NCBI RefSeq assembly: GCF_903970965.1
Contig: NZ_CAJCKW010000013.1
Coordinates: 1 to 64,000 of the forward strand
Length of the DNA: 64,000 nt
Direction: 5' to 3'
Origin: Aureimonas sp. ME7
Lineage (GTDB): Bacteria > Pseudomonadota > Alphaproteobacteria > Rhizobiales > Rhizobiaceae
Shown: in pieces, positions 1-64,000 of the stretch
Layout: each line of letters begins with the position of its first letter
Position numbering within the stretch: the stretch's first letter is position 1
The notes under the pieces: model-generated
Database searches by the model: none
Seen by the model: the letters and a program-made list of their open reading frames with translations, nothing else
Told to the model about the DNA's origin: nothing
Made by a program: the position numbers and the translations under genes

Positions 1-1
1 C

Positions 2-475
2 GCATCGCCCTGTCCCGCGACCATCGTGAAAGCAGCCGCAGTGCGCCGTCTCTCAGTACCCAGCCATCCAGGTCAGCCCCCAAACGTCAAACGACAACGG
101 GCTCAGCGTTTTGACACGGCCTGGAACCTTTCCGGCCGCACGGTGGGCGACCGGGTGCGGTTGGCGGTGGAGTTCGACGGCTGGTCGGGGCTCCAGAACG
201 TCGAGGCCGTCAGCCCGAGCATCAATCCGAACACGTCGATCTATACGGGCGGGGTCGCCGATATGAGCTATATCGACGCCCACGCGGCGGATCGCGGAGC
301 CAACGACAGCCCGTCCGGCAACCTGCCCGAAACGGTCGGGCCCGGCCTGATGCTGACGCCGCCCTTCACCCTGACCGCGGCGACGCCCCGCATCGTGCTG
401 GGCGCCCGGGCGCTGAACGGAAGAACGATCGCCGGCACGATCGACATTCTCAACATGGCGCTGATCGGCGCCTGA
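2..475 (+). CDS. C-terminal part of an unrecognised protein, cut by the window edge
   Basis: The reading frame is open from base 2, so the GTG at 26 need not be the start and the gene probably begins before the window. About 158 codons are visible, ending at TGA 473-475. I recognise no domain. The sequence is rich in small and hydrophobic residues, has no transmembrane segment or catalytic motif I can name, and ends in a short hydrophobic stretch (DILNMALIGA). It lies on the same strand as the SASA and SGNH hydrolases that follow at 872 and 2008, so it may be a secreted or surface-glycan protein, but that is inference from position only. Confidence 0.5.
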   Translation, partial: ASPCPATIVKAAAVRRLSVPSHPGQPPNVKRQRAQRFDTAWNLSGRTVGDRVRLAVEFDGWSGLQNVEAVSPSINPNTSIYTGGVADMSYIDAHAADRGANDSPSGNLPETVGPGLMLTPPFTLTAATPRIVLGARALNGRTIAGTIDILNMALIGA

Positions 476-479
476 CGGC

Positions 480-680
480 TCAGGTGACGAGGCGCTCCGC
501 GTCGAGCGTGAAGCCGGCCTTGGTGGGGGCGGCCGGCTCGCCGGCTGGGCGGGGCGGCGCCCCGTCCGCGCGGCTTCGCGCCTGGATCAGGGCCACCTGC
601 AGGCGCGCCAGATCGACGGACAATTCGTCGACGCGCGCTTCCAGGGCCGCGATGCGGGCTTCGTGATCGCTCTCGCTCAT
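480..680 (-). CDS. Small coiled-coil protein, 66 aa
   Basis: The ATG at 678-680 follows a strong Shine-Dalgarno sequence (AGGAGG, six bases before the start on the minus strand), which is the main reason to call it. Residues 5-36 form a regular heptad pattern (ARIAALEARVDELSVDLARL), predicted to be a short coiled coil like SlyX or cell-division accessory proteins. The rest is a Pro/Ala-rich tail. It has no signal peptide or membrane segment. Its stop lies 5 bp from the stop of the partial plus-strand gene at the window edge. Function unknown. Confidence 0.6.
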   Translation of the reverse strand: MSESDHEARIAALEARVDELSVDLARLQVALIQARSRADGAPPRPAGEPAAPTKAGFTLDAERLVT

Positions 681-871
681 CGACACCTCCTTCGCATGGC
701 GATGCTGCGATCGGATTACGAGTGTCTGAAGAATCGGTCTCCCCCGGCTCGCGCATGCCGGACCCCGCGCGCAAGCCTGTTGTCCGACACGGCCCGGCGG
801 CCTAGCTGATGCCATGACCGGTCGGTTTCGATCGGCGGGCGCCGCCGGGCGCGCATGGGAAAGGGGACCGC

Positions 872-1717
872 ATGGCCATCGACCGACGCACGCTCCTGAT
901 CGGGGGAACGCTCGGGCTCGGGATGCCCTTCGTGCGGCGAAGCCGGGCGGCGACGGGCGGCGAAGCGTCCGTCGTCCTCGTGGCGGGGCAGAGCAATGCG
1001 ATGAGCGCGGGCACCACCGGCAACGGCGACATGCCGTCCGACTTCGCCGGTCCCGTCGAAAGGGTTCGCATCTGGGCGGATCGGCGCCGCCGCTTCGAGT
1101 CCTACGAGGCGGGGCGCAATTCCTATGTCGACGAGGGCGACCGGGTTCCCCAATGCTGGGGACCGGAACTCGGCTTCGCCCGCCGCTTTCTGGCCGCCGC
1201 GCCGGACCGGCCACTTTTCGTGGTCAAGCGGGCCGTCGGCGCCACCTATCTCGCCCGGCGCGCGCAGGAGGGAAAGACCGACTGGTCGCCCGAAACGCCC
1301 GGCGGATACTACCACCAGCTTCTGGACGCCTATTGCCGCGCCGGTGCGGCTTGGGGTGAGGCGGGCCTCGCCCCCCGGCTTCTCGGCATGATCTGGGTGC
1401 AGGGGGAGAACGACGCCAACGACCGCGACACGGCGGAAAGCTACGAGCGCAACCTGCTAGCCTTCGCCGCCCGGGCGCGGGCGGATTTCGCGTCACCCGA
1501 CCTGCGCCTGGCGGTCGCGCGCCTTCCGCTGTTCCAGGCCCGTCTCTGGCCGCATGTGCCCCTCGTGCGTCAGGCGCAGGAGCGCGTCGCGCAGGTCGAT
1601 CCCCGTTGTGTCCCCTTCGACACGGAGGATCTCTCGATCGGCCCCGACGGGGTGCACTACGATCCGCCTTCGGTGGTGACGCTCGGCGAGCGGGCCTATG
1701 ACGCGCTGATGTCCTGA
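872..1717 (+). CDS. Secreted SASA-type (sialate O-acetylesterase/CE6-like) esterase
   Basis: A 281-aa protein with an N-terminal Tat-like signal (DRRTLLIGG then a hydrophobic run to about residue 27). The mature part opens with VVLVAGQSNAMSAG; GQSN (residues 39-42) is the Ser block of the SASA family (carbohydrate esterase 6 / sialate O-acetylesterase). A late DGVHYD segment supplies the usual Asp-His pair. Such enzymes remove acetyl groups from sugars, so a role on the cell's own exopolysaccharide is plausible given exoF, exoY and GH16 within 10 kb. A second hydrolase of the SGNH superfamily follows on the same strand. Substrate cannot be read from the sequence. Confidence 0.8.
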   Translation: MAIDRRTLLIGGTLGLGMPFVRRSRAATGGEASVVLVAGQSNAMSAGTTGNGDMPSDFAGPVERVRIWADRRRRFESYEAGRNSYVDEGDRVPQCWGPELGFARRFLAAAPDRPLFVVKRAVGATYLARRAQEGKTDWSPETPGGYYHQLLDAYCRAGAAWGEAGLAPRLLGMIWVQGENDANDRDTAESYERNLLAFAARARADFASPDLRLAVARLPLFQARLWPHVPLVRQAQERVAQVDPRCVPFDTEDLSIGPDGVHYDPPSVVTLGERAYDALMS

Positions 1718-1766
1718 CATGGGCTCGCGGTACTCTTCCCCGATCACGACGAAACGGAGCAAGCCG

Positions 1767-2021
1767 ATGGGCCGACGCGTCCTGACCCGAAGGCGGTTCG
1801 TCGGCCTCCTCGCGGCCCTTTCCGCCACGGGCGCGACGCTCGCCCTCGGCCGGACGGGGAGGGTATCGGGCGAGGCCGACGTCTGGCCCGCGACCCGGCT
1901 GCCGGGAACGGGCGGGGACGGGCGGGACCTCGTTCCCCTCGCCCTGCCACGCGACGGCGCCCTGTGGGCCGCGCCGGGCGGGGCGCTTCTCCTCGGGCAG
2001 GCGGGCGATGATCATGGCTGA
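1767..2021 (+). CDS. Tat-signal-like short ORF directly before the SGNH hydrolase
   Basis: 84 aa from ATG 1767, with GGAG about nine bases upstream. It begins with RRRFVGLLAALSATGATLAL, a convincing twin-arginine signal, followed by about 50 residues with no domain. Its stop overlaps the start of the SGNH hydrolase (2008) by 14 bases in another frame. Because that hydrolase has no signal of its own, this ORF may be its leader separated by a frameshift (real or a sequencing error), or a small translationally coupled protein. It is kept as a CDS at reduced confidence. Confidence 0.45.
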   Translation: MGRRVLTRRRFVGLLAALSATGATLALGRTGRVSGEADVWPATRLPGTGGDGRDLVPLALPRDGALWAAPGGALLLGQAGDDHG

Positions 2022-3309
2022 GCCGCGCCGCGCCCATGCCGGCGACATTCGCGAGATCCTGGCCGGGTCGCCCGCGCCGGCCGTGCCCAAGGTCGGAATT
2101 CTCGGCCATTCCAAGGTTCGGCAGAACCACGACTACGCCGACATGAACATCGCCACCGTCCACGGCTGGATGACATGGACACGCTTCCTTCTCGGGCAGC
2201 GCTTCGACAGCGGGCCCGAGCTCAACTACGGCATCGGTGGGGAAAAGTCGGACGAGATCCTGAAGCGCATTCCCGCCATGTTGCGGGCCCATCCGGACGT
2301 GCGCGTCTGGGTGGTTCAGGCCTTCACCAACGACAACGCGGCGCGCAGCCCCGTCCCCGACTGGCGGCGCGTCGCCCCAGCCATCCAGGCCGAGTTCACG
2401 ACCCGCGGGCTCGCGCTGATCTGGCTGACGGACGATCCGCGCGGCGACAGGGATCATCCGGCGCCGCGCCTCTCCGGCGCCGATCTCGCGCGCGCCTTCG
2501 ACATCCGCCGCTGGCAGATCGAGCAGCGCGCGATTCCCGGCGTTTATACCGTGGATACGTGGGAACTCCTCGCCGACCAACTGTCCGAGACTGGCGACGC
2601 GCGGCCGGGCCGGATGTGGGACGGGCTGCACGAGGTGGCGCTCGGAGCCTACGAGAAGGGCATCCTCCTGGCGCGGGTGCTGCGCCACCTCTTTCCCCCG
2701 CGCTTCGTCCTGCCCGCCAGCAACGGCGATGCGTCGCTGCGAAGCCGCAATCCCTATATGGGAGGCACCGATGGAAGGCCGGGCGGGGGCAACGAAGGAA
2801 GCCTTGCCGACGGTTTTCTCGCCTTCGACCTGGCCGCGACGGGCACCCGGCTCCGCTATGCCAAGCCGGAGCCGACATCGGGCTTTCTCGGGAGCCCCTA
2901 CGATGACCGGGTGCCCAAGGACGGCTGGCAGGAATTCGCGCTCACCGGCACGGCCACCGGCGCGCACGAATGCGTCGTCATGGCCCAGGCGCTGCGGGGG
3001 CAGGAGCGGGGTGAAATCCTGCGCGCGGTCGGCGAGATCGAGATCGACCGGCTGGCGGGCGTCGCTCATCTCGGCGTCGTCCTGTTCGACGATGCCGGCC
3101 AGAGGCGCCTTGCGGCCGACATGGACCATTCCCCACTCAGCCATGCCTTTCCCGGGGTCGGCGGGGTGGCGGGCGTCTGCGCCTCGCCGCCCTGGGTCTG
3201 CGATCGCTTGTCGCCGGTCAGCCTCCGCCTCGTGGTGAAGCTTCTGCCGGGGGCGCAAGTCGATGTCGCCGCGCGGGTGCGCGGGTTCGGCGCGATGCGT
3301 GTGGGATAG
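2008..3309 (+). CDS. SGNH/GDSL-type hydrolase with extra C-terminal domain
   Basis: 433 aa. The catalytic layout of SGNH hydrolases is visible: GHSKV with Ser35 (block I), GIGGEKSDEI with Gly near 76-78 (block II), TNDN near 107-110 (block III) and DGLHE with Asp205 and His208 (block V). Residues from about 240 on form a further region with Trp/Gly-rich beta-type sequence. Such proteins act as carbohydrate or lipid esterases or acetyltransferases, often in polysaccharide loci. The visible N-terminus lacks a signal peptide, whereas a Tat signal sits in the overlapping upstream frame at 1767-2021. ATG 2014 is an alternative start. Confidence 0.75.
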   Translation: MIMAEPRRAHAGDIREILAGSPAPAVPKVGILGHSKVRQNHDYADMNIATVHGWMTWTRFLLGQRFDSGPELNYGIGGEKSDEILKRIPAMLRAHPDVRVWVVQAFTNDNAARSPVPDWRRVAPAIQAEFTTRGLALIWLTDDPRGDRDHPAPRLSGADLARAFDIRRWQIEQRAIPGVYTVDTWELLADQLSETGDARPGRMWDGLHEVALGAYEKGILLARVLRHLFPPRFVLPASNGDASLRSRNPYMGGTDGRPGGGNEGSLADGFLAFDLAATGTRLRYAKPEPTSGFLGSPYDDRVPKDGWQEFALTGTATGAHECVVMAQALRGQERGEILRAVGEIEIDRLAGVAHLGVVLFDDAGQRRLAADMDHSPLSHAFPGVGGVAGVCASPPWVCDRLSPVSLRLVVKLLPGAQVDVAARVRGFGAMRVG

Positions 3310-3332
3310 GCGAGGAGACCAGTCTCGCCCCG

Positions 3333-3539
3333 TCAGGCGACGCGGCGCTGCTCGCGGCGGAAGCGCTGGATATAGTGCGTGCCGGGCGAGGGCGCTTCGA
3401 CCAGCTCGGCCACGGCGCCGAGCGTCACCCCTTCGAACAGCCGTTCCTCGCCGTTGGCGAGGCGAAGATGCAGCCGCCCGTCCGACGGGTCGAACCGGAT
3501 CGACTTGATGATTCTGGACTGGACGGCGATCGGTACCAT
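3333..3539 (-). CDS. KTSC-domain small protein
   Basis: 68 aa, starting at ATG 3537-3539 behind an AGAGGGG Shine-Dalgarno. The pattern IIKSIRFDPSDGRLHLRL, then a Gly-turn, a second beta strand (FEGV), then VAELVEAPSPGTHYIQ, matches the KTSC domain, a small fold found alone or at the end of RNA- or peptide-processing enzymes. In this copy the eponymous C-terminal Lys-Thr-Ser-Cys character is weak, the corresponding stretch being SPGTHYIQRF. No membrane or export signal. It lies between the SGNH hydrolase and the GH16 gene. Role unknown. Confidence 0.6.
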   Translation of the reverse strand: MVPIAVQSRIIKSIRFDPSDGRLHLRLANGEERLFEGVTLGAVAELVEAPSPGTHYIQRFRREQRRVA

Positions 3540-3644
3540 GTCGGACCCCTCTGGCATCGAGGCCAACCTAGCCGCCCACGCTTGACGCGGTGTCGTTCGC
3601 GTCGCTGCAATTTTAGCGATCGCGCGCAAAAAAGGCGGCGCGGG

Positions 3645-4532
3645 TCATCCGTCGATCCGGAAGACCCGCAGGCTGTCGAGCACCATCTCCTGGGGAAAGG
3701 GCGTGTCGTCGGCCGGCGCCCCGGGCCACGGGTCGCCGCCGATGGCGACGTTGAGGATGATGTACCAGCGCCCGCCCGGCAGCGGGTCGGCGCGGCGTGA
3801 AATCTCCCGCCCATCCAGAAAGCAGACGACCTCGCCCCCGGTGAACTCCACGCCGTAGGTGTGGAAGTCCCGCATGTCGCCGGAAAGGCCGAGCGCCGGC
3901 AGGCTGACCACCCTCTGGTCGGCGGTGCGCACGCCGGCCTTCGTGGTGTGGAGCGAGTTCCAGAAGCCGTCGGGCTTGTCGCCTTCGTTGAACAGCCACC
4001 ATTCCATGACGTCGATCTCGGGCGGCCAGGAGCCGTCAGCCGGAAGCAGCCAGAAGGCCGGCCAGTAGCCCTTGCGCATCACATGGGGCAGGGCGAAGCG
4101 GCACTCGGCACGCTCGCCCGCCCCGACATCGACGACGCCGGCCGAGGACATCAGCGCGGCGGCGTAGCCGTATTCCTTGCCTTCGCACTCGATCGGCCGG
4201 TCCAGGCGATACGAGCGGAGCCGGCGGCGCCCGTCCTCCACCGGAAACGGATCGGGCGCTCCCGGAAAGACCGAGGCATCGCTGTAGAAGCCCGATTCCC
4301 CGTTGTTGGGGGTCCGCCGGTCGTAGGCGAACTGCGAACGCCAGGCAGGGCGTCCCCGCGCCTCCCGGCCCGAATCCGTCACCTCGAACCCGTGGACGAA
4401 GTCGGTCTCGTAGAGGAGGGCCCCAACCGGAGGGCGTGGCCGCTTCGCGCTCGCCGCGCCGGCCGGCCTCAGCGCAGGGAAAAGCGCCAGCGCCGCCAAT
4501 CCTTGCAAAAACCTTGCGCGCGTCAGGGCCAT
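3645..4532 (-). CDS. Secreted glycoside hydrolase family 16 endo-glycanase
   Basis: 295 aa. Residues 1-26 are an export signal (LQGLAALALFPALRPAGA). The catalytic signature EIDVMEWW gives Glu172 as nucleophile, Asp174 as assisting residue and Glu177 as acid/base, the ExDxxE form of GH16. Aromatic residues of the sugar-binding cleft surround it (YWPAFWLLP, WEWW-like). GH16 enzymes cut beta-1,3, beta-1,4 or mixed glucans; rhizobial ExoK/ExsH of this family trim succinoglycan. The presence of exoF and exoY nearby makes a similar role in shortening the exported polysaccharide likely, but the bond cleaved is inferred. Confidence 0.85.
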   Translation of the reverse strand: MALTRARFLQGLAALALFPALRPAGAASAKRPRPPVGALLYETDFVHGFEVTDSGREARGRPAWRSQFAYDRRTPNNGESGFYSDASVFPGAPDPFPVEDGRRRLRSYRLDRPIECEGKEYGYAAALMSSAGVVDVGAGERAECRFALPHVMRKGYWPAFWLLPADGSWPPEIDVMEWWLFNEGDKPDGFWNSLHTTKAGVRTADQRVVSLPALGLSGDMRDFHTYGVEFTGGEVVCFLDGREISRRADPLPGGRWYIILNVAIGGDPWPGAPADDTPFPQEMVLDSLRVFRIDG

Positions 4533-4724
4533 CCGGGACCTCGTTCCATCGTCGCTGTCGCGATCCAGGCCTCGAAACGCCCGCCGACGGAAGCGCGGCG
4601 CGGGGTGGGGCGCTTCATCGGCTCCGGTATTTCGAAATTCGCATCAAATTCGACGCTTTCGCGCAGGCGTTCCTTAGCGGACGCGGTGACAAGGTGGGGC
4701 TCGTTCGTATCGGAGGCAGCCGTC

Positions 4725-4901
4725 ATGTCGACCCAGAGCCTTGCAGCACCTCGCCCTTCGCCCAAGCGCGCCGCCATGCGCCCGGCCTCGGCCTCCGTAG
4801 CGCGAAGCGAAGATCCGACGAATCCGGCGCGCGGCGTCGCGGTGGGCCTCGGCCTTTCGGCGATGATCTGGGTCGGGATCGGCGCTCTGATCTTCGGCTG
4901 A
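4725..4901 (+). CDS. Small single-pass membrane protein with RGVAVGL motif
   Basis: 58 aa, ATG 4725 with GGAGG at 4712-4716. Residues 1-33 are basic and Pro/Ala-rich; residues 36-58 are a membrane segment reading [20 protein letters not shown]. The stop lies 4 bp from the stop of the convergent exoF-like gene. The same motif (RGVAVGLALSAILW) ends another small protein at 7804-7965, so the two are probably paralogues. Function unknown; neighbours suggest a connection with envelope or polysaccharide biosynthesis. Confidence 0.65.
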
Positions 4902-4905
4902 CGCC

Positions 4906-6297
4906 TCAACGCGGCGCCGCATGCGGCGTCGGGATGCGCGTCGTCGCGCTGCCGGCCGAAACAGCGGGCGAGGTGACGGCCGATGCGGTCGCCAGAACGG
5001 GTGCGGCAGCGGTCGGCTCCGGCGACGATGCCGGTTCCGTGACGTCTGCCGCCGCCTCGGCGCTTCGCGGCGCCCGTTCGGGTTCCGGCAGCGCGACCTC
5101 CAGAAGATCGCCCGGCATCAGCCCGGTATCGGGGCCGGCGTCCATGCGCACGATCCGCTCGCCGTCGCGCCGGGCCAGCACGATGCGCGGCCCCTCCGCT
5201 CCGTTGGTGCGCAGAAGGGCGCGCTTTCGCTCCACCGCCTCGATCGCCGCGCCGGCTCTCGCCGCTTCGCCGGACGCATCCTGAAGGGCGGCAAGATTCT
5301 CCATCCGGACGTCGTCGTCGAGCTTTTGCGTCGCGCGCTCGAGATCGGCGATCTCGCGTTCCATCTTGGCCACCTCCGCCGAGGTGTCGAGCGAGCGCGT
5401 CGAGACCAGGAACATCGCGCGCTGCGCCTCGTTCAGGCGCTCCACCGGCGTCAGGCCCTTGCGCAGAAGGTCCTGCACGCGGCGAACCTCGCCTTCGTAG
5501 TTCGCGGTTTCGGCCTGGAGGTTCACCTGCGACTGCCGGAGGTAGTCGAAGCGCGATTGCGCGCTGCGCAGGCTGGTGGCGAGGTTTTCGCGCGATTTGG
5601 CATGGTCGTCGCGCCGCGCGTCGAACTGTTGGCGCTCCAGGGTCTTGAGCTCGGCGACGAGCGGGGCGGGCAGGCCGGTGCCGGAAATCGCCCCGAAGTC
5701 GAGCGCGGCGGCGCCGACAAGTTCCGCTTCGAGCCGGGCGATGCGCAGCCGGGCCCGGAACTCGGCGGCAAGCGCGTCCTGCATCTCGCTTTCGATGCCC
5801 GCTTCCTCCAGCGAATGGTCCTGCCGGCTGCGAAAGGCGCTGAAGCCCCCGGCTACCGTCGTCGCCTGCTGCACCGTCATCCCGAAGCGGAAGGCCTGGG
5901 AGCCCGGCGTCAGCACGTCGCCGGAAACGTAGATCGGCAGATAGTCGCCGATCTCGACGAGGACGCCTTCCGGGTAGATCACGTTCCAAACGGGCGAGCC
6001 CTGTTCGTCGACGCCGGCGGGATAGGAGGCGCTCTTCAGCTTGTCGACGATGTCGGCGCGCAGTTCGTCGATCGTGCGGCCCGCCGCGCGGAACGCGCCG
6101 CCGATGGGAACGCGCACCTCCCCGTCCTGCGACACCACGATGCGGCGCTGGAGCTGGGCCACGCCCAGGACCGCGAAATCCACCGAGTCCCCCGGCTGGA
6201 GCCGGTATTCGTCGGCGCGCGCGACGCTCGCCACCGCGAGAAGCGCGCCGAGCGAGGCGGCGAAGCGAAACGGAAGGCGAGGTGCGAAGCGGGCCAT
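4906..6297 (-). CDS. exoF: ExoF-like polysaccharide export protein (periplasmic/outer membrane)
   Basis: 463 aa with a signal peptide (residues 1-28, ending SVARADEY). [16 protein letters not shown] opens a polysaccharide export (Wza/ExoF-type) domain, followed by a SLBB-like segment ([21 protein letters not shown] near 135-155) and a long coiled-coil region (about 165-365, [30 protein letters not shown]). The C-terminus is Pro/Ala-rich and low in structure. The layout matches ExoF of Sinorhizobium, needed with ExoY for succinoglycan assembly or export. The matching exoY lies 4.4 kb away at 10738. The polymerase and chain-length protein are not in the window. Confidence 0.8.
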
Positions 6298-6502
6298 GCG
6301 GGGTGTCCTTGGTCCGTTAACCTTCTGATGACCTTCCGACGATCACCCGGCTTGCTCGGTCCGTCAAGGAAAATGCTGCAATGCAACGCCGTCGCGCGGG
6401 CGGTGCACACGTTGCCGCCGAGCGCCTGCGGGCGTTGCGCCGCGCGGGGGAAGGCGATAACCCGAAGCGCAGTCGCGCAATGGCTGGAAGGGCAAGCCGA
6501 TC

Positions 6503-6805
6503 ATGATCATCGTTGCAGGCGTCTTGAGACTGACCCCGGAGGGCCTCGCCACTGTGCGCGAGGTGGCGCGCGCCACCGTCGCCACCACCAATGCCGAGAC
6601 CGGCTGCATCGTCTACACCTTCGCCGAGGACATCTCCGAGCCCGGCACGATCCGCATCTACGAGGAATGGGACAGCCGCGAAGCGCTGGACGCGCACGGG
6701 CGCGCTCCGCACATGACCATCTGGCGCGACGCGTTGAAGACGATCGAGGTCAAGGGCCTCGATCTCAAGCTCGTCGAGACGGCTTCGGTCGAACCCTTCG
6801 CCTGA
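6503..6805 (+). CDS. ABM-domain protein, putative quinol/antibiotic-type monooxygenase
   Basis: 100 aa, the normal size for a single antibiotic biosynthesis monooxygenase (ABM) domain. The ferredoxin-like pattern is visible: [12 protein letters not shown], then a helix, [26 protein letters not shown], and a final strand. Homologues such as YgiN oxidise quinols without a cofactor or have dehydrogenase-linked roles. Its start lies 205 bp from the divergent exoF-like gene, and its stop is 11 bp before trmD, so it may be co-transcribed with trmD. Confidence 0.75.
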
Positions 6806-6816
6806 CCCGCCACCCC

Positions 6817-7500
6817 ATGGTGTTCCGCGCCAGCGTCCTGACGCTCTATCCCGAGATGTTTCCCGGCCCCTTGGGGCTCTCGCTGGCGGGCCGTGCGCTG
6901 GAGCGTGGCGACTGGAGCCTCGAGGCGTGCCAGATCCGCGAGCACGGGATCGGGCGCCATCGCACGGTGGACGACACGCCCGCCGGCGGCTCGCCGGGCA
7001 TGGTGCTGCGACCGGACGTCCTGGCCGCCGCGATCGACGCGGCAAGCCCCGAAGGCGATACGCGCCCGCGCCTCCTGATGAGCCCACGCGGACGCCCGCT
7101 CCGGCAGGGGGAGGTGCGGGACCTGGCAGCCGGCGAGGGCGTCGTGATCGTCTGCGGCCGGTTCGAAGGGGTGGACGAACGGGTGATCGAAGCGCGTGGC
7201 CTTCGCGAGGTTTCGATCGGCGACTATATCCTGTCGGGTGGCGAGATGGCGGCGCTGGTGCTGCTCGACGCCGCCGTGCGTCTTCTGCCGGGCGTCATGG
7301 GCAACGCGCAGTCCGGCCAGACCGAAAGCTTCGAGAACGATCTCCTGGAGCATCCGCACTATACGCGTCCCGCCGTCTGGGAAGGGCGCGCCATTCCCGC
7401 CGTTCTCCAGTCCGGTCATCACGGCGCGGTGGAAGCGTGGCGGCGCGCGGAGGCCGAGCGGCTGACGGCGGAACGTCGTCCGGACCTTCTCCGGCGCTAG
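6817..7500 (+). CDS. trmD: tRNA (guanine-N1)-methyltransferase TrmD
   Basis: 227 aa, typical length. TrmD makes m1G37 in tRNAs with a G at position 36. The trefoil-knot SAM-binding segments are present: [34 protein letters not shown] and the target-recognition stretch [20 protein letters not shown] 6817 fits the family start ([15 protein letters not shown]). The TAG stop falls inside one arm of a long inverted repeat (7497-7689). The usual partners rpsP, rimM and rplS are not next to it, which is unusual: the preceding gene is the ABM protein and the following one an unrelated small protein. Confidence 0.97.
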
Positions 7501-7689
7501 AGCGCTTTCCGACCGGGTTGAACGCTCGTCATCGTCCTGCGGACGCCCGCTTGCGCGGCGGGGCGCTTTCGCTCCGCGGCCGCGTTGCTCGTCGGTCACG
7601 ATGCGACGGCATCGCTCACTCCTCGCGCCTTGCCACGAACCGAAATCACCGCCGTGCCAACCATCCAACCCGGTCGGAAAGCGCTCTAG
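7497..7689. repeat. RIME-like palindromic intergenic element
   Basis: Two perfect inverted arms of 24 bp, 7497-7520 and 7666-7689, share the core AGAGCGCTTTCCGACC and enclose 145 bp. The 5' arm contains the stop codon of trmD. This form, a GC-rich palindrome ending in CTAG with an AGCGCTTTCC core, resembles the mosaic intergenic repeats (RIME, Bru-RS) of Rhizobiales. The interior has no ORF I would call. Only one copy was noticed in this window. Confidence 0.65.
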
Positions 7690-7803
7690 GCCCTTCGCTC
7701 TCCCCGTCCGGCGCGAACATGACCGAGATTTCATACGATTCGGGAACCGTTTCGCGCTAGACTCGAGGTCAGGCAACAGGACTGGCATGAGGACCTATCG
7801 AGG
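7690..7803. other. Gene-free stretch after the repeat
   Basis: Together with the repeat this makes about 300 bp without a gene. It is less GC-rich than its surroundings near 7720-7760 (GAGATTTCATACGATTC) and could hold the promoter of the small protein that starts at 7804. No further structure was seen. Confidence 0.35.
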
Positions 7804-7965
7804 ATGACCGGATCGATCGAACTGGCCGCCCTCCTGCGCCGCGCCGCCGCCCGAGCCTATGTCGAATGCCCCGACGTCCTGCGCCCGGCGCGCGGCGTCG
7901 CGGTCGGCCTCGCCCTTTCGGCGATCCTGTGGCTCGCCGCCTTCAACATCGCGATGCGGTTCTGA
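7804..7965 (+). CDS. Small single-pass membrane protein, paralogue of the 4725-4901 protein
   Basis: 53 aa. ATG 7804 is followed by an amphipathic helix (SIELAALLRRAAARAYVEC) and a membrane segment starting at RGVAVGLALSAILWLAAF. The block RGVAVGL-LSA--W is shared, residue for residue, with the protein at 4725-4901, although the N-terminal halves differ. Its stop is 20 bp from the stop of the convergent cysNC-like gene. Function unknown. Confidence 0.6.
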   Translation: MTGSIELAALLRRAAARAYVECPDVLRPARGVAVGLALSAILWLAAFNIAMRF

Positions 7966-7985
7966 TCCGGCGCGTTCCGTCTTCG

Positions 7986-9722
7986 TCAACCGGACAGGAT
8001 GTCTCCCGCCAGGAAACCGTTCCGGTGTAGGTGATCGACCACCTCGTCGGCAAGATCTTCGGCCGAGCGCTGGTCCGTGCGCAGATGGATCTCGGGCGCC
8101 TCGGGCGCCTCGTAGGGGCTGTCGATGCCGGTGAAGTTCGGAATCTTTCCCGCCCGGGCCTGGGCATAGAGGCCCTTGGGATCACGCTCTTCCGCGACCG
8201 CCAGAGGCGCGTCCACGAAGATCTCGACGAACTCGCCCGCGCCCAGGAGATCGCGCGCCAGCTGCCGCTCGGCGCGGAAGGGCGAGATGAAGGAAGCCAG
8301 CGTGACCAGCCCCGCATCCACCATCAGCTTGGCGGTTTCGGCGACGCGGCGGATGTTCTCCACCCGGTCCGGCGCAGTGAAGCCGAGGTCGCGGTTGAGC
8401 CCATGGCGCACGTTGTCGCCGTCCAGGAGATAAGTGTGGTGCCCGAGCGCGAAGAGGCGCCGCTCCACGAGATTGGCGAGCGTCGACTTGCCGGCGCCCG
8501 AGAGGCCGGTGAACCACAGGAGAACGGGACGCTGGTTCTTGGCCTCCGCCCGCGCCGCCTTGGTCACGTCCACCGCCTGCCGGTGAATGTTGGCCGCGCG
8601 CCGCAGCGCGAAGTCGATGCGCCCGGCGGCGACGTCTCGGTCCGACGCAGGATCGATCAGGCGGAACGTGGCGAGCGTCCGATTGCGCTCGAAGGGCTCG
8701 AAGGCGATCGCCTCGGCCAGCGACAGGTTGACCTGCCCGATATCGCCATGCGCCAGCGTTCCGGCGGCCAGCGGCGTTCCGTCCTCGAGGGAGAGCTTGT
8801 GCTTGATGCGGGTGACGCTGGCGGGCGTCCGGCGCCCCATGCTTTCCAGAAGATAGGCGCGCCCCGGCAGAAGCGGCTCGTCGCCCGACCATGCGACATG
8901 CCCGGCGAACTGGTCGCAGACCTGCGGGCGATCGGCGGCGGCGGCCAGGATGTCGCCGGCCGTCGCGGCAAGGGGGCGGTCGAGGCGAAGCCCGATCGCG
9001 TCGCCGCCCGTCGTTCCCGCATCGGGCGGGGAAGCAAGCGCTGCGATCCGCGCTCGGGCGCCGGTGGCGGCAAGGACGACCTCGTCGCCCGGCGCCGCCG
9101 TTCCGCCGGCCAGCGTGCCGAAGAGGTCCGCACTTTCCGAGTTCGAGCCCTGCACGATCATGCGGAACGGTTGCGGCGCAGTTTCCCCGCCATCGCGCGA
9201 CAGGTCTCGCAGGAGGTCGATAAGAGAAGGCTTGTCGTGGAAGGGGAGGGGCGAGCGGGCCATGTCGACGGTCTCGCCGGTTCGCGAGGCAACGGGTGCC
9301 GCCCGGAGCGATGCGAGCTCCAGAAACCTCGTCCCTTCCGCGAAGGCGCGCGTCAGGGCTCCCAAGCGATCTCCTGGCTCGCCGTCCTGCCGGTCCAATC
9401 TGTCGACGGCGAGGACGAGGTGGCGAACGCCGCGCAGCGTCGCCCGGAAGGCATCCTGCCGGGCCTGCGGCGTGAAACCATCGTCCGCATCGACGAACAG
9501 GACAGCTAGCGACGCGCCCCCCGCCGTTGGCTCCGAAGCGTTCACCATTAGAAGATCGCTCGGCAGGGCTTCGGACTGCACTCCCTCCGGCTCGGTGCCA
9601 TCGCTCGCGGATGCATGGAGGGCCGAGGCAAGACGGGACACATCCGGCGCGCCGTAGACGAGGACGCGCGAAACGCTTCGCGCGGGGTAAGCGGTGGGCT
9701 CTGCCGACCCGGCTTGGCGCAT
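7986..9722 (-). CDS. CysNC/NodQ-like protein: degenerate sulfurylase GTPase fused to APS kinase
   Basis: 578 aa. The C-terminal third (about 395-578) is a complete APS kinase: P-loop GLSGAGKST at 406-414, [17 protein letters not shown], and [11 protein letters not shown]. The middle (about 185-385) matches CysN beta-barrel domains ([32 protein letters not shown]). The N-terminal GTPase is badly eroded: the P-loop is replaced by [12 protein letters not shown], roughly 80-90 residues with the G2/G3 elements are missing, and NKMD is replaced by VDRLD, although [13 protein letters not shown] and [12 protein letters not shown] are clear remnants. It should therefore make PAPS from APS but not activate sulfate. 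cysQ lies 33 bp upstream in the same operon. No cysD is in the window. Confidence 0.85.
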
Positions 9723-9755
9723 GGTGGGAACCCTCTCGCGGACGCTCGCTTCGGC

Positions 9756-10595
<840 letters not shown>

Positions 10596-10690
10596 GCGGA
10601 TGAAGGGCGGGGAACGCGAGTTTGCGACGAACGGGCCGCCGATCAAAGTCCCGACCGGGCACCGGGCCGAGGAAAAGCCTGCGTTCAACG

Positions 10691-10715
10691 AAAAAAGGAG
10701 GGCGGTGCCCTCCTT
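10691..10715 (-). terminator. Rho-independent terminator of the exoY-like gene
   Basis: Perfect stem AAGGAGGGC (10695-10703) / GCCCTCCTT (10707-10715) with a 3-base loop. On the minus strand it is followed by six T (A-run 10691-10696). It lies 23 bp past the exoY stop and separates exoY from cysQ. Confidence 0.85.
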
Positions 10716-10737
10716 GTCCGATGCCATGTCGAGAGGT

Positions 10738-11430
10738 TCAGCAGCTGCCGTCGCGCTTCAGGACGACCTTGACCGTCTTGATCAGGATCTGCATGTCGAG
10801 CCAAAGCGACCAATGGCGGACGTAGTAGGTGTCGAACTTCACCCGTGAGGCGTAGCTCGTGTTGGAGCGGCCGTTCACCTGCCACATGCCGGTGAGGCCG
10901 GGGCGGGTGCGCTTGTAGGCGGAGAAGCGGTGGGTGTAGCGGTGCACTTCCTCGTCGACGATCGGCCGAGGGCCGATCAGGCTCATGTCGCCGCGCAGGA
11001 TGTTGAAGAGCTGCGGCAGTTCGTCGAGGCTGGTTTCGCGCAGGAAGCGGCCGATCCGGGTGACGCGCGGATCGTCGCGCAGCTTCTGCGTCGCTTCCCA
11101 CTCGGCGCGCGCCGCCGGGTCGCTCTGCAGGAGGCGCTGGAGAAGCTCGGCCGAGTTCGTCGCCATGGAACGGAACTTGTAGCAGCGGAAATGCCGGCCG
11201 TCGAAGCCGAGCCGCTTGTGCCCGAAGAAGACCGGACCGGGATCGCTGATCTTCATCGCCGCGACGATGATGAGGAGGAGGGGGCTGAGGACGATCAGCG
11301 CACCGAGCACCAGCGTCACGTCGAGCGCCCGCTTCACCGTGCCGCCCAGAGGGCGAGACAGATCGACCGGCTTGGCCCTCGTTGTGATGTCGGTTTCTGC
11401 GGCGGCTGCCAAACCCGTGATCTTCGCCAT
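10738..11430 (-). CDS. exoY: ExoY-like undecaprenyl-phosphate sugar-phosphate transferase
   Basis: 230 aa. One membrane helix (about 34-59, VTLVLGALIVLSPLLLIIVA) is followed by the bacterial sugar-transferase core: DPGPVFFGHKRLGFDG, KFRSM, TRIGRFLRETSLDELPQL, DMSLIGPRP, and RPGLTGMWQVNGRS near the end. This family loads the first sugar (usually galactose-1-P or glucose-1-P) onto undecaprenyl phosphate to prime exopolysaccharide repeat units. The short length without extra N-terminal membrane helices is the ExoY type rather than WbaP. A terminator follows directly. No glycosyltransferase operon is attached, so the gene is a monocistron here. Confidence 0.93.
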   Translation of the reverse strand: MAKITGLAAAAETDITTRAKPVDLSRPLGGTVKRALDVTLVLGALIVLSPLLLIIVAAMKISDPGPVFFGHKRLGFDGRHFRCYKFRSMATNSAELLQRLLQSDPAARAEWEATQKLRDDPRVTRIGRFLRETSLDELPQLFNILRGDMSLIGPRPIVDEEVHRYTHRFSAYKRTRPGLTGMWQVNGRSNTSYASRVKFDTYYVRHWSLWLDMQILIKTVKVVLKRDGSC

Positions 11431-11811
11431 CGCTTCCCGTCTTTGTCGTTAAGAGAACGGTAAAGGTCATCTAGAGGATTTAGCTAATTCGGGCAACCGG
11501 TTCTTTCGCACCTGCACAGTAGACGGGGTCGTTTCGAAGGGTCCGAAAGCGGCACGTTTGGTAAGGTGTCGGTTGAAAGCATCGTCAAAGCAACGGCTTG
11601 CGAACAAGAGTCGTGTGGCTCGCCGACGTTGGGAAAGGTCCATGTAAATCGATATGAACGAATGTTTGGGCGCGTGATCGATTCGATGCACATGGTGTCG
11701 TATTCGATCGCGTGAGATCGAATACGACCCTCGTCCAGTGTCGTCATGACCTTGAATTGTGCGTTGCAGCATCGCAGATGCGAGCATGCGCTTGCGAAGC
11801 GGCCGTCCGTG
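11431..11811. other. 381-bp intergenic region upstream of exoY
   Basis: Noticeably AT-richer than its surroundings. It should carry the exoY promoter (reading leftward) and lies at the 3' end of the LysR gene. The only clear structure is the 13-bp perfect inverted repeat at 11697-11728. No credible ORF. Confidence 0.5.
11697..11728. promoter_or_regulatory. 13-bp perfect inverted repeat, operator or hairpin
   Basis: GTCGTATTCGATC (11697-11709), six-base spacer, GATCGAATACGAC (11716-11728). There is no T-run on either side, so an operator is more likely than a terminator. It lies about 270 bp upstream of exoY and about 85 bp beyond the LysR stop. Confidence 0.5.
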
Positions 11812-12705
11812 TCAGCGCTTGGGCGGCGCGAAGATGTGGCGGTCACGCTCGACCTCGGCCGAGATGAAGTCCGCCACGGCCCGGATGCGGGCGAGGTCGC
11901 GCGCGCTCTCGTGATAGACCAGCCAGTATTCGCGCCGGATCTCCCGGCTCGCCAGGACGCGCTCCAACTCGGGCCGGCGGGCGGCGATGAACGTGTGCAG
12001 GATGCCGATCCCGAGCCCGGCTGCCACCGCCTCGGTCTGCCCGAGGGCGGAGGAGATTTCGAGCCGGCTCTGCCATCCGCCCGCGAACTCGGCCGCATAT
12101 TGGAGCGAGGCGCTGTAAAGGAGATCCTCGACATGGCCGACGAGGCTGTGGTTCGCGAGGTCCTGGGGGCTCTCGGGGCGCCCGTATCGATCGAGATAGT
12201 CGCGCGACGCGAAGGCGGCGAGCGCATAGGACACGAGGCGGCGGGCCACGAGGCGCCCCTGCGTCGGCCGCTCCACCGTGATGGCGATGTCGGCCTCGCG
12301 CCGCGACAGGGAAAAGGCGCGAGAAACCGGCACGAGCTGGAGCGTCAGGTTCGGGTGGCGGCGCAGGAGGGCCCCGAGGCGGGGCGCCAGGAAGGCGGTG
12401 CCGAAGCCGTCCGGCGCGCCGATCCGCACGGTGCCGTTTAGATCGAGGTTGCCGCCGCCGACCGCCGAGCGCGCGCGCAGCGTCTCGGCCTCGATCCGCT
12501 CGGCGGACTGGAGAAAGGCTGTTCCCTCCCCCGTTAGTTCGCAGCCGTTCGGCCGCCGCTCGAAGAGCTTGGCACCGAGTTCGCGCTCCAGCGCGTCCAG
12601 CCGGCGCCCGACCGTCGCGTGGTTCAAGGACAGGCGGCGCGAGGCCGCCAGGATCTGGCCGGCACGGGCCACCGCCAGAAAGACGCGGACATCATCCCAA
12701 TTCAC
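11812..12705 (-). CDS. LysR-family transcriptional regulator, divergent to mmsA
   Basis: 297 aa from GTG 12703-12705 (VNWDDVRVFLAVARAGQ), the standard LysR beginning; a longer frame upstream has no family-like sequence. The winged HTH is at about 1-60 (AASRRLSLNHATVGRRLDALE), followed by the substrate-binding domain (VRIGAPDGFGTAFLAPRL). The type resembles those whose HTH has the N-H-A-T-V-G-R-R pattern, often placed beside dehydrogenase genes in alphaproteobacteria. The 116-bp gap to the divergent mmsA suggests that it controls mmsA and itself. The effector is unknown. Confidence 0.88.
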   Translation of the reverse strand: MNWDDVRVFLAVARAGQILAASRRLSLNHATVGRRLDALERELGAKLFERRPNGCELTGEGTAFLQSAERIEAETLRARSAVGGGNLDLNGTVRIGAPDGFGTAFLAPRLGALLRRHPNLTLQLVPVSRAFSLSRREADIAITVERPTQGRLVARRLVSYALAAFASRDYLDRYGRPESPQDLANHSLVGHVEDLLYSASLQYAAEFAGGWQSRLEISSALGQTEAVAAGLGIGILHTFIAARRPELERVLASREIRREYWLVYHESARDLARIRAVADFISAEVERDRHIFAPPKR

Positions 12706-12821
12706 AGGGCGATCCTCGACAGGACTACGATCGGCGCACAACGGATGAGCATGCCGACGCCTTGCCTTCAAGTGCATTCCATCAGCACATGATCCGGAGC
12801 CAAGAATTCAGGAGGAAAAGC

Positions 12822-14318
12822 ATGAGCGAGATCGGGTCTTTCATCGACGGCGCACACACACCCGCCACGTCGGGCCGCACCGTTCCGGTGTTCAATCCGG
12901 CGACGGGGCAGGCGAGCGCCGAACTCGGCCTTGCTAGCCGCGACGATCTTCAGCGCGCGGTGGACGCCGCCAAGGCCGCGCAGCCGGCATGGGCCGCCAC
13001 CAACCCGCAGCGCCGGGCGCGCGTCTTCATCCGGTTCGTGGAACTTCTCAACGCCCATATGCAGGAGCTGGCCGAGCTTCTTTCCTCCGAACACGGCAAG
13101 ACGGTGGAGGATTCCAAGGGCGACATCGTGCGCGGGCTGGAAGTCTGCGAGTTCGTGATCGGCATTCCGCACCTCCTGAAGGGCGAGTTCACCGAAGGGG
13201 CGGGGCCGGGGATCGACATGTACTCGATCCGCCAGCCGGTCGGCATCGGGGCAGGGATCACGCCGTTCAACTTCCCAGCGATGATTCCGATGTGGATGTT
13301 CGCGCCCGCCATCGCCTGCGGCAACGCCTTCATCCTCAAGCCCTCGGAGCGCGATCCGAGCGTGCCTATGCGCCTTGCCGAACTGATGATCGAGGCGGGG
13401 TTGCCCAAGGGCATCCTGCAGGTCGTCAACGGCGACCGCGAGATCGTCGACGCCATTCTGGAGCATCCCGAGATCGGCGCGGTCTCCTTCGTGGGTTCCA
13501 CGCCGATCGCCGCCCATGTTTATGCGGAGGCGACTAGCCGCGGCAAGCGCGCCCAGTGCTTCGGCGGCGCCAAGAACCACATGATCATCATGCCGGACGC
13601 CGATCTCGACCAGGCGGCCGACGCCCTGATCGGGGCGGGCTACGGCTCGGCCGGCGAGCGCTGCATGGCGATCTCGGTGGCGGTGCCGGTCGGCGAGGCG
13701 ACGGCGGACGCCTTGATCCAGAAGCTCGTCCCCAAGGTCGAGGCGTTGAAGATCGGTCCCTATACCGACACGGGCGCCGACTACGGGCCGGTGATCACGA
13801 AGGCGGCGAAGGAGAAGATCCTCGGCCTCGTCGAGAAGGGCATCGAGGAAGGCGCGGAGCTCGTGGTGGACGGGCGCGACTTCCGGATGCAGGGCTACGA
13901 GGACGGGTTCTTCGTCGGCTCCTGCCTCTTCGACAACGTGACGCCGGACATGGATATCTACAAGGAGGAAATCTTCGGCCCCGTCCTTTCGGTGATCCGG
14001 GCGAAGAGCTACGAGGACGCGCTGGCGCTGCCCACCAACCATGAATACGGCAACGGCGTCGCGATCTTCACGCGTGACGGGGATGCCGCGCGCGACTTCG
14101 CGAGCCGCGTTCCGATCGGCATGATCGGCGTCAACGTGCCGATCCCGACCCCGCTCGCCTATCATTCCTTCGGCGGCTGGAAGCGCTCGTCCTTCGGCGA
14201 TCTCAACCAGCACGGGCCGGATTCGATCAAGTTCTGGACGCGGACCAAGACGGTGACGAGCCGCTGGCCGAGCGGCATCAAGTCGGGCGCCGAGTTCTCC
14301 ATGCCCGTGATGCGCTGA
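12822..14318 (+). CDS. mmsA: Methylmalonate-semialdehyde dehydrogenase (CoA acylating)
   Basis: 498 aa, the exact family length. ATG 12822 follows AGGAGG (12811-12816). The aldehyde-dehydrogenase core is intact: PFNFPAMIPMWMFAPAIACG, the KPSERDPS cofactor stretch, VSFVGSTPIA, and GSAGERCMA with the catalytic Cys. MmsA converts methylmalonate or malonate semialdehyde to propionyl- or acetyl-CoA in valine, myo-inositol and beta-alanine breakdown. No other valine or inositol genes are close, so its substrate context is open. A strong terminator follows at 14360. Confidence 0.95.
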   Translation: MSEIGSFIDGAHTPATSGRTVPVFNPATGQASAELGLASRDDLQRAVDAAKAAQPAWAATNPQRRARVFIRFVELLNAHMQELAELLSSEHGKTVEDSKGDIVRGLEVCEFVIGIPHLLKGEFTEGAGPGIDMYSIRQPVGIGAGITPFNFPAMIPMWMFAPAIACGNAFILKPSERDPSVPMRLAELMIEAGLPKGILQVVNGDREIVDAILEHPEIGAVSFVGSTPIAAHVYAEATSRGKRAQCFGGAKNHMIIMPDADLDQAADALIGAGYGSAGERCMAISVAVPVGEATADALIQKLVPKVEALKIGPYTDTGADYGPVITKAAKEKILGLVEKGIEEGAELVVDGRDFRMQGYEDGFFVGSCLFDNVTPDMDIYKEEIFGPVLSVIRAKSYEDALALPTNHEYGNGVAIFTRDGDAARDFASRVPIGMIGVNVPIPTPLAYHSFGGWKRSSFGDLNQHGPDSIKFWTRTKTVTSRWPSGIKSGAEFSMPVMR

Positions 14319-14359
14319 GCTGGAGGCCCGACGGGGCTCGAAACGCAAACCGAAGAATG

Positions 14360-14393
14360 CGACAAGGCCGGCACCTTCATGCCGGCCTTGTCG
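14360..14393 (+). terminator. Terminator hairpin after mmsA
   Basis: A 14-bp perfect stem (CGACAAGGCCGGCA, 14360-14373; complement 14380-14393) with a 6-base loop, followed by TGTTT. It ends 6 bp before the likely start of the next gene, so the AEC transporter must have its own promoter inside or beyond the hairpin, or be read by leak-through. Confidence 0.8.
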
Positions 14394-14399
14394 TGTTTC

Positions 14400-15326
14400 A
14401 TGCTCCAGACGCTTCTCTTCTCGCTCGCGCCCGTGTTCTTCGTGCTCGGGCTCGGCTACGTCGCGGGATGGCGGGGCTGGGTGGATGCGCGCGCGACCGA
14501 CATGCTCGGCGCCTTCATCGCCCAGTTCGCGCTGCCAATCGCGCTGTTTCTGGCGATCGTCTCTGCCCCGCGCGAGCTTCTGGCGCTGGAACTCCTGCCG
14601 ACCACGATCTACGGTGCGGTGTTTCTCGTCGTCCTCGCCCTGTCCGCGCTTTGGGCGCGGCGCCAGGGCTTTTCGCCGATCACGGCCGCGCTCTATGTGC
14701 TGACGGTGGGCATGCCCAATCTCGGCGGCATCGGCCTCGGGCTCTTCCAGTCGCTGGAGGGGCCGGGTTCGGAAGTGTCGCTGGCGGTGGCCAATCTCGT
14801 GGGCACATTGACGGTGATGCTGTTCGCCTTCATGCGCCTCGAAATGCAGCGCGGCGGGCATCCGAGCCGGGCGCTCGGCGCCGCCCTCCTGAAGCCGATG
14901 ACGATCCTGCCGACGCTCGGCTTTGCGATCGCCCTCGCGGGCCTACCGTTTCCCGCTCTCGCCACCGCGATGCTGAAGCCCCTGGCGCAAGCGACGGGCG
15001 GGGCGGGCATGTTCCTGACCGGCGTGATCCTGTCGACGCAGGCCCTGCGTCTGACGCGCGCCAGCCTCCTCGGCGTGTTCCTCGCCAACATCCTGCGCCC
15101 GGCCCTGGCCGTCGCGCTATGCCTTGCGCTGTCGCTGCCGCCGGAGATGGAGGGCCGCATCGTCGTCGCCATGGCGATCCCCGCCGGCTTCGTCGGCACG
15201 ATCCTGTCGGCGGTCTACGGGCAAGGGGGGCGCGAGAGCGGCGGTGTCCTCGTCGCCACGACCTTCGCTTCGATCCTGACCCTGCCGTTCTGGATCGCGG
15301 TGGCGACGCTCCTGTTCGGCGTCTGA
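14400..15326 (+). CDS. AEC-family (auxin efflux carrier-like) transporter
   Basis: 308 aa with about ten hydrophobic segments in two sets of five, typical of the AEC/BART superfamily. FALPIALFLAIVSAP and GMPNLGGIGLGLFQSL match conserved helices with the broken-helix Asn/Pro features. Bacterial members move malonate, malate or other carboxylates. I use ATG 14400 because the earlier in-frame ATG at 14379 lies in the loop of the mmsA terminator. No strong Shine-Dalgarno is seen for either. Substrate unknown. Confidence 0.82.
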   Translation: MLQTLLFSLAPVFFVLGLGYVAGWRGWVDARATDMLGAFIAQFALPIALFLAIVSAPRELLALELLPTTIYGAVFLVVLALSALWARRQGFSPITAALYVLTVGMPNLGGIGLGLFQSLEGPGSEVSLAVANLVGTLTVMLFAFMRLEMQRGGHPSRALGAALLKPMTILPTLGFAIALAGLPFPALATAMLKPLAQATGGAGMFLTGVILSTQALRLTRASLLGVFLANILRPALAVALCLALSLPPEMEGRIVVAMAIPAGFVGTILSAVYGQGGRESGGVLVATTFASILTLPFWIAVATLLFGV

Positions 15327-15330
15327 GCGG

Positions 15331-15969
15331 TCAGCCGTCCGTGCGCAGCGCGATGTCGGCCGGCCGGCTTTTCGCCAAGACGAGGCGCATGTTGGGCAGG
15401 TCGTTGCCTTCCAGCTTGCGCACCAAGGCTTCCGGCTCCAGCCCGAAGCCGAGCCAGCGGGCGGTGAGGCGTTCGATCAGCGTGTCCTCGCCGGCTTCCA
15501 CCATCACCGTCAGGTCGAACAGGGCTCCGAGATCGCGCCAGCCCGGCTCGTCGAGGAGCAGGTAGTTGCCCTCCGTCAGGACGATGCGCACGCCGGGCTC
15601 GATGATGCGCGCGCCGGCTCTCGCGATCTCGATCGACCGGTCGAACACGGGAACCGCGACGTCGCGCCCGTCATCGGCGCGAAGGCGGCCGAGCATCGCG
15701 CGGTAGCCGTCGAGGTCGAACGTATGGGGGGCGCCTTTTCGCGCCCGGTCGCCCCGCGCGTTCAGAACGGTGTCGTCGAAGTGGAAGCCGTCCATGGCTA
15801 AGATCTCGGCGACGCCCGGCCGGCGCGCGTTCAGCCGCTCGCGCAGCTGCTCGGCCGTGGTCGACTTGCCCGAGCCCGGCGAGCCCGCGATAGCGACGAT
15901 GCGCCGGCCTTCGCCCTCCTCGCTGAGAAGCGCGTTCGTCAGTCCCGCCAGTGTGGTCGCTTCGCTCAT
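15331..15969 (-). CDS. P-loop kinase of the uridine/pantothenate kinase type (FrcK-like)
   Basis: 212 aa. Walker A is GSPGSGKSTTA, followed by MDGFHFDD (the acceptor-binding DGFH motif of the uridine kinase/PanK/phosphoribulokinase clan), then GAPHTFDLDGY and a LTEGNYLLLDEPGW Walker B. These features match the sugar- or nucleoside-kinase-like FrcK proteins seen near fructose transporters in rhizobia. Start ATG 15967-15969. Its stop is 4 bp from the convergent AEC gene stop. It ends a minus-strand run with cysG 41 bp upstream. Phosphate acceptor unknown. Confidence 0.8.
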   Translation of the reverse strand: MSEATTLAGLTNALLSEEGEGRRIVAIAGSPGSGKSTTAEQLRERLNARRPGVAEILAMDGFHFDDTVLNARGDRARKGAPHTFDLDGYRAMLGRLRADDGRDVAVPVFDRSIEIARAGARIIEPGVRIVLTEGNYLLLDEPGWRDLGALFDLTVMVEAGEDTLIERLTARWLGFGLEPEALVRKLEGNDLPNMRLVLAKSRPADIALRTDG

Positions 15970-16010
15970 CGCGCCTTCGCCTCGTCCGCCTCGCGCTTCG
16001 CGCCCGGCTG

Positions 16011-17540
16011 TCAACCCGCCTTTGCCTGAAGCCGCGAGGTTTGGCGAGGGGCGTCGTCCCGATCGGGCTCGAAGCCTTCCAGGGCCAGGGGCTCGACATC
16101 GGCGAAGACGCGCCCGACGCCGATCAGGATCGGTCGCTCGATGCCGACATGCGCGACGAGGGCGGCCAGATCCTTCAAGGCGCCGACGACGCGGATCTCG
16201 TCGGGCCGCGAGATCGCGGCGGCGATCGCCACCGGCGTATCGGCGCTCAATCCTTCGGCCTGCAGCCGCTCGGAAATGCGGGGGGCCATCCGCCCGCCCA
16301 TATAGAAGATCGTGGTGGCGTGGTCGTCGGCGAGCGCGCGCCAGTCCATCTCGTCGGGCAGGTCGCCCTTCTGGCTGTGGGCGGTGACGAAGCGCACGGC
16401 CTGCGAAACGTCGCGGTGCGTCAGCGATACGCCAAAACCCGCGGCAAGCGCGGAAGCCGCCGTGATGCCCGGCACGATGGCGACGGGGATCCTCTGAGCG
16501 CGCAGCTCGGCGATCTCCTCGCCCGAGCGGCCGAACACCGAGACGTCGCCCGACTTCAGACGCACCACGTGCTTTCCCGCCTTGGCGAACTGCACCATCA
16601 TCGCGTTGATGTCGGCTTGGCTGCAGCTTTCGCGCCGGGCGCGCTTGCCGACCAGCATGCGCTTGGCCTCGCGGCGGGCGAGCTCCAGAATGTCGTCGGA
16701 CACGAGATCGTCGAAGAGGATGACGTCCGCGGCCTGAAGCGCACGCACCGCCTTCAGCGTCAGAAGCTCGGCATCGCCGGGACCCGCGCCCACCAGGGTC
16801 ACGCGCCCGCCCGCCTGCGGCCGGTTGGCGAGCTCGCGCAGGAACCGGCGCGCGTCGGCTTCCGCCGCTTCGTCCGGTGCGCGGATGGTGAAAGCGTGGT
16901 CGGAAAAGCGCTCCCAGAAGGCGCGGCGGGCCGGGCCCGGCTGGAGCTTGTCCATCACCTCGGCGCGCACGCGCGCGGCGAGCTTCGCCCAGGCCGTCAG
17001 CGTCGCCGGCAGGAGGGTCTCGATGCGTCGGCGGATCGCCTGGCCGAGAATGGGCGCCGCGCCGTCGGTGGAAATGCCGACTACCACCGGCGAGCGATTG
17101 ACGATCGTGCCGAAGCGGAACTGGCAGAAGGCAGGCTTGTCGATGACGTTGACCGGCACGCCGTTGGCGCGCGCGGCGCAGAAGAAGGCCTGCGCTTCCG
17201 CCTGCGTCTCGCAGTCGGCGACGGCGATCGCCGCGTTGCGGAAGACATCCTCCCCCCAGGGGCGGTCGTGGTGGCGGATCCGGCCTTCGGGCGGGCGGAG
17301 GGCGAGGACGCTCTCCATTTCCTCGCCGATCTCGGCGCGCGGGCAGTAGAGGTCGACATGGGCACCCGACACCAGAAGGAGTTCGGCCTTCCAGGCGGCG
17401 GCGTCCGAGCCGCCCGCCATGACGGCGCGCCGGGTCTTGAGGTCGAAGAACACGGGCAGCGTCGCCAGCTCGCCCATCCGCTGCGGGCGGAGGGAGGCCG
17501 GGGCGGCCTCGTGATCCGCCGGTTCGGTCGGGGTCGGCAT
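16011..17540 (-). CDS. cysG: Siroheme synthase CysG (fused dehydrogenase/ferrochelatase and methyltransferase)
   Basis: 509 aa, the full-length multifunctional form. Residues about 10-150 hold the NAD-dependent precorrin-2 dehydrogenase/ferrochelatase part (VMAGGSDAAAWKAELLL, VNVIDKPAFCQFRFG). From about 215 follows uroporphyrinogen-III methyltransferase (VTLVGAGPGDAELLTLKAVR, RLKSGDVSVFGR, VVPGITAASALAAG). Siroheme serves sulfite and nitrite reductases. The first glycine loop reads GGSDAA rather than the commoner GGGxVA. The start at ATG 17538-17540 was chosen because upstream codons look non-coding. No cysI/cysH genes are in the window. Confidence 0.94.
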   Translation of the reverse strand: MPTPTEPADHEAAPASLRPQRMGELATLPVFFDLKTRRAVMAGGSDAAAWKAELLLVSGAHVDLYCPRAEIGEEMESVLALRPPEGRIRHHDRPWGEDVFRNAAIAVADCETQAEAQAFFCAARANGVPVNVIDKPAFCQFRFGTIVNRSPVVVGISTDGAAPILGQAIRRRIETLLPATLTAWAKLAARVRAEVMDKLQPGPARRAFWERFSDHAFTIRAPDEAAEADARRFLRELANRPQAGGRVTLVGAGPGDAELLTLKAVRALQAADVILFDDLVSDDILELARREAKRMLVGKRARRESCSQADINAMMVQFAKAGKHVVRLKSGDVSVFGRSGEEIAELRAQRIPVAIVPGITAASALAAGFGVSLTHRDVSQAVRFVTAHSQKGDLPDEMDWRALADDHATTIFYMGGRMAPRISERLQAEGLSADTPVAIAAAISRPDEIRVVGALKDLAALVAHVGIERPILIGVGRVFADVEPLALEGFEPDRDDAPRQTSRLQAKAG

Positions 17541-17688
17541 GGGGCGTGCCTTCGAGCTGGATTCGTAGGTGCGGTCAGGAGCGCAATGTGACGATCGCGC
17601 TTCCCGCTTGCAAGAAACGCCATGCCGAAAGCGGAGCGGCCGGCAGAACGCCATGCCGTCTCGGGACGGGCGTCATGGGATCGAAGGG

Positions 17689-18117
17689 TCAGCCCTTGTC
17701 GGCGACGAGCCCGACCGCCTCGATGCCGGCAACCGCCGCCGTCTCGTCGTTGTCGGACGTGTCGCCGGTGATGCCGACCGCGCCGACGACCTTGCCTTCG
17801 GAGCGGACGAGGACGCCGCCCGGCACGGGAACGAGCGAGCCCCCGGCGAGTGCGTTCATAGACTGGATGAAATAGGGCTGCTCCTCGGCGCGCTTGCCCA
17901 GCGCGCGCGAGCCGAGGCCCATCTGGACCGCGCCGTTGGCCTTGCCGATGGCGATGGCCGGGCGCATGGGCGCCGCGCCGTCCTCGCGCTCCAACGCCAG
18001 AAGGTCGCCGCCGGCATCGAGAACCGCGACCGTCAGCGGCTTCAGGCCCAACTCGCGCCCTTTGGCGCGGGCGGCCTCCACGATGCGGCGGGCTTGGTCG
18101 AGGGTGAGGGCGGTCAT
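17689..18117 (-). CDS. GlcG/HbpS-family protein (DUF336)
   Basis: 142 aa. LTLDQARRIVEAARAKGREL, VAVLDAGGDLLALEREDGA and VGAVGITGDTSDNDE are the conserved blocks of the HbpS/GlcG family. Members bind haem or cobalamin, or sit beside glycolate and diol genes with unclear roles. No signal peptide is present, so this copy is cytoplasmic. It lies 148 bp upstream of the cysG start, and the tetrapyrrole neighbour would fit haem-type binding, but that is only contextual. Confidence 0.85.
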   Translation of the reverse strand: MTALTLDQARRIVEAARAKGRELGLKPLTVAVLDAGGDLLALEREDGAAPMRPAIAIGKANGAVQMGLGSRALGKRAEEQPYFIQSMNALAGGSLVPVPGGVLVRSEGKVVGAVGITGDTSDNDETAAVAGIEAVGLVADKG

Positions 18118-18191
18118 CGGCGAACTCCCGGAATCGTCGTGGCGTGTCGTGTCGTTCCGGGATACAGGCCGCCGGCCCGTTCGCCAACCCG

Positions 18192-19451
18192 TCAGGCGAA
18201 ACGGCGGGCGGCGTCGAGCCCGAGGCCGAGCCCGACGGAGCCGAAAGCGTCCGACAGGGCGACGCGCGCGCCCGGAAAACGCCGCGTGGCGGCGCGCGAA
18301 ACGGCGGGCACCTGCGCGCCGCCGCCGGTCAGGATCACGGTTTCCACCGCGTCCGCCCCGATGCCGGCGAGCTGGAGCGCTGAATCGATCGCCCCTTCGA
18401 TGCGCGACACGAGTTCGGCCGTCGCCGTTTCGAACTCGGCCCGCGTCACCGGCGCGGCGAGGGACAGGCCGGGTTCCTCCAGCATGATCGTGGTGTCGTC
18501 GCTTGCCGTCAGCGCGATCTTGCCGCGCTCGACCGCGCCGGCCAGCCGATGGCCGGAGCGGTGGCGCAGCATGTGCTCCATCCGGTCGAGCTTTTCCGGC
18601 TCGGCGGCCTCTTTCCGAAGGGCGCGGATGTCGGCGAGGACCTTGGGCGTATACAGCGTATTGATCCGGTGCCAGGTCGCCATGTCGTTGAAGTACCAGA
18701 CCGGCAGGCGGCGCTTGCCGTCGCCGGTGGTGGAGCCCAGCCCGAGCAGCGGCTGCATGCTGGCGATGTTGAGAAGGCGGTCGAAATCGGTGCCCCCGAC
18801 ATGGACGCCCGCGGTGCCGAGAATATCGCCCGAGCGATCCGGGGCCTCGGCCCGCTCCGGGCTGAGGCGCAGGATCGAGAAGTCCGAGGTACCGCCGCCG
18901 ATGTCGACCACCAGCGCCAGCTGCTCGGAGTTCATCTCGCTCTCGAAGTAGAGCGCGGCGGCGACCGGCTCGTACTGGAACTCGACATGGGCGAAGCCTT
19001 GCGCGCGCGCGGCCGACGCCAGCTGGTTCTCCGCCTCGCGGTCGGCCTCGTCGCTTTCGTCCACGAAGCGCACGGGGCGGCCGAGCACGATGCGATCGAC
19101 CGCCTCTCCGGTTTCGCGCTCCAGCGTTTCGCGCATGTTGCGCAGGAAGCGGCCGATCAGCGCCTCGAAGCTCATGCGCTCGCGCCCGACCTGCGTGGTC
19201 TCGCGCATCAGGGAGGAGCCGAGGATGCTTTTGAGCGCGCGCATGAAGCGGCCCTCGGCTCCATCCACGTATTCGAACACGGCGCGGCGTCCGAAATAGG
19301 TGTTGCCGTCCTCCAGCGAGAAGAAAAGGGCGGAAGGGATCGTCAGGTGCTCGCCCTCGACCGGCAGGAGGCGGGGCTTCTGGCCGGGAGAGCAGAGCGA
19401 CAGGGTGGAATTGGTCGTGCCGAAGTCGAGACCGGGGAAGGATACGGGCAT
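18192..19451 (-). CDS. yegD: YegD-like Hsp70-family protein without a normal substrate domain
   Basis: 419 aa. The actin-like ATPase core is complete: LDFGTTNSTLSL (phosphate 1), VVDIGGGTSDFSI (phosphate 2), ILTGGGAQVPAV (adenosine). It is far shorter than DnaK (about 640 aa) and has no beta-sandwich substrate domain, as in E. coli YegD. ATG 19449-19451 gives the family N-terminus; the longer frame begins with a TTG. Function of the family is poorly known. Confidence 0.88.
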   Translation of the reverse strand: MPVSFPGLDFGTTNSTLSLCSPGQKPRLLPVEGEHLTIPSALFFSLEDGNTYFGRRAVFEYVDGAEGRFMRALKSILGSSLMRETTQVGRERMSFEALIGRFLRNMRETLERETGEAVDRIVLGRPVRFVDESDEADREAENQLASAARAQGFAHVEFQYEPVAAALYFESEMNSEQLALVVDIGGGTSDFSILRLSPERAEAPDRSGDILGTAGVHVGGTDFDRLLNIASMQPLLGLGSTTGDGKRRLPVWYFNDMATWHRINTLYTPKVLADIRALRKEAAEPEKLDRMEHMLRHRSGHRLAGAVERGKIALTASDDTTIMLEEPGLSLAAPVTRAEFETATAELVSRIEGAIDSALQLAGIGADAVETVILTGGGAQVPAVSRAATRRFPGARVALSDAFGSVGLGLGLDAARRFA

Positions 19452-19591
19452 GGGGCTTGCGGCTTTCAGCAAAGCGAATGCCGCAAGCCGCCTCGTGGGA
19501 GGCGGTGCGGCATGGATGGGCGCTCAAGGTTCGGGGCGGCCGCTCTAGCCCATCCCCGAGCCGTTGGAAAGATCCGTCTTGCCGGTTCGGC

Positions 19592-21316
19592 TCAGGACGC
19601 GTAGCGCATGGAAACGGCGGTGCGCCCCTTGCCCCCGCCGATCGACAGGGCGGTCTTGGCCCCCGGGCGCGAGCCGGTCTCGAAGCGGGCCATGCGCTGG
19701 GTGAGCTCGGCGGTTTCGCCGAGGAGATCGCGCGTGGCGGCGGTCGTTTGTTCCACCATCGCGGCGTTCTGCTGGGTGACCTTGTCGACCTGGTTCGCCG
19801 CGGTGGCGACCTCGGACAGGCTGACCGACTGGTCGCGCGCGGATTGCGCGATCAGGCTGATGACGCGGTTCATCTCTCCCACCTGCCCGACGATCTCCTG
19901 GATCGATCGGCCCGACGAGGATACGAGATCGACGCCGCCGTCGACCTGCGCCGAGGAGCGGCTGATCAGGTCCTTGATTTCCTTGGCAGCTTCCGCCGAG
20001 CGCTGGGCAAGGCCGCGGACCTCCTGCGCAACAACCGCGAAACCCTTGCCGGCTTCTCCGGCGCGCGCGGCCTCGACGCCTGCGTTCAGCGCCAGGAGGT
20101 TGGTCTGGAAGGCGATGTCGTCGATGACGCCGATGATCTTGCCGATCTTCTGCGAGGATCCCTTGATGGCGTTCATCGCCTCGATCGCGGCGGCGACGAT
20201 CTCCTCGCCGCGCTGCGCGTTGGAGAGGGCGGCGGCAGCCGTCGCCTGCGCGCGGCCCGCCTCGCTCGTGGTTTCCTTGACCCCTTGCGTCACCTGCGAG
20301 ATGGCCGCGACCGTTTCCTCGAGCGCTGCCGCCTGCTGCTCGGTGCGCTGCGACAGGTCGTTCGCGGCCATCGAGATCTCGGTCATCCGCTCCGAAATGC
20401 GCGTCGAGGCGCCCTGCACCTCCTGGATCGTCTCGCAGAGCGTCGTGCGCGCCTCGTTGTAGTCGATGCGCAGCTGGTCGAGTTCGGGCGTCAGCGCCTC
20501 GCCGATCTCGCGGTCGAGCTGGCCGTTGGCGAGCGCGCCGAGCGCCGAGCCGACGCGCGACACGGCCTGGACGCGCGTCGTCACATCGGTCGCGAACTGG
20601 ACGATCTTGGCGACCTTGCCGTTCGCGTCGAGGATCGGATTGTAGGAGCCTTGGATCCAGAGGTCCGAGCCGTCCTTGGCGACGCGGCGGAACTCCGAGG
20701 CCTGGAAGCGCCCGGCGCGCAGCGCCTCCCAGAATTCGGCGTAAGCGGCGCCCGCGCGCTCCTGCGCGCCGACGAGGATCGAATGGTTGCGCCCAATCAG
20801 CTCGCTTCGGGCATAGCCGGTGGCTTGAAGGAAGTTGTCGTTGACGGCCGCGATCGTGCCGTCGACCCGGAACTCGATCACCAGTTGCGAGCGGTGGATC
20901 GCGGCGATCTGGGCGGAATAGTCGATGTTGGCGAGGCGCTCCTTGGCATTGGCCCATTCCACGCCGAAGCCGGTGATGCGGCCGCGCTCGCGCAAGGGCG
21001 TGACGAGGAGGTCGAACACCCAGTCGCCGACGCGGATCGTGGCTCGATAGGGCTTTTCCAGCGTTTCGAGGAGTTTGCGCTGATGCGCCGGGTGCTTGTG
21101 GAAGATGTCGATCGAGCTGCCGACGAGATCGGCCACCTTGAAGGCCGGCAGTTCCTTGCGAAGGTCGGCCTCGGCTTCGCCGAGGAGCGCGATCAGCGTC
21201 TTGTTGACGAAGGTGATCCGAAGATCCTTGTCGGCGAGCATCACGTTGGTGGCGAGTTCGTCGAGCGCCATCTGCTTCTGGGCGCCGAGCGAGCCTCGAA
21301 ATACGGAGATGGACAA
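19592..21316 (-). CDS. Soluble chemoreceptor (MCP) with two PAS domains
   Basis: 574 aa if read from TTG 21314-21316, which has AGAGG six bases upstream; a GTG at 21331 is the alternative. Two PAS domains are visible at about 20-125 ([14 protein letters not shown]) and 140-250 ([24 protein letters not shown], with a PAC-like [11 protein letters not shown]). The signalling domain follows with the conserved hairpin tip [19 protein letters not shown]. No membrane helix is found, so it is cytoplasmic and probably senses redox or an energy-related ligand. No che genes are near, and no CheR-binding pentapeptide ends the protein. Confidence 0.93.
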
Positions 21317-21514
21317 GGGGCACCTCTTCACGATGATTTCGAGGCACGGTCGGCCGCAACTCGTTTCAAGGGAGGTAACCCCGAGTTCATTTCCGGGTGG
21401 TAAACAAAACCATACGCTCGTACCCGAGACGCGAAATATAGAACCGAAGATTGCGCGAGGGGACGAGCCCGTCGGGCCAAGTCCGACCGGTTGCCCCGGG
21501 CGCGGAGCATCAAT

Positions 21515-22069
21515 TCAGCCGATGCGCTCCCACTCGCCGTGCTGCTCCTGCGACTGGCGGGCGAAGAAACGGTAGGGCGTCCGGTTCCAAAGCCGGACGG
21601 CGGGGGACAGGCTGTCGAGGACGTAGTCGCCTTCGCTGGTGCGAACGGTGAGAACCGTGTGGCCGGCCTCGGAGAAGCGCGGCTGCACCACCGTCAGGAG
21701 GAGGGTCGAGGCCGGGAAGCCGAGCGCGATGAGGCTCTTCTTCTTGGCGATGGCGATGTCCTCGCAATCCCCGCTGCCGCCCGCTGCGCGCCAGACGTCG
21801 CCCTTGGACGGTGCGTCGTCGACCTGATGGACGCGGGCGTTGATCCGCGCGTTGACGTCCCGCATCGCGGCGAGGCGGGCCGGGGTGAGTTCGACCTTCT
21901 TCTGCGGTCCGCTCGATGCGCACAGCCGCGCGTCGCGCTCGCAAAATTCGTAGAAGGCGGGCGGGGCGAAAGCGCTACCGTTGGTCGACATGGCCGTCAT
22001 GGACGAGCCGGTGGCCGAGCAGCCGGTCAGACATGCGCTGCCGAGCAGCATCCAGACGATTGGGCGCAA
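21515..22069 (-). CDS. Transglutaminase-like cysteine peptidase lipoprotein (BTLCP/LapG-like)
   Basis: 184 aa. The lipobox LTGC (residues 14-17) follows a short hydrophobic signal, so it is a lipoprotein. The catalytic triad of bacterial transglutaminase-like cysteine peptidases is visible: Cys102 in GDCED, His137 in GHTVLTV and Asp152 in YVLDSL. LapG, the best-known member, clips the N-terminal anchor of type I-secreted adhesins. This copy is shorter than LapG and is lipid-anchored. It stands next to a type I secretion locus (25229-32756), which makes a processing role attractive, but no LapD-like receptor is in the window. Confidence 0.85.
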   Translation of the reverse strand: MRPIVWMLLGSACLTGCSATGSSMTAMSTNGSAFAPPAFYEFCERDARLCASSGPQKKVELTPARLAAMRDVNARINARVHQVDDAPSKGDVWRAAGGSGDCEDIAIAKKKSLIALGFPASTLLLTVVQPRFSEAGHTVLTVRTSEGDYVLDSLSPAVRLWNRTPYRFFARQSQEQHGEWERIG

Positions 22070-22218
22070 GGTCTTCGAAACCCCTCAAGCTTCCGTTCGG
22101 CCGAGGGTATAGGCAAGGCCTTGCGGCAAGCTAAAGGCAAAGGTTCGAATTCGCCTCTCACAGCAACGGGACGGCTTGCGCCGCCCCATCGTTCTTCGTG
22201 GCCCGATCGTTAGGGGCG

Positions 22219-23187
22219 TCAGGAACCGCCGGCACCTCCGGCTCCGCCCGAACCGCCGCCGCCCGAGCCGCCTCCACTGCCGCCCGCGCCGCCCGCGCCG
22301 CTCGCACCGCCGCCGTTGCCGCCCGAACCGCCGGAGCCACCGCCGCCCGAACTCCCGCTGCCCGAGCCGCCGCCGCCGGATCCGGCCGAGCCACCGGAGC
22401 CGTTGGCACCGCCGCCGTTGCCTCCGTTGCCGCCCGAGCCGCCGCCCGAACTACCGCTTCCCGAGCCGCCGCCGCCGGACCCAGCCGAGCCGCCCGAGCC
22501 GCTGGCGCCTCCGCCGTTGCCACCATTACCGCCCGAGCCGCCGTTGCCGGAACCGCCGCCGCCCGTTCCTCCGCCGCCGCCGCCGGCACCCCCTCCGTTG
22601 CCACCGTTTCCACCGTTACCCCCGCCATGGTTTCCGCCGCCGGGGTTCCCACCCCCAGGGTTTCCGCCGCCAGGGTTGCCCCCGCCTGGATTGCCTCCCC
22701 CGGGGCTCCCCCCGCCCGGATTGCCCCCTCCAGGGCTTCCGCCACCCGGGTTGTTGTCACCCGGATTGTTGCCGCCGTCGCCGGTGTTGCCGCCGTTGCC
22801 GGGATTGTTTCCACCGTTGCCGGTGTTCCCGCCCGTGTTACCTCCCGTGTTGCCGTTGCCCCGCGAGGCCTCGCGGCCGAGGCCGCGCCGCCCCTCGTTG
22901 GAGTTGCGCGTGCCGTTGGTTTCCTGGCCGGGAACCGTGCGCGCGATCAGGCTCGTGGTGATCGGGGGGCATTGCGCGACCTGGGCCGGGGTCAGGATGC
23001 GGCTCCGGTTGGCGGCCACGCAGCAGAGCGCGAAGTTGCCCCGCGTCAGCGGCTGGCATTGCGCGGCGCTCAAGGTGGGGCGAAGGCTCTGCTGCGCCCT
23101 CGCCGGGCTGGTCCCGCCGGACAAGGCGGTGGACACAAGAAGAACCGTGCCGAAGGTCGTGACGAGTTTGTCGAGATACAGGTACAT
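22219..23187 (-). CDS. Secreted Gly-rich protein with Cys-containing N-terminal domain
   Basis: 322 aa. ATG 23185-23187 follows GGAGGAAGAA. Residues 1-31 are a signal peptide (FGTVLLVSTALSGGTSPARA). Residues 32-90 form a small domain with Cys44, Cys55, Cys56 and Cys73. The rest is low complexity: nine N/S-P-G-G-G pentapeptides (about 146-190), then Gly/Ser/Asn stretches in which a unit of about 34 residues is duplicated (about 227-295). No known family. Such proteins are usually exported surface or matrix components. Placement beside a cysteine peptidase and a type I secretion locus supports a surface role. The strongly biased composition gives long open frames on the other strand, which I do not regard as genes. 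Confidence 0.75.
   Translation of the reverse strand: MYLYLDKLVTTFGTVLLVSTALSGGTSPARAQQSLRPTLSAAQCQPLTRGNFALCCVAANRSRILTPAQVAQCPPITTSLIARTVPGQETNGTRNSNEGRRGLGREASRGNGNTGGNTGGNTGNGGNNPGNGGNTGDGGNNPGDNNPGGGSPGGGNPGGGSPGGGNPGGGNPGGGNPGGGNPGGGNHGGGNGGNGGNGGGAGGGGGGTGGGGSGNGGSGGNGGNGGGASGSGGSAGSGGGGSGSGSSGGGSGGNGGNGGGANGSGGSAGSGGGGSGSGSSGGGGSGGSGGNGGGASGAGGAGGSGGGSGGGGSGGAGGAGGS
22303..22509 (-). repeat. Tandem duplication of about 105 bp inside the Gly-rich gene
   Basis: Two adjacent copies of a Gly/Ser unit (SGSGGSAGSGGGGSGSGSSG in one, NGSGGSAGSGGGGSGSGSSG in the other) encode residues about 227-260 and 261-295. The high similarity at both protein and DNA level points to recent slippage or unequal recombination. 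Confidence 0.6.
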
Positions 23188-23359
23188 TTCTTCCTCCAGT
23201 GGGAAAAAATGCGCTCCCGTCCCCTTTTTGGTGCGCGGATGACATGCGCCGGATCGGCTGCACGGTGGAAACCATTTCATATCCGCTTCGCGCACGCAAT
23301 CGCTCGAAGGATGGATGGACGTGGAAAAACAACGCGCTAGTTGAGCCGGCCTGCCGTTT

Positions 23360-23854
23360 TCAATGCGGGAAGCGATAGCGCGTCACGATCGACATGATGG
23401 CCTCGTTCAACTGGCGAATGGCTTCGATCGAGGCGGCGATGTTGCGCATCTCGGCCCCGTCCAACGGGTCCACCTTGCCGTACTTGATCGAGTCCTTGGC
23501 GTCGAAGATGCGCATCAGCTGGGTGCTCGCCCGGCTGCCGGTCTCGTCGAACGAATAGATGCAGTGGCTGTACTTGTTGCGCAGCTTGCCTTGCTTGAGC
23601 AACTGGTCGGTGATGGCCAGGACGTCCTTGCGGCAGGGCGCCGAGGTGGCCGACATCTTGGCGAGGCGCTCCACGAGGTCGATGCGCGCGCGCGTCGTGT
23701 TCAAGGTGAGGAAGACGACGATCGCCGTTTCCTTGTCCACCTTCGCCAGGCCTGCGATCAGATAGATCAGGAGGCTCTCGGTATTGGTCCAGGTATAGTT
23801 GAGCTGGCCGACCAGGAGAAGGATGTCCTGCAGACGGGGGGCAGGCGCGCTCAT
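23360..23854 (-). CDS. HEPN-like helical protein coupled to a LuxR-type regulator
   Basis: 164 aa, predicted all-helical, no signal. It contains RNKYSHC (Arg92, His97), which fits the R-x4-6-H motif of HEPN proteins, many of which are RNases or RNA-binding regulators; an N follows the R as in active HEPN families. Other features are VERLAKM and a C-terminal helix (IAASIEAIRQLNEAIMSI). Its ATG overlaps the TGA of the regulator gene (ATGA, 23851-23854), so the two are translated together. I do not recognise a named family; the HEPN call is from the motif and the helical character only. Confidence 0.65.
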   Translation of the reverse strand: MSAPAPRLQDILLLVGQLNYTWTNTESLLIYLIAGLAKVDKETAIVVFLTLNTTRARIDLVERLAKMSATSAPCRKDVLAITDQLLKQGKLRNKYSHCIYSFDETGSRASTQLMRIFDAKDSIKYGKVDPLDGAEMRNIAASIEAIRQLNEAIMSIVTRYRFPH

Positions 23855-24621
23855 TGCCGTTGGGGCAGGAGGAAGCCGCCCTCGATCGTTCTCGGCGCCG
23901 CCGAGGTGTGGTCGCGGAAAAGGCCGGCGGCCTGCGTCCGGTTGTGCACGCCGAGCTTGGTGATGATGTTGTGGAGATGGATCTTGATCGTGTTCTCCGA
24001 CAGGTTGAGGCGGCTGGCGATCAGCTTGTTCTGAAGCCCGCGCGACACGAGTTCCAGGATCTCGAACTCGCGTTCGGTCAGCGCGCCGATCCGGCCCCGC
24101 CGTCGAAGCTCGATCGCGCCGGGTTCGGCCACGGGCGGGGGCGCCTCGCCATGGGACGCGCGAAGCGAGAGGATCATTGCGGGCGGGACATAGCACCCTC
24201 CCTGAAGGATGACCTGCAGCACGGAAAGCCAAAGGTCGAGCTTCAGATCCATCGGCAGGACGCCGCGAACGAAGGAAAGGGACAGGAGCTCCAGAAGAGG
24301 CAGGGCCGGGCAGGTTTCGGCCTGAAGAATGGCGAACACCGCCGTCGGATGCGCCTGGTGAAGAAGCGACATCTGGGCTCTCGGCTCCAGAAGCAGCGAG
24401 CTTTCCACCAGCATGAAGGCGACCGCCGCGCCCGATCCAGCATGGGCGGCATGAAGGTCGCCTGCCTGGATGACTTCGATCCAGGGGAACTGCCGCTCGA
24501 TCGCATGGACGAGGGAATCGGACAATTCGCTCGAGGTCGCCACCATTAAGGTGCGCCGGCTTCGCGTCGCATTGCTCGCGATCTGTTCCGAAGACGAACG
24601 GGAATCGACAGGGGCCCTCAT
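23851..24621 (-). CDS. LuxR/CsgD-like regulator with pseudo-receiver domain
   Basis: 256 aa. The C-terminal HTH is a clear LuxR/GerE domain (about 176-235: LTEREFEILELVSRGLQNKL, IASRLNLSENTIKIHLHNI). The N-terminal half resembles a response-regulator fold (RTLMVATSS, then YVPPAMIL), but the phospho-acceptor position reads LVESSLL, with Glu instead of Asp near residue 73. This fits CsgD-type unphosphorylated regulators that control matrix or surface proteins. It reads away from the secretion operon, with a 607-bp AT-rich region between them. Confidence 0.85.
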   Translation of the reverse strand: MRAPVDSRSSSEQIASNATRSRRTLMVATSSELSDSLVHAIERQFPWIEVIQAGDLHAAHAGSGAAVAFMLVESSLLLEPRAQMSLLHQAHPTAVFAILQAETCPALPLLELLSLSFVRGVLPMDLKLDLWLSVLQVILQGGCYVPPAMILSLRASHGEAPPPVAEPGAIELRRRGRIGALTEREFEILELVSRGLQNKLIASRLNLSENTIKIHLHNIITKLGVHNRTQAAGLFRDHTSAAPRTIEGGFLLPQRQ

Positions 24622-25228
24622 GACGCGTTTCCTATCTGCTGCAGTATCGGAAGCTGAAAATCCTGATCTTACACCCGTAAGTTATAGCGGCTTTGCGTTA
24701 TACGATATAATCCGAATGGACTATCATAGCCCATGAAACACCCTTCTATGTTTCATGAGGATTTCGTTCGACCTCGATATGGCGACGAATATTGGCTGGA
24801 TCTGCCGTAAGACATCTTGCGTTGCGATATAACCGTTTTGCGATGCCGTAGATGCGCGCTCGTGAGCGCCGCGCTCCAACTTGGACTAGATCGAATTGCT
24901 AACTTTTCATTAACGTCAATTCCAAGCATCGTCCTCTCGTTCCGCAGTAGAAGTCCGATCTCTCCCGCTTCGCAAAGTTCTAGGCGACCGCACCGGTTGG
25001 GCGGCGCGGAAGCAAACTCGTGCGTCGTTCGAGACGGGAAGCCTTCGCTGCTCAGTCGAGGAGTCAACATCCTGAAGCAACGCATGCGGACCTTTTGCGT
25101 CGTTCGTCCCCTAGGCCGACCGGTCCGATCGCATGAAGCAGACACGTAGCAACGAAACCCTGGCGATGCTGACGGCCACGTCAAAGATGAAAGTGGCTGG
25201 GTTGTCGCCCTCTTGAAGGAAGACGACG
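24622..25228. other. 607-bp AT-rich divergent control region
   Basis: No credible gene. The base composition drops sharply compared with all neighbours, with stretches such as TATACGATATAATCC near 24699-24713. It contains the palindrome at 24732-24757. It separates the LuxR/HEPN pair (minus) from the secretion operon (plus), so it should hold both promoters and the binding sites of the LuxR regulator. A small RNA is possible but nothing shows one. Confidence 0.6.
24732..24757. promoter_or_regulatory. Perfect 9-bp palindromic operator candidate
   Basis: CATGAAACA (24732-24740), 8-base spacer, TGTTTCATG (24749-24757). It lies about 111 bp upstream of the LuxR start and about 470 bp before the Asn/Gly-rich gene. 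Spacing and symmetry suit a dimeric HTH protein such as the adjacent LuxR regulator. Confidence 0.55.
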
Positions 25229-27034
25229 ATGGAACGTTACGGCTACACCGATCACGGCAGCATTCCGGACGGCGACGACTGCGAGCCGACCCCTCCGGTG
25301 ATCGTGCATCCCCCCCATCCCGATCCGGTTCACCCGCAGCCCCCGATCGATCCGCCGACAGGCGACGATTGCGATACGGACGACAATTCCAACTCGAACA
25401 CCAACGGCAACGCGAACGGCAATGCCAACGGAAACGAGAACGGCAACGTCAACGGCAATGAGAACGGGAACATCAACGGCAACCTGAACGGCAACGTCAA
25501 CGGGAATGCCAACGCCAACGAGAACTGCAACTCGAGCGTGAACGATGCGACCAACCTGGCGACCAACGTCGCCAAGAACGTCGCCGTCAACGACGTGCAC
25601 ACCGACGTGTCCACGCATGTGTCGACCAATATCGACCTGTCCGGGCTCGATCTCGCGCCTTCCGACAACGACTTCGCCGATATCGACATCGGCAGCGGCG
25701 CCAACGTCAACGGTCTCTTCAACGTCCAGATCGGCGACGTTCTGGAAGGGGCGACCTTCGGCGACGGCAACAACTCGACCAACGTCCTCAGCCAGAACCT
25801 CAACCTGCAGGACAACGACCAGCTCCACGACTTCAGCCTCACCGGCACGTTAAACTCGTCGGGCAGCGTCGATGGCGGCGAAGCCACGTCGGGCGACGGT
25901 ATCCATGCCGGCGGCTCAGGTGCCGGCAGCGGCGGTACCGCCTATTCTACGGGCGGCAACGGCGCGAACGGCGCCAACGGGCAGGGCGCCAACGGGCAGG
26001 GGGGCAACGGCGGCGGCACCCAGGCCGGCTCCACGGCCAACGCCTTCGGCCTCGGCGGATACGCCTCCAGCGCCGGCGGCGCGGGCGGATCGGGCACGGG
26101 CGGCACGGCGACGGGCGGCACGGGCACCGGTGGTGCGGGCGGTGCGGGCGCGGCCGGCACGGGCCTCGGCCTCGGGCTGGGCCTCGCGGTCGGCCTCGGT
26201 CTCGGCGGCCATGCCAGTGGCGGCACGAGCGGCGACAGCGGCAATGCCGGCCACGGCGGCAACACGTCGACGGGCGGCAACGATTCGGGCAGCGTCCACA
26301 CCCATGGCGGCAGCGGCGGCGACGCGCTCGGCGGCGACGGGATCGACAGCTATATCCCGCCCTATGGTTCCTTCGTGAATCTCGGCAAGGGCGGCGGTGC
26401 CGGCAGCGATGGTGACGGCGGCGGTGCCGGCGGCTCCAACACGGGCGGGGCCGGGACCATCGGCTCCACCGACGGCGACGGCGGCGGCTCGGGCGGCACC
26501 GGGGCGGCCAACGGCGGCGCGGCGGGCTACGGCCATGGCGCGGCGACGGCCGGCGGCAACGGCGAAGGCTACGGGGTCGGCGGTGCCGGCGGCCATGGCG
26601 GAGCGGCCAATGGCGGGGCGGCCTATTCCGGCCACGGCATCGGCGGTGCCGCCGACGGCGGAGCGGCAACGGTCGGCGATGCCACCAACACGGCGCTCAG
26701 CGGCGCCTGGGCGGACGGGGCCAACGGCGGTGCCGGCCACGGCGGCTGGGGCCTGGGCGGAGACGGGGGCGCCGGTGGCGCCGGCGGCTGGGCTTCCATC
26801 GGCGACGGTGGGGCCGGCGGCGATGCGGCGGGAAGCTGGGGCTCGGGCAACGGGGCCGAATCGACCTTCGAAGCGGTGTCCACCGCGACGGCCGACGCCC
26901 TGCAGGACTTCTCGCACTCCTTCAGCCCGTCCTTCGTCATGGGGGCCAACCTCCAGACCAACTCGGTCGACATGACCACGGTCGGACACGACTACGACTA
27001 CTCCAACACGATCGACGCCCACGACATCAACTGA
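25229..27034 (+). CDS. Asn/Gly-rich repeat protein, putative type I-secreted matrix protein
   Basis: 601 aa, ATG 25229 with GGAAG upstream. Residues 1-50 are Pro/Asp-rich with two DDC motifs. Residues 53-101 carry Asn at every second position, mostly as N-G-N-x. Residues 102-210 form a Asn/Asp/Val-rich segment (NLATNVAKNVAVNDVHTDV). Residues 215-545 are Gly-rich (more like PGRS or silk-type repeats than RTX; no GGxGxDxUx nonapeptide). The last 55 residues are hydrophobic/polar and may carry a C-terminal secretion signal (SPSFVMGANLQTNSVDMTTV). No N-terminal signal peptide, as expected for a type I substrate. First gene of the run leading to the ABC and HlyD genes. No family recognised. Confidence 0.8.
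   Translation: MERYGYTDHGSIPDGDDCEPTPPVIVHPPHPDPVHPQPPIDPPTGDDCDTDDNSNSNTNGNANGNANGNENGNVNGNENGNINGNLNGNVNGNANANENCNSSVNDATNLATNVAKNVAVNDVHTDVSTHVSTNIDLSGLDLAPSDNDFADIDIGSGANVNGLFNVQIGDVLEGATFGDGNNSTNVLSQNLNLQDNDQLHDFSLTGTLNSSGSVDGGEATSGDGIHAGGSGAGSGGTAYSTGGNGANGANGQGANGQGGNGGGTQAGSTANAFGLGGYASSAGGAGGSGTGGTATGGTGTGGAGGAGAAGTGLGLGLGLAVGLGLGGHASGGTSGDSGNAGHGGNTSTGGNDSGSVHTHGGSGGDALGGDGIDSYIPPYGSFVNLGKGGGAGSDGDGGGAGGSNTGGAGTIGSTDGDGGGSGGTGAANGGAAGYGHGAATAGGNGEGYGVGGAGGHGGAANGGAAYSGHGIGGAADGGAATVGDATNTALSGAWADGANGGAGHGGWGLGGDGGAGGAGGWASIGDGGAGGDAAGSWGSGNGAESTFEAVSTATADALQDFSHSFSPSFVMGANLQTNSVDMTTVGHDYDYSNTIDAHDIN
25385..25531 (+). repeat. Alternating Asn-X coding repeat
   Basis: Codons for residues 53-101 of the Asn/Gly-rich protein. 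Asn occurs at all 25 odd positions and Gly alternates with a variable residue at the even ones (N-G-N-A, N-G-N-E, N-G-N-V, N-G-N-I, N-G-N-L). At the DNA level this is a degenerate 12-bp tandem repeat with the core AACGGCAA. Confidence 0.85.
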
Positions 27035-27059
27035 TCGTCCGGCATCGACCCGACGCGAA

Positions 27060-27088
27060 GGGGCTGCGCGCGCCATGCGCGCAGCCCC
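27060..27088 (+). terminator. Strong hairpin between the two secreted-protein genes
   Basis: Perfect 12-bp stem GGGGCTGCGCGC (27060-27071) / complement (27077-27088), 5-base loop. No T-run follows, so it is more likely an attenuator or mRNA-stabilising hairpin than a full terminator. It could let the repeat protein be made in excess of the downstream secretion genes. Confidence 0.55.
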
Positions 27089-27140
27089 GCCATTCCATCC
27101 CCATCGCCGGGTGCGACGGGGGTGATCCGGGGGAAACGCC

Positions 27141-29192
27141 ATGATCCTCGACAGCACCAGCGAAGCGATCGCCCACTTCATCGGCCTCTTCAACATGGCG
27201 ATCGAAGAAGGGCGGATGCGCAAGGCCTTCCTCGAGTTCCAAGCCGTACCCGACCGCGAGCACATCCCCGATCCCGACGAAGCCGTCACCCCACGCGTCA
27301 ACACGTCCTACGACTTCGATGACTTCTATCCCCGCCTCCAATACGACCCGTCCGGCTGGTCGGTGGAGGGCGGCCCGAGAGCCCGGCTCTCGATGGACCT
27401 GCCGAGCGTGCAGGTGCCCCCGCTCGATCTCACGCGCCATCTCGCCCTCGACGCGCCCGAGCAGGCGCATCCTTTCATCCGCGGGCTCGGCGGCAGCGCG
27501 GTGGGCGTGATCGAACCGCCCGGCTCCGCGATCGCGATCGTGGTGCAGACGATCCAACTCCACGACGACGATTTCTTGAGCGCCGGCAACCACGGGCTGA
27601 CGCTCGTCCATTCGATGCTGGATTCGGCGGGCGAACTCGATCACCTTCTAGTGGAGGCGAGCGACCTGTCCCCGCTCGTCGACCTGTCGCTCTCAACCGA
27701 AAGCGTTCCCGCCCTGATCGACACGATCGAGCGGGCGCGGGACGCGCTCGCCGATTTCCAGCCGAGGCAAGCCGACGGCCTGACGACCTTCGTCGAGCGG
27801 GCGCACGTGCTGGACGGCATCTACGTCAACGGCGTCAAGGCCGACGCGGTGCCGGACTACGATCACTACCGGCCGCTGGAGACCGCGGAGGACCCTGCGT
27901 CCGATGCCCCCCGGAACGACGGCTTCGAGCGCAACGCCGGCCACACCGCCCATAGTGATGCGATGCGCACCGAGGGCCTCAGCCACACCTCCGATATGGA
28001 GATCACGGCCGGCGACAATCTCCTCCTCAACGAGGTGCGCCTGTCCAACGAATGGCTGGCTTCTGCCGTGATGGCGGTCGGCGGCGACCATATCGAGCTC
28101 AATGCGATCATCCAGTACAACGCCTGGACCGATATCGACTCCATCGGCTCGGATTTGGGCAGTTGGGCTCAGGACAAGGGCGACCCGACGCTCGGCTTCA
28201 ACATCGCCCAGTTCAAGCGGATCGACCCCTCGCACGACGCGAAACTCGCCGCTCCCGACCCCCATCCGAGCTTTCCCACAGCCTGGGCGGTCACCGAGAT
28301 CAAAGGCGATCTCGTGATCCTCAACTGGATCGAGCAATTCTCCTTCCTGGTGGACAACGACATCACGGTGATGTCGGCCTTCGGCTCCAAGGTCACCGCG
28401 GTGCTCGGTGACAACGCCGCTTCCAACCAGGTCTCGCTTCAGGAACTCGGACTCTACTACGACCTGATCGTGGTCGGCGGCAACGTCTACGACGTCAACC
28501 TGATCCAGCAGATGAACCTTCTGATGGACAACGATCTCGTGGCCGGGGCGAAGGGATTCCAGACGAGCGGCGACGGGTCAGTCGCCAGCCACGGCAATCT
28601 TTTGTGGAACCAGGCCAACATCGTCCAAGTCGGGTCGGCGGACCGTTTCTCGTCGATGCCCGAAGCCTATGCCAAGGCCCTGGCCGATTTCCAGGGCGGC
28701 AAGCATAGCCTGCCTTCGGGTGTTCTATCCGACCCGGCTTTCGCCAACCTTGCGGGCCTTCGCGTCCTCTACATCTCCGGCGACGTCGTGAACCTGCAAT
28801 ACGTGAAGCAGGTCAACGTTCTCGGCGACGGCGACCAAGTGGTCGCCGCGCGCAACCAGATGGAAAGCCATTCGGACGCCCATTGGACCGTCTCCACCGG
28901 CGCCAACACGCTGGTCAACGTGGCGAGCGTCGTCGATGTCGACGGCTACGCCAAGACCTATGTCGGCGGCCACGCCTATTCCGACGAAATGCTGGTCCAA
29001 GCCGAGTTCGTGCCGAACGACCCGTGGGCGCATGCACGCGACCCGCAGGCGCTCGTGTCCGAAGCCGTGGTGTTTCTCCACGACGACATGATGGGCGGAA
29101 GCGGCGATGCTCATGCCGGCCATCCCACGCCCTACGGGCACGCACCCGCCCACGCACCCCATCCCGACGTGATGCACACGATGCTGGCTTGA
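27141..29192 (+). CDS. Repeat-containing putative type I secretion substrate/accessory protein
   Basis: 683 aa, no N-terminal signal peptide. Residues 1-35 are a helical start (SEAIAHFIGLFNMAIEEGRM). From about 287 on I see at least five copies of a weak repeat, roughly [VI]xGDxxxLNxIxQxNxLxDND: ITAGDNLLLNEVRLSNEW (288-305), VGGDHIELNAIIQYNAW (313-329), IKGDLVILNWIEQFSFLVDN (387-406), VGGNVYDVNLIQQMNLLMDN (445-464), ISGDVVNLQYVKQVNVLGDG (545-564). The C-terminus is His/Pro-rich (HPTPYGHAPAHAPHP). Proteins of this kind beside T1SS genes are annotated in alphaproteobacteria as type I secretion proteins, with function unknown. It lies 13 bp before the ABC gene, so a substrate or partner role is likely. 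Confidence 0.75.
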   Translation: MILDSTSEAIAHFIGLFNMAIEEGRMRKAFLEFQAVPDREHIPDPDEAVTPRVNTSYDFDDFYPRLQYDPSGWSVEGGPRARLSMDLPSVQVPPLDLTRHLALDAPEQAHPFIRGLGGSAVGVIEPPGSAIAIVVQTIQLHDDDFLSAGNHGLTLVHSMLDSAGELDHLLVEASDLSPLVDLSLSTESVPALIDTIERARDALADFQPRQADGLTTFVERAHVLDGIYVNGVKADAVPDYDHYRPLETAEDPASDAPRNDGFERNAGHTAHSDAMRTEGLSHTSDMEITAGDNLLLNEVRLSNEWLASAVMAVGGDHIELNAIIQYNAWTDIDSIGSDLGSWAQDKGDPTLGFNIAQFKRIDPSHDAKLAAPDPHPSFPTAWAVTEIKGDLVILNWIEQFSFLVDNDITVMSAFGSKVTAVLGDNAASNQVSLQELGLYYDLIVVGGNVYDVNLIQQMNLLMDNDLVAGAKGFQTSGDGSVASHGNLLWNQANIVQVGSADRFSSMPEAYAKALADFQGGKHSLPSGVLSDPAFANLAGLRVLYISGDVVNLQYVKQVNVLGDGDQVVAARNQMESHSDAHWTVSTGANTLVNVASVVDVDGYAKTYVGGHAYSDEMLVQAEFVPNDPWAHARDPQALVSEAVVFLHDDMMGGSGDAHAGHPTPYGHAPAHAPHPDVMHTMLA

Positions 29193-29205
29193 AACGAGGA
29201 CTGAG

Positions 29206-31404
29206 ATGACCGACGACCGGGGGAACGGCTGGCATCTGGCCGAGGACGACATCATGGACCCGCCGAGCGAAAGCTCGGGCGAGGCCGCGCCTGAGCCGGC
29301 GGCGACGCCGAGCCGCTCCTCCGCGCTGCGCGCCCAGCGAGACAAGGAGCGGGCGATCGAGCGCTCGCTGGAAGACATCGCCATGACCGTGGCGCGCCTT
29401 CGCCAGGCCGCGGCCGCCGAAGACAAGGCCGCGGCCGCGCCGGAAGCCGCCGAGGCGCCCGCCATGCGCTCGCCCGAGGAACCCGCGGCCGAGGCGCCGA
29501 GCGCCGACATGAAGACCGCCAAGGCCGTGCCCGGCATGGTGACGATCGACGCCGACACCGGACCCTTGAAGGCGCCCGAGCGCAAGACCGGGGGCGGCGG
29601 GCCGGTTGATGGCGAAGGCGGTGGCGGCCGACGCGGCGGCGGCGGGGGAGGGGGCGGCGGCAACGGCGTCTTCCACAAGCGTCTCGGGCCGGTGGACTTC
29701 AACGCCTCGCTCGAAAAGGCGGCCAAGGCCGTCAAGCGCAACCTTTTGGCCGTGATCCTCTTCACGCTGGCCACCAACATCCTGGTTCTGGCCGTCCCGA
29801 TCTACCTGTTCCAGATCTCGGACCGCGTCCTCACCTCGCGCTCGATCGACACGCTGGTCATGCTGACGCTGGTGATCGTCGGCGCGGTGATCTTCCAGGC
29901 GATCTTCGACGCCATCCGACGCCTGATCCTGATGCGCACGGCCGTCGAGGTCGCCGCCCAGCTCGGTGCGCCGATCCTCAGCGCCGCCGCGCGCGCTTCG
30001 CTGCACGGAAACGGGCGCGAATACCAGATCCTCGGCGATCTCCAGCAGCTGCGCTCGTTTCTGACAGGCGGCACGCTGATGGCCTTTCTCGACGCGCCGA
30101 TGGCGCCTTTATTCGTCGTCGCGATCTTCCTGATCCACCCCCATCTCGGCTTCATCGTCGTCGGCACGGCGCTGGTGCTCCTCCTTCTCACCGTTCTCAA
30201 CCAGCGGGCGACGGAGGCGCCCTTCGGCGAGGCGAACGCGGCGCAGACCAAGGCCAACCTCCATCTCGATTCGATGACGCGCAACTCCCAGATCATCAAC
30301 GCGCTGGCGATGATCCCCGAGGCCGTGCAGATCTGGGGCCGCGACACGGCCGGCTCGCTGAAGGCGCAGGTCGTCGCGCAGGACCGCAACGTCATGTTCG
30401 CCGCGCTCTCCAAGGGCTTTCGCCTTCTGACGCAGGTCGGCATGCTCGGCTGGGGCTCGTTCCTCTCGCTGGAAGGGCACCTGACGGGCGGCATGGTGAT
30501 CGCGTCGTCGGTGATCGCCGGCCGCGCGCTCGCCCCGATCGAGGGCGCGATCGAGGGCTGGAACCACTTCGTCCAGTCGCAGGCCGCCTATGGCCGGATC
30601 TCAGCGCTTCTGAAGAACTCGCCGCTTAACTTCGAGCGCCTCAACCTGCCGCGCCCGGAAGGCCGGCTCGACGTCGAGCGCCTCCTGTTCGTGCCCCAGG
30701 GCACCAAGCGCGTCGTCCTGAACGGTCTCAGCTTCCAACTCCAGCCCGGCGACTCTCTCGCCATCATCGGCAATTCGGGCGCCGGCAAGACGACGCTCGG
30801 CAAGATGCTGGTGGGCTCGATCCTGCCCACATCCGGCGCCGTACGGCTCGACCTCATGGACCTGCGCAACTGGGACCAGCGCCAGTTCGGCGAGAACATC
30901 GGCTACCTGCCGCAGGACGTGCAGCTCTTTCCCGCCTCGATCAAGGCCAACATCGCCCGCATGCGCGAGGACGCGTCCGACGAGGACATCTATCAGGCGG
31001 CGATGCTGGCCGACGTCCACGAGATGATCTCGGGGCTGGCGCAGGGCTACGAGACGTTCGTCGCCGCCGACGGCGCGCCCCTGTCGGGCGGCCAGAAGCA
31101 GCGCATCGCGCTGGCGCGCGCCTTCTTCGGCAATCCGCGCTTCGTGGTGCTCGACGAGCCGAACTCCAACCTCGACAGCGCAGGCGACGCCGCCCTCGGC
31201 CGCGCGCTGGCCCACGCCAAATCGCAGCGCATCACGGTGGTCACGATCACCCAGCGCCCCGCGCTCCTTCAGAGCGTCGACAAGATCCTCGTCCTCAACA
31301 ACGGCACGATCGGCCTCTTCGGCATGCGCCAGGACGTTCTGAAAGCCTTGTCGGAGCGCGGCTTCAACATCGACGGCGGCGGGCCGTTCGGGCAGATCCA
31401 GTAG
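29206..31404 (+). CDS. Type I secretion ABC transporter (permease-ATPase), PrsD-like, with long N-terminal extension
   Basis: 732 aa, about 150 longer than PrsD/PrtD. Residues 1-165 are an added region: charged helices (LRAQRDKERAIERSLEDIAM), an Ala/Glu-rich linker and a Gly tract (RRGGGGGGGGGNG); no C39 peptidase domain. Six membrane helices begin near 180 (LLAVILFTLATNILVLAVPI). The ATPase has Walker A GNSGAGKTT, signature LSGGQKQR and Walker B FVVLDEPNSNLD. The H-switch position reads ITQRPA, with Gln683 instead of His. It would export the upstream proteins through HlyD and a TolC-type channel; no tolC is present in the window. Confidence 0.93.
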   Translation: MTDDRGNGWHLAEDDIMDPPSESSGEAAPEPAATPSRSSALRAQRDKERAIERSLEDIAMTVARLRQAAAAEDKAAAAPEAAEAPAMRSPEEPAAEAPSADMKTAKAVPGMVTIDADTGPLKAPERKTGGGGPVDGEGGGGRRGGGGGGGGGNGVFHKRLGPVDFNASLEKAAKAVKRNLLAVILFTLATNILVLAVPIYLFQISDRVLTSRSIDTLVMLTLVIVGAVIFQAIFDAIRRLILMRTAVEVAAQLGAPILSAAARASLHGNGREYQILGDLQQLRSFLTGGTLMAFLDAPMAPLFVVAIFLIHPHLGFIVVGTALVLLLLTVLNQRATEAPFGEANAAQTKANLHLDSMTRNSQIINALAMIPEAVQIWGRDTAGSLKAQVVAQDRNVMFAALSKGFRLLTQVGMLGWGSFLSLEGHLTGGMVIASSVIAGRALAPIEGAIEGWNHFVQSQAAYGRISALLKNSPLNFERLNLPRPEGRLDVERLLFVPQGTKRVVLNGLSFQLQPGDSLAIIGNSGAGKTTLGKMLVGSILPTSGAVRLDLMDLRNWDQRQFGENIGYLPQDVQLFPASIKANIARMREDASDEDIYQAAMLADVHEMISGLAQGYETFVAADGAPLSGGQKQRIALARAFFGNPRFVVLDEPNSNLDSAGDAALGRALAHAKSQRITVVTITQRPALLQSVDKILVLNNGTIGLFGMRQDVLKALSERGFNIDGGGPFGQIQ

Positions 31405-31415
31405 GGAAAACGGGC

Positions 31416-32756
31416 ATGAGTTCCGATATCGCCAAGGTCCACGACATCGAATGGTTCGCCGAAGTGCCCCGGTCGATCCGCAAGCCGGTCTGGATCGGGC
31501 TTGGCCTGCTTCTCCTCGTGTTCGGGGGCTTCGGCACCTGGGCCTTCACGGCGCCGCTGGCCGCCGCCATCGTCGCGCCCGGCTCCTTCGTCGCCACGGG
31601 TCAGAACAAGATCGTGCAGCATCTGGAGGGCGGCATCATCAAGTCGCTTCTCGTCAGCGAGGGCGACCACGTGGTCGAGGGTCAGCCGCTCGTCAAGCTG
31701 GACGAGACCTCCGCGCTCACCAACGACCGACAGCTCTTCCTGCGCCGCGCCCGGCTGGAGGCCGTGGTCGCGCGTCTCACGGCGGAGGCGCACGGAGCCG
31801 AAACCATCGCCTGGCCCGCCATCGTCGACAAGAACCGGGGCGACGCGGACGTCGCGGAGATCATCGAAAGCCAGGACGTCAACTTCCAGTCTTCGCTCGG
31901 CAAGCTGAAGAGTGACGTCACCCTGTTCCAGCAGAACATCGACTCCCTCGATTTCCGCATCCGCGGCTACGAACTGCAGTCGAACTCGCTGACCCGGCAA
32001 CTCGGCCTCCTCAACGAGGAGTACCAGGGCAAGACGACGCTTCTGAAGATGGGGCTCCTGCGCGGCACCGAGATCAAGACGATCCAGCGCGCGATCGCCG
32101 ACGCGGAAGGCCAGGTCGGGCGCCTCGATTCGGAAGCCGCCGAGACCAAGGCCCAGCAGACGCGCTACGATCAGCAGATCGACCAGGCGCGCCGAACCTA
32201 CCAGCAGGCAGCCCTGGACGAACTCCAAACGGCGGAAACCGAGCTCGACACCATTCGCGAGCAGTCGCGCCAGGCCGAAAGCGTCCTGAAGCGCACGACG
32301 ATCGAGGCGCCCGTCACCGGCACGGTGGTGCGCATGTTCTACCACACCTCGGGGGGCGTCATCGAGAGCGGCAAGCAGATCCTCGAGATCCTGCCCTCCG
32401 ACGTGCCGCTGATCCTGGAGGTGCAGGTGCCGCGTACCGACATCGACAACGTGCGCGTCGGCGAGCACGCGACCGTGCGCCTGACCGCGCTCAACCAGCG
32501 CATCACGCCGGTTCTCAACGGCGAGGTGTTCTACGTCTCGGCCGACGCGATCCCCGATACGACGCATATGGACGGGCGCGAGGTCTATGTGGCGCGCGTC
32601 AAGCTCCCGGTCTCGGAGATCGCCCGCGTGCCCGGCTTCTCGCCGACCCCCGGCATGCCCGCCGAGATCCTGATCCAGACGGCCAAGCGTACCTTCTTCG
32701 AATACATCTCGAAACCCGTGCGCGACTCGATGGCCCGGGCCTTTTCGGAAAACTGA
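31416..32756 (+). CDS. HlyD-family periplasmic adaptor of the type I secretion system (PrsE-like)
   Basis: 446 aa. One N-terminal membrane helix (about 29-50, LGLLLLVFGGFGTWAF), then the lipoyl-like half (VQHLEGGIIKSLLVSEGDHV), a long coiled-coil hairpin (about 150-300) and the beta-barrel (IEAPVTGTVVRMFYHTSGGV, LNQRITPVLNGEVFYVSADA). It bridges the ABC protein and the outer-membrane channel. It starts 11 bp after the ABC gene, in one operon, and a terminator follows at 32771. Confidence 0.95.
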   Translation: MSSDIAKVHDIEWFAEVPRSIRKPVWIGLGLLLLVFGGFGTWAFTAPLAAAIVAPGSFVATGQNKIVQHLEGGIIKSLLVSEGDHVVEGQPLVKLDETSALTNDRQLFLRRARLEAVVARLTAEAHGAETIAWPAIVDKNRGDADVAEIIESQDVNFQSSLGKLKSDVTLFQQNIDSLDFRIRGYELQSNSLTRQLGLLNEEYQGKTTLLKMGLLRGTEIKTIQRAIADAEGQVGRLDSEAAETKAQQTRYDQQIDQARRTYQQAALDELQTAETELDTIREQSRQAESVLKRTTIEAPVTGTVVRMFYHTSGGVIESGKQILEILPSDVPLILEVQVPRTDIDNVRVGEHATVRLTALNQRITPVLNGEVFYVSADAIPDTTHMDGREVYVARVKLPVSEIARVPGFSPTPGMPAEILIQTAKRTFFEYISKPVRDSMARAFSEN

Positions 32757-32770
32757 AGCCTTGCGCTGGC

Positions 32771-32805
32771 AAGGGCTCCGATCTCCCGGACGGGATCGGA
32801 GCCTT
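32771..32805. terminator. Terminator after the secretion operon
   Basis: GGCTCCGATC (32774-32783) pairs with GATCGGAGCC (32794-32803), flanked by AAG and TT, with a further inner CCCG/CGGG pairing. It lies between the HlyD stop and the stop of the convergent TonB-domain gene, so it may serve both. Confidence 0.75.
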
Positions 32806-32819
32806 CCGGCTGCCTAGCC

Positions 32820-33731
32820 TCATTCGGGCATCACGCTCGTGCCTTGCACGATACGCCCGATGATGCGCCGCGCCGAATCCGCTTCATCGTCCGCCGCCAT
32901 GCAAATCAGCGAGACCGTTCCTTCCGGTCGGTCGTAGAACAGGTTGAAGGTGATCCATCCGTCATCCGTCGGCTGGTCCCTTTCCCGGCTCTCGATCGTG
33001 ACCAACCGGGCGCCGTCGTGGTCCGAAACGCTCGTCGCCACGACATCGTAACCGAGCTCGCGCATGGCATCGGTTTCGCGCGCGGCTGCGGCTTCGATAT
33101 TGGCAGGCTCGTTCAATGCGGCCTGATCCGGCCGTACCGTCTTCGCCCGCTGTTCCATCGTCAGGTTGCAGATCCGGGCCGGCTGTGCCAAATCCCCATC
33201 GGCCTTTAGTCCGTCGGCGGAGATGTCCACCAGGAGATTGCCGGAATCGTCTTCCTTCGGCGTCTGGACGGAAAGGGGCGCTGGAAGCTCGACGCGCAGG
33301 CCCGACGCCGCGTCCACGAACAAGCGAACCGGACGAGCGGGATCGTTGGCCGGGAAGCGGAAGACGAAGGGGGCGACCAGCGTCACCGTCTCGCTGGTCA
33401 TGTCCGGAGTAAAGGGTGGAATGTCGTCCGCCGTGCGCGCCATGCGCAGCGCCGCCTCGTCGAGCACGGACGCCCCGGAGGTGCGTCGAAGCGTTGCGCT
33501 CCGCACCGACCCGTCCCGATTCACCGAGATCTCGACGCGGGCGGTTGGGTCGCCGCCGATCCCTGCGAAACCCGCGAGATCGGGATAGGGGGTGTTGATG
33601 GCCGTGCGCGCGGCGCGGGCCCACTCCGCCTTCGACATGGGCGGCTTGGGCTTGTCCTCGGCCATTGCCTGTTGGGAGCCGACGAGAACGACGCCGACGA
33701 GGAGGCCGTGCCAAAGGCTGGCAAGGGGCAT
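32820..33731 (-). CDS. Periplasmic protein with TonB C-terminal-like domain
   Basis: 303 aa, ATG 33729-33731 behind GGAGG. Signal peptide at 1-24 (LLVGVVLVGSQQAMA). Residues about 40-130 read as a TonB C-terminal domain (ARVEISVNRDGSVRSATLRR, SGASVLDEAALRMAR, FVFRFP). The rest, with two Cys in a CNL... and a CMAADDE stretch, is unfamiliar. Real TonB has an N-terminal membrane anchor and Pro-rich spacer, both absent here, so this is not an energy transducer but a periplasmic relative. Function unknown. Confidence 0.7.
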   Translation of the reverse strand: MPLASLWHGLLVGVVLVGSQQAMAEDKPKPPMSKAEWARAARTAINTPYPDLAGFAGIGGDPTARVEISVNRDGSVRSATLRRTSGASVLDEAALRMARTADDIPPFTPDMTSETVTLVAPFVFRFPANDPARPVRLFVDAASGLRVELPAPLSVQTPKEDDSGNLLVDISADGLKADGDLAQPARICNLTMEQRAKTVRPDQAALNEPANIEAAAARETDAMRELGYDVVATSVSDHDGARLVTIESRERDQPTDDGWITFNLFYDRPEGTVSLICMAADDEADSARRIIGRIVQGTSVMPE

Positions 33732-33806
33732 GCATATGCCTCCTCTCTCGCCCTCCGGTGGCGCGAGGAAACTATGAGCCGTCCAGACGTGGTCGGCCGA
33801 CAAATA

Positions 33807-35621
33807 TCAGCTGTCCATCTTCAGGGCGGCGATGAAGGCTTCCTGGGGGATGTCGACCTTGCCGAACTGGCGCATGCGCTTCTTGCCCTCCTTCTGCTTG
33901 TCGAGGAGCTTGCGCTTGCGGCTGGCGTCGCCGCCGTAGCACTTGGCCGTCACGTCCTTGCGCAGCGCCGAGATCGTCTCGCGTGCGATCACCTTGCCGC
34001 CGATCGCTGCCTGGATCGGGATCTTGAAGAGGTGGTTCGGGATCAGCTCCTTGAGCTTCTCGCACATGGCGCGCCCGCGCTTTTCGGCCTGCGTCCGGTG
34101 CACCAGCATGGAAAGCGCGTCCACCGGCTCGGCGTTGACCAGCACGGAAAGCTTCACGAGGTCGCCCTCGCGGTAGTCGGCGAGCTGGTAGTCGAACGAG
34201 GCGTAGCCCTTGGAGATCGACTTCAAACGGTCGTAGAAGTCGAACACCACCTCGTTGAGTGGCAGTTCGTAGGAGACCATCGCGCGCTTGCCGACATAGG
34301 AAAGATCGGTCTGCACGCCGCGCCGCTCCTGGCACAGCGTCAGAATGTTGCCGAGATAATCGTCAGGCGTCAGGATCGTCGCCTTGATCCAGGGCTCGTA
34401 GATCGCCTCGATCTGCATCGTGTCCGGCATGTCGGCCGGGTTGTGCAGCATCACCGTCTCGCCCGATCGCATCCGGATCTCGTAGACGACGGATGGCGCG
34501 GTCGCGATCAGGTCGAGGTCGAACTCGCGGCTCAGACGCTCTTGGATGATCTCGAGGTGCAGGAGCCCGAGAAAACCGCAGCGGAAGCCGAAGCCGAGGG
34601 CGGCCGAGGATTCCATTTCGAAGGAGAAGCTCGCGTCGTTGAGGCGAAGCTTGCCCATGGCGGCGCGCAGGTCGTCGAAGGCAGCGGCGTCCGTCGGGAA
34701 CAGGCCGCAGAAGACGACGGGCTGCGCCGGCTGGAAGCCCGGCAGCATCTCGGCCGTCTGGCGCTTGTCCTCGGTGATCGTGTCGCCGACGCGCGTGTCG
34801 GCAACCTCCTTGATCGAGGCCGTGATGAAGCCGATCTCGCCGGGCCCGAGCGCCTCCGAGTTGACCATCTTGGGCGTGAACACGCCGACCCGGTCGACGG
34901 GGTACTTGGCGTCCGTGCCCATCATGCGAATGGTCTGGCCCTTCTTGAGTTCACCGTCGATCACGCGAACGAGGACCACGACGCCGAGATAGGCGTCGTA
35001 CCACGAGTCCACCAGCATCGCCTTCAAGGGCGCCGCGCGGTCGCCGGTCTTCGGCGCGGGCAGGCGCTTGACGATGGCTTCCAGCACGTCCTCGATGCCG
35101 AGACCGGATTTCGCCGAGATCATCACCGCTTGGCTCGCGTCGATGCCGATGACCTCCTCGATCTGCTCCTTGGCCTTTTCGGGCTCGGCGGCGGGCAGGT
35201 CGATCTTGTTGAGGACGGGCACGATCTCGAGATCGTTGTCGAGCGCCAGATACACGTTGGCGAGCGTCTGCGCCTCGACGCCCTGCGCCGCGTCCACCAC
35301 GAGGAGCGCGCCCTCGCAGGCCGACAGCGAGCGCGACACCTCGTAGGCGAAGTCGACGTGCCCCGGCGTGTCGATGAGGTTGAGGACGTAGGTTTCCCCG
35401 TCCTCGGCCTTGTAGTGCAGGCGCACGGTCTGCGCCTTGATGGTGATCCCGCGCTCCTTCTCGATATCCATGTTATCGAGAACTTGTTCCTTGCCCGCCA
35501 TCTCGCGCGCGTCGAGCCCGCCGGTGAGCTGGATCAGCCGGTCGGCGAGCGTCGATTTGCCATGGTCGATATGGGCGACGATGGAGAAGTTGCGGATGCG
35601 GGATAGCGGCGTCTGGCTCAT
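33807..35621 (-). CDS. lepA: Elongation factor 4 (LepA)
   Basis: 604 aa. GTPase motifs: [14 protein letters not shown] (G1), DTPGHVDF (G3), NKIDLP (G4). The LepA-specific C-terminal domain is recognised from [17 protein letters not shown] and [23 protein letters not shown]4 back-translocates or rescues stalled ribosomes. Start ATG 35619-35621 ([18 protein letters not shown]), the family N-terminus. It is a single gene here, without lepB. Confidence 0.97.
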
Positions 35622-35685
35622 GAGACGCCCTATAAGGCTTTGCGCCGGAAACGGGAATGGGGTTTCGCGTGGGCGCGAGGCGCGA

Positions 35686-36915
35686 TCAGGCTCCGTCGCC
35701 ACGCGCGATCCGCCCGCCCCGGGCTTCGCCGAAGAAGAACGGGCGAAGGCGCACGCCGACCGTGTTGCCGGCGAACGCCGCGACCAGCCACAGCCAGCCA
35801 TGGAGCGAACCGGAGGCGATGCCGGAGAAGTAGGCGCCGATGTTGCAGCCATAGGCGATGCGCGCGCCGTAGCCCAGAAGCAGCCCCCCGACGACGGCCG
35901 CGAGGAGCGAACGGAAGGGGATGCGCAGCGAGGGCGCGAAGCGGCCGGCAAGGCTGGCCGCCAGCATCGCGCCGCCGATGATGCCGAAGTCCATGACCGA
36001 GGTGACGTCGGCAAAGACGCTGGACGAAAGCGCCTTGGCGTTGGCCGGCGTCTGCCAGTAGCTCCAGGCCGACGGCGTGAGACCCAGAAGCTCGGCGCCC
36101 TTGGCGCCCCAGAGCGCAAAGGCGGAGGTGACGCCCCAGGGGCGCCCGGCGAGCGCCAGCGTCACGAAGTTGAGGACGGCGAGCGCCAGCGCCCCGGCGA
36201 CGAGCGGCCAAGGCCCGCGCGCGAAGCGAGCGAAACCTTCGTTCGGACTTGGCGTCTCGTGCTCCAGCGCGCCGTGCCGGCGACGTTCGAAGAGGACGGT
36301 GAGGGCCGCGATCGCCGCAAACAGCGCCAGCGACACGAGAATGCCAACCCAAGGCCCGAACGTCTGGACGAGCGACACCGGCGGGAGGGCGGGAAGCGCC
36401 TGCCACCAGTCGAAATGCACGGTCGCCCAGACCGAGCCGATCACGAAGAACAGAAGCGTCACCAGCATGCGCGCGTTGCCGCCGCCGGCCGTGAACAGGG
36501 TGCCGGACGCGCAACCGCCGCCCATCTGCATGCCGATGCCGAACATGAAGGCGCCAATCAGGACGCCGAGCGACAAGGGCGCGGCGCTGCCCGAAACCAG
36601 CTGGCCGAACAGGGTTCCGCTCGCCAGAACCGGAAAGAACAGGACGACCGCGAGCGCCAGCATCGCCATCTGCGCGCGAAGGCCGCGCCCCCGGCGCTCG
36701 AGGATGAAGACGCGCCAGGCCGAGGTGAAGCCGAAGGCCGCATGGTAGAGCGTCAGGCCGAGCGCGCCGCCGAGCAGCAGGAGCGCACCCTGGCGCGGAC
36801 CGTAGACCGAGCCGAGCGCCAGGGCGCCGAAAAGAAGGGCGGCGAGCGCCAGAAGCCCAGGCGTTCCCGGCAGAACCGAGCGGAAGGGTGGCGAACGGAG
36901 AGCGGCATCGGTCAT
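35686..36915 (-). CDS. YeeE/YedE-family (thiosulfate/sulfur-compound) transporter
   Basis: 409 aa with about ten membrane segments. Two half repeats carry the key Cys motifs, [16 protein letters not shown] in the first half and [15 protein letters not shown] in the second, which in YeeE of Spirochaeta pass thiosulfate along Cys residues. Start at ATG 36913-36915. It lies 64 bp upstream of the lepA start on the same strand. No TusA-like partner is adjacent. The sulfur substrate cannot be told. Confidence 0.88.
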
Positions 36916-37072
36916 GAAACGACTTTCGGACCCGGCGGACACGATCGTCGGCCGGATAAGGCAGATGGGTCAAAAGGAACGATGGGGAACATAAGCCTAC
37001 CCTACCGTTCGCGCCAAGCATGAAGCGCCAAATCCGCCCGCTTTCGCGAACGAGCTTTCCGCCTCGAGGCCA

Positions 37073-38230
37073 TCAGGGATCGAAGCCGCGAACCTCGCCG
37101 AGGCCAAGCCATCGAGCGAGGAGCGCGAGCTCAAGCCGTAGGGCTTCCGCCGCGTCGGCCGGGGCACCGGGTTCGATATGAACGGCGTGGACCAGAAGCG
37201 CGCCGGCCTGCCGGTCGCTTTTCAGATCGACGCGCGCCACCAGCCGGTCGCCCATCAGGAAGGGCAGGACATAGTAGCCGTGCTGGCGGAGCGGGGCCGG
37301 CACGTAGATCTCGATCCGGTAGCGGAAGCCGAACAGGCGCTCGGTTCGGGCGCGCTCCCAAACGAGCGGGTCGAAGGGGGCGAGAAGCGCCAGCGCCTCG
37401 ATCCGACGGGGAAGGCGGGCGTCGCGATGGAGAAAGGCGGCCGGCCAGCCGGGGATCGCGACGGGTCGCAGGACGCCCTCTTCCGCGAGTTCGGCGATTG
37501 CCCGCCGCCCTTCCGCCGGCCCGAGGCGGAAATAGTCGCGAAGCTCGATCGCAGTCGCGACACCTAGCGCCCGGGCGGCGCGTTCCACGAGCAGGCGATG
37601 CGCCGCCGCCTCGTCCAGCGCCGGCTCGGCCAGGATTGCAGCCGGGATGACGCGCTCGGTCAAGTCGTAGACGCGCTCGAAGCCGCGCCAGCGCGTTCGC
37701 GTCGTCACGTGGCCGGCATAGAAGAGCCATTCCAGCATGCGCTTGGGCTCGGACCATTCCCACCAGCCGGTACGCCCCCGGTCAAGATCGGAGGCGGACA
37801 AGGGGCCGTCGTCCCGGATGCGCTGGAGAAGCTGCATCGCCTCCGCTCGGCGCGGGCCGGCGAAGGCGCGCATCTGCGCGTAGCCGGCCTCGCCCCGGTC
37901 AGCGCGCGCCATGCGCCAGCGCAGCGCAGGGTGGAGCGACAAGGGCAGGAGCGAGGCTTCGTGCGCCCAGTATTCGAACAAGCGGCGCTGCGAGGGGCGG
38001 CCCCAGGCGTCGCGGTCGAGAAGCGCCGTGTCGTAGGCGCCCAGGCGCGAAAAGGCCGGCAGGTAGTGCGCGCGAGCGACGACGTTGACGCTGTCGATCT
38101 GGTGGAGCGCGAGCCGGTCGAGATTGCGCCGGAAATGCCCCGCACCGACGCTTTCGGGGCGCCGCGTTCCGAACCCTTGCGCGGCGAGCGCCACGCGGCG
38201 GGCTTGGGCCGGCGAAAGCTCCAGCGTCAC
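37073..38230 (-). CDS. YcaQ/AlkX-type winged-helix protein (DNA interstrand crosslink glycosylase family)
   Basis: 385 aa. The N-terminus carries the QIDSVNVVARAHYLPAFSRLG block, with the Q-x-D catalytic-type motif of the YcaQ/AZL family that removes crosslinked or bulky N7-alkyl bases. Winged-helix repeats follow (GLGPAEGRRAIAELAEEGVL-like segment near 235-255), then APFDPLVWERARTERLFGF. Full family length. Start ATG overlaps the stop of the pseudouridine synthase gene by 4 bp (38227-38230), suggesting translational coupling. Confidence 0.85.
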   Translation of the reverse strand: MTLELSPAQARRVALAAQGFGTRRPESVGAGHFRRNLDRLALHQIDSVNVVARAHYLPAFSRLGAYDTALLDRDAWGRPSQRRLFEYWAHEASLLPLSLHPALRWRMARADRGEAGYAQMRAFAGPRRAEAMQLLQRIRDDGPLSASDLDRGRTGWWEWSEPKRMLEWLFYAGHVTTRTRWRGFERVYDLTERVIPAAILAEPALDEAAAHRLLVERAARALGVATAIELRDYFRLGPAEGRRAIAELAEEGVLRPVAIPGWPAAFLHRDARLPRRIEALALLAPFDPLVWERARTERLFGFRYRIEIYVPAPLRQHGYYVLPFLMGDRLVARVDLKSDRQAGALLVHAVHIEPGAPADAAEALRLELALLARWLGLGEVRGFDP

Positions 38231-38976
38231 CGGGAAGGGTCCAGCCGCGCGATTTCGCTGGGGTCCAGCGGGCGAACCGCGCCCTTGGCGAGATCGCCGA
38301 GTTCGAGCGCGCCGATCGCCACGCGCACGAGGCGCAGGGTCTCGATGTCGAAGGCGGCGAGAAGGCGCCGGATATGCCGGTTGCGCCCTTCCTCCAGCAC
38401 CACTTCCAGCCAGGCATTGCGCGCGCCCTCGCGCAAGGTGCGGACCGAGCGCACGTCGAGGCGCTCGCCCCGGTCCTCGACGCCTTCGCCGATGCGAGCG
38501 AGGAGGTCGTCGCCCACGCGCCGGTCGACCTGCACGTGATAGGTCTTGGGCATGTGCGAGGCGGGGTCGAGGAGGCGCTGGGCGAACGCCGTGTCGTTGG
38601 TGAGAAGGAGCAGCCCTTCGCTCGCCTTGTCCAGCCGGCCGATCGGCGAGACATGGGGCAGGGCGAGGCCTTCGAGGCAGGCATAGATCGTCTCGCGCCC
38701 TTCCGGGTCGTCGCGTGTCGTCACCAGCCCGCGCGGCTTGTTGAGCATCAGATGAACGGGCGCCTGCGCCCGGACGGCCTGCCCGTCCACCGCGATCGCG
38801 GCACGCGAGGGATAGGTGCGATGTTCGGGATCGCGCACCGTGCGCCCGTCCAGCGTCACGCGCCCCTCGCGCACCAGCACCTCGGCCTGCGAGCGCGAGC
38901 AGTGGCCGAGCTTGGAAAGGACACGCGCAAGGCCGTGGCCGCGCTCAGGCGAGGAAGTCTGCTTCACGTCCGGCAT
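38227..38976 (-). CDS. rRNA/tRNA pseudouridine synthase of the RsuA/RluB family
   Basis: 249 aa. An S4 RNA-binding domain (about 15-75, LARVLSKLGHCSRSQAEVL) precedes the catalytic domain with GRLDKASEGLLLLTND, where the Asp is the nucleophile, and EGRNRHIRRLLAAF near the end. The size and motifs fit RsuA/RluB/RluE/RluF; which uridine it modifies cannot be told. It is the first gene of a coupled pair with the YcaQ-like gene. Confidence 0.93.
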   Translation of the reverse strand: MPDVKQTSSPERGHGLARVLSKLGHCSRSQAEVLVREGRVTLDGRTVRDPEHRTYPSRAAIAVDGQAVRAQAPVHLMLNKPRGLVTTRDDPEGRETIYACLEGLALPHVSPIGRLDKASEGLLLLTNDTAFAQRLLDPASHMPKTYHVQVDRRVGDDLLARIGEGVEDRGERLDVRSVRTLREGARNAWLEVVLEEGRNRHIRRLLAAFDIETLRLVRVAIGALELGDLAKGAVRPLDPSEIARLDPSR

Positions 38977-39055
38977 CTTCGATCGGCGGGCCCTGGAGAA
39001 CCCTGAGGATGGATCGTCGATGGATAGGCCAGGACGCCCGGCGATCCCAGCCCCG

Positions 39056-39970
39056 TCATTCCGGCCGGGCCGCCAGACGCCATAGGGTCCCGATCCAGCG
39101 CTCGAACGCCTTCGGGCGGACGGCGAGGAGGCGGGCGCAGCGCTCGCGCGCCTCCTCCCGCAACTCGCCCTGGTGGCGAACGAGAAGGGCGAGAACCCCG
39201 CCGAGATCGCCCTTCGGTCCGAAGGACAAGGGATCCGCCGCCATCTCGGCGCGCAGAACCGCGTAGTCGTGGTCGCGGCCGAGCGCGTCGGCGGCCCGGT
39301 CGGCTTCTTCACGCCAAGGGATGAGAACACTTGGCCAGAGCGCTTCGAAGAGCTTCAGATGCATACCGAGATACTTGATGCGCTTGCGCAGATCGTGAAA
39401 ATCCTCGGCGCGCTTGCTGCGAATGGCAAGCTTGAGATCGCGGCGGGCACGCCGGTAGTTGGCGCCCATCGCCTCCACCAGGAAGCGCTGGTTTCGCTTA
39501 GAGCCGCCCGGCAGCACGAAGCGGTCCAGGCGCGAGCGCGCGTCCTTCAGATGCCCGATGGCCGCCGCCGCGATCGCGTCCTCCGACCCCATCGCTTCGA
39601 TGGCCTCCTCTCGCTTGCGCTCGAGAGCCGCGCGCGCCGCGGCGAAGGACGCCGCCGCGCCTTCATTTTCGAAGCGCTCGGCCAGCCCGTCCAACGCCTC
39701 GATCAGCGCCGTCCGGTCGCGCACGCCCGACAGGGTGCGGCCGGCGTCCCGAAAGCGGGCATTTTCGCGCGCCGCGAACTCGGGGGTTGCGCGCACAGCC
39801 AAGCGCGCCAGCCCGCGCAGCTTCTTCAGGCGCTTTCGCGCCTCGTGGATACCCTCGTGCCGGTCCCCGTCGATCGGTGAAAGGTCGTCGATCGCCTTAT
39901 CGATCTGCTCGCGCGCAATGCGCCGGATCGCGGCGTCCACCGCCTCATGCGGATCGAAACGGTAGGCCAT
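39056..39970 (-). CDS. CHAD-domain protein
   Basis: 304 aa, all helical. Two sets of conserved basic/His motifs, IHEARKRLKKLRGLAR and DFHDLRKRIKYLGMHLKLF, are the CHAD signature; the domain binds inorganic polyphosphate through these His, Arg and Lys residues. The CYTH partner, often fused to it (as in YgiF), is a separate gene 89 bp upstream on the same strand. Likely role: polyphosphate or triphosphate handling in the cytoplasm. Confidence 0.92.
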   Translation of the reverse strand: MAYRFDPHEAVDAAIRRIAREQIDKAIDDLSPIDGDRHEGIHEARKRLKKLRGLARLAVRATPEFAARENARFRDAGRTLSGVRDRTALIEALDGLAERFENEGAAASFAAARAALERKREEAIEAMGSEDAIAAAAIGHLKDARSRLDRFVLPGGSKRNQRFLVEAMGANYRRARRDLKLAIRSKRAEDFHDLRKRIKYLGMHLKLFEALWPSVLIPWREEADRAADALGRDHDYAVLRAEMAADPLSFGPKGDLGGVLALLVRHQGELREEARERCARLLAVRPKAFERWIGTLWRLAARPE

Positions 39971-40059
39971 TCACCCCTCTGGGAACGTCGAAATCTCTGC
40001 GTCGCTTCATCTAGGGCAAAGCCTGCCGCATGCCACGACGAGACGCGCGCACGGATGCG

Positions 40060-40518
40060 TCAGGGCGGGCCGTTCAAGGCGAGTGAAGCATTGGTGTAGC
40101 GCTTGTCGGCGCTGACCTCGGCGCCGATCCACGCGGGCAAGGGAACCGGATGATCAATCGCCGGCAGCTCGATTTCGGCCAGAACGAGAGGGGAGAGCGA
40201 GCCGGAAAAGACGTCGATCTCGATCGTCACATCACCGAGAGGATGGAGATGCCGTCGCTTCTCGACAACATGCCCGATCCGGGCGCCTTCCAGCTCTCGC
40301 GCGTCCCGTTCCGGAATGGGATATTCGTATTCGCCGCGCGCGGGGCCGCTGCCGGTCTTGACGGTCAGCACGGGCGGGCGCCCCTCGCGGTGGCGCACCC
40401 GGATCGAAAGACCCTCGCGAACCGCCAGATAGAACTGGCGGATCATGGTCCCCTCGTCCGCGCCCTGCCGCCAGCCGTCTCCGTTCAGGAGGAACTTGCG
40501 CTCGATCTCGATGCCCAT
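40060..40518 (-). CDS. CYTH-domain protein, putative triphosphatase
   Basis: 152 aa, a stand-alone CYTH (triphosphate tunnel metalloenzyme). The GIEIERKFLL start gives the EIERK motif, followed by alternating charged beta strands (LSIRVRHREG, LTVKTGSG, EYEYPI, VTIEIDVFSG, VLAEIELPA) that line the tunnel. Such enzymes hydrolyse tripolyphosphate, thiamine triphosphate or similar. It is followed by the CHAD gene in the same direction. Confidence 0.92.
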   Translation of the reverse strand: MGIEIERKFLLNGDGWRQGADEGTMIRQFYLAVREGLSIRVRHREGRPPVLTVKTGSGPARGEYEYPIPERDARELEGARIGHVVEKRRHLHPLGDVTIEIDVFSGSLSPLVLAEIELPAIDHPVPLPAWIGAEVSADKRYTNASLALNGPP

Positions 40519-40559
40519 GGGACAAGGATCGTGCGGCAGCCCGATCCGTCAAGCATAGA

Positions 40560-42065
40560 TCAATCGTCCTCGACAAACACTTGCTTGCGCTTGTTGCGGA
40601 TGGCGGGCAGGAGCGCGAAGACGACGCACAGGAGGCCGAGCGCCAGAAGCGAGGCGGAGATCGGGCGCGTCAGGAACACGGTGGCGTCGCCGCGCGAGAT
40701 GATCATCGCCCGGCGCAGGTGCTCTTCCAGAAGCGGCCCCAGAACGAAGCCGAGAAGGAGCGGGGCCGGTTCGCAGCCGAGCCGGATCAGCGCATAGCCG
40801 AGAAGGCCGAAGACGCCGATCGCATAGACGTCGAACGGGTTGTTGTTGATCGAGTAGCAGCCGATGGCGGCGAACAGGACGATGGCCGGAAACAGGATGC
40901 GATAGGGGATCGTCAGCATCTTCACCCAGATGCCGATCAGCGGCAGGTTGAGGATGACGAGGAGGATGTTGCCGATCCACATCGAGGCGATGATGCCCCA
41001 GAAGAGGGCCGGTTGGGTGTTGATGACGTTCGGGCCCGGCGTGATCCCCTGCAGGATGAAGGCGCCGACGATCAGCGCCATCACCGGGTGGGCGGGGATG
41101 CCGAGCGTCAGGAGCGGGATGAACGAGGTCTGCGCGGCCGCGTTGTTGGCGCTTTCCGGGCCCGCGACGCCCTGGATCGCGCCGTGCCCGAACTCGGCCT
41201 TGTTCCGGGCGAGGTTCTTTTCCATCGAATAGGAGGCGAAGGACGACAGGACGTGGCCGCCGCCCGGCAGGACGCCGAGGATCGAGCCGAGCACCGTGCC
41301 CCGCACCACGGGCGCGGCGATGCGCTTGAAATCGGCCTTGGTCAGCCACAGGCTGTCCACCGACTTGACGCCCACCTCGCGCGTCGTCTCGTTTTCCAGG
41401 TTGCGCAGGATCTCGGCGACGCCGAACACGCCGACCGCGATCGAGACGAAGTTGATGCCCTGGTAGAGTTCGAGCTGGCCGAAGGTGAAGCGCGGCGTGC
41501 CGGTGTAGATGTCCTGGCCGACGGTGCCGAGCAGCAGCCCCAGGACGATCATCGCCAGCGCCTTGACGATCGAGCCGTGGGCCAGCGAGATCGACACGAG
41601 AAGCCCGAGCACGATCAACGCGAAATATTCCGGCGCGCCGAACTGAAGCGCCACCCTTGCCAGGGGAGGGGCGGCGATCGCGAGGAGCAGGGTGGCCACC
41701 GACCCGGCGAAGAAGGAGCCCAGCGCGGCCGTCGCCAGCGCCTTTCCGGCCTGGCCTTTTCGCGCCATCTGGTAGCCGTCGATCGCGGTAACGGCCGAGG
41801 AACTTTCGCCCGGTAGGTTGATCAGGATCGCGGTCGTCGATCCGCCGTACTGGGCGCCGTAGTAGATGCCCGACAGCATGATGAGCGCGGTGACGGGCGA
41901 GAAGGTGAAGGTGATCGGCAGGAGCATGGCGATCGTCGCCGTCGGGCCGATGCCGGGCAGGACGCCGACGAGCGTGCCGAGCAGCACGCCGATGAAGCAC
42001 CAGAAGACGTTGATCGGCGTCAGCGCCGTTTCGAAGCCGAGGGCGAGGTGGGACAGGAGTTCCAT
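40560..42065 (-). CDS. tctA: TctA, large membrane subunit of a tripartite tricarboxylate transporter
   Basis: 501 aa, about 11-12 membrane segments. LLGTLVGVLPGIGPTATIAM and LGVLPGGGHVLSSFASYSME are the two Gly/Pro-rich conserved blocks of TctA. I start at ATG 42063-42065 because GAGGTGAG lies seven bases upstream; a GTG at 42077 is the longer alternative. Last gene of tctC-tctB-tctA. Confidence 0.95.
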   Translation of the reverse strand: MELLSHLALGFETALTPINVFWCFIGVLLGTLVGVLPGIGPTATIAMLLPITFTFSPVTALIMLSGIYYGAQYGGSTTAILINLPGESSSAVTAIDGYQMARKGQAGKALATAALGSFFAGSVATLLLAIAAPPLARVALQFGAPEYFALIVLGLLVSISLAHGSIVKALAMIVLGLLLGTVGQDIYTGTPRFTFGQLELYQGINFVSIAVGVFGVAEILRNLENETTREVGVKSVDSLWLTKADFKRIAAPVVRGTVLGSILGVLPGGGHVLSSFASYSMEKNLARNKAEFGHGAIQGVAGPESANNAAAQTSFIPLLTLGIPAHPVMALIVGAFILQGITPGPNVINTQPALFWGIIASMWIGNILLVILNLPLIGIWVKMLTIPYRILFPAIVLFAAIGCYSINNNPFDVYAIGVFGLLGYALIRLGCEPAPLLLGFVLGPLLEEHLRRAMIISRGDATVFLTRPISASLLALGLLCVVFALLPAIRNKRKQVFVEDD

Positions 42066-42078
42066 GGAGCCGCTCACC

Positions 42079-42552
42079 TCAACCGAAGGACAGAAGGGGG
42101 CCGAAGGTCGGCAGGGTGATGCCGAGCCCGATCTTGAACACCAACCAGCACAGGGCGGACATCGACAAGGCGATCAGCAGCGAGGAGGCCGCTGAGTTCT
42201 TGGCGGAAGCGAAGGCCACGATCGCGGTGCCGACGAAGACCACGGGCACGAGACCCAAGGCCGCGCCGAACTCGCCGAAGATCGCCAGCGCCAGGAGGAT
42301 GAGCGCGATGCCCTTCCACGGGATCGGCGTCCGCTCCACCGTCTCGTCCTTCCGGAAGCCGGCGATGATGACGAGGATCCCGAGGATGGCCAGGATGATG
42401 GCGAGCGTCAGGGGGATGAAGCCCGGACCCATGCGGACCGCGCGGCCGAGTTCGTAGTTCGTGGCTTCCCACCCGAAGGCAAGGGCGATCAGAACGAAGA
42501 TCAAGCCGGCCAACAGGTCGCGGCGCGACTTCACGCCTTCAGACGCATGCAT
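42079..42552 (-). CDS. tctB: TctB, small membrane subunit of a tripartite tricarboxylate transporter
   Basis: 157 aa with four membrane helices, typical for TctB (LLAGLIFVLIALAFGWEAT, FIPLTLAIILAILGILVII). It lies between tctC and tctA, with only 13 bp to the tctA ATG. Confidence 0.9.
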   Translation of the reverse strand: MHASEGVKSRRDLLAGLIFVLIALAFGWEATNYELGRAVRMGPGFIPLTLAIILAILGILVIIAGFRKDETVERTPIPWKGIALILLALAIFGEFGAALGLVPVVFVGTAIVAFASAKNSAASSLLIALSMSALCWLVFKIGLGITLPTFGPLLSFG

Positions 42553-42630
42553 GGTGAGATCGCTCCCGATGGTGGTGACAAACGATCCGGCCGGCGCTCC
42601 TCCCGCGCCGGCCGTTCGTGACGGCGCCGA

Positions 42631-43611
42631 TCAGTCGGCGTAGGTGCCGGCGGCCTGGATGATCGGGCGCCAGAGTTCGATCTGGGAGGTGAGTTCGTTC
42701 TGCAATGCCTCGGGCGTCGCGTCGGCGGCCGAAACGGGCGCGGTGCCGAGTTCGGCAAAGCGCGCCTTCACCGTGTCGTTGGCGAGCGCTTTCTGGAGAG
42801 ACGCTTCCAGCTTGGCGACGATCGCGGGATCGGTGCCGGCGGGGGCGTAGAGACCATGCCAGACGCCGATGTCGAGCTTATCGAGGCCGACTTCCTTCGT
42901 GGTCGGCAGATCGGGCAGCGAGGCGACGCGCTCGGGCGTCGTCACCGCATAGGCCTTCACTTCGCCGGCCTTGATCTGGTTGGTGGTGTTGGTGGTCTGG
43001 TCGCACAGGACGTCGACCTGGCCGCCGACGATGTCGGTCATCGCGGGCGCGGCCCCCTGGTAGGGGACGGTGATCATCTGGACGCCGAGCGATTCCTGCA
43101 GGAGCATGCCGCAGAGATGCGAGGCCGAGCCGATGCCGGCATGCGCATAGGTCACGTCCGCGCCGTTGGCCTTGAGGTATTCGATCAGACCCTTGGCGTC
43201 GGTCGGCTCGAAGTCCTTGCGCGAGACGAGCGTCATCGGCACGGAGGTGACGAGGCCGATCGGGGCGAAGGCGGTGAGCGGGTCGAAGGCGAGCTGGCGG
43301 TAGAGCGAGGGCGCCGTGGACATGCCGATATGGTGGAGAAGCAGCGTGTAGCCGTCCGGCTTGGCCTGTGCGACCTGTCCGGCGCCCAGCGTGCCGCCGG
43401 CGCCGCCGACGTTCTGGACGAGGACCTGCTGGCCCAGATCCTCCGACATGGACTGCGCGATGAGGCGCGTCACCGTGTCGGTCGGTCCGCCCGCGGAGAA
43501 GGGCACGACGATCGTGATCGGCTGGGTCGGATAGTCGGCTTGCGCGGATGCGGTGGACGCTGCGGCCAAGACGGCGATGGAGGCGAGAAGCCCCTTCCAG
43601 ATCGTCGACAT
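42631..43611 (-). CDS. tctC: TctC/Bug-family periplasmic binding protein
   Basis: 326 aa, ATG 43609-43611 after GGAGGAAAC. Signal peptide 1-24 ending ASTASAQ. YPTQPITIVVPFSAGGPTDT is the hallmark opening of Bug receptors, followed by VENVGGAGG-like VQNVGGAGGTLGAG and KPDGYTLL. Bug proteins bind carboxylates such as citrate, malate or tartrate, or amide derivatives. It delivers to TctAB encoded just downstream. Ligand not predictable by eye. Confidence 0.94.
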   Translation of the reverse strand: MSTIWKGLLASIAVLAAASTASAQADYPTQPITIVVPFSAGGPTDTVTRLIAQSMSEDLGQQVLVQNVGGAGGTLGAGQVAQAKPDGYTLLLHHIGMSTAPSLYRQLAFDPLTAFAPIGLVTSVPMTLVSRKDFEPTDAKGLIEYLKANGADVTYAHAGIGSASHLCGMLLQESLGVQMITVPYQGAAPAMTDIVGGQVDVLCDQTTNTTNQIKAGEVKAYAVTTPERVASLPDLPTTKEVGLDKLDIGVWHGLYAPAGTDPAIVAKLEASLQKALANDTVKARFAELGTAPVSAADATPEALQNELTSQIELWRPIIQAAGTYAD

Positions 43612-43900
43612 GTTTCCTCCCAGAATGTCGCGTCGCCCGATGGTTGTGGGCGTTGCGGACTGTTGCACAGGATTCGTCCGTCTTTGTCCAGTTGTTTGGC
43701 TTGGGCGGTGTTTTGAACTTTCAGTGGGCAGCGGGGGTGAAGGTCAGACGGGCTGAGGGATGGAGGACGGGCCGAAAGCCGCCGGGTCGGGGAGGAAGGC
43801 GTTCGATCGGCCGCGTGGACGTTCGGCTTGAAGCACCGTTCGCCCTTGCCGCTGGAAACGAACGGGATCGCTCGGCGAACCATTCGAAGGTCCCCGAACG

Positions 43901-43932
43901 CAAAAACCCTGCGACCGGTGAGGCGCAGGGTT
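43901..43932 (-). terminator. Orphan minus-strand terminator
   Basis: AACCCTGCG (43905-43913) / CGCAGGGTT (43924-43932) with a 10-base loop, followed on the minus strand by TTTTTG (bases 43901-43906). No protein gene precedes it within the reach of the upstream terminator at 44095-44124, so it may end a small RNA or a leaky cold-shock transcript. Confidence 0.65.
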
Positions 43933-44094
43933 CCCGCATGTCGATGGACGGATCGATCTCGATCGATCGCCGCCTGGGGCGTGCCGCCAGTTCATCCGTG
44001 GTCGGCACCGCTTGGGGCTGAGACCACGATATGTCAGAAACCTTGCGGCAGGCTGGAAAGATCACGGCGTCGGGTTGCGAGGCACGTATCTTAG

Positions 44095-44124
44095 ATAAAA
44101 ACCCCGGCGACGGATCGACGGGGT
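44095..44124 (-). terminator. Terminator of the cold-shock gene
   Basis: ACCCCG (44101-44106) / CGGGGT (44119-44124) followed on the minus strand by TTTTTAT. It lies 11 bp after the cold-shock stop. Confidence 0.75.
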
Positions 44125-44134
44125 CTTCGGGATA

Positions 44135-44344
44135 TCAGAGGGCCTTGAGGTTCTGCGCCGCAAGCTTGCCGGTCTTGCGATCGGCGACGAGCTCGAAGCT
44201 CACCTTCTGGCCGTCGGCCAGGCCATCGAGGCCCGAACGCTGAACGGCGGTGATGTGGACGAAAGCGTCCTGGCCGCCGTCGTCCGGAGCGATGAAGCCG
44301 AAGCCCTTCTCGGAATTAAACCACTTCACGGTTCCCGTCGCCAT
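44135..44344 (-). CDS. cspA: Cold-shock protein (CspA family)
   Basis: 69 aa. [20 protein letters not shown] contains RNP1 (KGFGFI), and [10 protein letters not shown] contains RNP2 (VFVH-like). A single cold-shock domain that binds single-stranded RNA/DNA and acts as an RNA chaperone. The roughly 650-bp region before it may contain a long 5' leader, as in other csp genes, but no structure is claimed. Confidence 0.97.
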
Positions 44345-44991
44345 GGGACACCTTTCTACGCAAGCGTTCGTCAGCGGCCGGCACGGCGCGCTTATGTTTC
44401 AAATATCGCGATGAAACGGATGTTCAGGCGCCGCCCGAGCGACGCACGGCCCGGCAGCCGCCCCCATCTTTCGATCGTTCCGATATGCCTGTGCGTTGAA
44501 AGGATTGCAAGCCTGAACGACGAACTATCCTCGCAAGTCTCGATCCGTGGTCGATCCGACCTTTCCACGAAAGCGTGAAACTGCGCTTCCTTGCCGCGGA
44601 AACTCATCGCCCGGCTACGCATTCCCCGATCACCGAACGGTCGCTCGCGTTTGTCTCGCGCGAAGGGTCGTGGCGGCGAAGCTTATGTCCGAGGACTGGT
44701 ATCGATGAATGTGTTGGGAACGAGCGGTTGGGCCGGCGAGCGGGCGCGTCGGGACGCTCGCAATGGACGCGTGGACCCGCAGCGGTACGGCTTTTCGCAG
44801 CCGGTCGATGGCCCTGTCGAAAGTGCCGCGATGCTGGCGGAGCCCTACATGATGGCTGAATCCGGCGGCTGGATCGCGCCTCGACCGAACAGGGTGCACA
44901 GCCCGATGCGCCGCCGAAACGGATGATGCGCACGCCCGGCCGATGCGCCGACCGTCCTTAAGCCTCCTCTTCCCGACCCGTTGGAGTTCGC
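44345..44991. other. 647-bp region between cold-shock gene and GH15
   Basis: It should carry divergent promoters: the csp promoter on the minus strand and the GH15 promoter on the plus strand. Composition is lower in GC than the neighbouring genes near 44395-44640. One short plus-strand ORF (44705-44926) has a fair start and is listed separately. No repeats were found. Confidence 0.4.
44705..44926 (+). CDS. Doubtful small protein, 73 aa
   Basis: ATG 44705 has GAGGA about ten bases upstream. The product (NVLGTSGWAGERARRDARNG...) is polar, with an Arg-rich middle and no recognisable domain. It ends 66 bp before the GH15 start on the same strand. It could be a real small stress gene or a chance frame; confidence is low. 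Confidence 0.25.
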   Translation: MNVLGTSGWAGERARRDARNGRVDPQRYGFSQPVDGPVESAAMLAEPYMMAESGGWIAPRPNRVHSPMRRRNG

Positions 44992-46809
44992 ATGCTGAAC
45001 AAGATCCACGATGCCGAAGATCCGACCACGGTCGAATCGACACGTCCCGGCCCCCTGCCGCTGGAGGACTACGCGGCGCTCGGCGACGGGCGCAGCGTCG
45101 CCATCGTCGGGCTGGACGGCTCGATCGACTGGTGGTGCGTGCCCAACATGAACTCGGCGCCGATGTTCGACCGTATCCTGTCCGAACGGAAGGGCGGCTT
45201 CTTCTCGCTGACGCCGACCGAGCCGTTTCGCGCCACGCGCGCCTATCGGCCGCAGTCGAACGTCCTGGAAACGACCTATGAGACAGCGAACGGGCGCGCC
45301 CGCCTCGTGGAAGCGCTCAACAGCGGCTCGGGCGGGCGTCTGCCCTGGTGCGAACTGGCGCGCCGGATCGAGGGGCTGGAAGGGGAGGTCACGTTCGAAC
45401 TTCGGTTCGTGTTCGGAACGCAGGCCGACACGATCTGCCCGTTTCTCTACAGCAACGCCAACGCGACCACCTTCCACGCCGGCCCGGTGATCGGCCTCCT
45501 GCGCTACAGCGACGGGGTTTCGATCGAGCGCGAGGACGATCTCGAAATCGGCGGCCGGGTTCGGATGGCCAAAGGCCAGCGCGAGATCGTCGCCATCGTC
45601 GCGGGCCAGGACGAGCCGCTCGTGGTCGAGGAGCCGGAGGTCATCGACGCGCGCATCGACATCACCGACGGCGAGTGGCGGCAGTGGTGCGAGGGCATCC
45701 GCTTCGACGGCTCCTATCGCCCGGCGGTGATCCGCAGCGCGCTGGCGCTCAAGCTTCTTCTCTATTCTCCGACCGGCGCGATCGCGGCCGCCGCCACGAC
45801 CTCGCTGCCCGAGGGCATCGGCGGATCGAAGAACTACGACTACCGCTTCGCCTGGGTGCGCGACGCCTCCTACACGATCAAGGCCTTCCTGCGCATCGGA
45901 GCGCGGGCGGAGGCGAAGGCCGCCTTCACTTGGCTGATCAAGCGTCTGGCCGAGCACGGCCCACTCGTCTGCTACACGTTGGAAGGCGAACTTCTCGACG
46001 AGGTGCGCGAGATCGACGTGCCGGGCTACCGGGACAGCCGCCCGGTTCTGCGTGGCAACCAGGCGGCCGAGCAGCACCAGCACGGCATCTACGGCGACAT
46101 CTTCGAGACTGCGGCGCGGTTCGTGGCGGGCGGCAACGTCATCGATCCGCAAAGCGCCGCCACACTCGCGTCCGTCGCCGACAAGTGTGCCGAAACCTGG
46201 CGGCAGGCCGACTCCGGCATCTGGGAGCTGTCCGAACTCGAACACTACACGATGTCGAAGATCAGTGCCTGGCAGGCGCTGGCCCGGGCGGTGGAACTCG
46301 CGGATGCCGGGCACATCCCCTCCACCTGCCGCGACCGGTGGGAGCGCTCGCGCGATCGGATCGCGGAATGGGTGGACGCCAACTGCTGGTCGGAGCGGCT
46401 CCAGTCCTATGTCATGGTGCCGGGGCGCGACGAGCTCGACGCCTCCTTGGCGCTGGCCGTGCGCTTCGGCTACGACGGGCGCGACCGGCTGGAGAAGACG
46501 ATCCGGGCGCTGGACGACAAGCTGCGCTCCGGGATCTTCCACTACCGCTACCACGGCGTCGAGAACGACGAGGGCTGCTTCCTCGCCTGCACCTTCTGGA
46601 TCATCGAAGGACTGGCGCTTCTCGGCCACCGCGAGGAAGCGCGCCTGCGCTTCGACGAGGTGATGGAAGCGCTGGACGCCAAGGGGCCGGGCGTCCTGAC
46701 CGAGATGGTGGACCCGAAGACGGGCGCCTTCCTCGGCAACATGCCGCAGGGGCTCAGCCATCTCGCGCTGATCCAGACGGCCGCCACGATCGACGGATGT
46801 CCGGTCTGA
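44992..46809 (+). CDS. Glycoside hydrolase family 15 (glucoamylase/trehalase-like)
   Basis: 605 aa. An N-terminal beta-sandwich-type domain (about 1-240: EDYAALGDGRSVAIVGLDGSIDWWCVP) precedes the (alpha/alpha)6 barrel with KNYDYRFAWVRDASYTI and SGIWELSELEHYT, where Glu412 is the likely general acid. GH15 members in bacteria act on alpha-1,4-glucans, dextrans or trehalose. There is no signal peptide, so it works in the cytoplasm, perhaps on storage glucan or trehalose. A bidirectional terminator follows. Confidence 0.9.
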   Translation: MLNKIHDAEDPTTVESTRPGPLPLEDYAALGDGRSVAIVGLDGSIDWWCVPNMNSAPMFDRILSERKGGFFSLTPTEPFRATRAYRPQSNVLETTYETANGRARLVEALNSGSGGRLPWCELARRIEGLEGEVTFELRFVFGTQADTICPFLYSNANATTFHAGPVIGLLRYSDGVSIEREDDLEIGGRVRMAKGQREIVAIVAGQDEPLVVEEPEVIDARIDITDGEWRQWCEGIRFDGSYRPAVIRSALALKLLLYSPTGAIAAAATTSLPEGIGGSKNYDYRFAWVRDASYTIKAFLRIGARAEAKAAFTWLIKRLAEHGPLVCYTLEGELLDEVREIDVPGYRDSRPVLRGNQAAEQHQHGIYGDIFETAARFVAGGNVIDPQSAATLASVADKCAETWRQADSGIWELSELEHYTMSKISAWQALARAVELADAGHIPSTCRDRWERSRDRIAEWVDANCWSERLQSYVMVPGRDELDASLALAVRFGYDGRDRLEKTIRALDDKLRSGIFHYRYHGVENDEGCFLACTFWIIEGLALLGHREEARLRFDEVMEALDAKGPGVLTEMVDPKTGAFLGNMPQGLSHLALIQTAATIDGCPV

Positions 46810-46816
46810 AAACGAA

Positions 46817-46843
46817 AAGGGCGGCCCCGCGAGGCCGCCCCTT
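46817..46843. terminator. Bidirectional terminator between GH15 and the MFS gene
   Basis: GGGCGGCC (46819-46826) / GGCCGCCC (46833-46840). A-run on the left (46815-46818) gives TTTT on the minus strand and CTT follows on the right, so it serves the convergent genes on both sides. Confidence 0.85.
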
Positions 46844-46849
46844 GTCGTG

Positions 46850-48187
46850 TCAGCGGATCGCCGGGCGTCCCGGCTCCTTCAGACGCGGAAGCACCAGGAA
46901 GCTCAGGATCGCCGACAGGAGCATGAAGGCGCCGACCACATACATCGGCGCGCCGAAGCTGCCCGTTCCGTCACGCACCGCGCCCGTGATGTAGGGCGCG
47001 GCGAAGCCCGCGACGTTGCCCATCGTGTTGATCAGCGCGATGCCGGCCGCCGCGCCCGAGCCCGTCAGAAAGCGGGCGGGGAAGCTCCAGAAGTTCGGCA
47101 GGGCCGAGAAGATGGAGCAGGCGGTGATCGTGATGACTGCGATCGTGGAGGCAGGCGAACCGGCGCCGAGTGCGAGCGGGATCGAGATCGCGCCGAGAAG
47201 TGCGGGAATGCCGATGTGCCAGGGCTTCACGCCGCGGCGCGAGGCATCGCGGCTCCACAGGATCAGGGCGACGGCGGCCGGCAGATACGGGATCGCCGTG
47301 ATCAAGCCCTTCTGCATCACGGTGAACTTGGTGCCGAAGTCGGTCTCGAAGCCGGAGATGATGGTCGGCAGGAAGAACCCGAGGGCATAGAGGCCGTAGA
47401 TGAAGCCGAAATAGATCAGGGACAGGGTCCAGACCCGGCCGTCCTTGAGCGCCTGACCCGTCATGCGGCCGTGGCCGGCGCCGGGCGCGGCGGCCGACTT
47501 CGCCTCGTGCTCTGCGGCCAGTTCCCGGTCCAGCCATTCCTGCTCGGCCGGCGTCAGCCACTTGGCGTCGCGCGGGCGGTCGGGCAGGTAGAAGAAGGTG
47601 ACGATGCCGATGAGGATCGCGGGAACAGAGACGCCGAGGAACATCACGCGCCAGCCCTCGAGCCCGAAGAGACCGTGCATCTCGATGAACATGGAGGCGA
47701 GCGGCGCGCCCACCACCGTGGTCAGCGGCTGGGCGACGTAGAACACCGCCAGAACCTTGGCGCGGTGGCGCGAGGGCACGAAGAGGCTGAGGAACAGGAT
47801 CGCGCCGGGAAAGAAGCCGGCCTCCGCGATGCCGAGCAGGAAGCGCAGCCAGTAGAGCTGCGTCGAATCCTGCACGAAGGTGAAAAGCAGCGAGACGATG
47901 CCCCAGCTCACCATGATGCGGGCAAGCCAGCGCCGCGCGCCGTACTTGTGGAGCGCGAGGTTGCTCGGGATCTCCAGAAGGATGTAGCCGACGAAGAAGA
48001 TGCCGGCCGCAAAGCCGAACTGGGCGGCGGAAAGCCCGAGATCGGCCGTCATGCCGTTGGGGCCCGCGAAGCTGATGGCGGTGCGGTCCAGGAAGTTGAT
48101 GAAGAACATCAGACCCAGGAACGGCACCAGCCGCCATGTGATCTTGCGGATCGCCGATTGCTCGACGCTTTGGTCGTGGACGCTCAA
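46850..48187 (-). CDS. MFS transporter of the anion:cation symporter (ACS) type
   Basis: 445 aa if read from TTG 48185-48187, which has AGGGGGA upstream; a GTG at 48223 has no Shine-Dalgarno. Twelve membrane helices. The start RLVPFLGLMFFINFLDRTAISFA is the ACS-family opening, and a long loop lies between helices 6 and 7. ACS members import organic acids such as tartrate, hexuronates and 4-hydroxyphenylacetate. It is the last gene of the RLP-oiaK operon (28 bp after oiaK), so the ligand is probably an apionate-type or related sugar acid, which is inference. Confidence 0.88.
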   Translation of the reverse strand: MSVHDQSVEQSAIRKITWRLVPFLGLMFFINFLDRTAISFAGPNGMTADLGLSAAQFGFAAGIFFVGYILLEIPSNLALHKYGARRWLARIMVSWGIVSLLFTFVQDSTQLYWLRFLLGIAEAGFFPGAILFLSLFVPSRHRAKVLAVFYVAQPLTTVVGAPLASMFIEMHGLFGLEGWRVMFLGVSVPAILIGIVTFFYLPDRPRDAKWLTPAEQEWLDRELAAEHEAKSAAAPGAGHGRMTGQALKDGRVWTLSLIYFGFIYGLYALGFFLPTIISGFETDFGTKFTVMQKGLITAIPYLPAAVALILWSRDASRRGVKPWHIGIPALLGAISIPLALGAGSPASTIAVITITACSIFSALPNFWSFPARFLTGSGAAAGIALINTMGNVAGFAAPYITGAVRDGTGSFGAPMYVVGAFMLLSAILSFLVLPRLKEPGRPAIR

Positions 48188-48215
48188 GTTCGTAAGTCCC
48201 CCTTGTTGGAAAAAA

Positions 48216-49550
48216 TCAGGCACCGTCGCGAATGCGCGAGAAGTAGTCGTCGCCCCCGACCTGGCCGCCCTTTAGCGCGATCTCCAGCCCGTCGAAGGCC
48301 GGGTCGTCGCTGTGGGCGATCGCCACTGGCGAGCCCGGCGTGTCGGGCAGCGGCAGGCGGGTCGTCAGCGCATGGACGTCGAGCTGGCGCAGGGCATGGC
48401 TCGACGTGTCGCCACCGGCGATCACCGCGCGGCGGAGGCCGAGGCGCTTCACGAGACCCGCCTGCAGCGCGCCGAGCCCGCGCCCGATCGCGTGGCGCGC
48501 GCCCTCCTGGCCGGCGATCTCGGAGCCGAGATCGCTCTCGGGGCCCATTGCCGTGTGGATCAGGACGGAGCGGCCGTCCGTCAGCGCCTCTTCCGCGGCC
48601 CGCGTCACCGCCTCGATCGCGGCCGTGTCGTTGCCGACGAAGGCGCGCGGGTCGAAGGCGATCGCCTGGAAGCCATGGGCGTCGGCGTGGCGAATCTGAC
48701 GCTCGGTGGTCGGCGAGCAGCTTCCCGACACGACCGAGATCCGCTCGGCCGGCCCGAGCGGCGCGAAGCGCGGCGCTTCGGGCAGGCGTCCGGTCTCGCG
48801 CCAATGGGCGGCGAGCGCGTATTCGACGCCCGACGAGCCGACGCTGAACGCGCAGCCCGCGTCCGACAGACGTTCCAGCTGACGCCCCGCCGCGGCTTGC
48901 GTCGCCGCGTCGAGGACGTCGAGAAGCACGAGGCCGGGATCGCCCTCCAAGAGCGCGTCCAGCCGGGCGTCGGCATCCCCGCCGGTCAGCGCGAGATAGT
49001 CGAGAAGCGCGATCGAAAGCCCGGTCTGGTCTTCGAGGTGGAGCCGGAGATCGGCCTCGCGCATCGGCGTGACCGGGTGACGGCTCATCACCGGGTGGCG
49101 GTCGATCCGGAACACCTCGCCGCGGAAGGCGGCGAAGAGCTGGCCGAAGGCGGTGTAGCGCTTCAGCTGTGGCGCGCCGACGACAAGCGGCACCGGCCGG
49201 TCGCCGAAGACGCGGCGGCCGATCTCGGCGGCCCGCCCGATCGAGCCGATCGCAGCCGAAGAATCGAAGGTCGAGCAGACCTTGTAGTGGGAATGGCGGG
49301 ACCCGCGCGCCTTCATCCATTCGAACACCGGCGTCAGGTGCTCGTCCATCCAGGCCGGGGTTTCGGAACGGCTGGTGCCCGCGATGCCGATCGCACGGGC
49401 ATCCGAAAAGCGCGCCAGCTGCTGGTCGGTCGGCAGGTCGGTGAAGAGCACCGTCGAAATGCCGGTGAGCGCCAGCGATTCCATGACGTCGGTGGAGCCG
49501 GTCAGGTCGTCGCCGTAGTAGGTCAGAAGAGGGGACGTCATCGTGCTCAT
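48216..49550 (-). CDS. oiaK: Four-carbon acid sugar kinase family (DUF1537), probable 3-oxo-isoapionate kinase OiaK
   Basis: 444 aa. YYGDDLTGSTDVMESLALTG is the N-terminal substrate domain motif; GGDTSSHALRQLDVHALTTR and the C-terminal ALKGGQVGGDDYF are the nucleotide-binding part of DUF1537. Family members phosphorylate sugar acids (erythronate, threonate, 3-oxo-isoapionate). Its ATG overlaps the RLP stop by 4 bp (49547-49550), and ApnO, ApsD and ApnL genes lie nearby, so the 3-oxo-isoapionate role is the best fit. Confidence 0.85.
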   Translation of the reverse strand: MSTMTSPLLTYYGDDLTGSTDVMESLALTGISTVLFTDLPTDQQLARFSDARAIGIAGTSRSETPAWMDEHLTPVFEWMKARGSRHSHYKVCSTFDSSAAIGSIGRAAEIGRRVFGDRPVPLVVGAPQLKRYTAFGQLFAAFRGEVFRIDRHPVMSRHPVTPMREADLRLHLEDQTGLSIALLDYLALTGGDADARLDALLEGDPGLVLLDVLDAATQAAAGRQLERLSDAGCAFSVGSSGVEYALAAHWRETGRLPEAPRFAPLGPAERISVVSGSCSPTTERQIRHADAHGFQAIAFDPRAFVGNDTAAIEAVTRAAEEALTDGRSVLIHTAMGPESDLGSEIAGQEGARHAIGRGLGALQAGLVKRLGLRRAVIAGGDTSSHALRQLDVHALTTRLPLPDTPGSPVAIAHSDDPAFDGLEIALKGGQVGGDDYFSRIRDGA

Positions 49551-50827
49551 GCTCCTTTCGCGCCTTCGCCGCCGAAGGCCTCGATCGAGGCGGCGAGTTC
49601 GGGATGGGTCCGGGCGTGGGCGGCGAGGTCGATGCCCGCCACCGCAGCTTCCCAGGCTTGTTGCACCGCGCGAACGCCGGCACCCGGGCCCATCGGATGG
49701 CTGACGACGCCCCCGCCGCAGAGGTAGAGGAGGTCGGTCGAGCGCACGGCGGCGAATGTCGCGGGTGCCTGGCCGCCCCACTGGCCGGAGCCGATGACGG
49801 GAAGCGGACGGTCGTCCTCGCGGAACAAGGGCTCACGCAGCGAATGATAGGAGCGCAGGAAGGATTCGTCCGGCTCCCAGTATTTCGAGGCGATGCCGTT
49901 GATCTGGAACTGGTCGACGCCGAGGAGGCGCCAGAACTTCGACCAGACCGAGAAGTCGAAGCCGAGCGAGCCGTGGCGGGTGAGGATGTCCCAGCCGTTG
50001 CGATGGGCGTGGAGCGCGAGCTGGGAGCGCCGGCGCAGGAAGGCCATCGCGCCCATGCCGATCGAGTTGATGTTGATCACCGCCGCGTTGCCGCCGGCCG
50101 CCACCACGAGATCGTGGTTGCGCATCATCTCGTCCGGGTCGGTGGCGGTGATGCCGAAGGCGTACATCACCTTCTTGCCGGTCCGCTGCTCGCCATCCAG
50201 GATCACCGGCATGATCGCCTTCACCCGCTCGGCCAGCGGCGAATAGGACGGGCTCATCAGCTTCTCGTCGTCCTTGATGAAGTCGACGCTCGCGTCCACG
50301 AGTTCGCGCACCATCTCGGCGGATTCGGCCGGGCGCAGGCCGAGCGCCGGCTTGACGATCGTGCCGATGATCGGGCGCCCCGACACGCCGGTGAGGCGCT
50401 TGGAGCCCTCGATGCCGAACTGGGGGCCGGGCCATGCTTCCCCGAAGGCCGCCGGCAGCTTCAGCCCAACGATGCGGATGCCGCTGAAGCCGGCGATGGA
50501 GAAGGCGCCGCCGATGGCGATCGTCATCAGGGCGGCCAGATCGGTTCCGACGGCGGCCATCGGGAACGCGATATCCGCCTCGCCCCGGTTGAAGCGCGTA
50601 TGGCCGGAAAGTCCCGGATGCGAGGATCCGAAAGCAGGCTCGCCGGTCGGCTCCAGATGCCGGATCGCGAGAACCTGCGCGGCGACGCGCGCCTTCAGTT
50701 CGGGCGTTTCGCCCGGCAGCGGCACGAAGGTTCCGGTGGATTGGTCGCTGGCGATCTTGGTGGCCAGCTTTTCGACGCTACCTGGGGTCTCGATCCGGTA
50801 GGTGAGGACGATGCGATCGTCGGTCAT
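49547..50827 (-). CDS. RuBisCO-like protein acting on 3-oxo-isoapionate 4-phosphate (OiaT or OiaX type)
   Basis: 426 aa. Form IV RuBisCO. Lys159 in GTIVKPALGL and Lys185 in DFIKDDEKL (carbamylation site with metal ligands Asp187 and Glu188) are kept. Loop 6 reads VIGSGQWGGQ, so the mobile lysine of true RuBisCO is absent, ruling out CO2 fixation. HPMGPGAG is also kept. In the known apiose pathways such proteins are OiaX (decarboxylase, needs a further L-erythrulose-phosphate isomerase) or OiaT (transcarboxylase/hydrolase, giving 3-phosphoglycerate and glycolate). No isomerase gene is in this window, which slightly favours OiaT. It is the first gene of the operon, with an operator 65 bp upstream. 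Confidence 0.85.
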   Translation of the reverse strand: MTDDRIVLTYRIETPGSVEKLATKIASDQSTGTFVPLPGETPELKARVAAQVLAIRHLEPTGEPAFGSSHPGLSGHTRFNRGEADIAFPMAAVGTDLAALMTIAIGGAFSIAGFSGIRIVGLKLPAAFGEAWPGPQFGIEGSKRLTGVSGRPIIGTIVKPALGLRPAESAEMVRELVDASVDFIKDDEKLMSPSYSPLAERVKAIMPVILDGEQRTGKKVMYAFGITATDPDEMMRNHDLVVAAGGNAAVININSIGMGAMAFLRRRSQLALHAHRNGWDILTRHGSLGFDFSVWSKFWRLLGVDQFQINGIASKYWEPDESFLRSYHSLREPLFREDDRPLPVIGSGQWGGQAPATFAAVRSTDLLYLCGGGVVSHPMGPGAGVRAVQQAWEAAVAGIDLAAHARTHPELAASIEAFGGEGAKGA

Positions 50828-50891
50828 GTCCGTGTTCCCATGCAAGATAAGACGCGGGGAAGCGAAGAAAGCCGCTTTCCAAGGCGCCACG

Positions 50892-50912
50892 CTGGTATAT
50901 TCTCTATACCAG
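50892..50912. promoter_or_regulatory. GntR/FadR-type operator between RLP and regulator
   Basis: Perfect palindrome CTGGTATA-TTCTC-TATACCAG (21 bp), in the divergent promoter of the RLP operon (minus) and the regulator (plus). TGGTAT/ATACCA half-sites are typical for FadR-subfamily GntR proteins. A weaker copy with the same 8-5-8 geometry lies at 59989-60009. Confidence 0.75.
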
Positions 50913-50976
50913 TTCCAATCGCCTGCCCGTCGGCCCGCTTCCACACGCGCCGGCCCTTCCCGACAGAGGAGCGTTG

Positions 50977-51690
50977 ATGGCCCATCCCAGCGAGCCGATC
51001 GTTCGTCGCAAGCTGTCGGCGGAGGTCTACGAGCGCCTGAAGACGATGATCACGACGGGCGAGTTGAAGCCCGGCGACCAGATGCCGTCCGAGCGCGAGC
51101 TGATGGAGCGTTTCGGCGTCGGTCGCCCGGCGATCCGCGAGGCCATGCAGGCGCTGAACGGGATGGGGCTCTTGGCGATCTCGCACGGGGAGCGCGCCAA
51201 GGTGCTCAGCCTGACGCCGCGCTCCCTGTTCGGGCAGGTGGACCGGGCGGCCGAGATCATGCTGACCACCTCGCCCGACGCCCTCGACCACCTGAAGGAG
51301 GCGCGCATCTTCTTCGAGCGCGGCCTCGTGCGGCAGGCCGCCGAGCGCGCCAAGCCCGCCGACATCGAGGCCCTGCGCGAGCTTCTGGGCCAGCAGCGGG
51401 CGGCGCTGGGCGAACCCGAAACCTTCATCCGCATCGACATGCGCTTCCACGCGCGCATCGCCGCCATTCCCGGCAATCCGATCTTCGAGGCTGTCGCCGA
51501 ATCCATGCTGGGCTGGCTGCGCCAGTACCACACCGAGATGCTGATCTGGACAGGCAAGGAGAACATCACCCTCGTCGAGCACGAGGAGATTCTCGCAGCC
51601 CTCGCCCTCCGGGATCCCGACGAGGCGGAGGCGGCCATGGTCCGCCATCTCGAACGCTCCCGCTCGCTCTACATCCATCAGACCACCTGA
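50977..51690 (+). CDS. FadR-subfamily GntR regulator of the apiose genes
   Basis: 237 aa. ATG 50977 (a TTG precedes it directly) after AGAGGAG. Winged HTH at about 10-75 (LSAEVYERLKTMITTGELKP, SERELMERFGVGRPAIREAM), then an all-helical FCD ligand domain (about 95-225), with metal-ligand-type Asp/His residues (DMRFHARIAA, HEEILAAL). Likely represses both apiose operons and releases on an apionate-type ligand. Its 3' end overlaps the convergent apnL by 13 bp. Confidence 0.9.
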   Translation: MAHPSEPIVRRKLSAEVYERLKTMITTGELKPGDQMPSERELMERFGVGRPAIREAMQALNGMGLLAISHGERAKVLSLTPRSLFGQVDRAAEIMLTTSPDALDHLKEARIFFERGLVRQAAERAKPADIEALRELLGQQRAALGEPETFIRIDMRFHARIAAIPGNPIFEAVAESMLGWLRQYHTEMLIWTGKENITLVEHEEILAALALRDPDEAEAAMVRHLERSRSLYIHQTT

Positions 51691-53603
51691 GGGTCCAGGA
51701 GAAGGCGCGCCACGGCAAAGGGCGGCAGCGTCAGCTCGGCGCCCATTGTCTCGGGCTCGGGCAGCGCGCCTTGGGACGCGGCATCGAACGAGGCCTCGTC
51801 CAGAAGCGTGACGGATCCAGACACGGCGGCGTCCAGGCGGACGGTGCGTGTGTTCGGGGTCAGGTTGGCCAGCCAGGCGACCGTTTCGCTGTTTGCGGTC
51901 CGTGCCGCCCATCCGTCGACCGCGCTTCGGTCGCTGGAATCGAGTGCCACGCGCTGGGTCCCGCCGGCGGCCGCTAGGGCCTGGGCGACGTGGAAGGCCG
52001 GCGTGACGCTTCCGTCGCCAAGAATCAACCCGCGCGCTCCGGCAAGGCTCGCGCCCGTCCACGCCTCCACGGCCGAGCCGGCCAGACGCGCGGCATAGCC
52101 CGTGAGCCAAGCCGCGCCGAACAGGCCCCGCGCGCGCGGATCGTCGTTCGCCATTGCGATGCGCCGCCCGTCCGGGTTCGCCATCGTGCGCGAGCCGTAG
52201 GGGTTCTGGCGCATGCCGATCGTGGTCGGCCCGAGGCGGTAGGGCTTGGAGCCGATGAAACCTTGCGTCGAGCGAGTGATGAAGGGGATCGCCTCCAGCG
52301 TCTGCATCACCGACAGGTCGTCGGCGGCGTGGACGATCGGGCAGGTCGCGTGGGTGACGAAGTCGAGATCCGCCAGCGGCACGCGCTTGCGGTTGAGCTC
52401 GGTGAAGTAGCTGAACATGCCCCCGCCGAGCGTCGCGCCCGGGAAGGCCTCGCGCGCGGCGCGGTAGACTTCCTCCAGCGGCGGACAGTCGGGCCAGCGG
52501 CTGCCGGGCGGCGTCGACTGCCGATCGACGGAAGGGCCGACGACGACGGTCTGCGGGGCAAGGCCCGAGGCGGCGATCAGCTTTGCTGCCGCCGCGATCT
52601 CCGTTGCGGGCGCTTCGCGGCCGGGCACGACGAGTTCGAGGCAGCGCTCGGCCTCGGGGGCGTGGCTCGCGATGCGCGCGAAGGCAGCGAGCGCCTCCGC
52701 CCCGTGGCCGGCGAGCGGATCGAAGTGGAACAGGAGGAACTGCGGCCGGAGTTCATCCAGCCGCGCGGTCGCCGCCAGCACCGCGTCCGCCTCGTCCGGC
52801 GCGACGGCGAGGCCGAAGCGGGGCATCGGGTGCTCCAGCGCCTCGCCGATGCGGATCGCGATCGGCGCGGTATCGTCCGCAGTGGCGGGCGTGAAACGCG
52901 TCTCGTCCAGTTCGACGCTGAGGGTCACCGACTGCCGGTCGGTGACGCCGGCGTCCATCCGGTAGGGCCAGGGGAGGGCGAGCGGGCGCACATAGGTCTT
53001 GTAGGACGCGTCCGACCAGGCGCGCTGGTCCTCCATCTCGAAGGCGTCCCCCTCCATCCGGCAACGCACGCGAAGGCCGGGCGCCGCCTCGTGCGCGATC
53101 TCTCGCATGTCCTGGAACGGCTGCCAGGGGGCGATAGCCTTCGGAAACTCCGCCTCCTCGACGCGCCCGTCGGTGTGGACGACGCTGGCCGGCGTGCCGG
53201 CGACGCCCTCGATCGGGTGCAGGACGCAGAAGCCGCAGCGGTTGGTCTCGAAGGGGCGGTCGGGCAGCGCTTCCACGGCAAAGCGCAGCGTCCCGTCGGC
53301 GCGGCCCTCGATCGCGGCGGAGAAGGCGAGGCGGGCGCCATCCGGCGCTTGGCAGTCGGCCTCGTAGGAAACGCGGAAATTCTCCGCTGCTTCCTCGATG
53401 TGGAGGTTGCGGATCGGCGGTGCATAGGTGCCCCAGTCGCGGTCGCGCACCACGTAGGAGATCGCCCGGATCACCTCGTGCCCGGCAAAGCGGATCGTCC
53501 GCAGGTTTCCCGACACGAGCTCGACCGACAGGCGGCCGGCCGCAAGACGACGGACGGGGGCCGGTTCCTCGTTCGTGCCGGTGAGCTTGATCGGGTCGGC
53601 CAT
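51678..53603 (-). CDS. apnL: D-apionate lactonase ApnL
   Basis: 641 aa. A large protein of the D-apionolactonase family as judged by overall sequence character (RDRDWGTYAPPIRNLHIEEA, CGFCVLHPIEGVAGTP, WSDASYKTYVRPLALPWPY) and by position: 2 bp after apsD in an operon that also has apnO. It hydrolyses D-apiono-1,4-lactone to D-apionate. No signal peptide, so cytoplasmic. Recognition is by resemblance and context rather than by a catalytic motif, so confidence is moderate to good. Confidence 0.8.
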   Translation of the reverse strand: MADPIKLTGTNEEPAPVRRLAAGRLSVELVSGNLRTIRFAGHEVIRAISYVVRDRDWGTYAPPIRNLHIEEAAENFRVSYEADCQAPDGARLAFSAAIEGRADGTLRFAVEALPDRPFETNRCGFCVLHPIEGVAGTPASVVHTDGRVEEAEFPKAIAPWQPFQDMREIAHEAAPGLRVRCRMEGDAFEMEDQRAWSDASYKTYVRPLALPWPYRMDAGVTDRQSVTLSVELDETRFTPATADDTAPIAIRIGEALEHPMPRFGLAVAPDEADAVLAATARLDELRPQFLLFHFDPLAGHGAEALAAFARIASHAPEAERCLELVVPGREAPATEIAAAAKLIAASGLAPQTVVVGPSVDRQSTPPGSRWPDCPPLEEVYRAAREAFPGATLGGGMFSYFTELNRKRVPLADLDFVTHATCPIVHAADDLSVMQTLEAIPFITRSTQGFIGSKPYRLGPTTIGMRQNPYGSRTMANPDGRRIAMANDDPRARGLFGAAWLTGYAARLAGSAVEAWTGASLAGARGLILGDGSVTPAFHVAQALAAAGGTQRVALDSSDRSAVDGWAARTANSETVAWLANLTPNTRTVRLDAAVSGSVTLLDEASFDAASQGALPEPETMGAELTLPPFAVARLLLDPQVV

Positions 53604-53605
53604 CC

Positions 53606-54634
53606 TCAGACCTCCGACGTGTCCAGCGTGCGCCCGCTCGCCGCGCTGGCATAAGCTGCCTCGACGAGGGCGAGCGTCTTCAGGTTGTCGGCTCCCGAGG
53701 TCTGCGGCTCGGTGCCGGCGCGTAAGGCGTCCACCCAGTGCCGCTGAATCAGCGCGACGCTCTCCTGGATGTTGTGCCAGGGGCGCGAGGCCCAGGCGAG
53801 GAGCGGGGGGGACACGTCCTCGTGCCGCGTGCCGGCGGGCGTCGTGACGGAAAGGCGGTAGTCTTCACCCAGGCGGATCGAGCCTTGCGAGCCGTCGATC
53901 TCCACCAGCGTCTGGGGAAAGCGCTCGGTCTCGAGCCGCGTCGCGTAGGAACAGTCGACGACCGACGAGAAGCCCGCCTCGTGGTCGAGGAGCATGGTGG
54001 CGACGTCCTCGCCGCGAATCTTGGGGTTCACGCGCTTCGTGCGCGCCGTGATGGCCCGGACGTCGCCGAACAGGAAGCGGGCGATGTCGAGCGAGTGGAT
54101 GCCGAGATCCTCGATGATGAAGCGTGTCCCCTCGGCTAGATACGGCTGGCCGGCATAGACGTCGAAGGCGGAGCGGAACGACACGCGGCCGAAGAACGGG
54201 GTTCCGATCTCGCCCGTGTCGAGCGCCCGGCGCACCGCCTGGATCGGCGACTGCCAGCGGAAGTTCTCGTGCACCATCAGGGGCACGCCCGCCTTGTCGC
54301 AGGCTTCCACCATGGCACGCGCGTCCGTCATCGTCGGCGCGAAGGGCTTCTGGCAGATCACGGGTATCTTGAGCGAGGCGGCGAGTTCCACCAGCGGCCG
54401 GTGGCTCGGCGCGGTGGTGGCGATGTCGACGAAGTCGGGGCGCACCTCGCGCAGCATCGTCTCGGCATCGGCGTAGCGTTTTTCGATGCCGAACCGGTCC
54501 CCCATCTCGGCGAGGCGCGCGGGGTCGCGGTCGCAGATCGCCGCGATCGAGACGCCCGATATGTCGGCCCAGGCATGCATCTGGTTGACGGCGAAGAAGC
54601 CGCATCCGATCAGGGCGCCACGCAATTCGCTCAT
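53606..54634 (-). CDS. apsD: Gfo/Idh/MocA oxidoreductase, probable D-apiose dehydrogenase ApsD
   Basis: 342 aa. The NAD(P)-binding Rossmann motif is GCGFFAVNQMHAWADI; the EKP motif reads CQKPFAPT. The C-terminal Gfo/Idh/MocA sugar domain follows (GTRFIIEDLGIHSLDIARFL with the His/Asp catalytic region). D-Apiose dehydrogenase of the known pathways is in this superfamily and oxidises apiose to its lactone. The next gene, ApnL, opens that lactone. Cytoplasmic. Confidence 0.83.
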   Translation of the reverse strand: MSELRGALIGCGFFAVNQMHAWADISGVSIAAICDRDPARLAEMGDRFGIEKRYADAETMLREVRPDFVDIATTAPSHRPLVELAASLKIPVICQKPFAPTMTDARAMVEACDKAGVPLMVHENFRWQSPIQAVRRALDTGEIGTPFFGRVSFRSAFDVYAGQPYLAEGTRFIIEDLGIHSLDIARFLFGDVRAITARTKRVNPKIRGEDVATMLLDHEAGFSSVVDCSYATRLETERFPQTLVEIDGSQGSIRLGEDYRLSVTTPAGTRHEDVSPPLLAWASRPWHNIQESVALIQRHWVDALRAGTEPQTSGADNLKTLALVEAAYASAASGRTLDTSEV

Positions 54635-54660
54635 GGGGTTCGGCTCCGAAAACGGGAAAG

Positions 54661-54688
54661 GGCCGCCCCGCGCAAGGGCGGGACGGCC
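54661..54688 (-). terminator. Intra-operon hairpin between apnO and apsD
   Basis: GGCCG-C-CCCGC ... GCGGG-A-CGGCC (54661-54688), followed on the minus strand by CTTTCCCGTTTTC. It sits in a 75-bp gap and may partly terminate transcription or stabilise the upstream mRNA. Confidence 0.6.
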
Positions 54689-54709
54689 GTCATGGGGATA
54701 CTGAAGCGA

Positions 54710-55537
54710 TCAGGTGATGCGCTGGATCGAGGCGGCGAGCTCGTCGGCCTCGAAGACGCGCTTCCAGTCGTCGCGCATCAGCATCGGCTTGCCGAACTCG
54801 ATCGCCTTGTTGCAGGCGTCGGAGAAGACGCCCGGCGTTTCCTCGAAGATCACGGCGCCCAAGACGTTCATGTGGCCGAGCAGGAAGTCGCGCGCGGCTT
54901 CCTTGGGCACGCCGCGACGCACCACCTCGTCCATCGCCTCGCGCATGACGACGAGAAGGCTAGCGCAGACGGTTTCCGACAGGCCGGGCTCGAGCAGCGC
55001 CATCTGCTCGACGGTGACGCGGTGTGAGCGCATCACCGGCGCCCAGATCACCTTGGCGACCTCTTCGCCGAGCGCATAGTGCTCCTCGGGACCCTGCATC
55101 AGGGCGGAGGTGATGTGCTGCTTGGCCGCGATGCCGCCGAAGAAGTCGCGCTTGGCGGCCGGGTCGGTCTCGTCGTTGAAGATCGGCGGATGGCAGGGAT
55201 GGGTGACGAAGTAGGTGAGATCCGAGCGGTCCGGCAGGTGGCCGGCAAACGGCGCGGCGGCATCCAGGACGACGACGATCGTGCCGGGCTTGAGCTGAGC
55301 CTCGATGCCCGCCGCCACCTTGCCGATGGCGGTGTCGGGCACGGCGAGGATCACCACTTCGGCGCCCTCGAGCGCCTGATCCTGGGGCACGCAGTCGAAG
55401 CCGAGGCCCGACTTCAGGCGCTCGCGGCCGGCCTCGGACAGCTCGACGTGGCGCACGTCGAAGCGCGATCCCTTGAAGTTGCTGGCGAGCCGGTAGCCCA
55501 TCTTGCCGCCGGCGCCGAAGAGCGCGATCGATGTCAT
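54710..55537 (-). CDS. apnO: D-apionate oxidoisomerase ApnO
   Basis: 275 aa from ATG 55535-55537 (TSIALFGAGGKMGYRLASNF), which gives the GxGGxMG Rossmann motif. It then follows the 6-phosphogluconate/hydroxyacid dehydrogenase layout (AVPDTAIGKVAAGIEAQLKPG, then an all-helical C-terminal part). In apiose pathways this enzyme oxidises D-apionate with migration of the hydroxymethyl group to 3-oxo-isoapionate. It lies 26 bp downstream of the permease gene. Confidence 0.83.
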   Translation of the reverse strand: MTSIALFGAGGKMGYRLASNFKGSRFDVRHVELSEAGRERLKSGLGFDCVPQDQALEGAEVVILAVPDTAIGKVAAGIEAQLKPGTIVVVLDAAAPFAGHLPDRSDLTYFVTHPCHPPIFNDETDPAAKRDFFGGIAAKQHITSALMQGPEEHYALGEEVAKVIWAPVMRSHRVTVEQMALLEPGLSETVCASLLVVMREAMDEVVRRGVPKEAARDFLLGHMNVLGAVIFEETPGVFSDACNKAIEFGKPMLMRDDWKRVFEADELAASIQRIT

Positions 55538-55563
55538 GGGAGGTCCTTTCGGGGTGTTGGCGT

Positions 55564-56631
55564 TCAGCGGCCGAGGGCCGCCTGGCGCTGGAGAGCGATG
55601 CGCTGCTGAAGGCGCTGCTGGAACTGGTCGACCACCACGGCCGCGATGATCACGAGGCCCTTGATGACGGTCTGCCAGAAGGAGGAGACGCCCATCATCA
55701 CGAGGCCGTCCGACAGGATGCCGATCACGAAGGCGCCGACGATCGTGCCCCCGATCCGGCCCCGGCCGCCCGACATCGACGTGCCGCCGAGAACGGCTGC
55801 CGCGATGGCGTTGAGCTCGAAGGTCTCGCCGGTCGCCGGATGCGAGGCGACGAGCTGCGACGACACGATGAGGCCGACGATCGCCGCACAGAAGCCGGAG
55901 AACATGTAGACGAACATCTTCGTCCGGTTGACGCGAAGACCCGACAGGGCGGCCGCGCGCTCGTTGCCGCCGACCGCGTAGATCGAGCGGCCGAGCGGCG
56001 TGCGCGCCGCGAGATAGGCCGCGCCGAGGCCGACGATGACGAGGATCCAGATCGACACGGGAACGCCGATCACCGAGCCCGCCCCGATCCAGGGGAAGCT
56101 TTGCGTTCCCCATTCGGCCGAGCCGCGAAGGTTCGGGAAGGTCGCCCCGCCCGACGACAGGAGCGCGAGGCCGCGCGCCACGTAGAGCGTGCCGAGCGTG
56201 GCGATGAAGGGCGCGACGTTGAGGCGCGTGATCAGGAGCCCGTTGACGACGCCGACGAGAACGCCGACGGCGAGCGTGATGAGGACGATCTCGGCCGTGT
56301 TGAAGAACACGGTGTAGCCGAGAAGGTCGATCGCCACGCCGTTGAGGACGAGATAGCCCGCCACCATGCCGGTGAGGCCGACGATGGAGCCGACCGACAG
56401 GTCGATGCCGCCGGTGATGATGACGAAGGTCATGCCGATCGCCAGGAACGCGTTCAGCGCCACGTGCTCGGACATGATGATGAGGTTCGCCGTCGACAGG
56501 AAGTTCGGCGCGGCGAAGGAGAAGAACGCCACCACCGCGATCAGGGCGATGAAGGTGCGCGCCTTGAGGAGGAGAAGCGTCAGCGAAACGTCGGAACCGG
56601 CGCTGGGGCTCGCGGACTGGGTGGCGGTCAT
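55564..56631 (-). CDS. Sugar ABC transporter permease (RbsC/AraH type)
   Basis: 355 aa, about eight to ten membrane helices. GGIDLSVGSIVGLTG is the BPD_transp_2 signature, and RSIYAVGGNERAAALSGLRV follows as in RbsC. ATG 56629-56631 overlaps the ATPase stop (56628). It forms the channel of the probable D-apiose importer. Confidence 0.95.
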   Translation of the reverse strand: MTATQSASPSAGSDVSLTLLLLKARTFIALIAVVAFFSFAAPNFLSTANLIIMSEHVALNAFLAIGMTFVIITGGIDLSVGSIVGLTGMVAGYLVLNGVAIDLLGYTVFFNTAEIVLITLAVGVLVGVVNGLLITRLNVAPFIATLGTLYVARGLALLSSGGATFPNLRGSAEWGTQSFPWIGAGSVIGVPVSIWILVIVGLGAAYLAARTPLGRSIYAVGGNERAAALSGLRVNRTKMFVYMFSGFCAAIVGLIVSSQLVASHPATGETFELNAIAAAVLGGTSMSGGRGRIGGTIVGAFVIGILSDGLVMMGVSSFWQTVIKGLVIIAAVVVDQFQQRLQQRIALQRQAALGR

Positions 56632-58178
56632 CGGCTGAGCTCCGAAGCGGTGGAGGGGGCGGTCGGGCGGATGTGGCCGGCGGCAGACAGGGCGACGATC
56701 TCGGGTTCGTCGGTCTCGGCGCGCAGCCGCTCGCCGGTGACGCGCCCGTTGGACATGACGACGATGCGGTCCGACAGCTCCATCACCTCCTCGAGGTCGG
56801 AGGTGACGAAGAGGATGCCGAGCCCTTGCGCGGCCAGTTCGCGCATGACGCGGAACACCTCGGCTTTGGCGCCGATGTCGATGCCCCGGCTCGGCTCGTC
56901 CATCAGAAGCACCTTCGGCCCCGTCATCAGCGCCTTGCCGATGACGATCTTCTGCTGGTTGCCGCCCGACAGCGACGACACCGGGTTGTCGATCCCCGCG
57001 ACCTTGACCGCGAGGCGCTTGACGTAGTCGCGCACCGACGCCCGTTCGGCACCCACGTCGAGATGGAAGAGCTTCGTGAAGGACGAAAGGCTCGACATCG
57101 TCATATTCTCGGCGACCGAGAGGATCTGCACGAGGCCTTCGGCCTTCCGGTCCTCCGGGATCAGCGCGATGCCGCGCTTGATGCGGCCATGGATCGAGCG
57201 GTCGGTGAGTTCCTGACCGGCGAGCGTGACGCGGCCCGTGGCACCGTCCGCCCGGCCCATGATGCAGTCGAAGAGCTCGGTGCGCCCGGCGCCCATCAAC
57301 CCGTAGATGCCGACGATCTCGCCCGCCTTGAGCGTCAGAGACACGTGGTCCACCGTGAAGCCGCCGCCTTTGCGCGGCAGCGTCATGTCCTCGACGGAGA
57401 GGATTTCCGGCCCGTAGTCGTGATGCAGCGTCTTGGCGAAGTCCTTGGACGAGGAGCCGATCATGGCGCGCACGATCCAGGGCACGTCGACATCGGCCAT
57501 GCCTTGAGCGCCGGTGATGCGCCCGTCGCGAAGCACCGTGATGTAGTCGCCGATGCGCACCAGCTCTTCCAGGCGGTGCGAGATGTAGACGATCGCGACC
57601 CCTTGCGCCTTCAGCTCGCGAATCACGCCGAACAGGATCTCGACTTCGGTGGCCGAAAGCGCGGAGGTCGGCTCGTCGAGGATCAGGATGCGCGCGTCCT
57701 GCGCCAAGGCCTTGGCGATCTCGACGATCTGCTGCTCGCCGATGCGAAGGTCCCCGACCGGCGTATCGGGCGCGTTGGCGTGTTCGAGACGCTTGAGAAG
57801 CGCGCGCGCCGACGTGTTCTGCGCCTTGGCGTCGATGTCGACGAAGCCGCGCGTCTTTTCCCGGCCGATGAAGATGTTCTCGGCGATCGTCATGTTCGGG
57901 AAGAGGTTGAGCTCCTGGAAGACGATGCCGATGCCGTGCTTCGAGGCCGTCGCCGTGTCGGGCAGCGACACCGGCTGACCGTCGAGGATGACCTCGCCCG
58001 TGGTCGGCTGCTCGACGCCGGCGATGATCTTCATCAACGTGGACTTGCCGGCCCCGTTCTCGCCGACAAGGACGTTGACGGCGCCTTTGCGCACGTCGAA
58101 GTCGACGCCCTTGAGCGCCTGCGTGCCCGGATAGACCTTGGTCGCGTTGCGGACGCTGAGGACGATCTCGTGGCTCAA
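56628..58178 (-). CDS. Sugar ABC transporter ATPase with two nucleotide-binding domains (RbsA type)
   Basis: 516 aa. First domain: GENGAGKSTLMK (Walker A), RIGEQQIVEIAKAL, LILDEPTSAL. Second: GLMGAGRTELFD, LSGGNQQKIVIGKAL, LLMDEPSRGID. The degenerate second P-loop is normal for this family. Start is TTG 58176-58178 with GGGAG upstream; it overlaps the DUF2291 stop. Carbohydrate uptake class 2 (CUT2). Confidence 0.95.
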   Translation of the reverse strand: MSHEIVLSVRNATKVYPGTQALKGVDFDVRKGAVNVLVGENGAGKSTLMKIIAGVEQPTTGEVILDGQPVSLPDTATASKHGIGIVFQELNLFPNMTIAENIFIGREKTRGFVDIDAKAQNTSARALLKRLEHANAPDTPVGDLRIGEQQIVEIAKALAQDARILILDEPTSALSATEVEILFGVIRELKAQGVAIVYISHRLEELVRIGDYITVLRDGRITGAQGMADVDVPWIVRAMIGSSSKDFAKTLHHDYGPEILSVEDMTLPRKGGGFTVDHVSLTLKAGEIVGIYGLMGAGRTELFDCIMGRADGATGRVTLAGQELTDRSIHGRIKRGIALIPEDRKAEGLVQILSVAENMTMSSLSSFTKLFHLDVGAERASVRDYVKRLAVKVAGIDNPVSSLSGGNQQKIVIGKALMTGPKVLLMDEPSRGIDIGAKAEVFRVMRELAAQGLGILFVTSDLEEVMELSDRIVVMSNGRVTGERLRAETDEPEIVALSAAGHIRPTAPSTASELSR

Positions 58179-58816
58179 CTGCCCGCTCCCAGCTTCACGG
58201 AAACCGGCGTCACCAGGACCTTGTCGGACGCGCCGCGAAGGGTGAAGACGCCGACGACCTCGACGGGCGAGCCGACGAGCTTGTCGCGCGGCAAGTCCTT
58301 CAGCGCCCGCTCGAAGGCCTGCGTGTTGAAGGCCTTGGCGACTTCGGCATATTCGATCTGGTTGGCATAGCTCGTGAACGAGACGAAGGGCAGGACGTCG
58401 CGGATCGAGGTGCCCTTGATCACGGGGCCGAGCTGCAACGTCGCGTCGCTCTTGCCGTCGCCGTCCGTGTCCACCTCGGCGGTGGCCGCGCGCGACTGGG
58501 TGTTGGCCTCGACGATCGTGCCGGTCACCACGACGGGGAAGTTCCAGGGCGCGCCTTCGGGCACCTCGCGGTAGCCGAAGGTCTTGCCGGCCGCATCGAG
58601 CCCGCCGGCAACCGCGGCCTTGATCTCGGCGAGGGGCTTGGCCTTCTGCGTGAAGTAGGGAAGCACTTCCCCATCCCAGCGTCCGGCGATGTCGGAGCCG
58701 GCGGCGGGCTTGGCGGATGCCTGCGCCCGCGCGGCGAGCTCGGCGGTTTCCACAAACTTGCAGCCGGAAAGGGCGCTGGCGGCGCAAAGCACGGCGAACA
58801 TCAGAATACGGGTCAT
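58175..58816 (-). CDS. DUF2291 periplasmic lipoprotein in the sugar-import operon
   Basis: 213 aa, ATG 58814-58816. Lipobox ALSGC (near residues 15-19). The rest matches DUF2291 proteins that lie between binding protein and ATPase genes of CUT2 sugar operons: KFVETAELAARAQAS, then ending in VTGTIVEANTQSRAATAEV and DTDGDGKSDATLQLGPVIKG. Its stop overlaps the ATPase start by 4 bases. Function unknown; it may help sugar capture or channel gating. Confidence 0.82.
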   Translation of the reverse strand: MTRILMFAVLCAASALSGCKFVETAELAARAQASAKPAAGSDIAGRWDGEVLPYFTQKAKPLAEIKAAVAGGLDAAGKTFGYREVPEGAPWNFPVVVTGTIVEANTQSRAATAEVDTDGDGKSDATLQLGPVIKGTSIRDVLPFVSFTSYANQIEYAEVAKAFNTQAFERALKDLPRDKLVGSPVEVVGVFTLRGASDKVLVTPVSVKLGAGS

Positions 58817-58886
58817 CGCAGCCTCGAAAAACGGCGCGGAACTTCGGCCTCGGGCGCCGGACGGGCGGCTTGGCCGGAACGGGAAA

Positions 58887-58909
58887 GGGCGGCGCTCGTC
58901 GCGCCGCCC
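58887..58909 (-). terminator. Intra-operon hairpin after the binding-protein gene
   Basis: Perfect 9-bp stem GGGCGGCGC / GCGCCGCCC, 5-base loop, followed on the minus strand by TTTCCCG. Placed between the binding-protein and DUF2291 genes, where ABC operons often reduce read-through so that the binding protein is made in excess. Confidence 0.65.
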
Positions 58910-58926
58910 GTATCGAATGGTTCGGA

Positions 58927-59907
<981 letters not shown>

Positions 59908-59987
59908 TCAGCGCCTGCCCGAACTCCCGTCGGGCAACCCACGTCACGATCCGGAAGGAGACCTTGCACGCCCGGTGAACCTCGTCA

Positions 59988-60010
59988 ACTGGTATGACGA
60001 GTTAACCGGT
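59988..60010. promoter_or_regulatory. Second GntR-type operator candidate, before the sugar-import operon
   Basis: CTGGTATG-ACGAG-TTAACCGG (59989-60009) has the same 21-bp geometry as the perfect site at 50892 and the left half differs by one base. It lies about 120 bp before the binding-protein start. Confidence 0.55.
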
Positions 60011-60022
60011 GGATACGGGGCG

Positions 60023-60235
60023 TCAGGAACCGTCCAGGGTGAAGCCGATCTTGAGCGTCACCTGGTAGTGGCCGACCTTGCCGTTCTCGACATGGCCGCG
60101 CGTTTCGACGACTTCGAACCAGCGCACCTTGTGCAGCGATGCGGCGGCATCCGCGAGCGCGTTCTCGATGGCCTTTTCGATCGAATCCGGTGACGATCCG
60201 ACGATCTCGATCAGCTTGTAGGTATGCTCCGACAT
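60023..60235 (-). CDS. Dodecin (flavin-binding protein)
   Basis: 70 aa, single small fold. HTYKLIEIVGSSPDSIEKAI, HKVRWFEVVETRGHVENGKV and YQVTLKIGFTL are the complete dodecin pattern; the Trp in VRWFEV stacks on the flavin. Dodecins form hollow dodecamers that store riboflavin, FMN or lumichrome. A monocistron on the minus strand. Confidence 0.95.
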   Translation of the reverse strand: MSEHTYKLIEIVGSSPDSIEKAIENALADAAASLHKVRWFEVVETRGHVENGKVGHYQVTLKIGFTLDGS

Positions 60236-60366
60236 GCGTGTCCTCGTGTTGGCGATAGGGGGCCGCAGCCGAGACTGGGCGCTTCGGCACGCCCTTTGCT
60301 CGGATGCTTTCGACCGACATACCGGTAGCTAACGCACCGCTTCGATGAGTGAAGTATGAGATGGCC

Positions 60367-60395
60367 AATATGTCTACTACATAAGTATACATATT
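60367..60395. promoter_or_regulatory. AT-rich inverted repeat
   Basis: AATATGT (60367-60373), 15-base spacer, ACATATT (60389-60395). It overlaps the AT-richest part of the region and may be an operator or part of a promoter. Confidence 0.4.
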
Positions 60396-60527
60396 ACCTT
60401 GGGTTTGAAATTCTCACACGACCTCCGACCAGCGAAAGCGTGGTCAACGATCAAGGGTCGCCTTTTCTCCCGTCCTTCTGCGCCATCCCAGCCCGCGACA
60501 ATTTCCATTCGCATCTTGCAAACCGTT

Positions 60528-60554
60528 CGCAAGTGCATAATTCTCGCAACTGCA
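60528..60554 (+). promoter_or_regulatory. Two direct repeats, candidate metal-responsive operator of sitA
   Basis: CGCAAGTGCA (60528-60537) and CGCAACTGCA (60545-60554), 17 bp apart, immediately before the sitA Shine-Dalgarno. A TTGCAAACC-like sequence lies just upstream (60517-60524). The TGCA/GCAA-rich composition is like Fur-family (Mur) sites of alphaproteobacterial sit genes. Confidence 0.5.
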
Positions 60555-60575
60555 AATCAGTTTCAGGAGAAACTT

Positions 60576-61472
60576 GTGCGGTTCAGGCGTCTATCCCTCC
60601 TCCCCTTGCTTGCGATGATCGGGGTGGTTGCCGCCTCTCCCGCCTGGGCCGCCGAGAAGCTCAAGGTCGCCACCACCTTCACGGTGCTGGCCGATATGGC
60701 GCGCAACGTGGCCGGCGATGCCGCCGAGGTCGTCTCCGTCACCAAGCCGGGCGCCGAGATCCACAACTACCAGCCGACCCCGCGCGATCTCTTGTCGATC
60801 CGGGACGCCGATCTCGTCCTGTGGAACGGGCTCGGGCTCGAGCTCTGGTTCGAGCGCTTCTTCGCGCAACTGGGAGACAAGCCATCCGCCGTCCTGACGA
60901 AGGGTATCGAACCCATCCCGATCGGTGAGGGGCCCTACGAGGGCAAGCCAAATCCGCATGCCTGGATGTCGCCAAAGAACGCGCTCGTCTACGTCGACAA
61001 CATCCGCGACGCCCTGAGCGCCCAGGATCCGGCCAATGCGGGAACCTACGCCGCCAATGCGGGCCGCTACAAGGGCGAGATCATGGCCTCCGTCGAGCCG
61101 CTGCGCGCGGCGCTCGCGAACCTTCCGGCTGACCATCGCTGGCTCGTCACCAGCGAGGGCGCTTTCAGCTACATGGCGCGCGACTTCGGCCTCAAGGAAC
61201 TCTACCTTTGGCCGATCAACGCCGATGCGCAAGGAACGCCCCAGCAGGTCCGCCGCGTGATCGATACGGTGAAGGCCGACGCCATTCCGGTCGTGTTCTC
61301 CGAAAGCACCGTATCGCCCGATCCGGCGATGCAAGTCGCCCGCGAGACCGGCGCGCGCTACGGCGGCGTTCTTTATGTCGATTCCTTGAGCGAGGAGGGC
61401 GGGCCGGTGCCGACCTATCTCGACCTCCTGCGCGTGACGACGCAGACGATCGCCGCGGGGTTCGGGTCGTGA
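60576..61472 (+). CDS. sitA: SitA, periplasmic manganese/iron-binding protein
   Basis: 298 aa. Start GTG 60576 after AGGAGA (frame upstream is non-coding). Signal peptide 1-25 (LPLLAMIGVVAASPAWA). Cluster 9 metal-binding features: AEIHNYQPTPRD (His ligand), NPHAWMSPKNALVYVDNI (His ligand), TSEGAFSYMARDFGLKELYL (Glu ligand). Its stop overlaps the sitB start. Confidence 0.93.
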   Translation: MRFRRLSLLPLLAMIGVVAASPAWAAEKLKVATTFTVLADMARNVAGDAAEVVSVTKPGAEIHNYQPTPRDLLSIRDADLVLWNGLGLELWFERFFAQLGDKPSAVLTKGIEPIPIGEGPYEGKPNPHAWMSPKNALVYVDNIRDALSAQDPANAGTYAANAGRYKGEIMASVEPLRAALANLPADHRWLVTSEGAFSYMARDFGLKELYLWPINADAQGTPQQVRRVIDTVKADAIPVVFSESTVSPDPAMQVARETGARYGGVLYVDSLSEEGGPVPTYLDLLRVTTQTIAAGFGS

Positions 61473-62266
61473 GCGCGCACGCAGGCATCGAGGCGACCGG
61501 CCTGACGGTGGTTTATCGCAACGGCCACACCGCGCTGCGCGATGCGAGCTTTCGCGTGCCCCGCGGCTCGATCACGGCGCTCGTCGGCGTCAACGGCGGG
61601 GGCAAGTCCACCTTGTTCAAGGCCGCGCTCGGCTTCGTTCCGGCGACCCATGGCCATGTCGCGATCCTCGGAAACCCGGTCGCGGAGGCACTGAAGCGCA
61701 ACCGCATCGCCTATGTCCCGCAAAGCGAGGAGATCGATTGGAACTTCCCCGTTCTCGTCGAGGACGTCGTGACCATGGGTCGCTACGGCCACATGGGCTG
61801 GCTGCGCAGGCCCAAGCGCGAGGACCGCGAGAAGGTCGATGCAGCGCTGTCGCGCGTCGGCATGGAGGCCTTCAAGCGGCGCCAGATCGGCGAGCTTTCG
61901 GGCGGCCAGAAGAAGCGGGTGTTCCTGGCCCGGGCGCTCGCCCAGGAGGCCGAGGTCATCCTTCTCGACGAGCCCTTCACCGGCGTCGACCTGCGTACGG
62001 AGGACGCGATCGTCGCTCTCCTCAAGGACCTTCGCGCGGACGGGCGCGCGATGCTGGTCTCGACCCACAACCTCGCCGCCGTGCCCACATTCTGCGACCG
62101 GGCGGTGCTCGTGAACCGGACGGTGCTGGCGAGCGGCCCGACGGCGGAGGTCTTCACATCGGCCAACCTGGAGCGCGCCTTCGGCGGGGTCCTTCGTGCC
62201 AGCCCGATCGTTCCGTCCGACGACCCCGGCGAGCCGGACTTCCAGCCGGTCGGAGCGCTCGCGTGA
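61469..62266 (+). CDS. sitB: SitB, ABC ATPase of the manganese/iron importer
   Basis: 265 aa, GTG 61469. Walker A GVNGGGKSTLFK, signature LSGGQKKRVFLARA, Walker B VILLDEPFTGVD, H-loop THN. Overlaps sitA (TGA) and sitC (GTGA) by 4 bases each. Confidence 0.95.
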   Translation: MSAHAGIEATGLTVVYRNGHTALRDASFRVPRGSITALVGVNGGGKSTLFKAALGFVPATHGHVAILGNPVAEALKRNRIAYVPQSEEIDWNFPVLVEDVVTMGRYGHMGWLRRPKREDREKVDAALSRVGMEAFKRRQIGELSGGQKKRVFLARALAQEAEVILLDEPFTGVDLRTEDAIVALLKDLRADGRAMLVSTHNLAAVPTFCDRAVLVNRTVLASGPTAEVFTSANLERAFGGVLRASPIVPSDDPGEPDFQPVGALA

Positions 62267-63126
62267 TCGCCGCCGCGCTGGAGCCCTTCTCCTACGACTA
62301 CATGACCAACGCGATCTGGGTCTCGACCCTCGTCGGCGGCGTCTGCGCCTTTCTGTCGGCCTTCGTGGTGCTGAAGGGCTGGTCGCTAATCGGCGACGCC
62401 CTGTCCCATTCCATCGTTCCGGGCGTCGCCGGCGCCTACATGCTGGGCCTGCCCTTCTCGATCGGCGCCTTCCTGTCGGGCGGTCTCGCCGCCGTCGCCA
62501 TTCTCCTGATCTCGCGCGTTTCGCGGCTGAAGGAGGATGTGGTGATCGGCCTGATCTTCACCACCTTCTTCGGCCTCGGCCTGTTCATGGTGTCCGTGTC
62601 GCCCGTGGCGGTGGATATCCAGGCCATCGTTCTCGGCAACATCCTGGCCGTGACGCCCGCCGACACGCTGCAACTCGTCCTGATCTCGGTGGTAACACTT
62701 GTCATCCTTCTCCTGTCCTGGCGAAGCCTGATGGCCGTGTTCTTCGACGAGGACCACGCCCGCACCCTCGGCCTGCGCCCGACGGCCCTGCGCATCCTGT
62801 TCTTCACGCTCCTCAGCGCCTCGACCGTCGCCGCCATGCAGACGGTCGGTGCCTTTCTCGTCGTCGCCGCCGTGGTGACGCCGGGCGCGACGGCCTATCT
62901 CCTGACCGATCGCTTCGGCCGGATGATCGCGCTGTCCGTCCTGATCGGGGCGCTGACGAGCTTTTTCGGCGCCTATTTCAGCTACTTCCTCGACGGGGCG
63001 ACGGGCGGCATCATCGTGCTTCTCCAGACCACGCTGTTTCTTCTCGCCTTCGTCTTCGCCCCGCGTCACGGGATCCTGGCTGCGCGCCGGCGCGCCGCTC
63101 GTACGCTGGAGGAGGCTACGGCATGA
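62263..63126 (+). CDS. sitC: SitC, permease of the manganese/iron importer
   Basis: 287 aa, GTG 62263. About eight membrane helices. GWSLIGDALSHSIVPGVAGA is the ABC-3 permease motif; VVTPGATAYLLTDRFGRMI follows near the end. Translationally coupled to sitB and sitD. Confidence 0.94.
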   Translation: MIAAALEPFSYDYMTNAIWVSTLVGGVCAFLSAFVVLKGWSLIGDALSHSIVPGVAGAYMLGLPFSIGAFLSGGLAAVAILLISRVSRLKEDVVIGLIFTTFFGLGLFMVSVSPVAVDIQAIVLGNILAVTPADTLQLVLISVVTLVILLLSWRSLMAVFFDEDHARTLGLRPTALRILFFTLLSASTVAAMQTVGAFLVVAAVVTPGATAYLLTDRFGRMIALSVLIGALTSFFGAYFSYFLDGATGGIIVLLQTTLFLLAFVFAPRHGILAARRRAARTLEEATA

Positions 63127-63989
63127 GCACCGAACTTCTCCTGTTCCCGTTCGAGGTCGATTTCATGCGCAACGCCTTTCTGGCGGGCGCGATGATCGCC
63201 GTGCCGTGCGCGCTCCTGTCCTGCTTCCTGGTGCTCAAAGGCTGGTCGCTGATGGGAGACGCGGTGTCCCACGCCGTTCTGCCGGGCATCGTCCTCAGCT
63301 ACATCGCCGGCCTGCCGCTGGCGCTCGGCGCTTTCGCCAGTGGCCTCCTCTGCGCGGCGGGTGCCGGGTTCCTGAAGAACAACAGCCGCATCCGGCAGGA
63401 CACGGCGATGGGCGTCGCCTTCGCCGGCATGTTCGCGCTCGGCCTCGTCCTCCACACCAAGGTGCGCACCGCGCTCCATCTCGACCACATCCTGTTCGGC
63501 GATCTTCTGGGGCTCGTGCCCGCCGATCTCTGGGAGATCGGGCTGATCGCGCTTCCCGTCGGCCTGTTCGTCGTCTTTTCCTGGCGGAGCCTCGTTCTTC
63601 ACAGCTTCGACGCTGTGCAGGCGCAGGTTTCAGGCCTGCCGGTCCGGCTTCTGCACTATGGACTCCTCGCGGCGCTTTCGGCGGCGATCGTCGCCTCGAT
63701 GCAGGCGGTCGGCATCATCCTCGTGGTGGCGCTCCTGATCGCGCCGGGGGCGACCGCCTTTCTTCTGACGCGCTCCTTCGGCGCGATGCTCCTCGTCGCC
63801 GTCCTCTTCGCGCTTCTGGCTTCTACGATCGGCATCTACCTGTCGTTCTTCCTCAACAGCGCCTCGGCGCCGACCGTGGTCCTGACGATGAGCGCGGGGT
63901 GGATCGCGGCGCTCCTCTTTGGCCGCAGGCCGCGCGCGGCCGATGCCACGGAACCCGCCGGGATTGTTCCCGGGCCCGCCTCCCGCTAA
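63123..63989 (+). CDS. sitD: SitD, second permease of the manganese/iron importer
   Basis: 288 aa, ATG 63123 overlapping sitC by 4 bases. Paralogue of SitC with GWSLMGDAVSHAVLPGIVLS and LIAPGATAFLLTRSFGAM. The operon has two different permease genes, as in sitABCD/yfeABCD. It ends 11 bp from the window edge. Confidence 0.94.
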   Translation: MSTELLLFPFEVDFMRNAFLAGAMIAVPCALLSCFLVLKGWSLMGDAVSHAVLPGIVLSYIAGLPLALGAFASGLLCAAGAGFLKNNSRIRQDTAMGVAFAGMFALGLVLHTKVRTALHLDHILFGDLLGLVPADLWEIGLIALPVGLFVVFSWRSLVLHSFDAVQAQVSGLPVRLLHYGLLAALSAAIVASMQAVGIILVVALLIAPGATAFLLTRSFGAMLLVAVLFALLASTIGIYLSFFLNSASAPTVVLTMSAGWIAALLFGRRPRAADATEPAGIVPGPASR

Positions 63990-64000
63990 GCAGGACGGGC

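Follow-up and report, generated by a model that had tools for sequence, protein, structure and literature searches.

The C-terminal signal that directs the export of RTX proteins is not cleaved off; RTX proteases have theoretical pI values near 4.0-4.6, and the RTX proteins of S-layers are acidic as well (PMC3034196). Here, we examine a 683-aa repeat protein of Aureimonas sp. ME7 (P0001) and the protein encoded directly upstream of it (P0002), within a window (the whole stretch of DNA that was analyzed) of 64,000 nucleotides. The pair resembles RTX proteins and adhesins, as that account describes them, in having a type I secretion system (T1SS) operon, an acidic character, a repeated Asp-containing motif, and a candidate C-terminal signal on P0001 (PMC3034196). 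It differs from them in that the repeat unit is about 45 residues or more and is built on Asn, Gln and DxD, that two neighboring proteins carry one motif, and that P0002 lacks the P0001-type C-terminal end. The RTX family (GGxGxDxxx nonapeptide) gave no Pfam match in P0001 and P0002 of the window (up to E 1) or in 62 members of the P0001 family.

The curli repeat motif and the role of CsgB as nucleator are described in PMC12822426. Fap proteins, according to the same source and PMC12392863, have imperfect repeats with conserved Asn, Gln and Gly, very variable linkers, and a nucleator alongside a major subunit. P0001 shares with CsgA and CsgB an Asn-x-Φ-x-Gln-like repeat logic, and CsgA is the top, non-significant Foldseek row for the P0001 models (E 0.4 and 0.016). 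Unlike in curli, T1SS genes adjoin P0001, and its repeats are longer and contain DxD; Pfam matched no curlin repeat in P0001 or P0002 of the window or in the 62 family members. P0001 also resembles FapB and FapC in its imperfect Asn/Gln/Gly repeats with variable spacing, and FapC, whose amyloid is built of Greek-key cross-β layers, one to each imperfect repeat, gives the only VIA row among no more than 62 and 61 chains listed (Z 3.3, rmsd 3.7, 84 aligned; and Z 2.3, rmsd 4.8, 78 aligned). However, these Z values are low, there is no sequence match, and T1SS genes take the place of the Fap exporter. By sequence, P0001 and P0002 are not members of the Fap or curli families, and the likeness is one of design.

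Type I export in rhizobia is represented by PrsDE, which has a role in the biofilm matrix (PMC9298526). The Rap proteins associated with it share cadherin-like (Ra/CHDL) domains, whereas Pfam has no family for either P0001 or P0002. We found no description of the P0002-P0001 gene pair in the open-licence literature, so far as its texts were accessible, and make no claim about print as a whole. The new element is a single motif shared by two co-encoded proteins.

Gene order and distribution

P0001 lies in a compact set of genes with the following features.

23360..24232, - strand: ORF whose C-terminal part alone is conserved; it contains hypD, a conserved protein of ~160 aa
23851..24621, - strand: divergent LuxR-type regulator (GerE domain)
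25229..27034, + strand: P0002, Gly/Asn-rich acidic partner, 601 aa
27060..27088, + strand: conserved stem-loop with a 13-bp stem, a 3-nt loop and no T run (folding z, covariation)
27141..29192, + strand: P0001, 683-aa repeat protein (ORF translation, family alignments)
29206..31404, + strand: T1SS ABC transporter, PrtD type (TIGR01842), with an N-terminal extension
29533..29574, + strand: GMVTIDADTGPLKA motif in the N-terminal extension of the ABC transporter (motif class in homologues)
31416..32756, + strand: HlyD-type membrane fusion protein (TIGR01843)

The two transporter genes of the window score above the TIGR01842 and TIGR01843 cut-offs. A scan of species genomes for relatives yielded 288 candidates, of which the best 80 were retained as loci. 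Among these 80, BLAST places an ABC transporter homologue downstream of P0001 in every one, so that the tie to one T1SS type proposed in an earlier note on this DNA holds, with a PrtD-type transporter homologue at 80/80 loci. A HlyD homologue is present in 79/80, and the single miss stops within the transporter gene. P0002 lies directly upstream of P0001 in 78 of the 80; of the two misses, one contig starts ~300 bases before P0001, and the other locus (L092) has short ORFs only. For hypD, which belongs to no Pfam family, we find a homologue in 70/80 loci; it is encoded on the - strand in 65 of them and on the + strand in 5. The same gene order is annotated in plasmids of Shinella, Paracoccus, Sulfitobacter, Cereibacter and Qingshengfaniella, where the opposite strand carries a response regulator or one of LuxR type.

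The occurrence of the P0001 repeat domain is patchy. A search for relatives of the whole protein matched 6 of 61 genomes, five of its own genus including the window's own genome. The repeat domain is found in 67/297 genomes sampled in the family, 21/249 in the order sample, 2/385 in the class sample and 8/349 in the phylum sample, where the samples overlap and the own genome is counted in each; all 8 phylum-sample matches are of the same class or closer. Thirty-two plasmid records, mainly from rhizobia and Rhodobacterales, also contain a match to the domain, and IMG/VR yielded no relative. Public annotation labels homologues of P0001 hypothetical proteins, except that those of Sulfitobacter are entered as “type I secretion protein ATPase”. 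The P0001 family is alphaproteobacterial and has no Pfam entry. Pfam (up to E 1) assigned no family to P0001 or P0002 of the window, and the 62 family members matched only four unrelated Pfam families, with 1-2 members each and a best E of 0.0042. NCBIfam gave nothing above cut-off for P0001 (two matches only, far below cut-off), and PDB sequence searches returned one row each, at E 1.3 and 0.15.

The repeat of P0001 and its predicted structure

From the family alignments, the repeat unit of P0001 is an alternating pair: an α half, GxNxxxNxA, followed by a β half, GDxxxxNxIxQxNxLxDxD. About five αβ pairs occupy residues 284-627 (window 27990-29021), and an additional solitary β lies at residues 126-147. 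All features below are on the + strand.

27147..27242: conserved N-terminal helix of P0001 with an EAIAHFIGLF core (alignments, AlphaFold)
27516..27581: β0, lone β half-repeat, residues 126-147, containing QTIQLHDDD (profile self-alignment, signature scan)
27996..28148: unit 1, α1 (286-313) and β1 (314-336) (self-comparison, profile, AlphaFold)
28176..28370: unit 2, degenerate α2 (~346-361, by eye), an insertion, and β2 (388-410) (alignment, self-comparison, AlphaFold)
28392..28544: unit 3, α3 (418-445) and β3 (446-468) (self-comparison, profile, AlphaFold; α3 has low confidence in the domain-only model)
28575..28844: unit 4, α4 (479-498), a helical insertion of ~40 residues, and β4 (539-568) (self-comparison, AlphaFold)
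28884..29021: unit 5, α5 (582-608) and degenerate β5 (609-627, no DxD) (alignment, self-comparison, AlphaFold)
29025..29189: C-terminal tail, low-confidence, with a conserved D-x-Φ...L-[AGS] motif at its end; candidate T1SS signal

The internal repeat is genuine and above chance. The best ungapped self-match of P0001 (residues 284-340 against 416-472) scores 65, a value reached by 0/100 shuffles (largest 53), and its ten best self-matches sum to 418, against shuffle sums of at most 339 (100 shuffles). When a profile of 62 sequences is aligned with itself, four off-diagonal matches emerge, at E 2.6e-11 to 1.5e-9; the strongest aligns residues 416-632 with 284-469, and the other registers are similar. 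The self-similarity that the earlier note had proposed as a check is therefore significant. Its pattern, GD...LN.I.Q.N.L.DND, corresponds to the β half, while the full unit is larger, with an α half preceding each β within residues 284-627. The repeat is located where the note had placed at least five copies (residues 288-564), but only four strict β copies fall inside that span: the fifth, at Q136, lies outside it, and there is a degenerate sixth at 609-627.

The strict β signature occurs at Q136, Q325, Q399, Q457 and Q557; β5, judged by eye, is degenerate and without DxD. Each of 94 P0001 homologues has the form Q-x3-Φ-x-D-x-D three to six times. The DxD pairs 142/144, 405/407, 463/465 and 563/565 are invariant in 12 divergent members, and across 62 members D463 is conserved at ≥90%, with the remaining Asp residues of these pairs invariant. 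Within β0, Q136, D142 and D144 are invariant in both the 12-sequence and the 62-sequence alignments. The spacing of the repeats is irregular because of insertions within units 2 and 4 (judged by eye on the predicted strands). Outside the repeats, an [HR]FIG-type motif lies close to the N terminus in 88/90 homologues, and the length of the protein is near constant (647-714 aa in 89 homologues).

Structure models, made for P0001 only (the whole protein and the repeat domain), predict repeated β-strand units. AlphaFold gives the whole protein, from a 62-row alignment, a mean pLDDT of 71.8 and a pTM of 0.68; the repeat domain alone reaches 78.6 and 0.75. In every unit of the whole-protein model, the α half forms a strand of 10-11 residues, followed by a second, short strand and then by a strand of 12-22 residues in the β half. 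The domain-only model broadly agrees, except in unit 3, where the α strand has 5 residues and low confidence. In the whole model, residues 34-121, 257-282 and 640-683 are of low confidence.

No known fold matches this prediction significantly. Foldseek against the PDB gives no match to P0001 at E ≤ 0.001 (best E 0.016), and neither does a fold search of BFVD at the same threshold. The leading non-significant Foldseek rows are CsgA (E 0.016), tapirin, FapC, SufB/D, adhesins and pectate lyases. We take CsgA, tapirin, FapC and most of the other leading rows to be solenoid-type, but TM-scores of ≤0.12 (0.06 for the CsgA row at E 0.016) mean that these rows give no superposition on P0001. Thus, of the β-solenoid or adhesin-like stack suggested earlier, the repeated β-strands are predicted, but a solenoid is not supported by a fold match.

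Pectate lyases, together with polygalacturonases and the Vibrio lyase RbmB, are the weak Foldseek matches that could point to a secreted P0001 which, through a β-helix-like body, binds polysaccharide or acts on it as an enzyme, its target being a matrix that includes P0002; this is very improbable, given that the invariant residues (largely Gly, Asn, Gln and Asp) are dispersed over the repeats rather than gathered at one site, and that Pfam finds no enzyme family for P0001 and none recurring in the 62 homologues.

P0002, the shared signature and the stem-loop

P0002 carries two stretches, both on the + strand, that we compared with the halves of the P0001 unit.

25775..25828: β signature in P0002 (QNLNLQDND at 25793-25819, Q189)
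26924..26998: tentative α-like stretch by the P0002 C terminus (GANLQTNSVDMTTVG at 26942-26986)

We find Q-x3-Φ-x-D-x-D in 85/85 P0002 homologues (shuffles: mean 5.2, maximum 11), a set that leaves out ORFs cut by the locus start, and in 0/92 ABC and 0/85 HlyD proteins. Among the forms inspected, P0002 spans 183 to 1006 aa and is for the most part Gly-rich with Asn or Gln tracts; even the shortest keeps the signature. In profile comparison, the P0002 core aligns with β0 at a score of 28.9, against at most 24.8 for 100 column-permuted pieces; this null is the second of two sets, the first being unusable because β0 lay outside the permuted region. The core also aligns with β3 (24.8), β2 (17.9), β1 (17.7), off-register before β4 (13.9), and β4 (13.6), where the alignments to β2, β1 and β4 score within the permuted range. 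The probabilities that hhalign itself assigns to matches between P0002 and P0001 are low, at 15% at best. The β link between the two proteins is firm because it is based on the exact signature.

The relation of the α-like end of P0002 to the α half of P0001 is tentative. The P0002 C terminus scores 24.9 when aligned with α3 and the VGG behind it. No permuted piece exceeds 21.3, whereas 1/150 permuted P0001 profiles scored higher, at 30.6. A simple α regex is found within the last 90 residues of 75/85 P0002 homologues (shuffles at most 8). Single-half HMMs were run on 90 P0002 entries that include the window itself (L001), the frameshift locus L010 and L092 with its short ORFs; some of the other homologue counts omit these three. 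With the single-β HMM, 12/90 entries outscored all shuffles, among them the frameshifted ORF of L010, which extends through P0001; with the single-α HMM 1/90 did so, namely that same ORF, and the stretch at 26924..26998 of the window P0002 was not recovered. One unrelated ORF also exceeded the shuffles in each of these tests. Single-half HMMs are a weak test of P0002, and the profile-profile comparison with permuted columns is the more sensitive.

The earlier note did not mention the signature at Q189 of P0002. In NCBIfam searches, the Asn-rich part of P0002 matched three FliH models, each with a score well short of the cut-off. A natural P0002-P0001 fusion in Rhodobacter sp. CZR27 (a CDS of 1517 aa), first taken as strong evidence of joint function, was rejected as a frameshift artifact because the last ~115 residues of its P0002 homologue lie in another frame (compared with Cereibacter).

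Between the two genes lies the stem-loop at 27060..27088. A hairpin search always returns a best stem, such that finding one in 83/83 loci would mean little; a common CTGCGC/GCGCAG core is present in 64/83. Relative to ten single-base shuffles per locus, the folding z of the hairpin has a median of -3.0 in 79 loci, with 64/79 below -2, while controls inside the P0001 gene have a median of -0.1 and 0/40 below -2. In 39 intergenic regions, 8/11 stem pairs show compensatory changes; these 39 sequences were hand-picked from 74, and L053, L056 and L071, which have a different best stem, are among those omitted. Terminator calls gave two terminator-like sites, neither of them between P0002 and P0001; a search for σ70-like promoters found none; and Rfam (up to E 0.1, window 24600-33000) returned nothing. 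The stem-loop is likely to be a stabilizer or attenuator that raises the abundance of P0002.

Proposed export and assembly, and competing readings

Both proteins of the window are strongly acidic, with net charges per 100 residues of -8.9 (P0001) and -9.3 (P0002). In four other loci, P0001 and P0002 range from -9.2 to -16.5, and 42 neighboring proteins of those loci have a median of -0.2 and a lowest value of -7.0. Cys content is low (none in 78/87 P0002 homologues; median 1 in P0001), but this does not discriminate, because the transporter proteins of the window have none and the window P0002 has three.

At the end of P0001, behind a tail with pLDDT mostly <55 (29025..29189), D-x-Φ...L-[AGS] closes 74/90 homologues, a count that includes the frameshift locus L010 (shuffled tails at most 4). 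The motif is present in 0/89 ABC, 0/83 HlyD and 0/87 P0002 homologues. Judged from sequence, it is a candidate C-terminal export signal. No common export signal is therefore visible in the two proteins, and P0002 must use another signal or another way of export. Of the “substrate or chaperone class” suggested earlier, acidity and the conserved C-terminal end favor substrate over chaperone for P0001; these features suit the former better, although they are not proof.

We tentatively propose, as a reading that is possible but somewhat short of probable, that P0001 and P0002 are co-exported non-RTX T1SS substrates that build an extracellular matrix or fiber, with P0001 as scaffold or nucleator and P0002 as subunit. 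The type I system encoded directly downstream would export both proteins. Outside the cell, their shared Asn/Gln/Asp β-repeats would fold, with Ca2+ probably bound at the DxD pairs, as the DxD motif alone suggests, and the folded repeats of both would stack into the matrix or fiber. The five αβ units of P0001 would suit a scaffolding or nucleating role. P0002 may be the more abundant subunit; it combines a single β signature with a variably long Gly-rich stretch and an α-like end. The significant repeat, the β signature in both proteins, the fixed gene order, the acidity, the conserved C terminus of P0001, the β-rich models and the conserved stem-loop speak for this proposal, as do sugar-nucleotide and glycosyltransferase genes found on either side of the operon in two plasmids of Sulfitobacter. 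The absence of the P0001 C-terminal motif from P0002, the absence of a significant fold match and the low hhalign probabilities speak against it, and beyond Sulfitobacter most annotated neighbors in five further loci are genes of other kinds. If the proposal holds, soil, plant-associated and marine alphaproteobacteria have an extracellular protein polymer that has gone unrecognized and that involves neither RTX repeats nor the curli or Fap exporters. It can be tested directly through the shared signature, the gene pair and the conserved stem-loop.

Alternatively, P0001 could be a T1SS adhesin with β-stacked repeats, either free-standing or cell-bound, and P0002 a separate Gly-rich matrix or coat protein, the two sharing a transporter and an old motif without co-assembly. 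We consider this rather unlikely. The same linkage and acidity data fit it, adhesins are among the weak fold matches, and the polysaccharide genes beside the operon in the two Sulfitobacter plasmids agree with it as well. However, all P0002 homologues tested, even one of only 183 aa, retain the β signature, which speaks against a mere neighbor, since such a protein would not need the signature.

It is also unlikely that P0001 is a retained T1SS accessory, such as a chaperone or docking factor of the cytosol or periplasm, which would hold the Gly-rich P0002 in an export-competent state by means of repeats that mimic the P0002 repeat. The steady length of P0001 beside the variable P0002 is consistent with such a role, as are the position of its gene between P0002 and the transporter, the stem-loop that separates P0002, and the P0001 C-terminal motif that P0002 does not have. 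Against this, P0001 is as acidic as P0002, has a conserved C-terminal end behind a flexible tail and contains large low-confidence parts, all of which suit a substrate better than a chaperone.

The matrix reading can be stated more narrowly as a two-component T1SS fiber, with P0001 as five-unit nucleator and P0002 as single-unit subunit; in all its details, this version is unlikely. The β half of P0002 is internal and its α-like half C-terminal, and its subunits might thus complete each other's unit head to tail while displaying their variable Gly-rich loops. The mRNA stem-loop would set the ratio of subunit to nucleator, and a TIEGDxGP-type motif in the disordered N terminus of the transporter would dock the repeats before export. 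If true, such a two-component fiber would mean that a principle like that of curli and Fap had arisen on type I secretion.

In the ABC homologues, the core is preceded by an N-terminal extension of some 80-700 residues (upper bounds, from the longest ORFs). A TIEGDxGPIK-type motif is found in 77/90 of them (shuffled at most 2); the first pattern matched 36/90 and was loosened after its misses were inspected, and the count of 77/90 is therefore not independent of the data. The motif resembles the start of the β2 half in relatives (IEGDL), and we speculate that this likeness points to docking.

N-terminal extension of the transporter and the intergenic stem-loop

The PrtD-type ABC transporter of the operon carries a long N-terminal extension. 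Within this extension, a GMVTIDADTGPLKA-like motif (window 29533-29574) precedes the TIGR01842 match and is followed by a Gly-rich stretch. The motif recurs in 77 of the 90 homologues from 90 loci, and is a possible candidate for the site at which the substrate docks.

We also find a covarying stem-loop that lacks a T run, located in the intergenic region between P0002, the Gly/Asn-rich acidic partner, and P0001, the 683-aa repeat protein:
27060-27088, stem-loop

Opposite-strand genes left of the operon

Three genes lie to the left of the operon on the opposite strand:
21515-22069, minus strand, transglutaminase-like cysteine proteinase (Peptidase_C93/BTLCP)
22219-23295, minus strand, Gly-rich protein
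23360-24232, minus strand, conserved protein of ~160 aa

Peptidase_C93/BTLCP is the family of LapG, which releases T1SS adhesins. Among 92 loci, some of which end before that distance is reached, 23 contain a homologue of the proteinase. The Gly-rich protein, the start of which resembles a signal peptide by eye, belongs to no Pfam family; when the 92 loci were compared with it by BLAST, 6 gave a match. The ~160-aa protein likewise has no Pfam family; its homologues occur in 70 of 80 loci, and are encoded on the operon's own strand in five of those 70.

Surroundings and annotation of homologous loci

In two Sulfitobacter plasmids, the operon is bordered on both sides by sugar-nucleotide and glycosyltransferase genes, and might thus be part of an extracellular matrix island:
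L093, 3232-8006 and 18858-24841
L094, 293-5076 and 16289-21092

The P0001 homologues of these plasmids (L093, 12001-14109; L094, 9080-11188) carry the annotation “type I secretion protein ATPase”, which is clearly a misnomer. In Rhodobacter sp. CZR27 (L010, 7544-12097), the CDS annotated as a 1517-aa fusion was rejected as a frameshift artefact comprising two genes.
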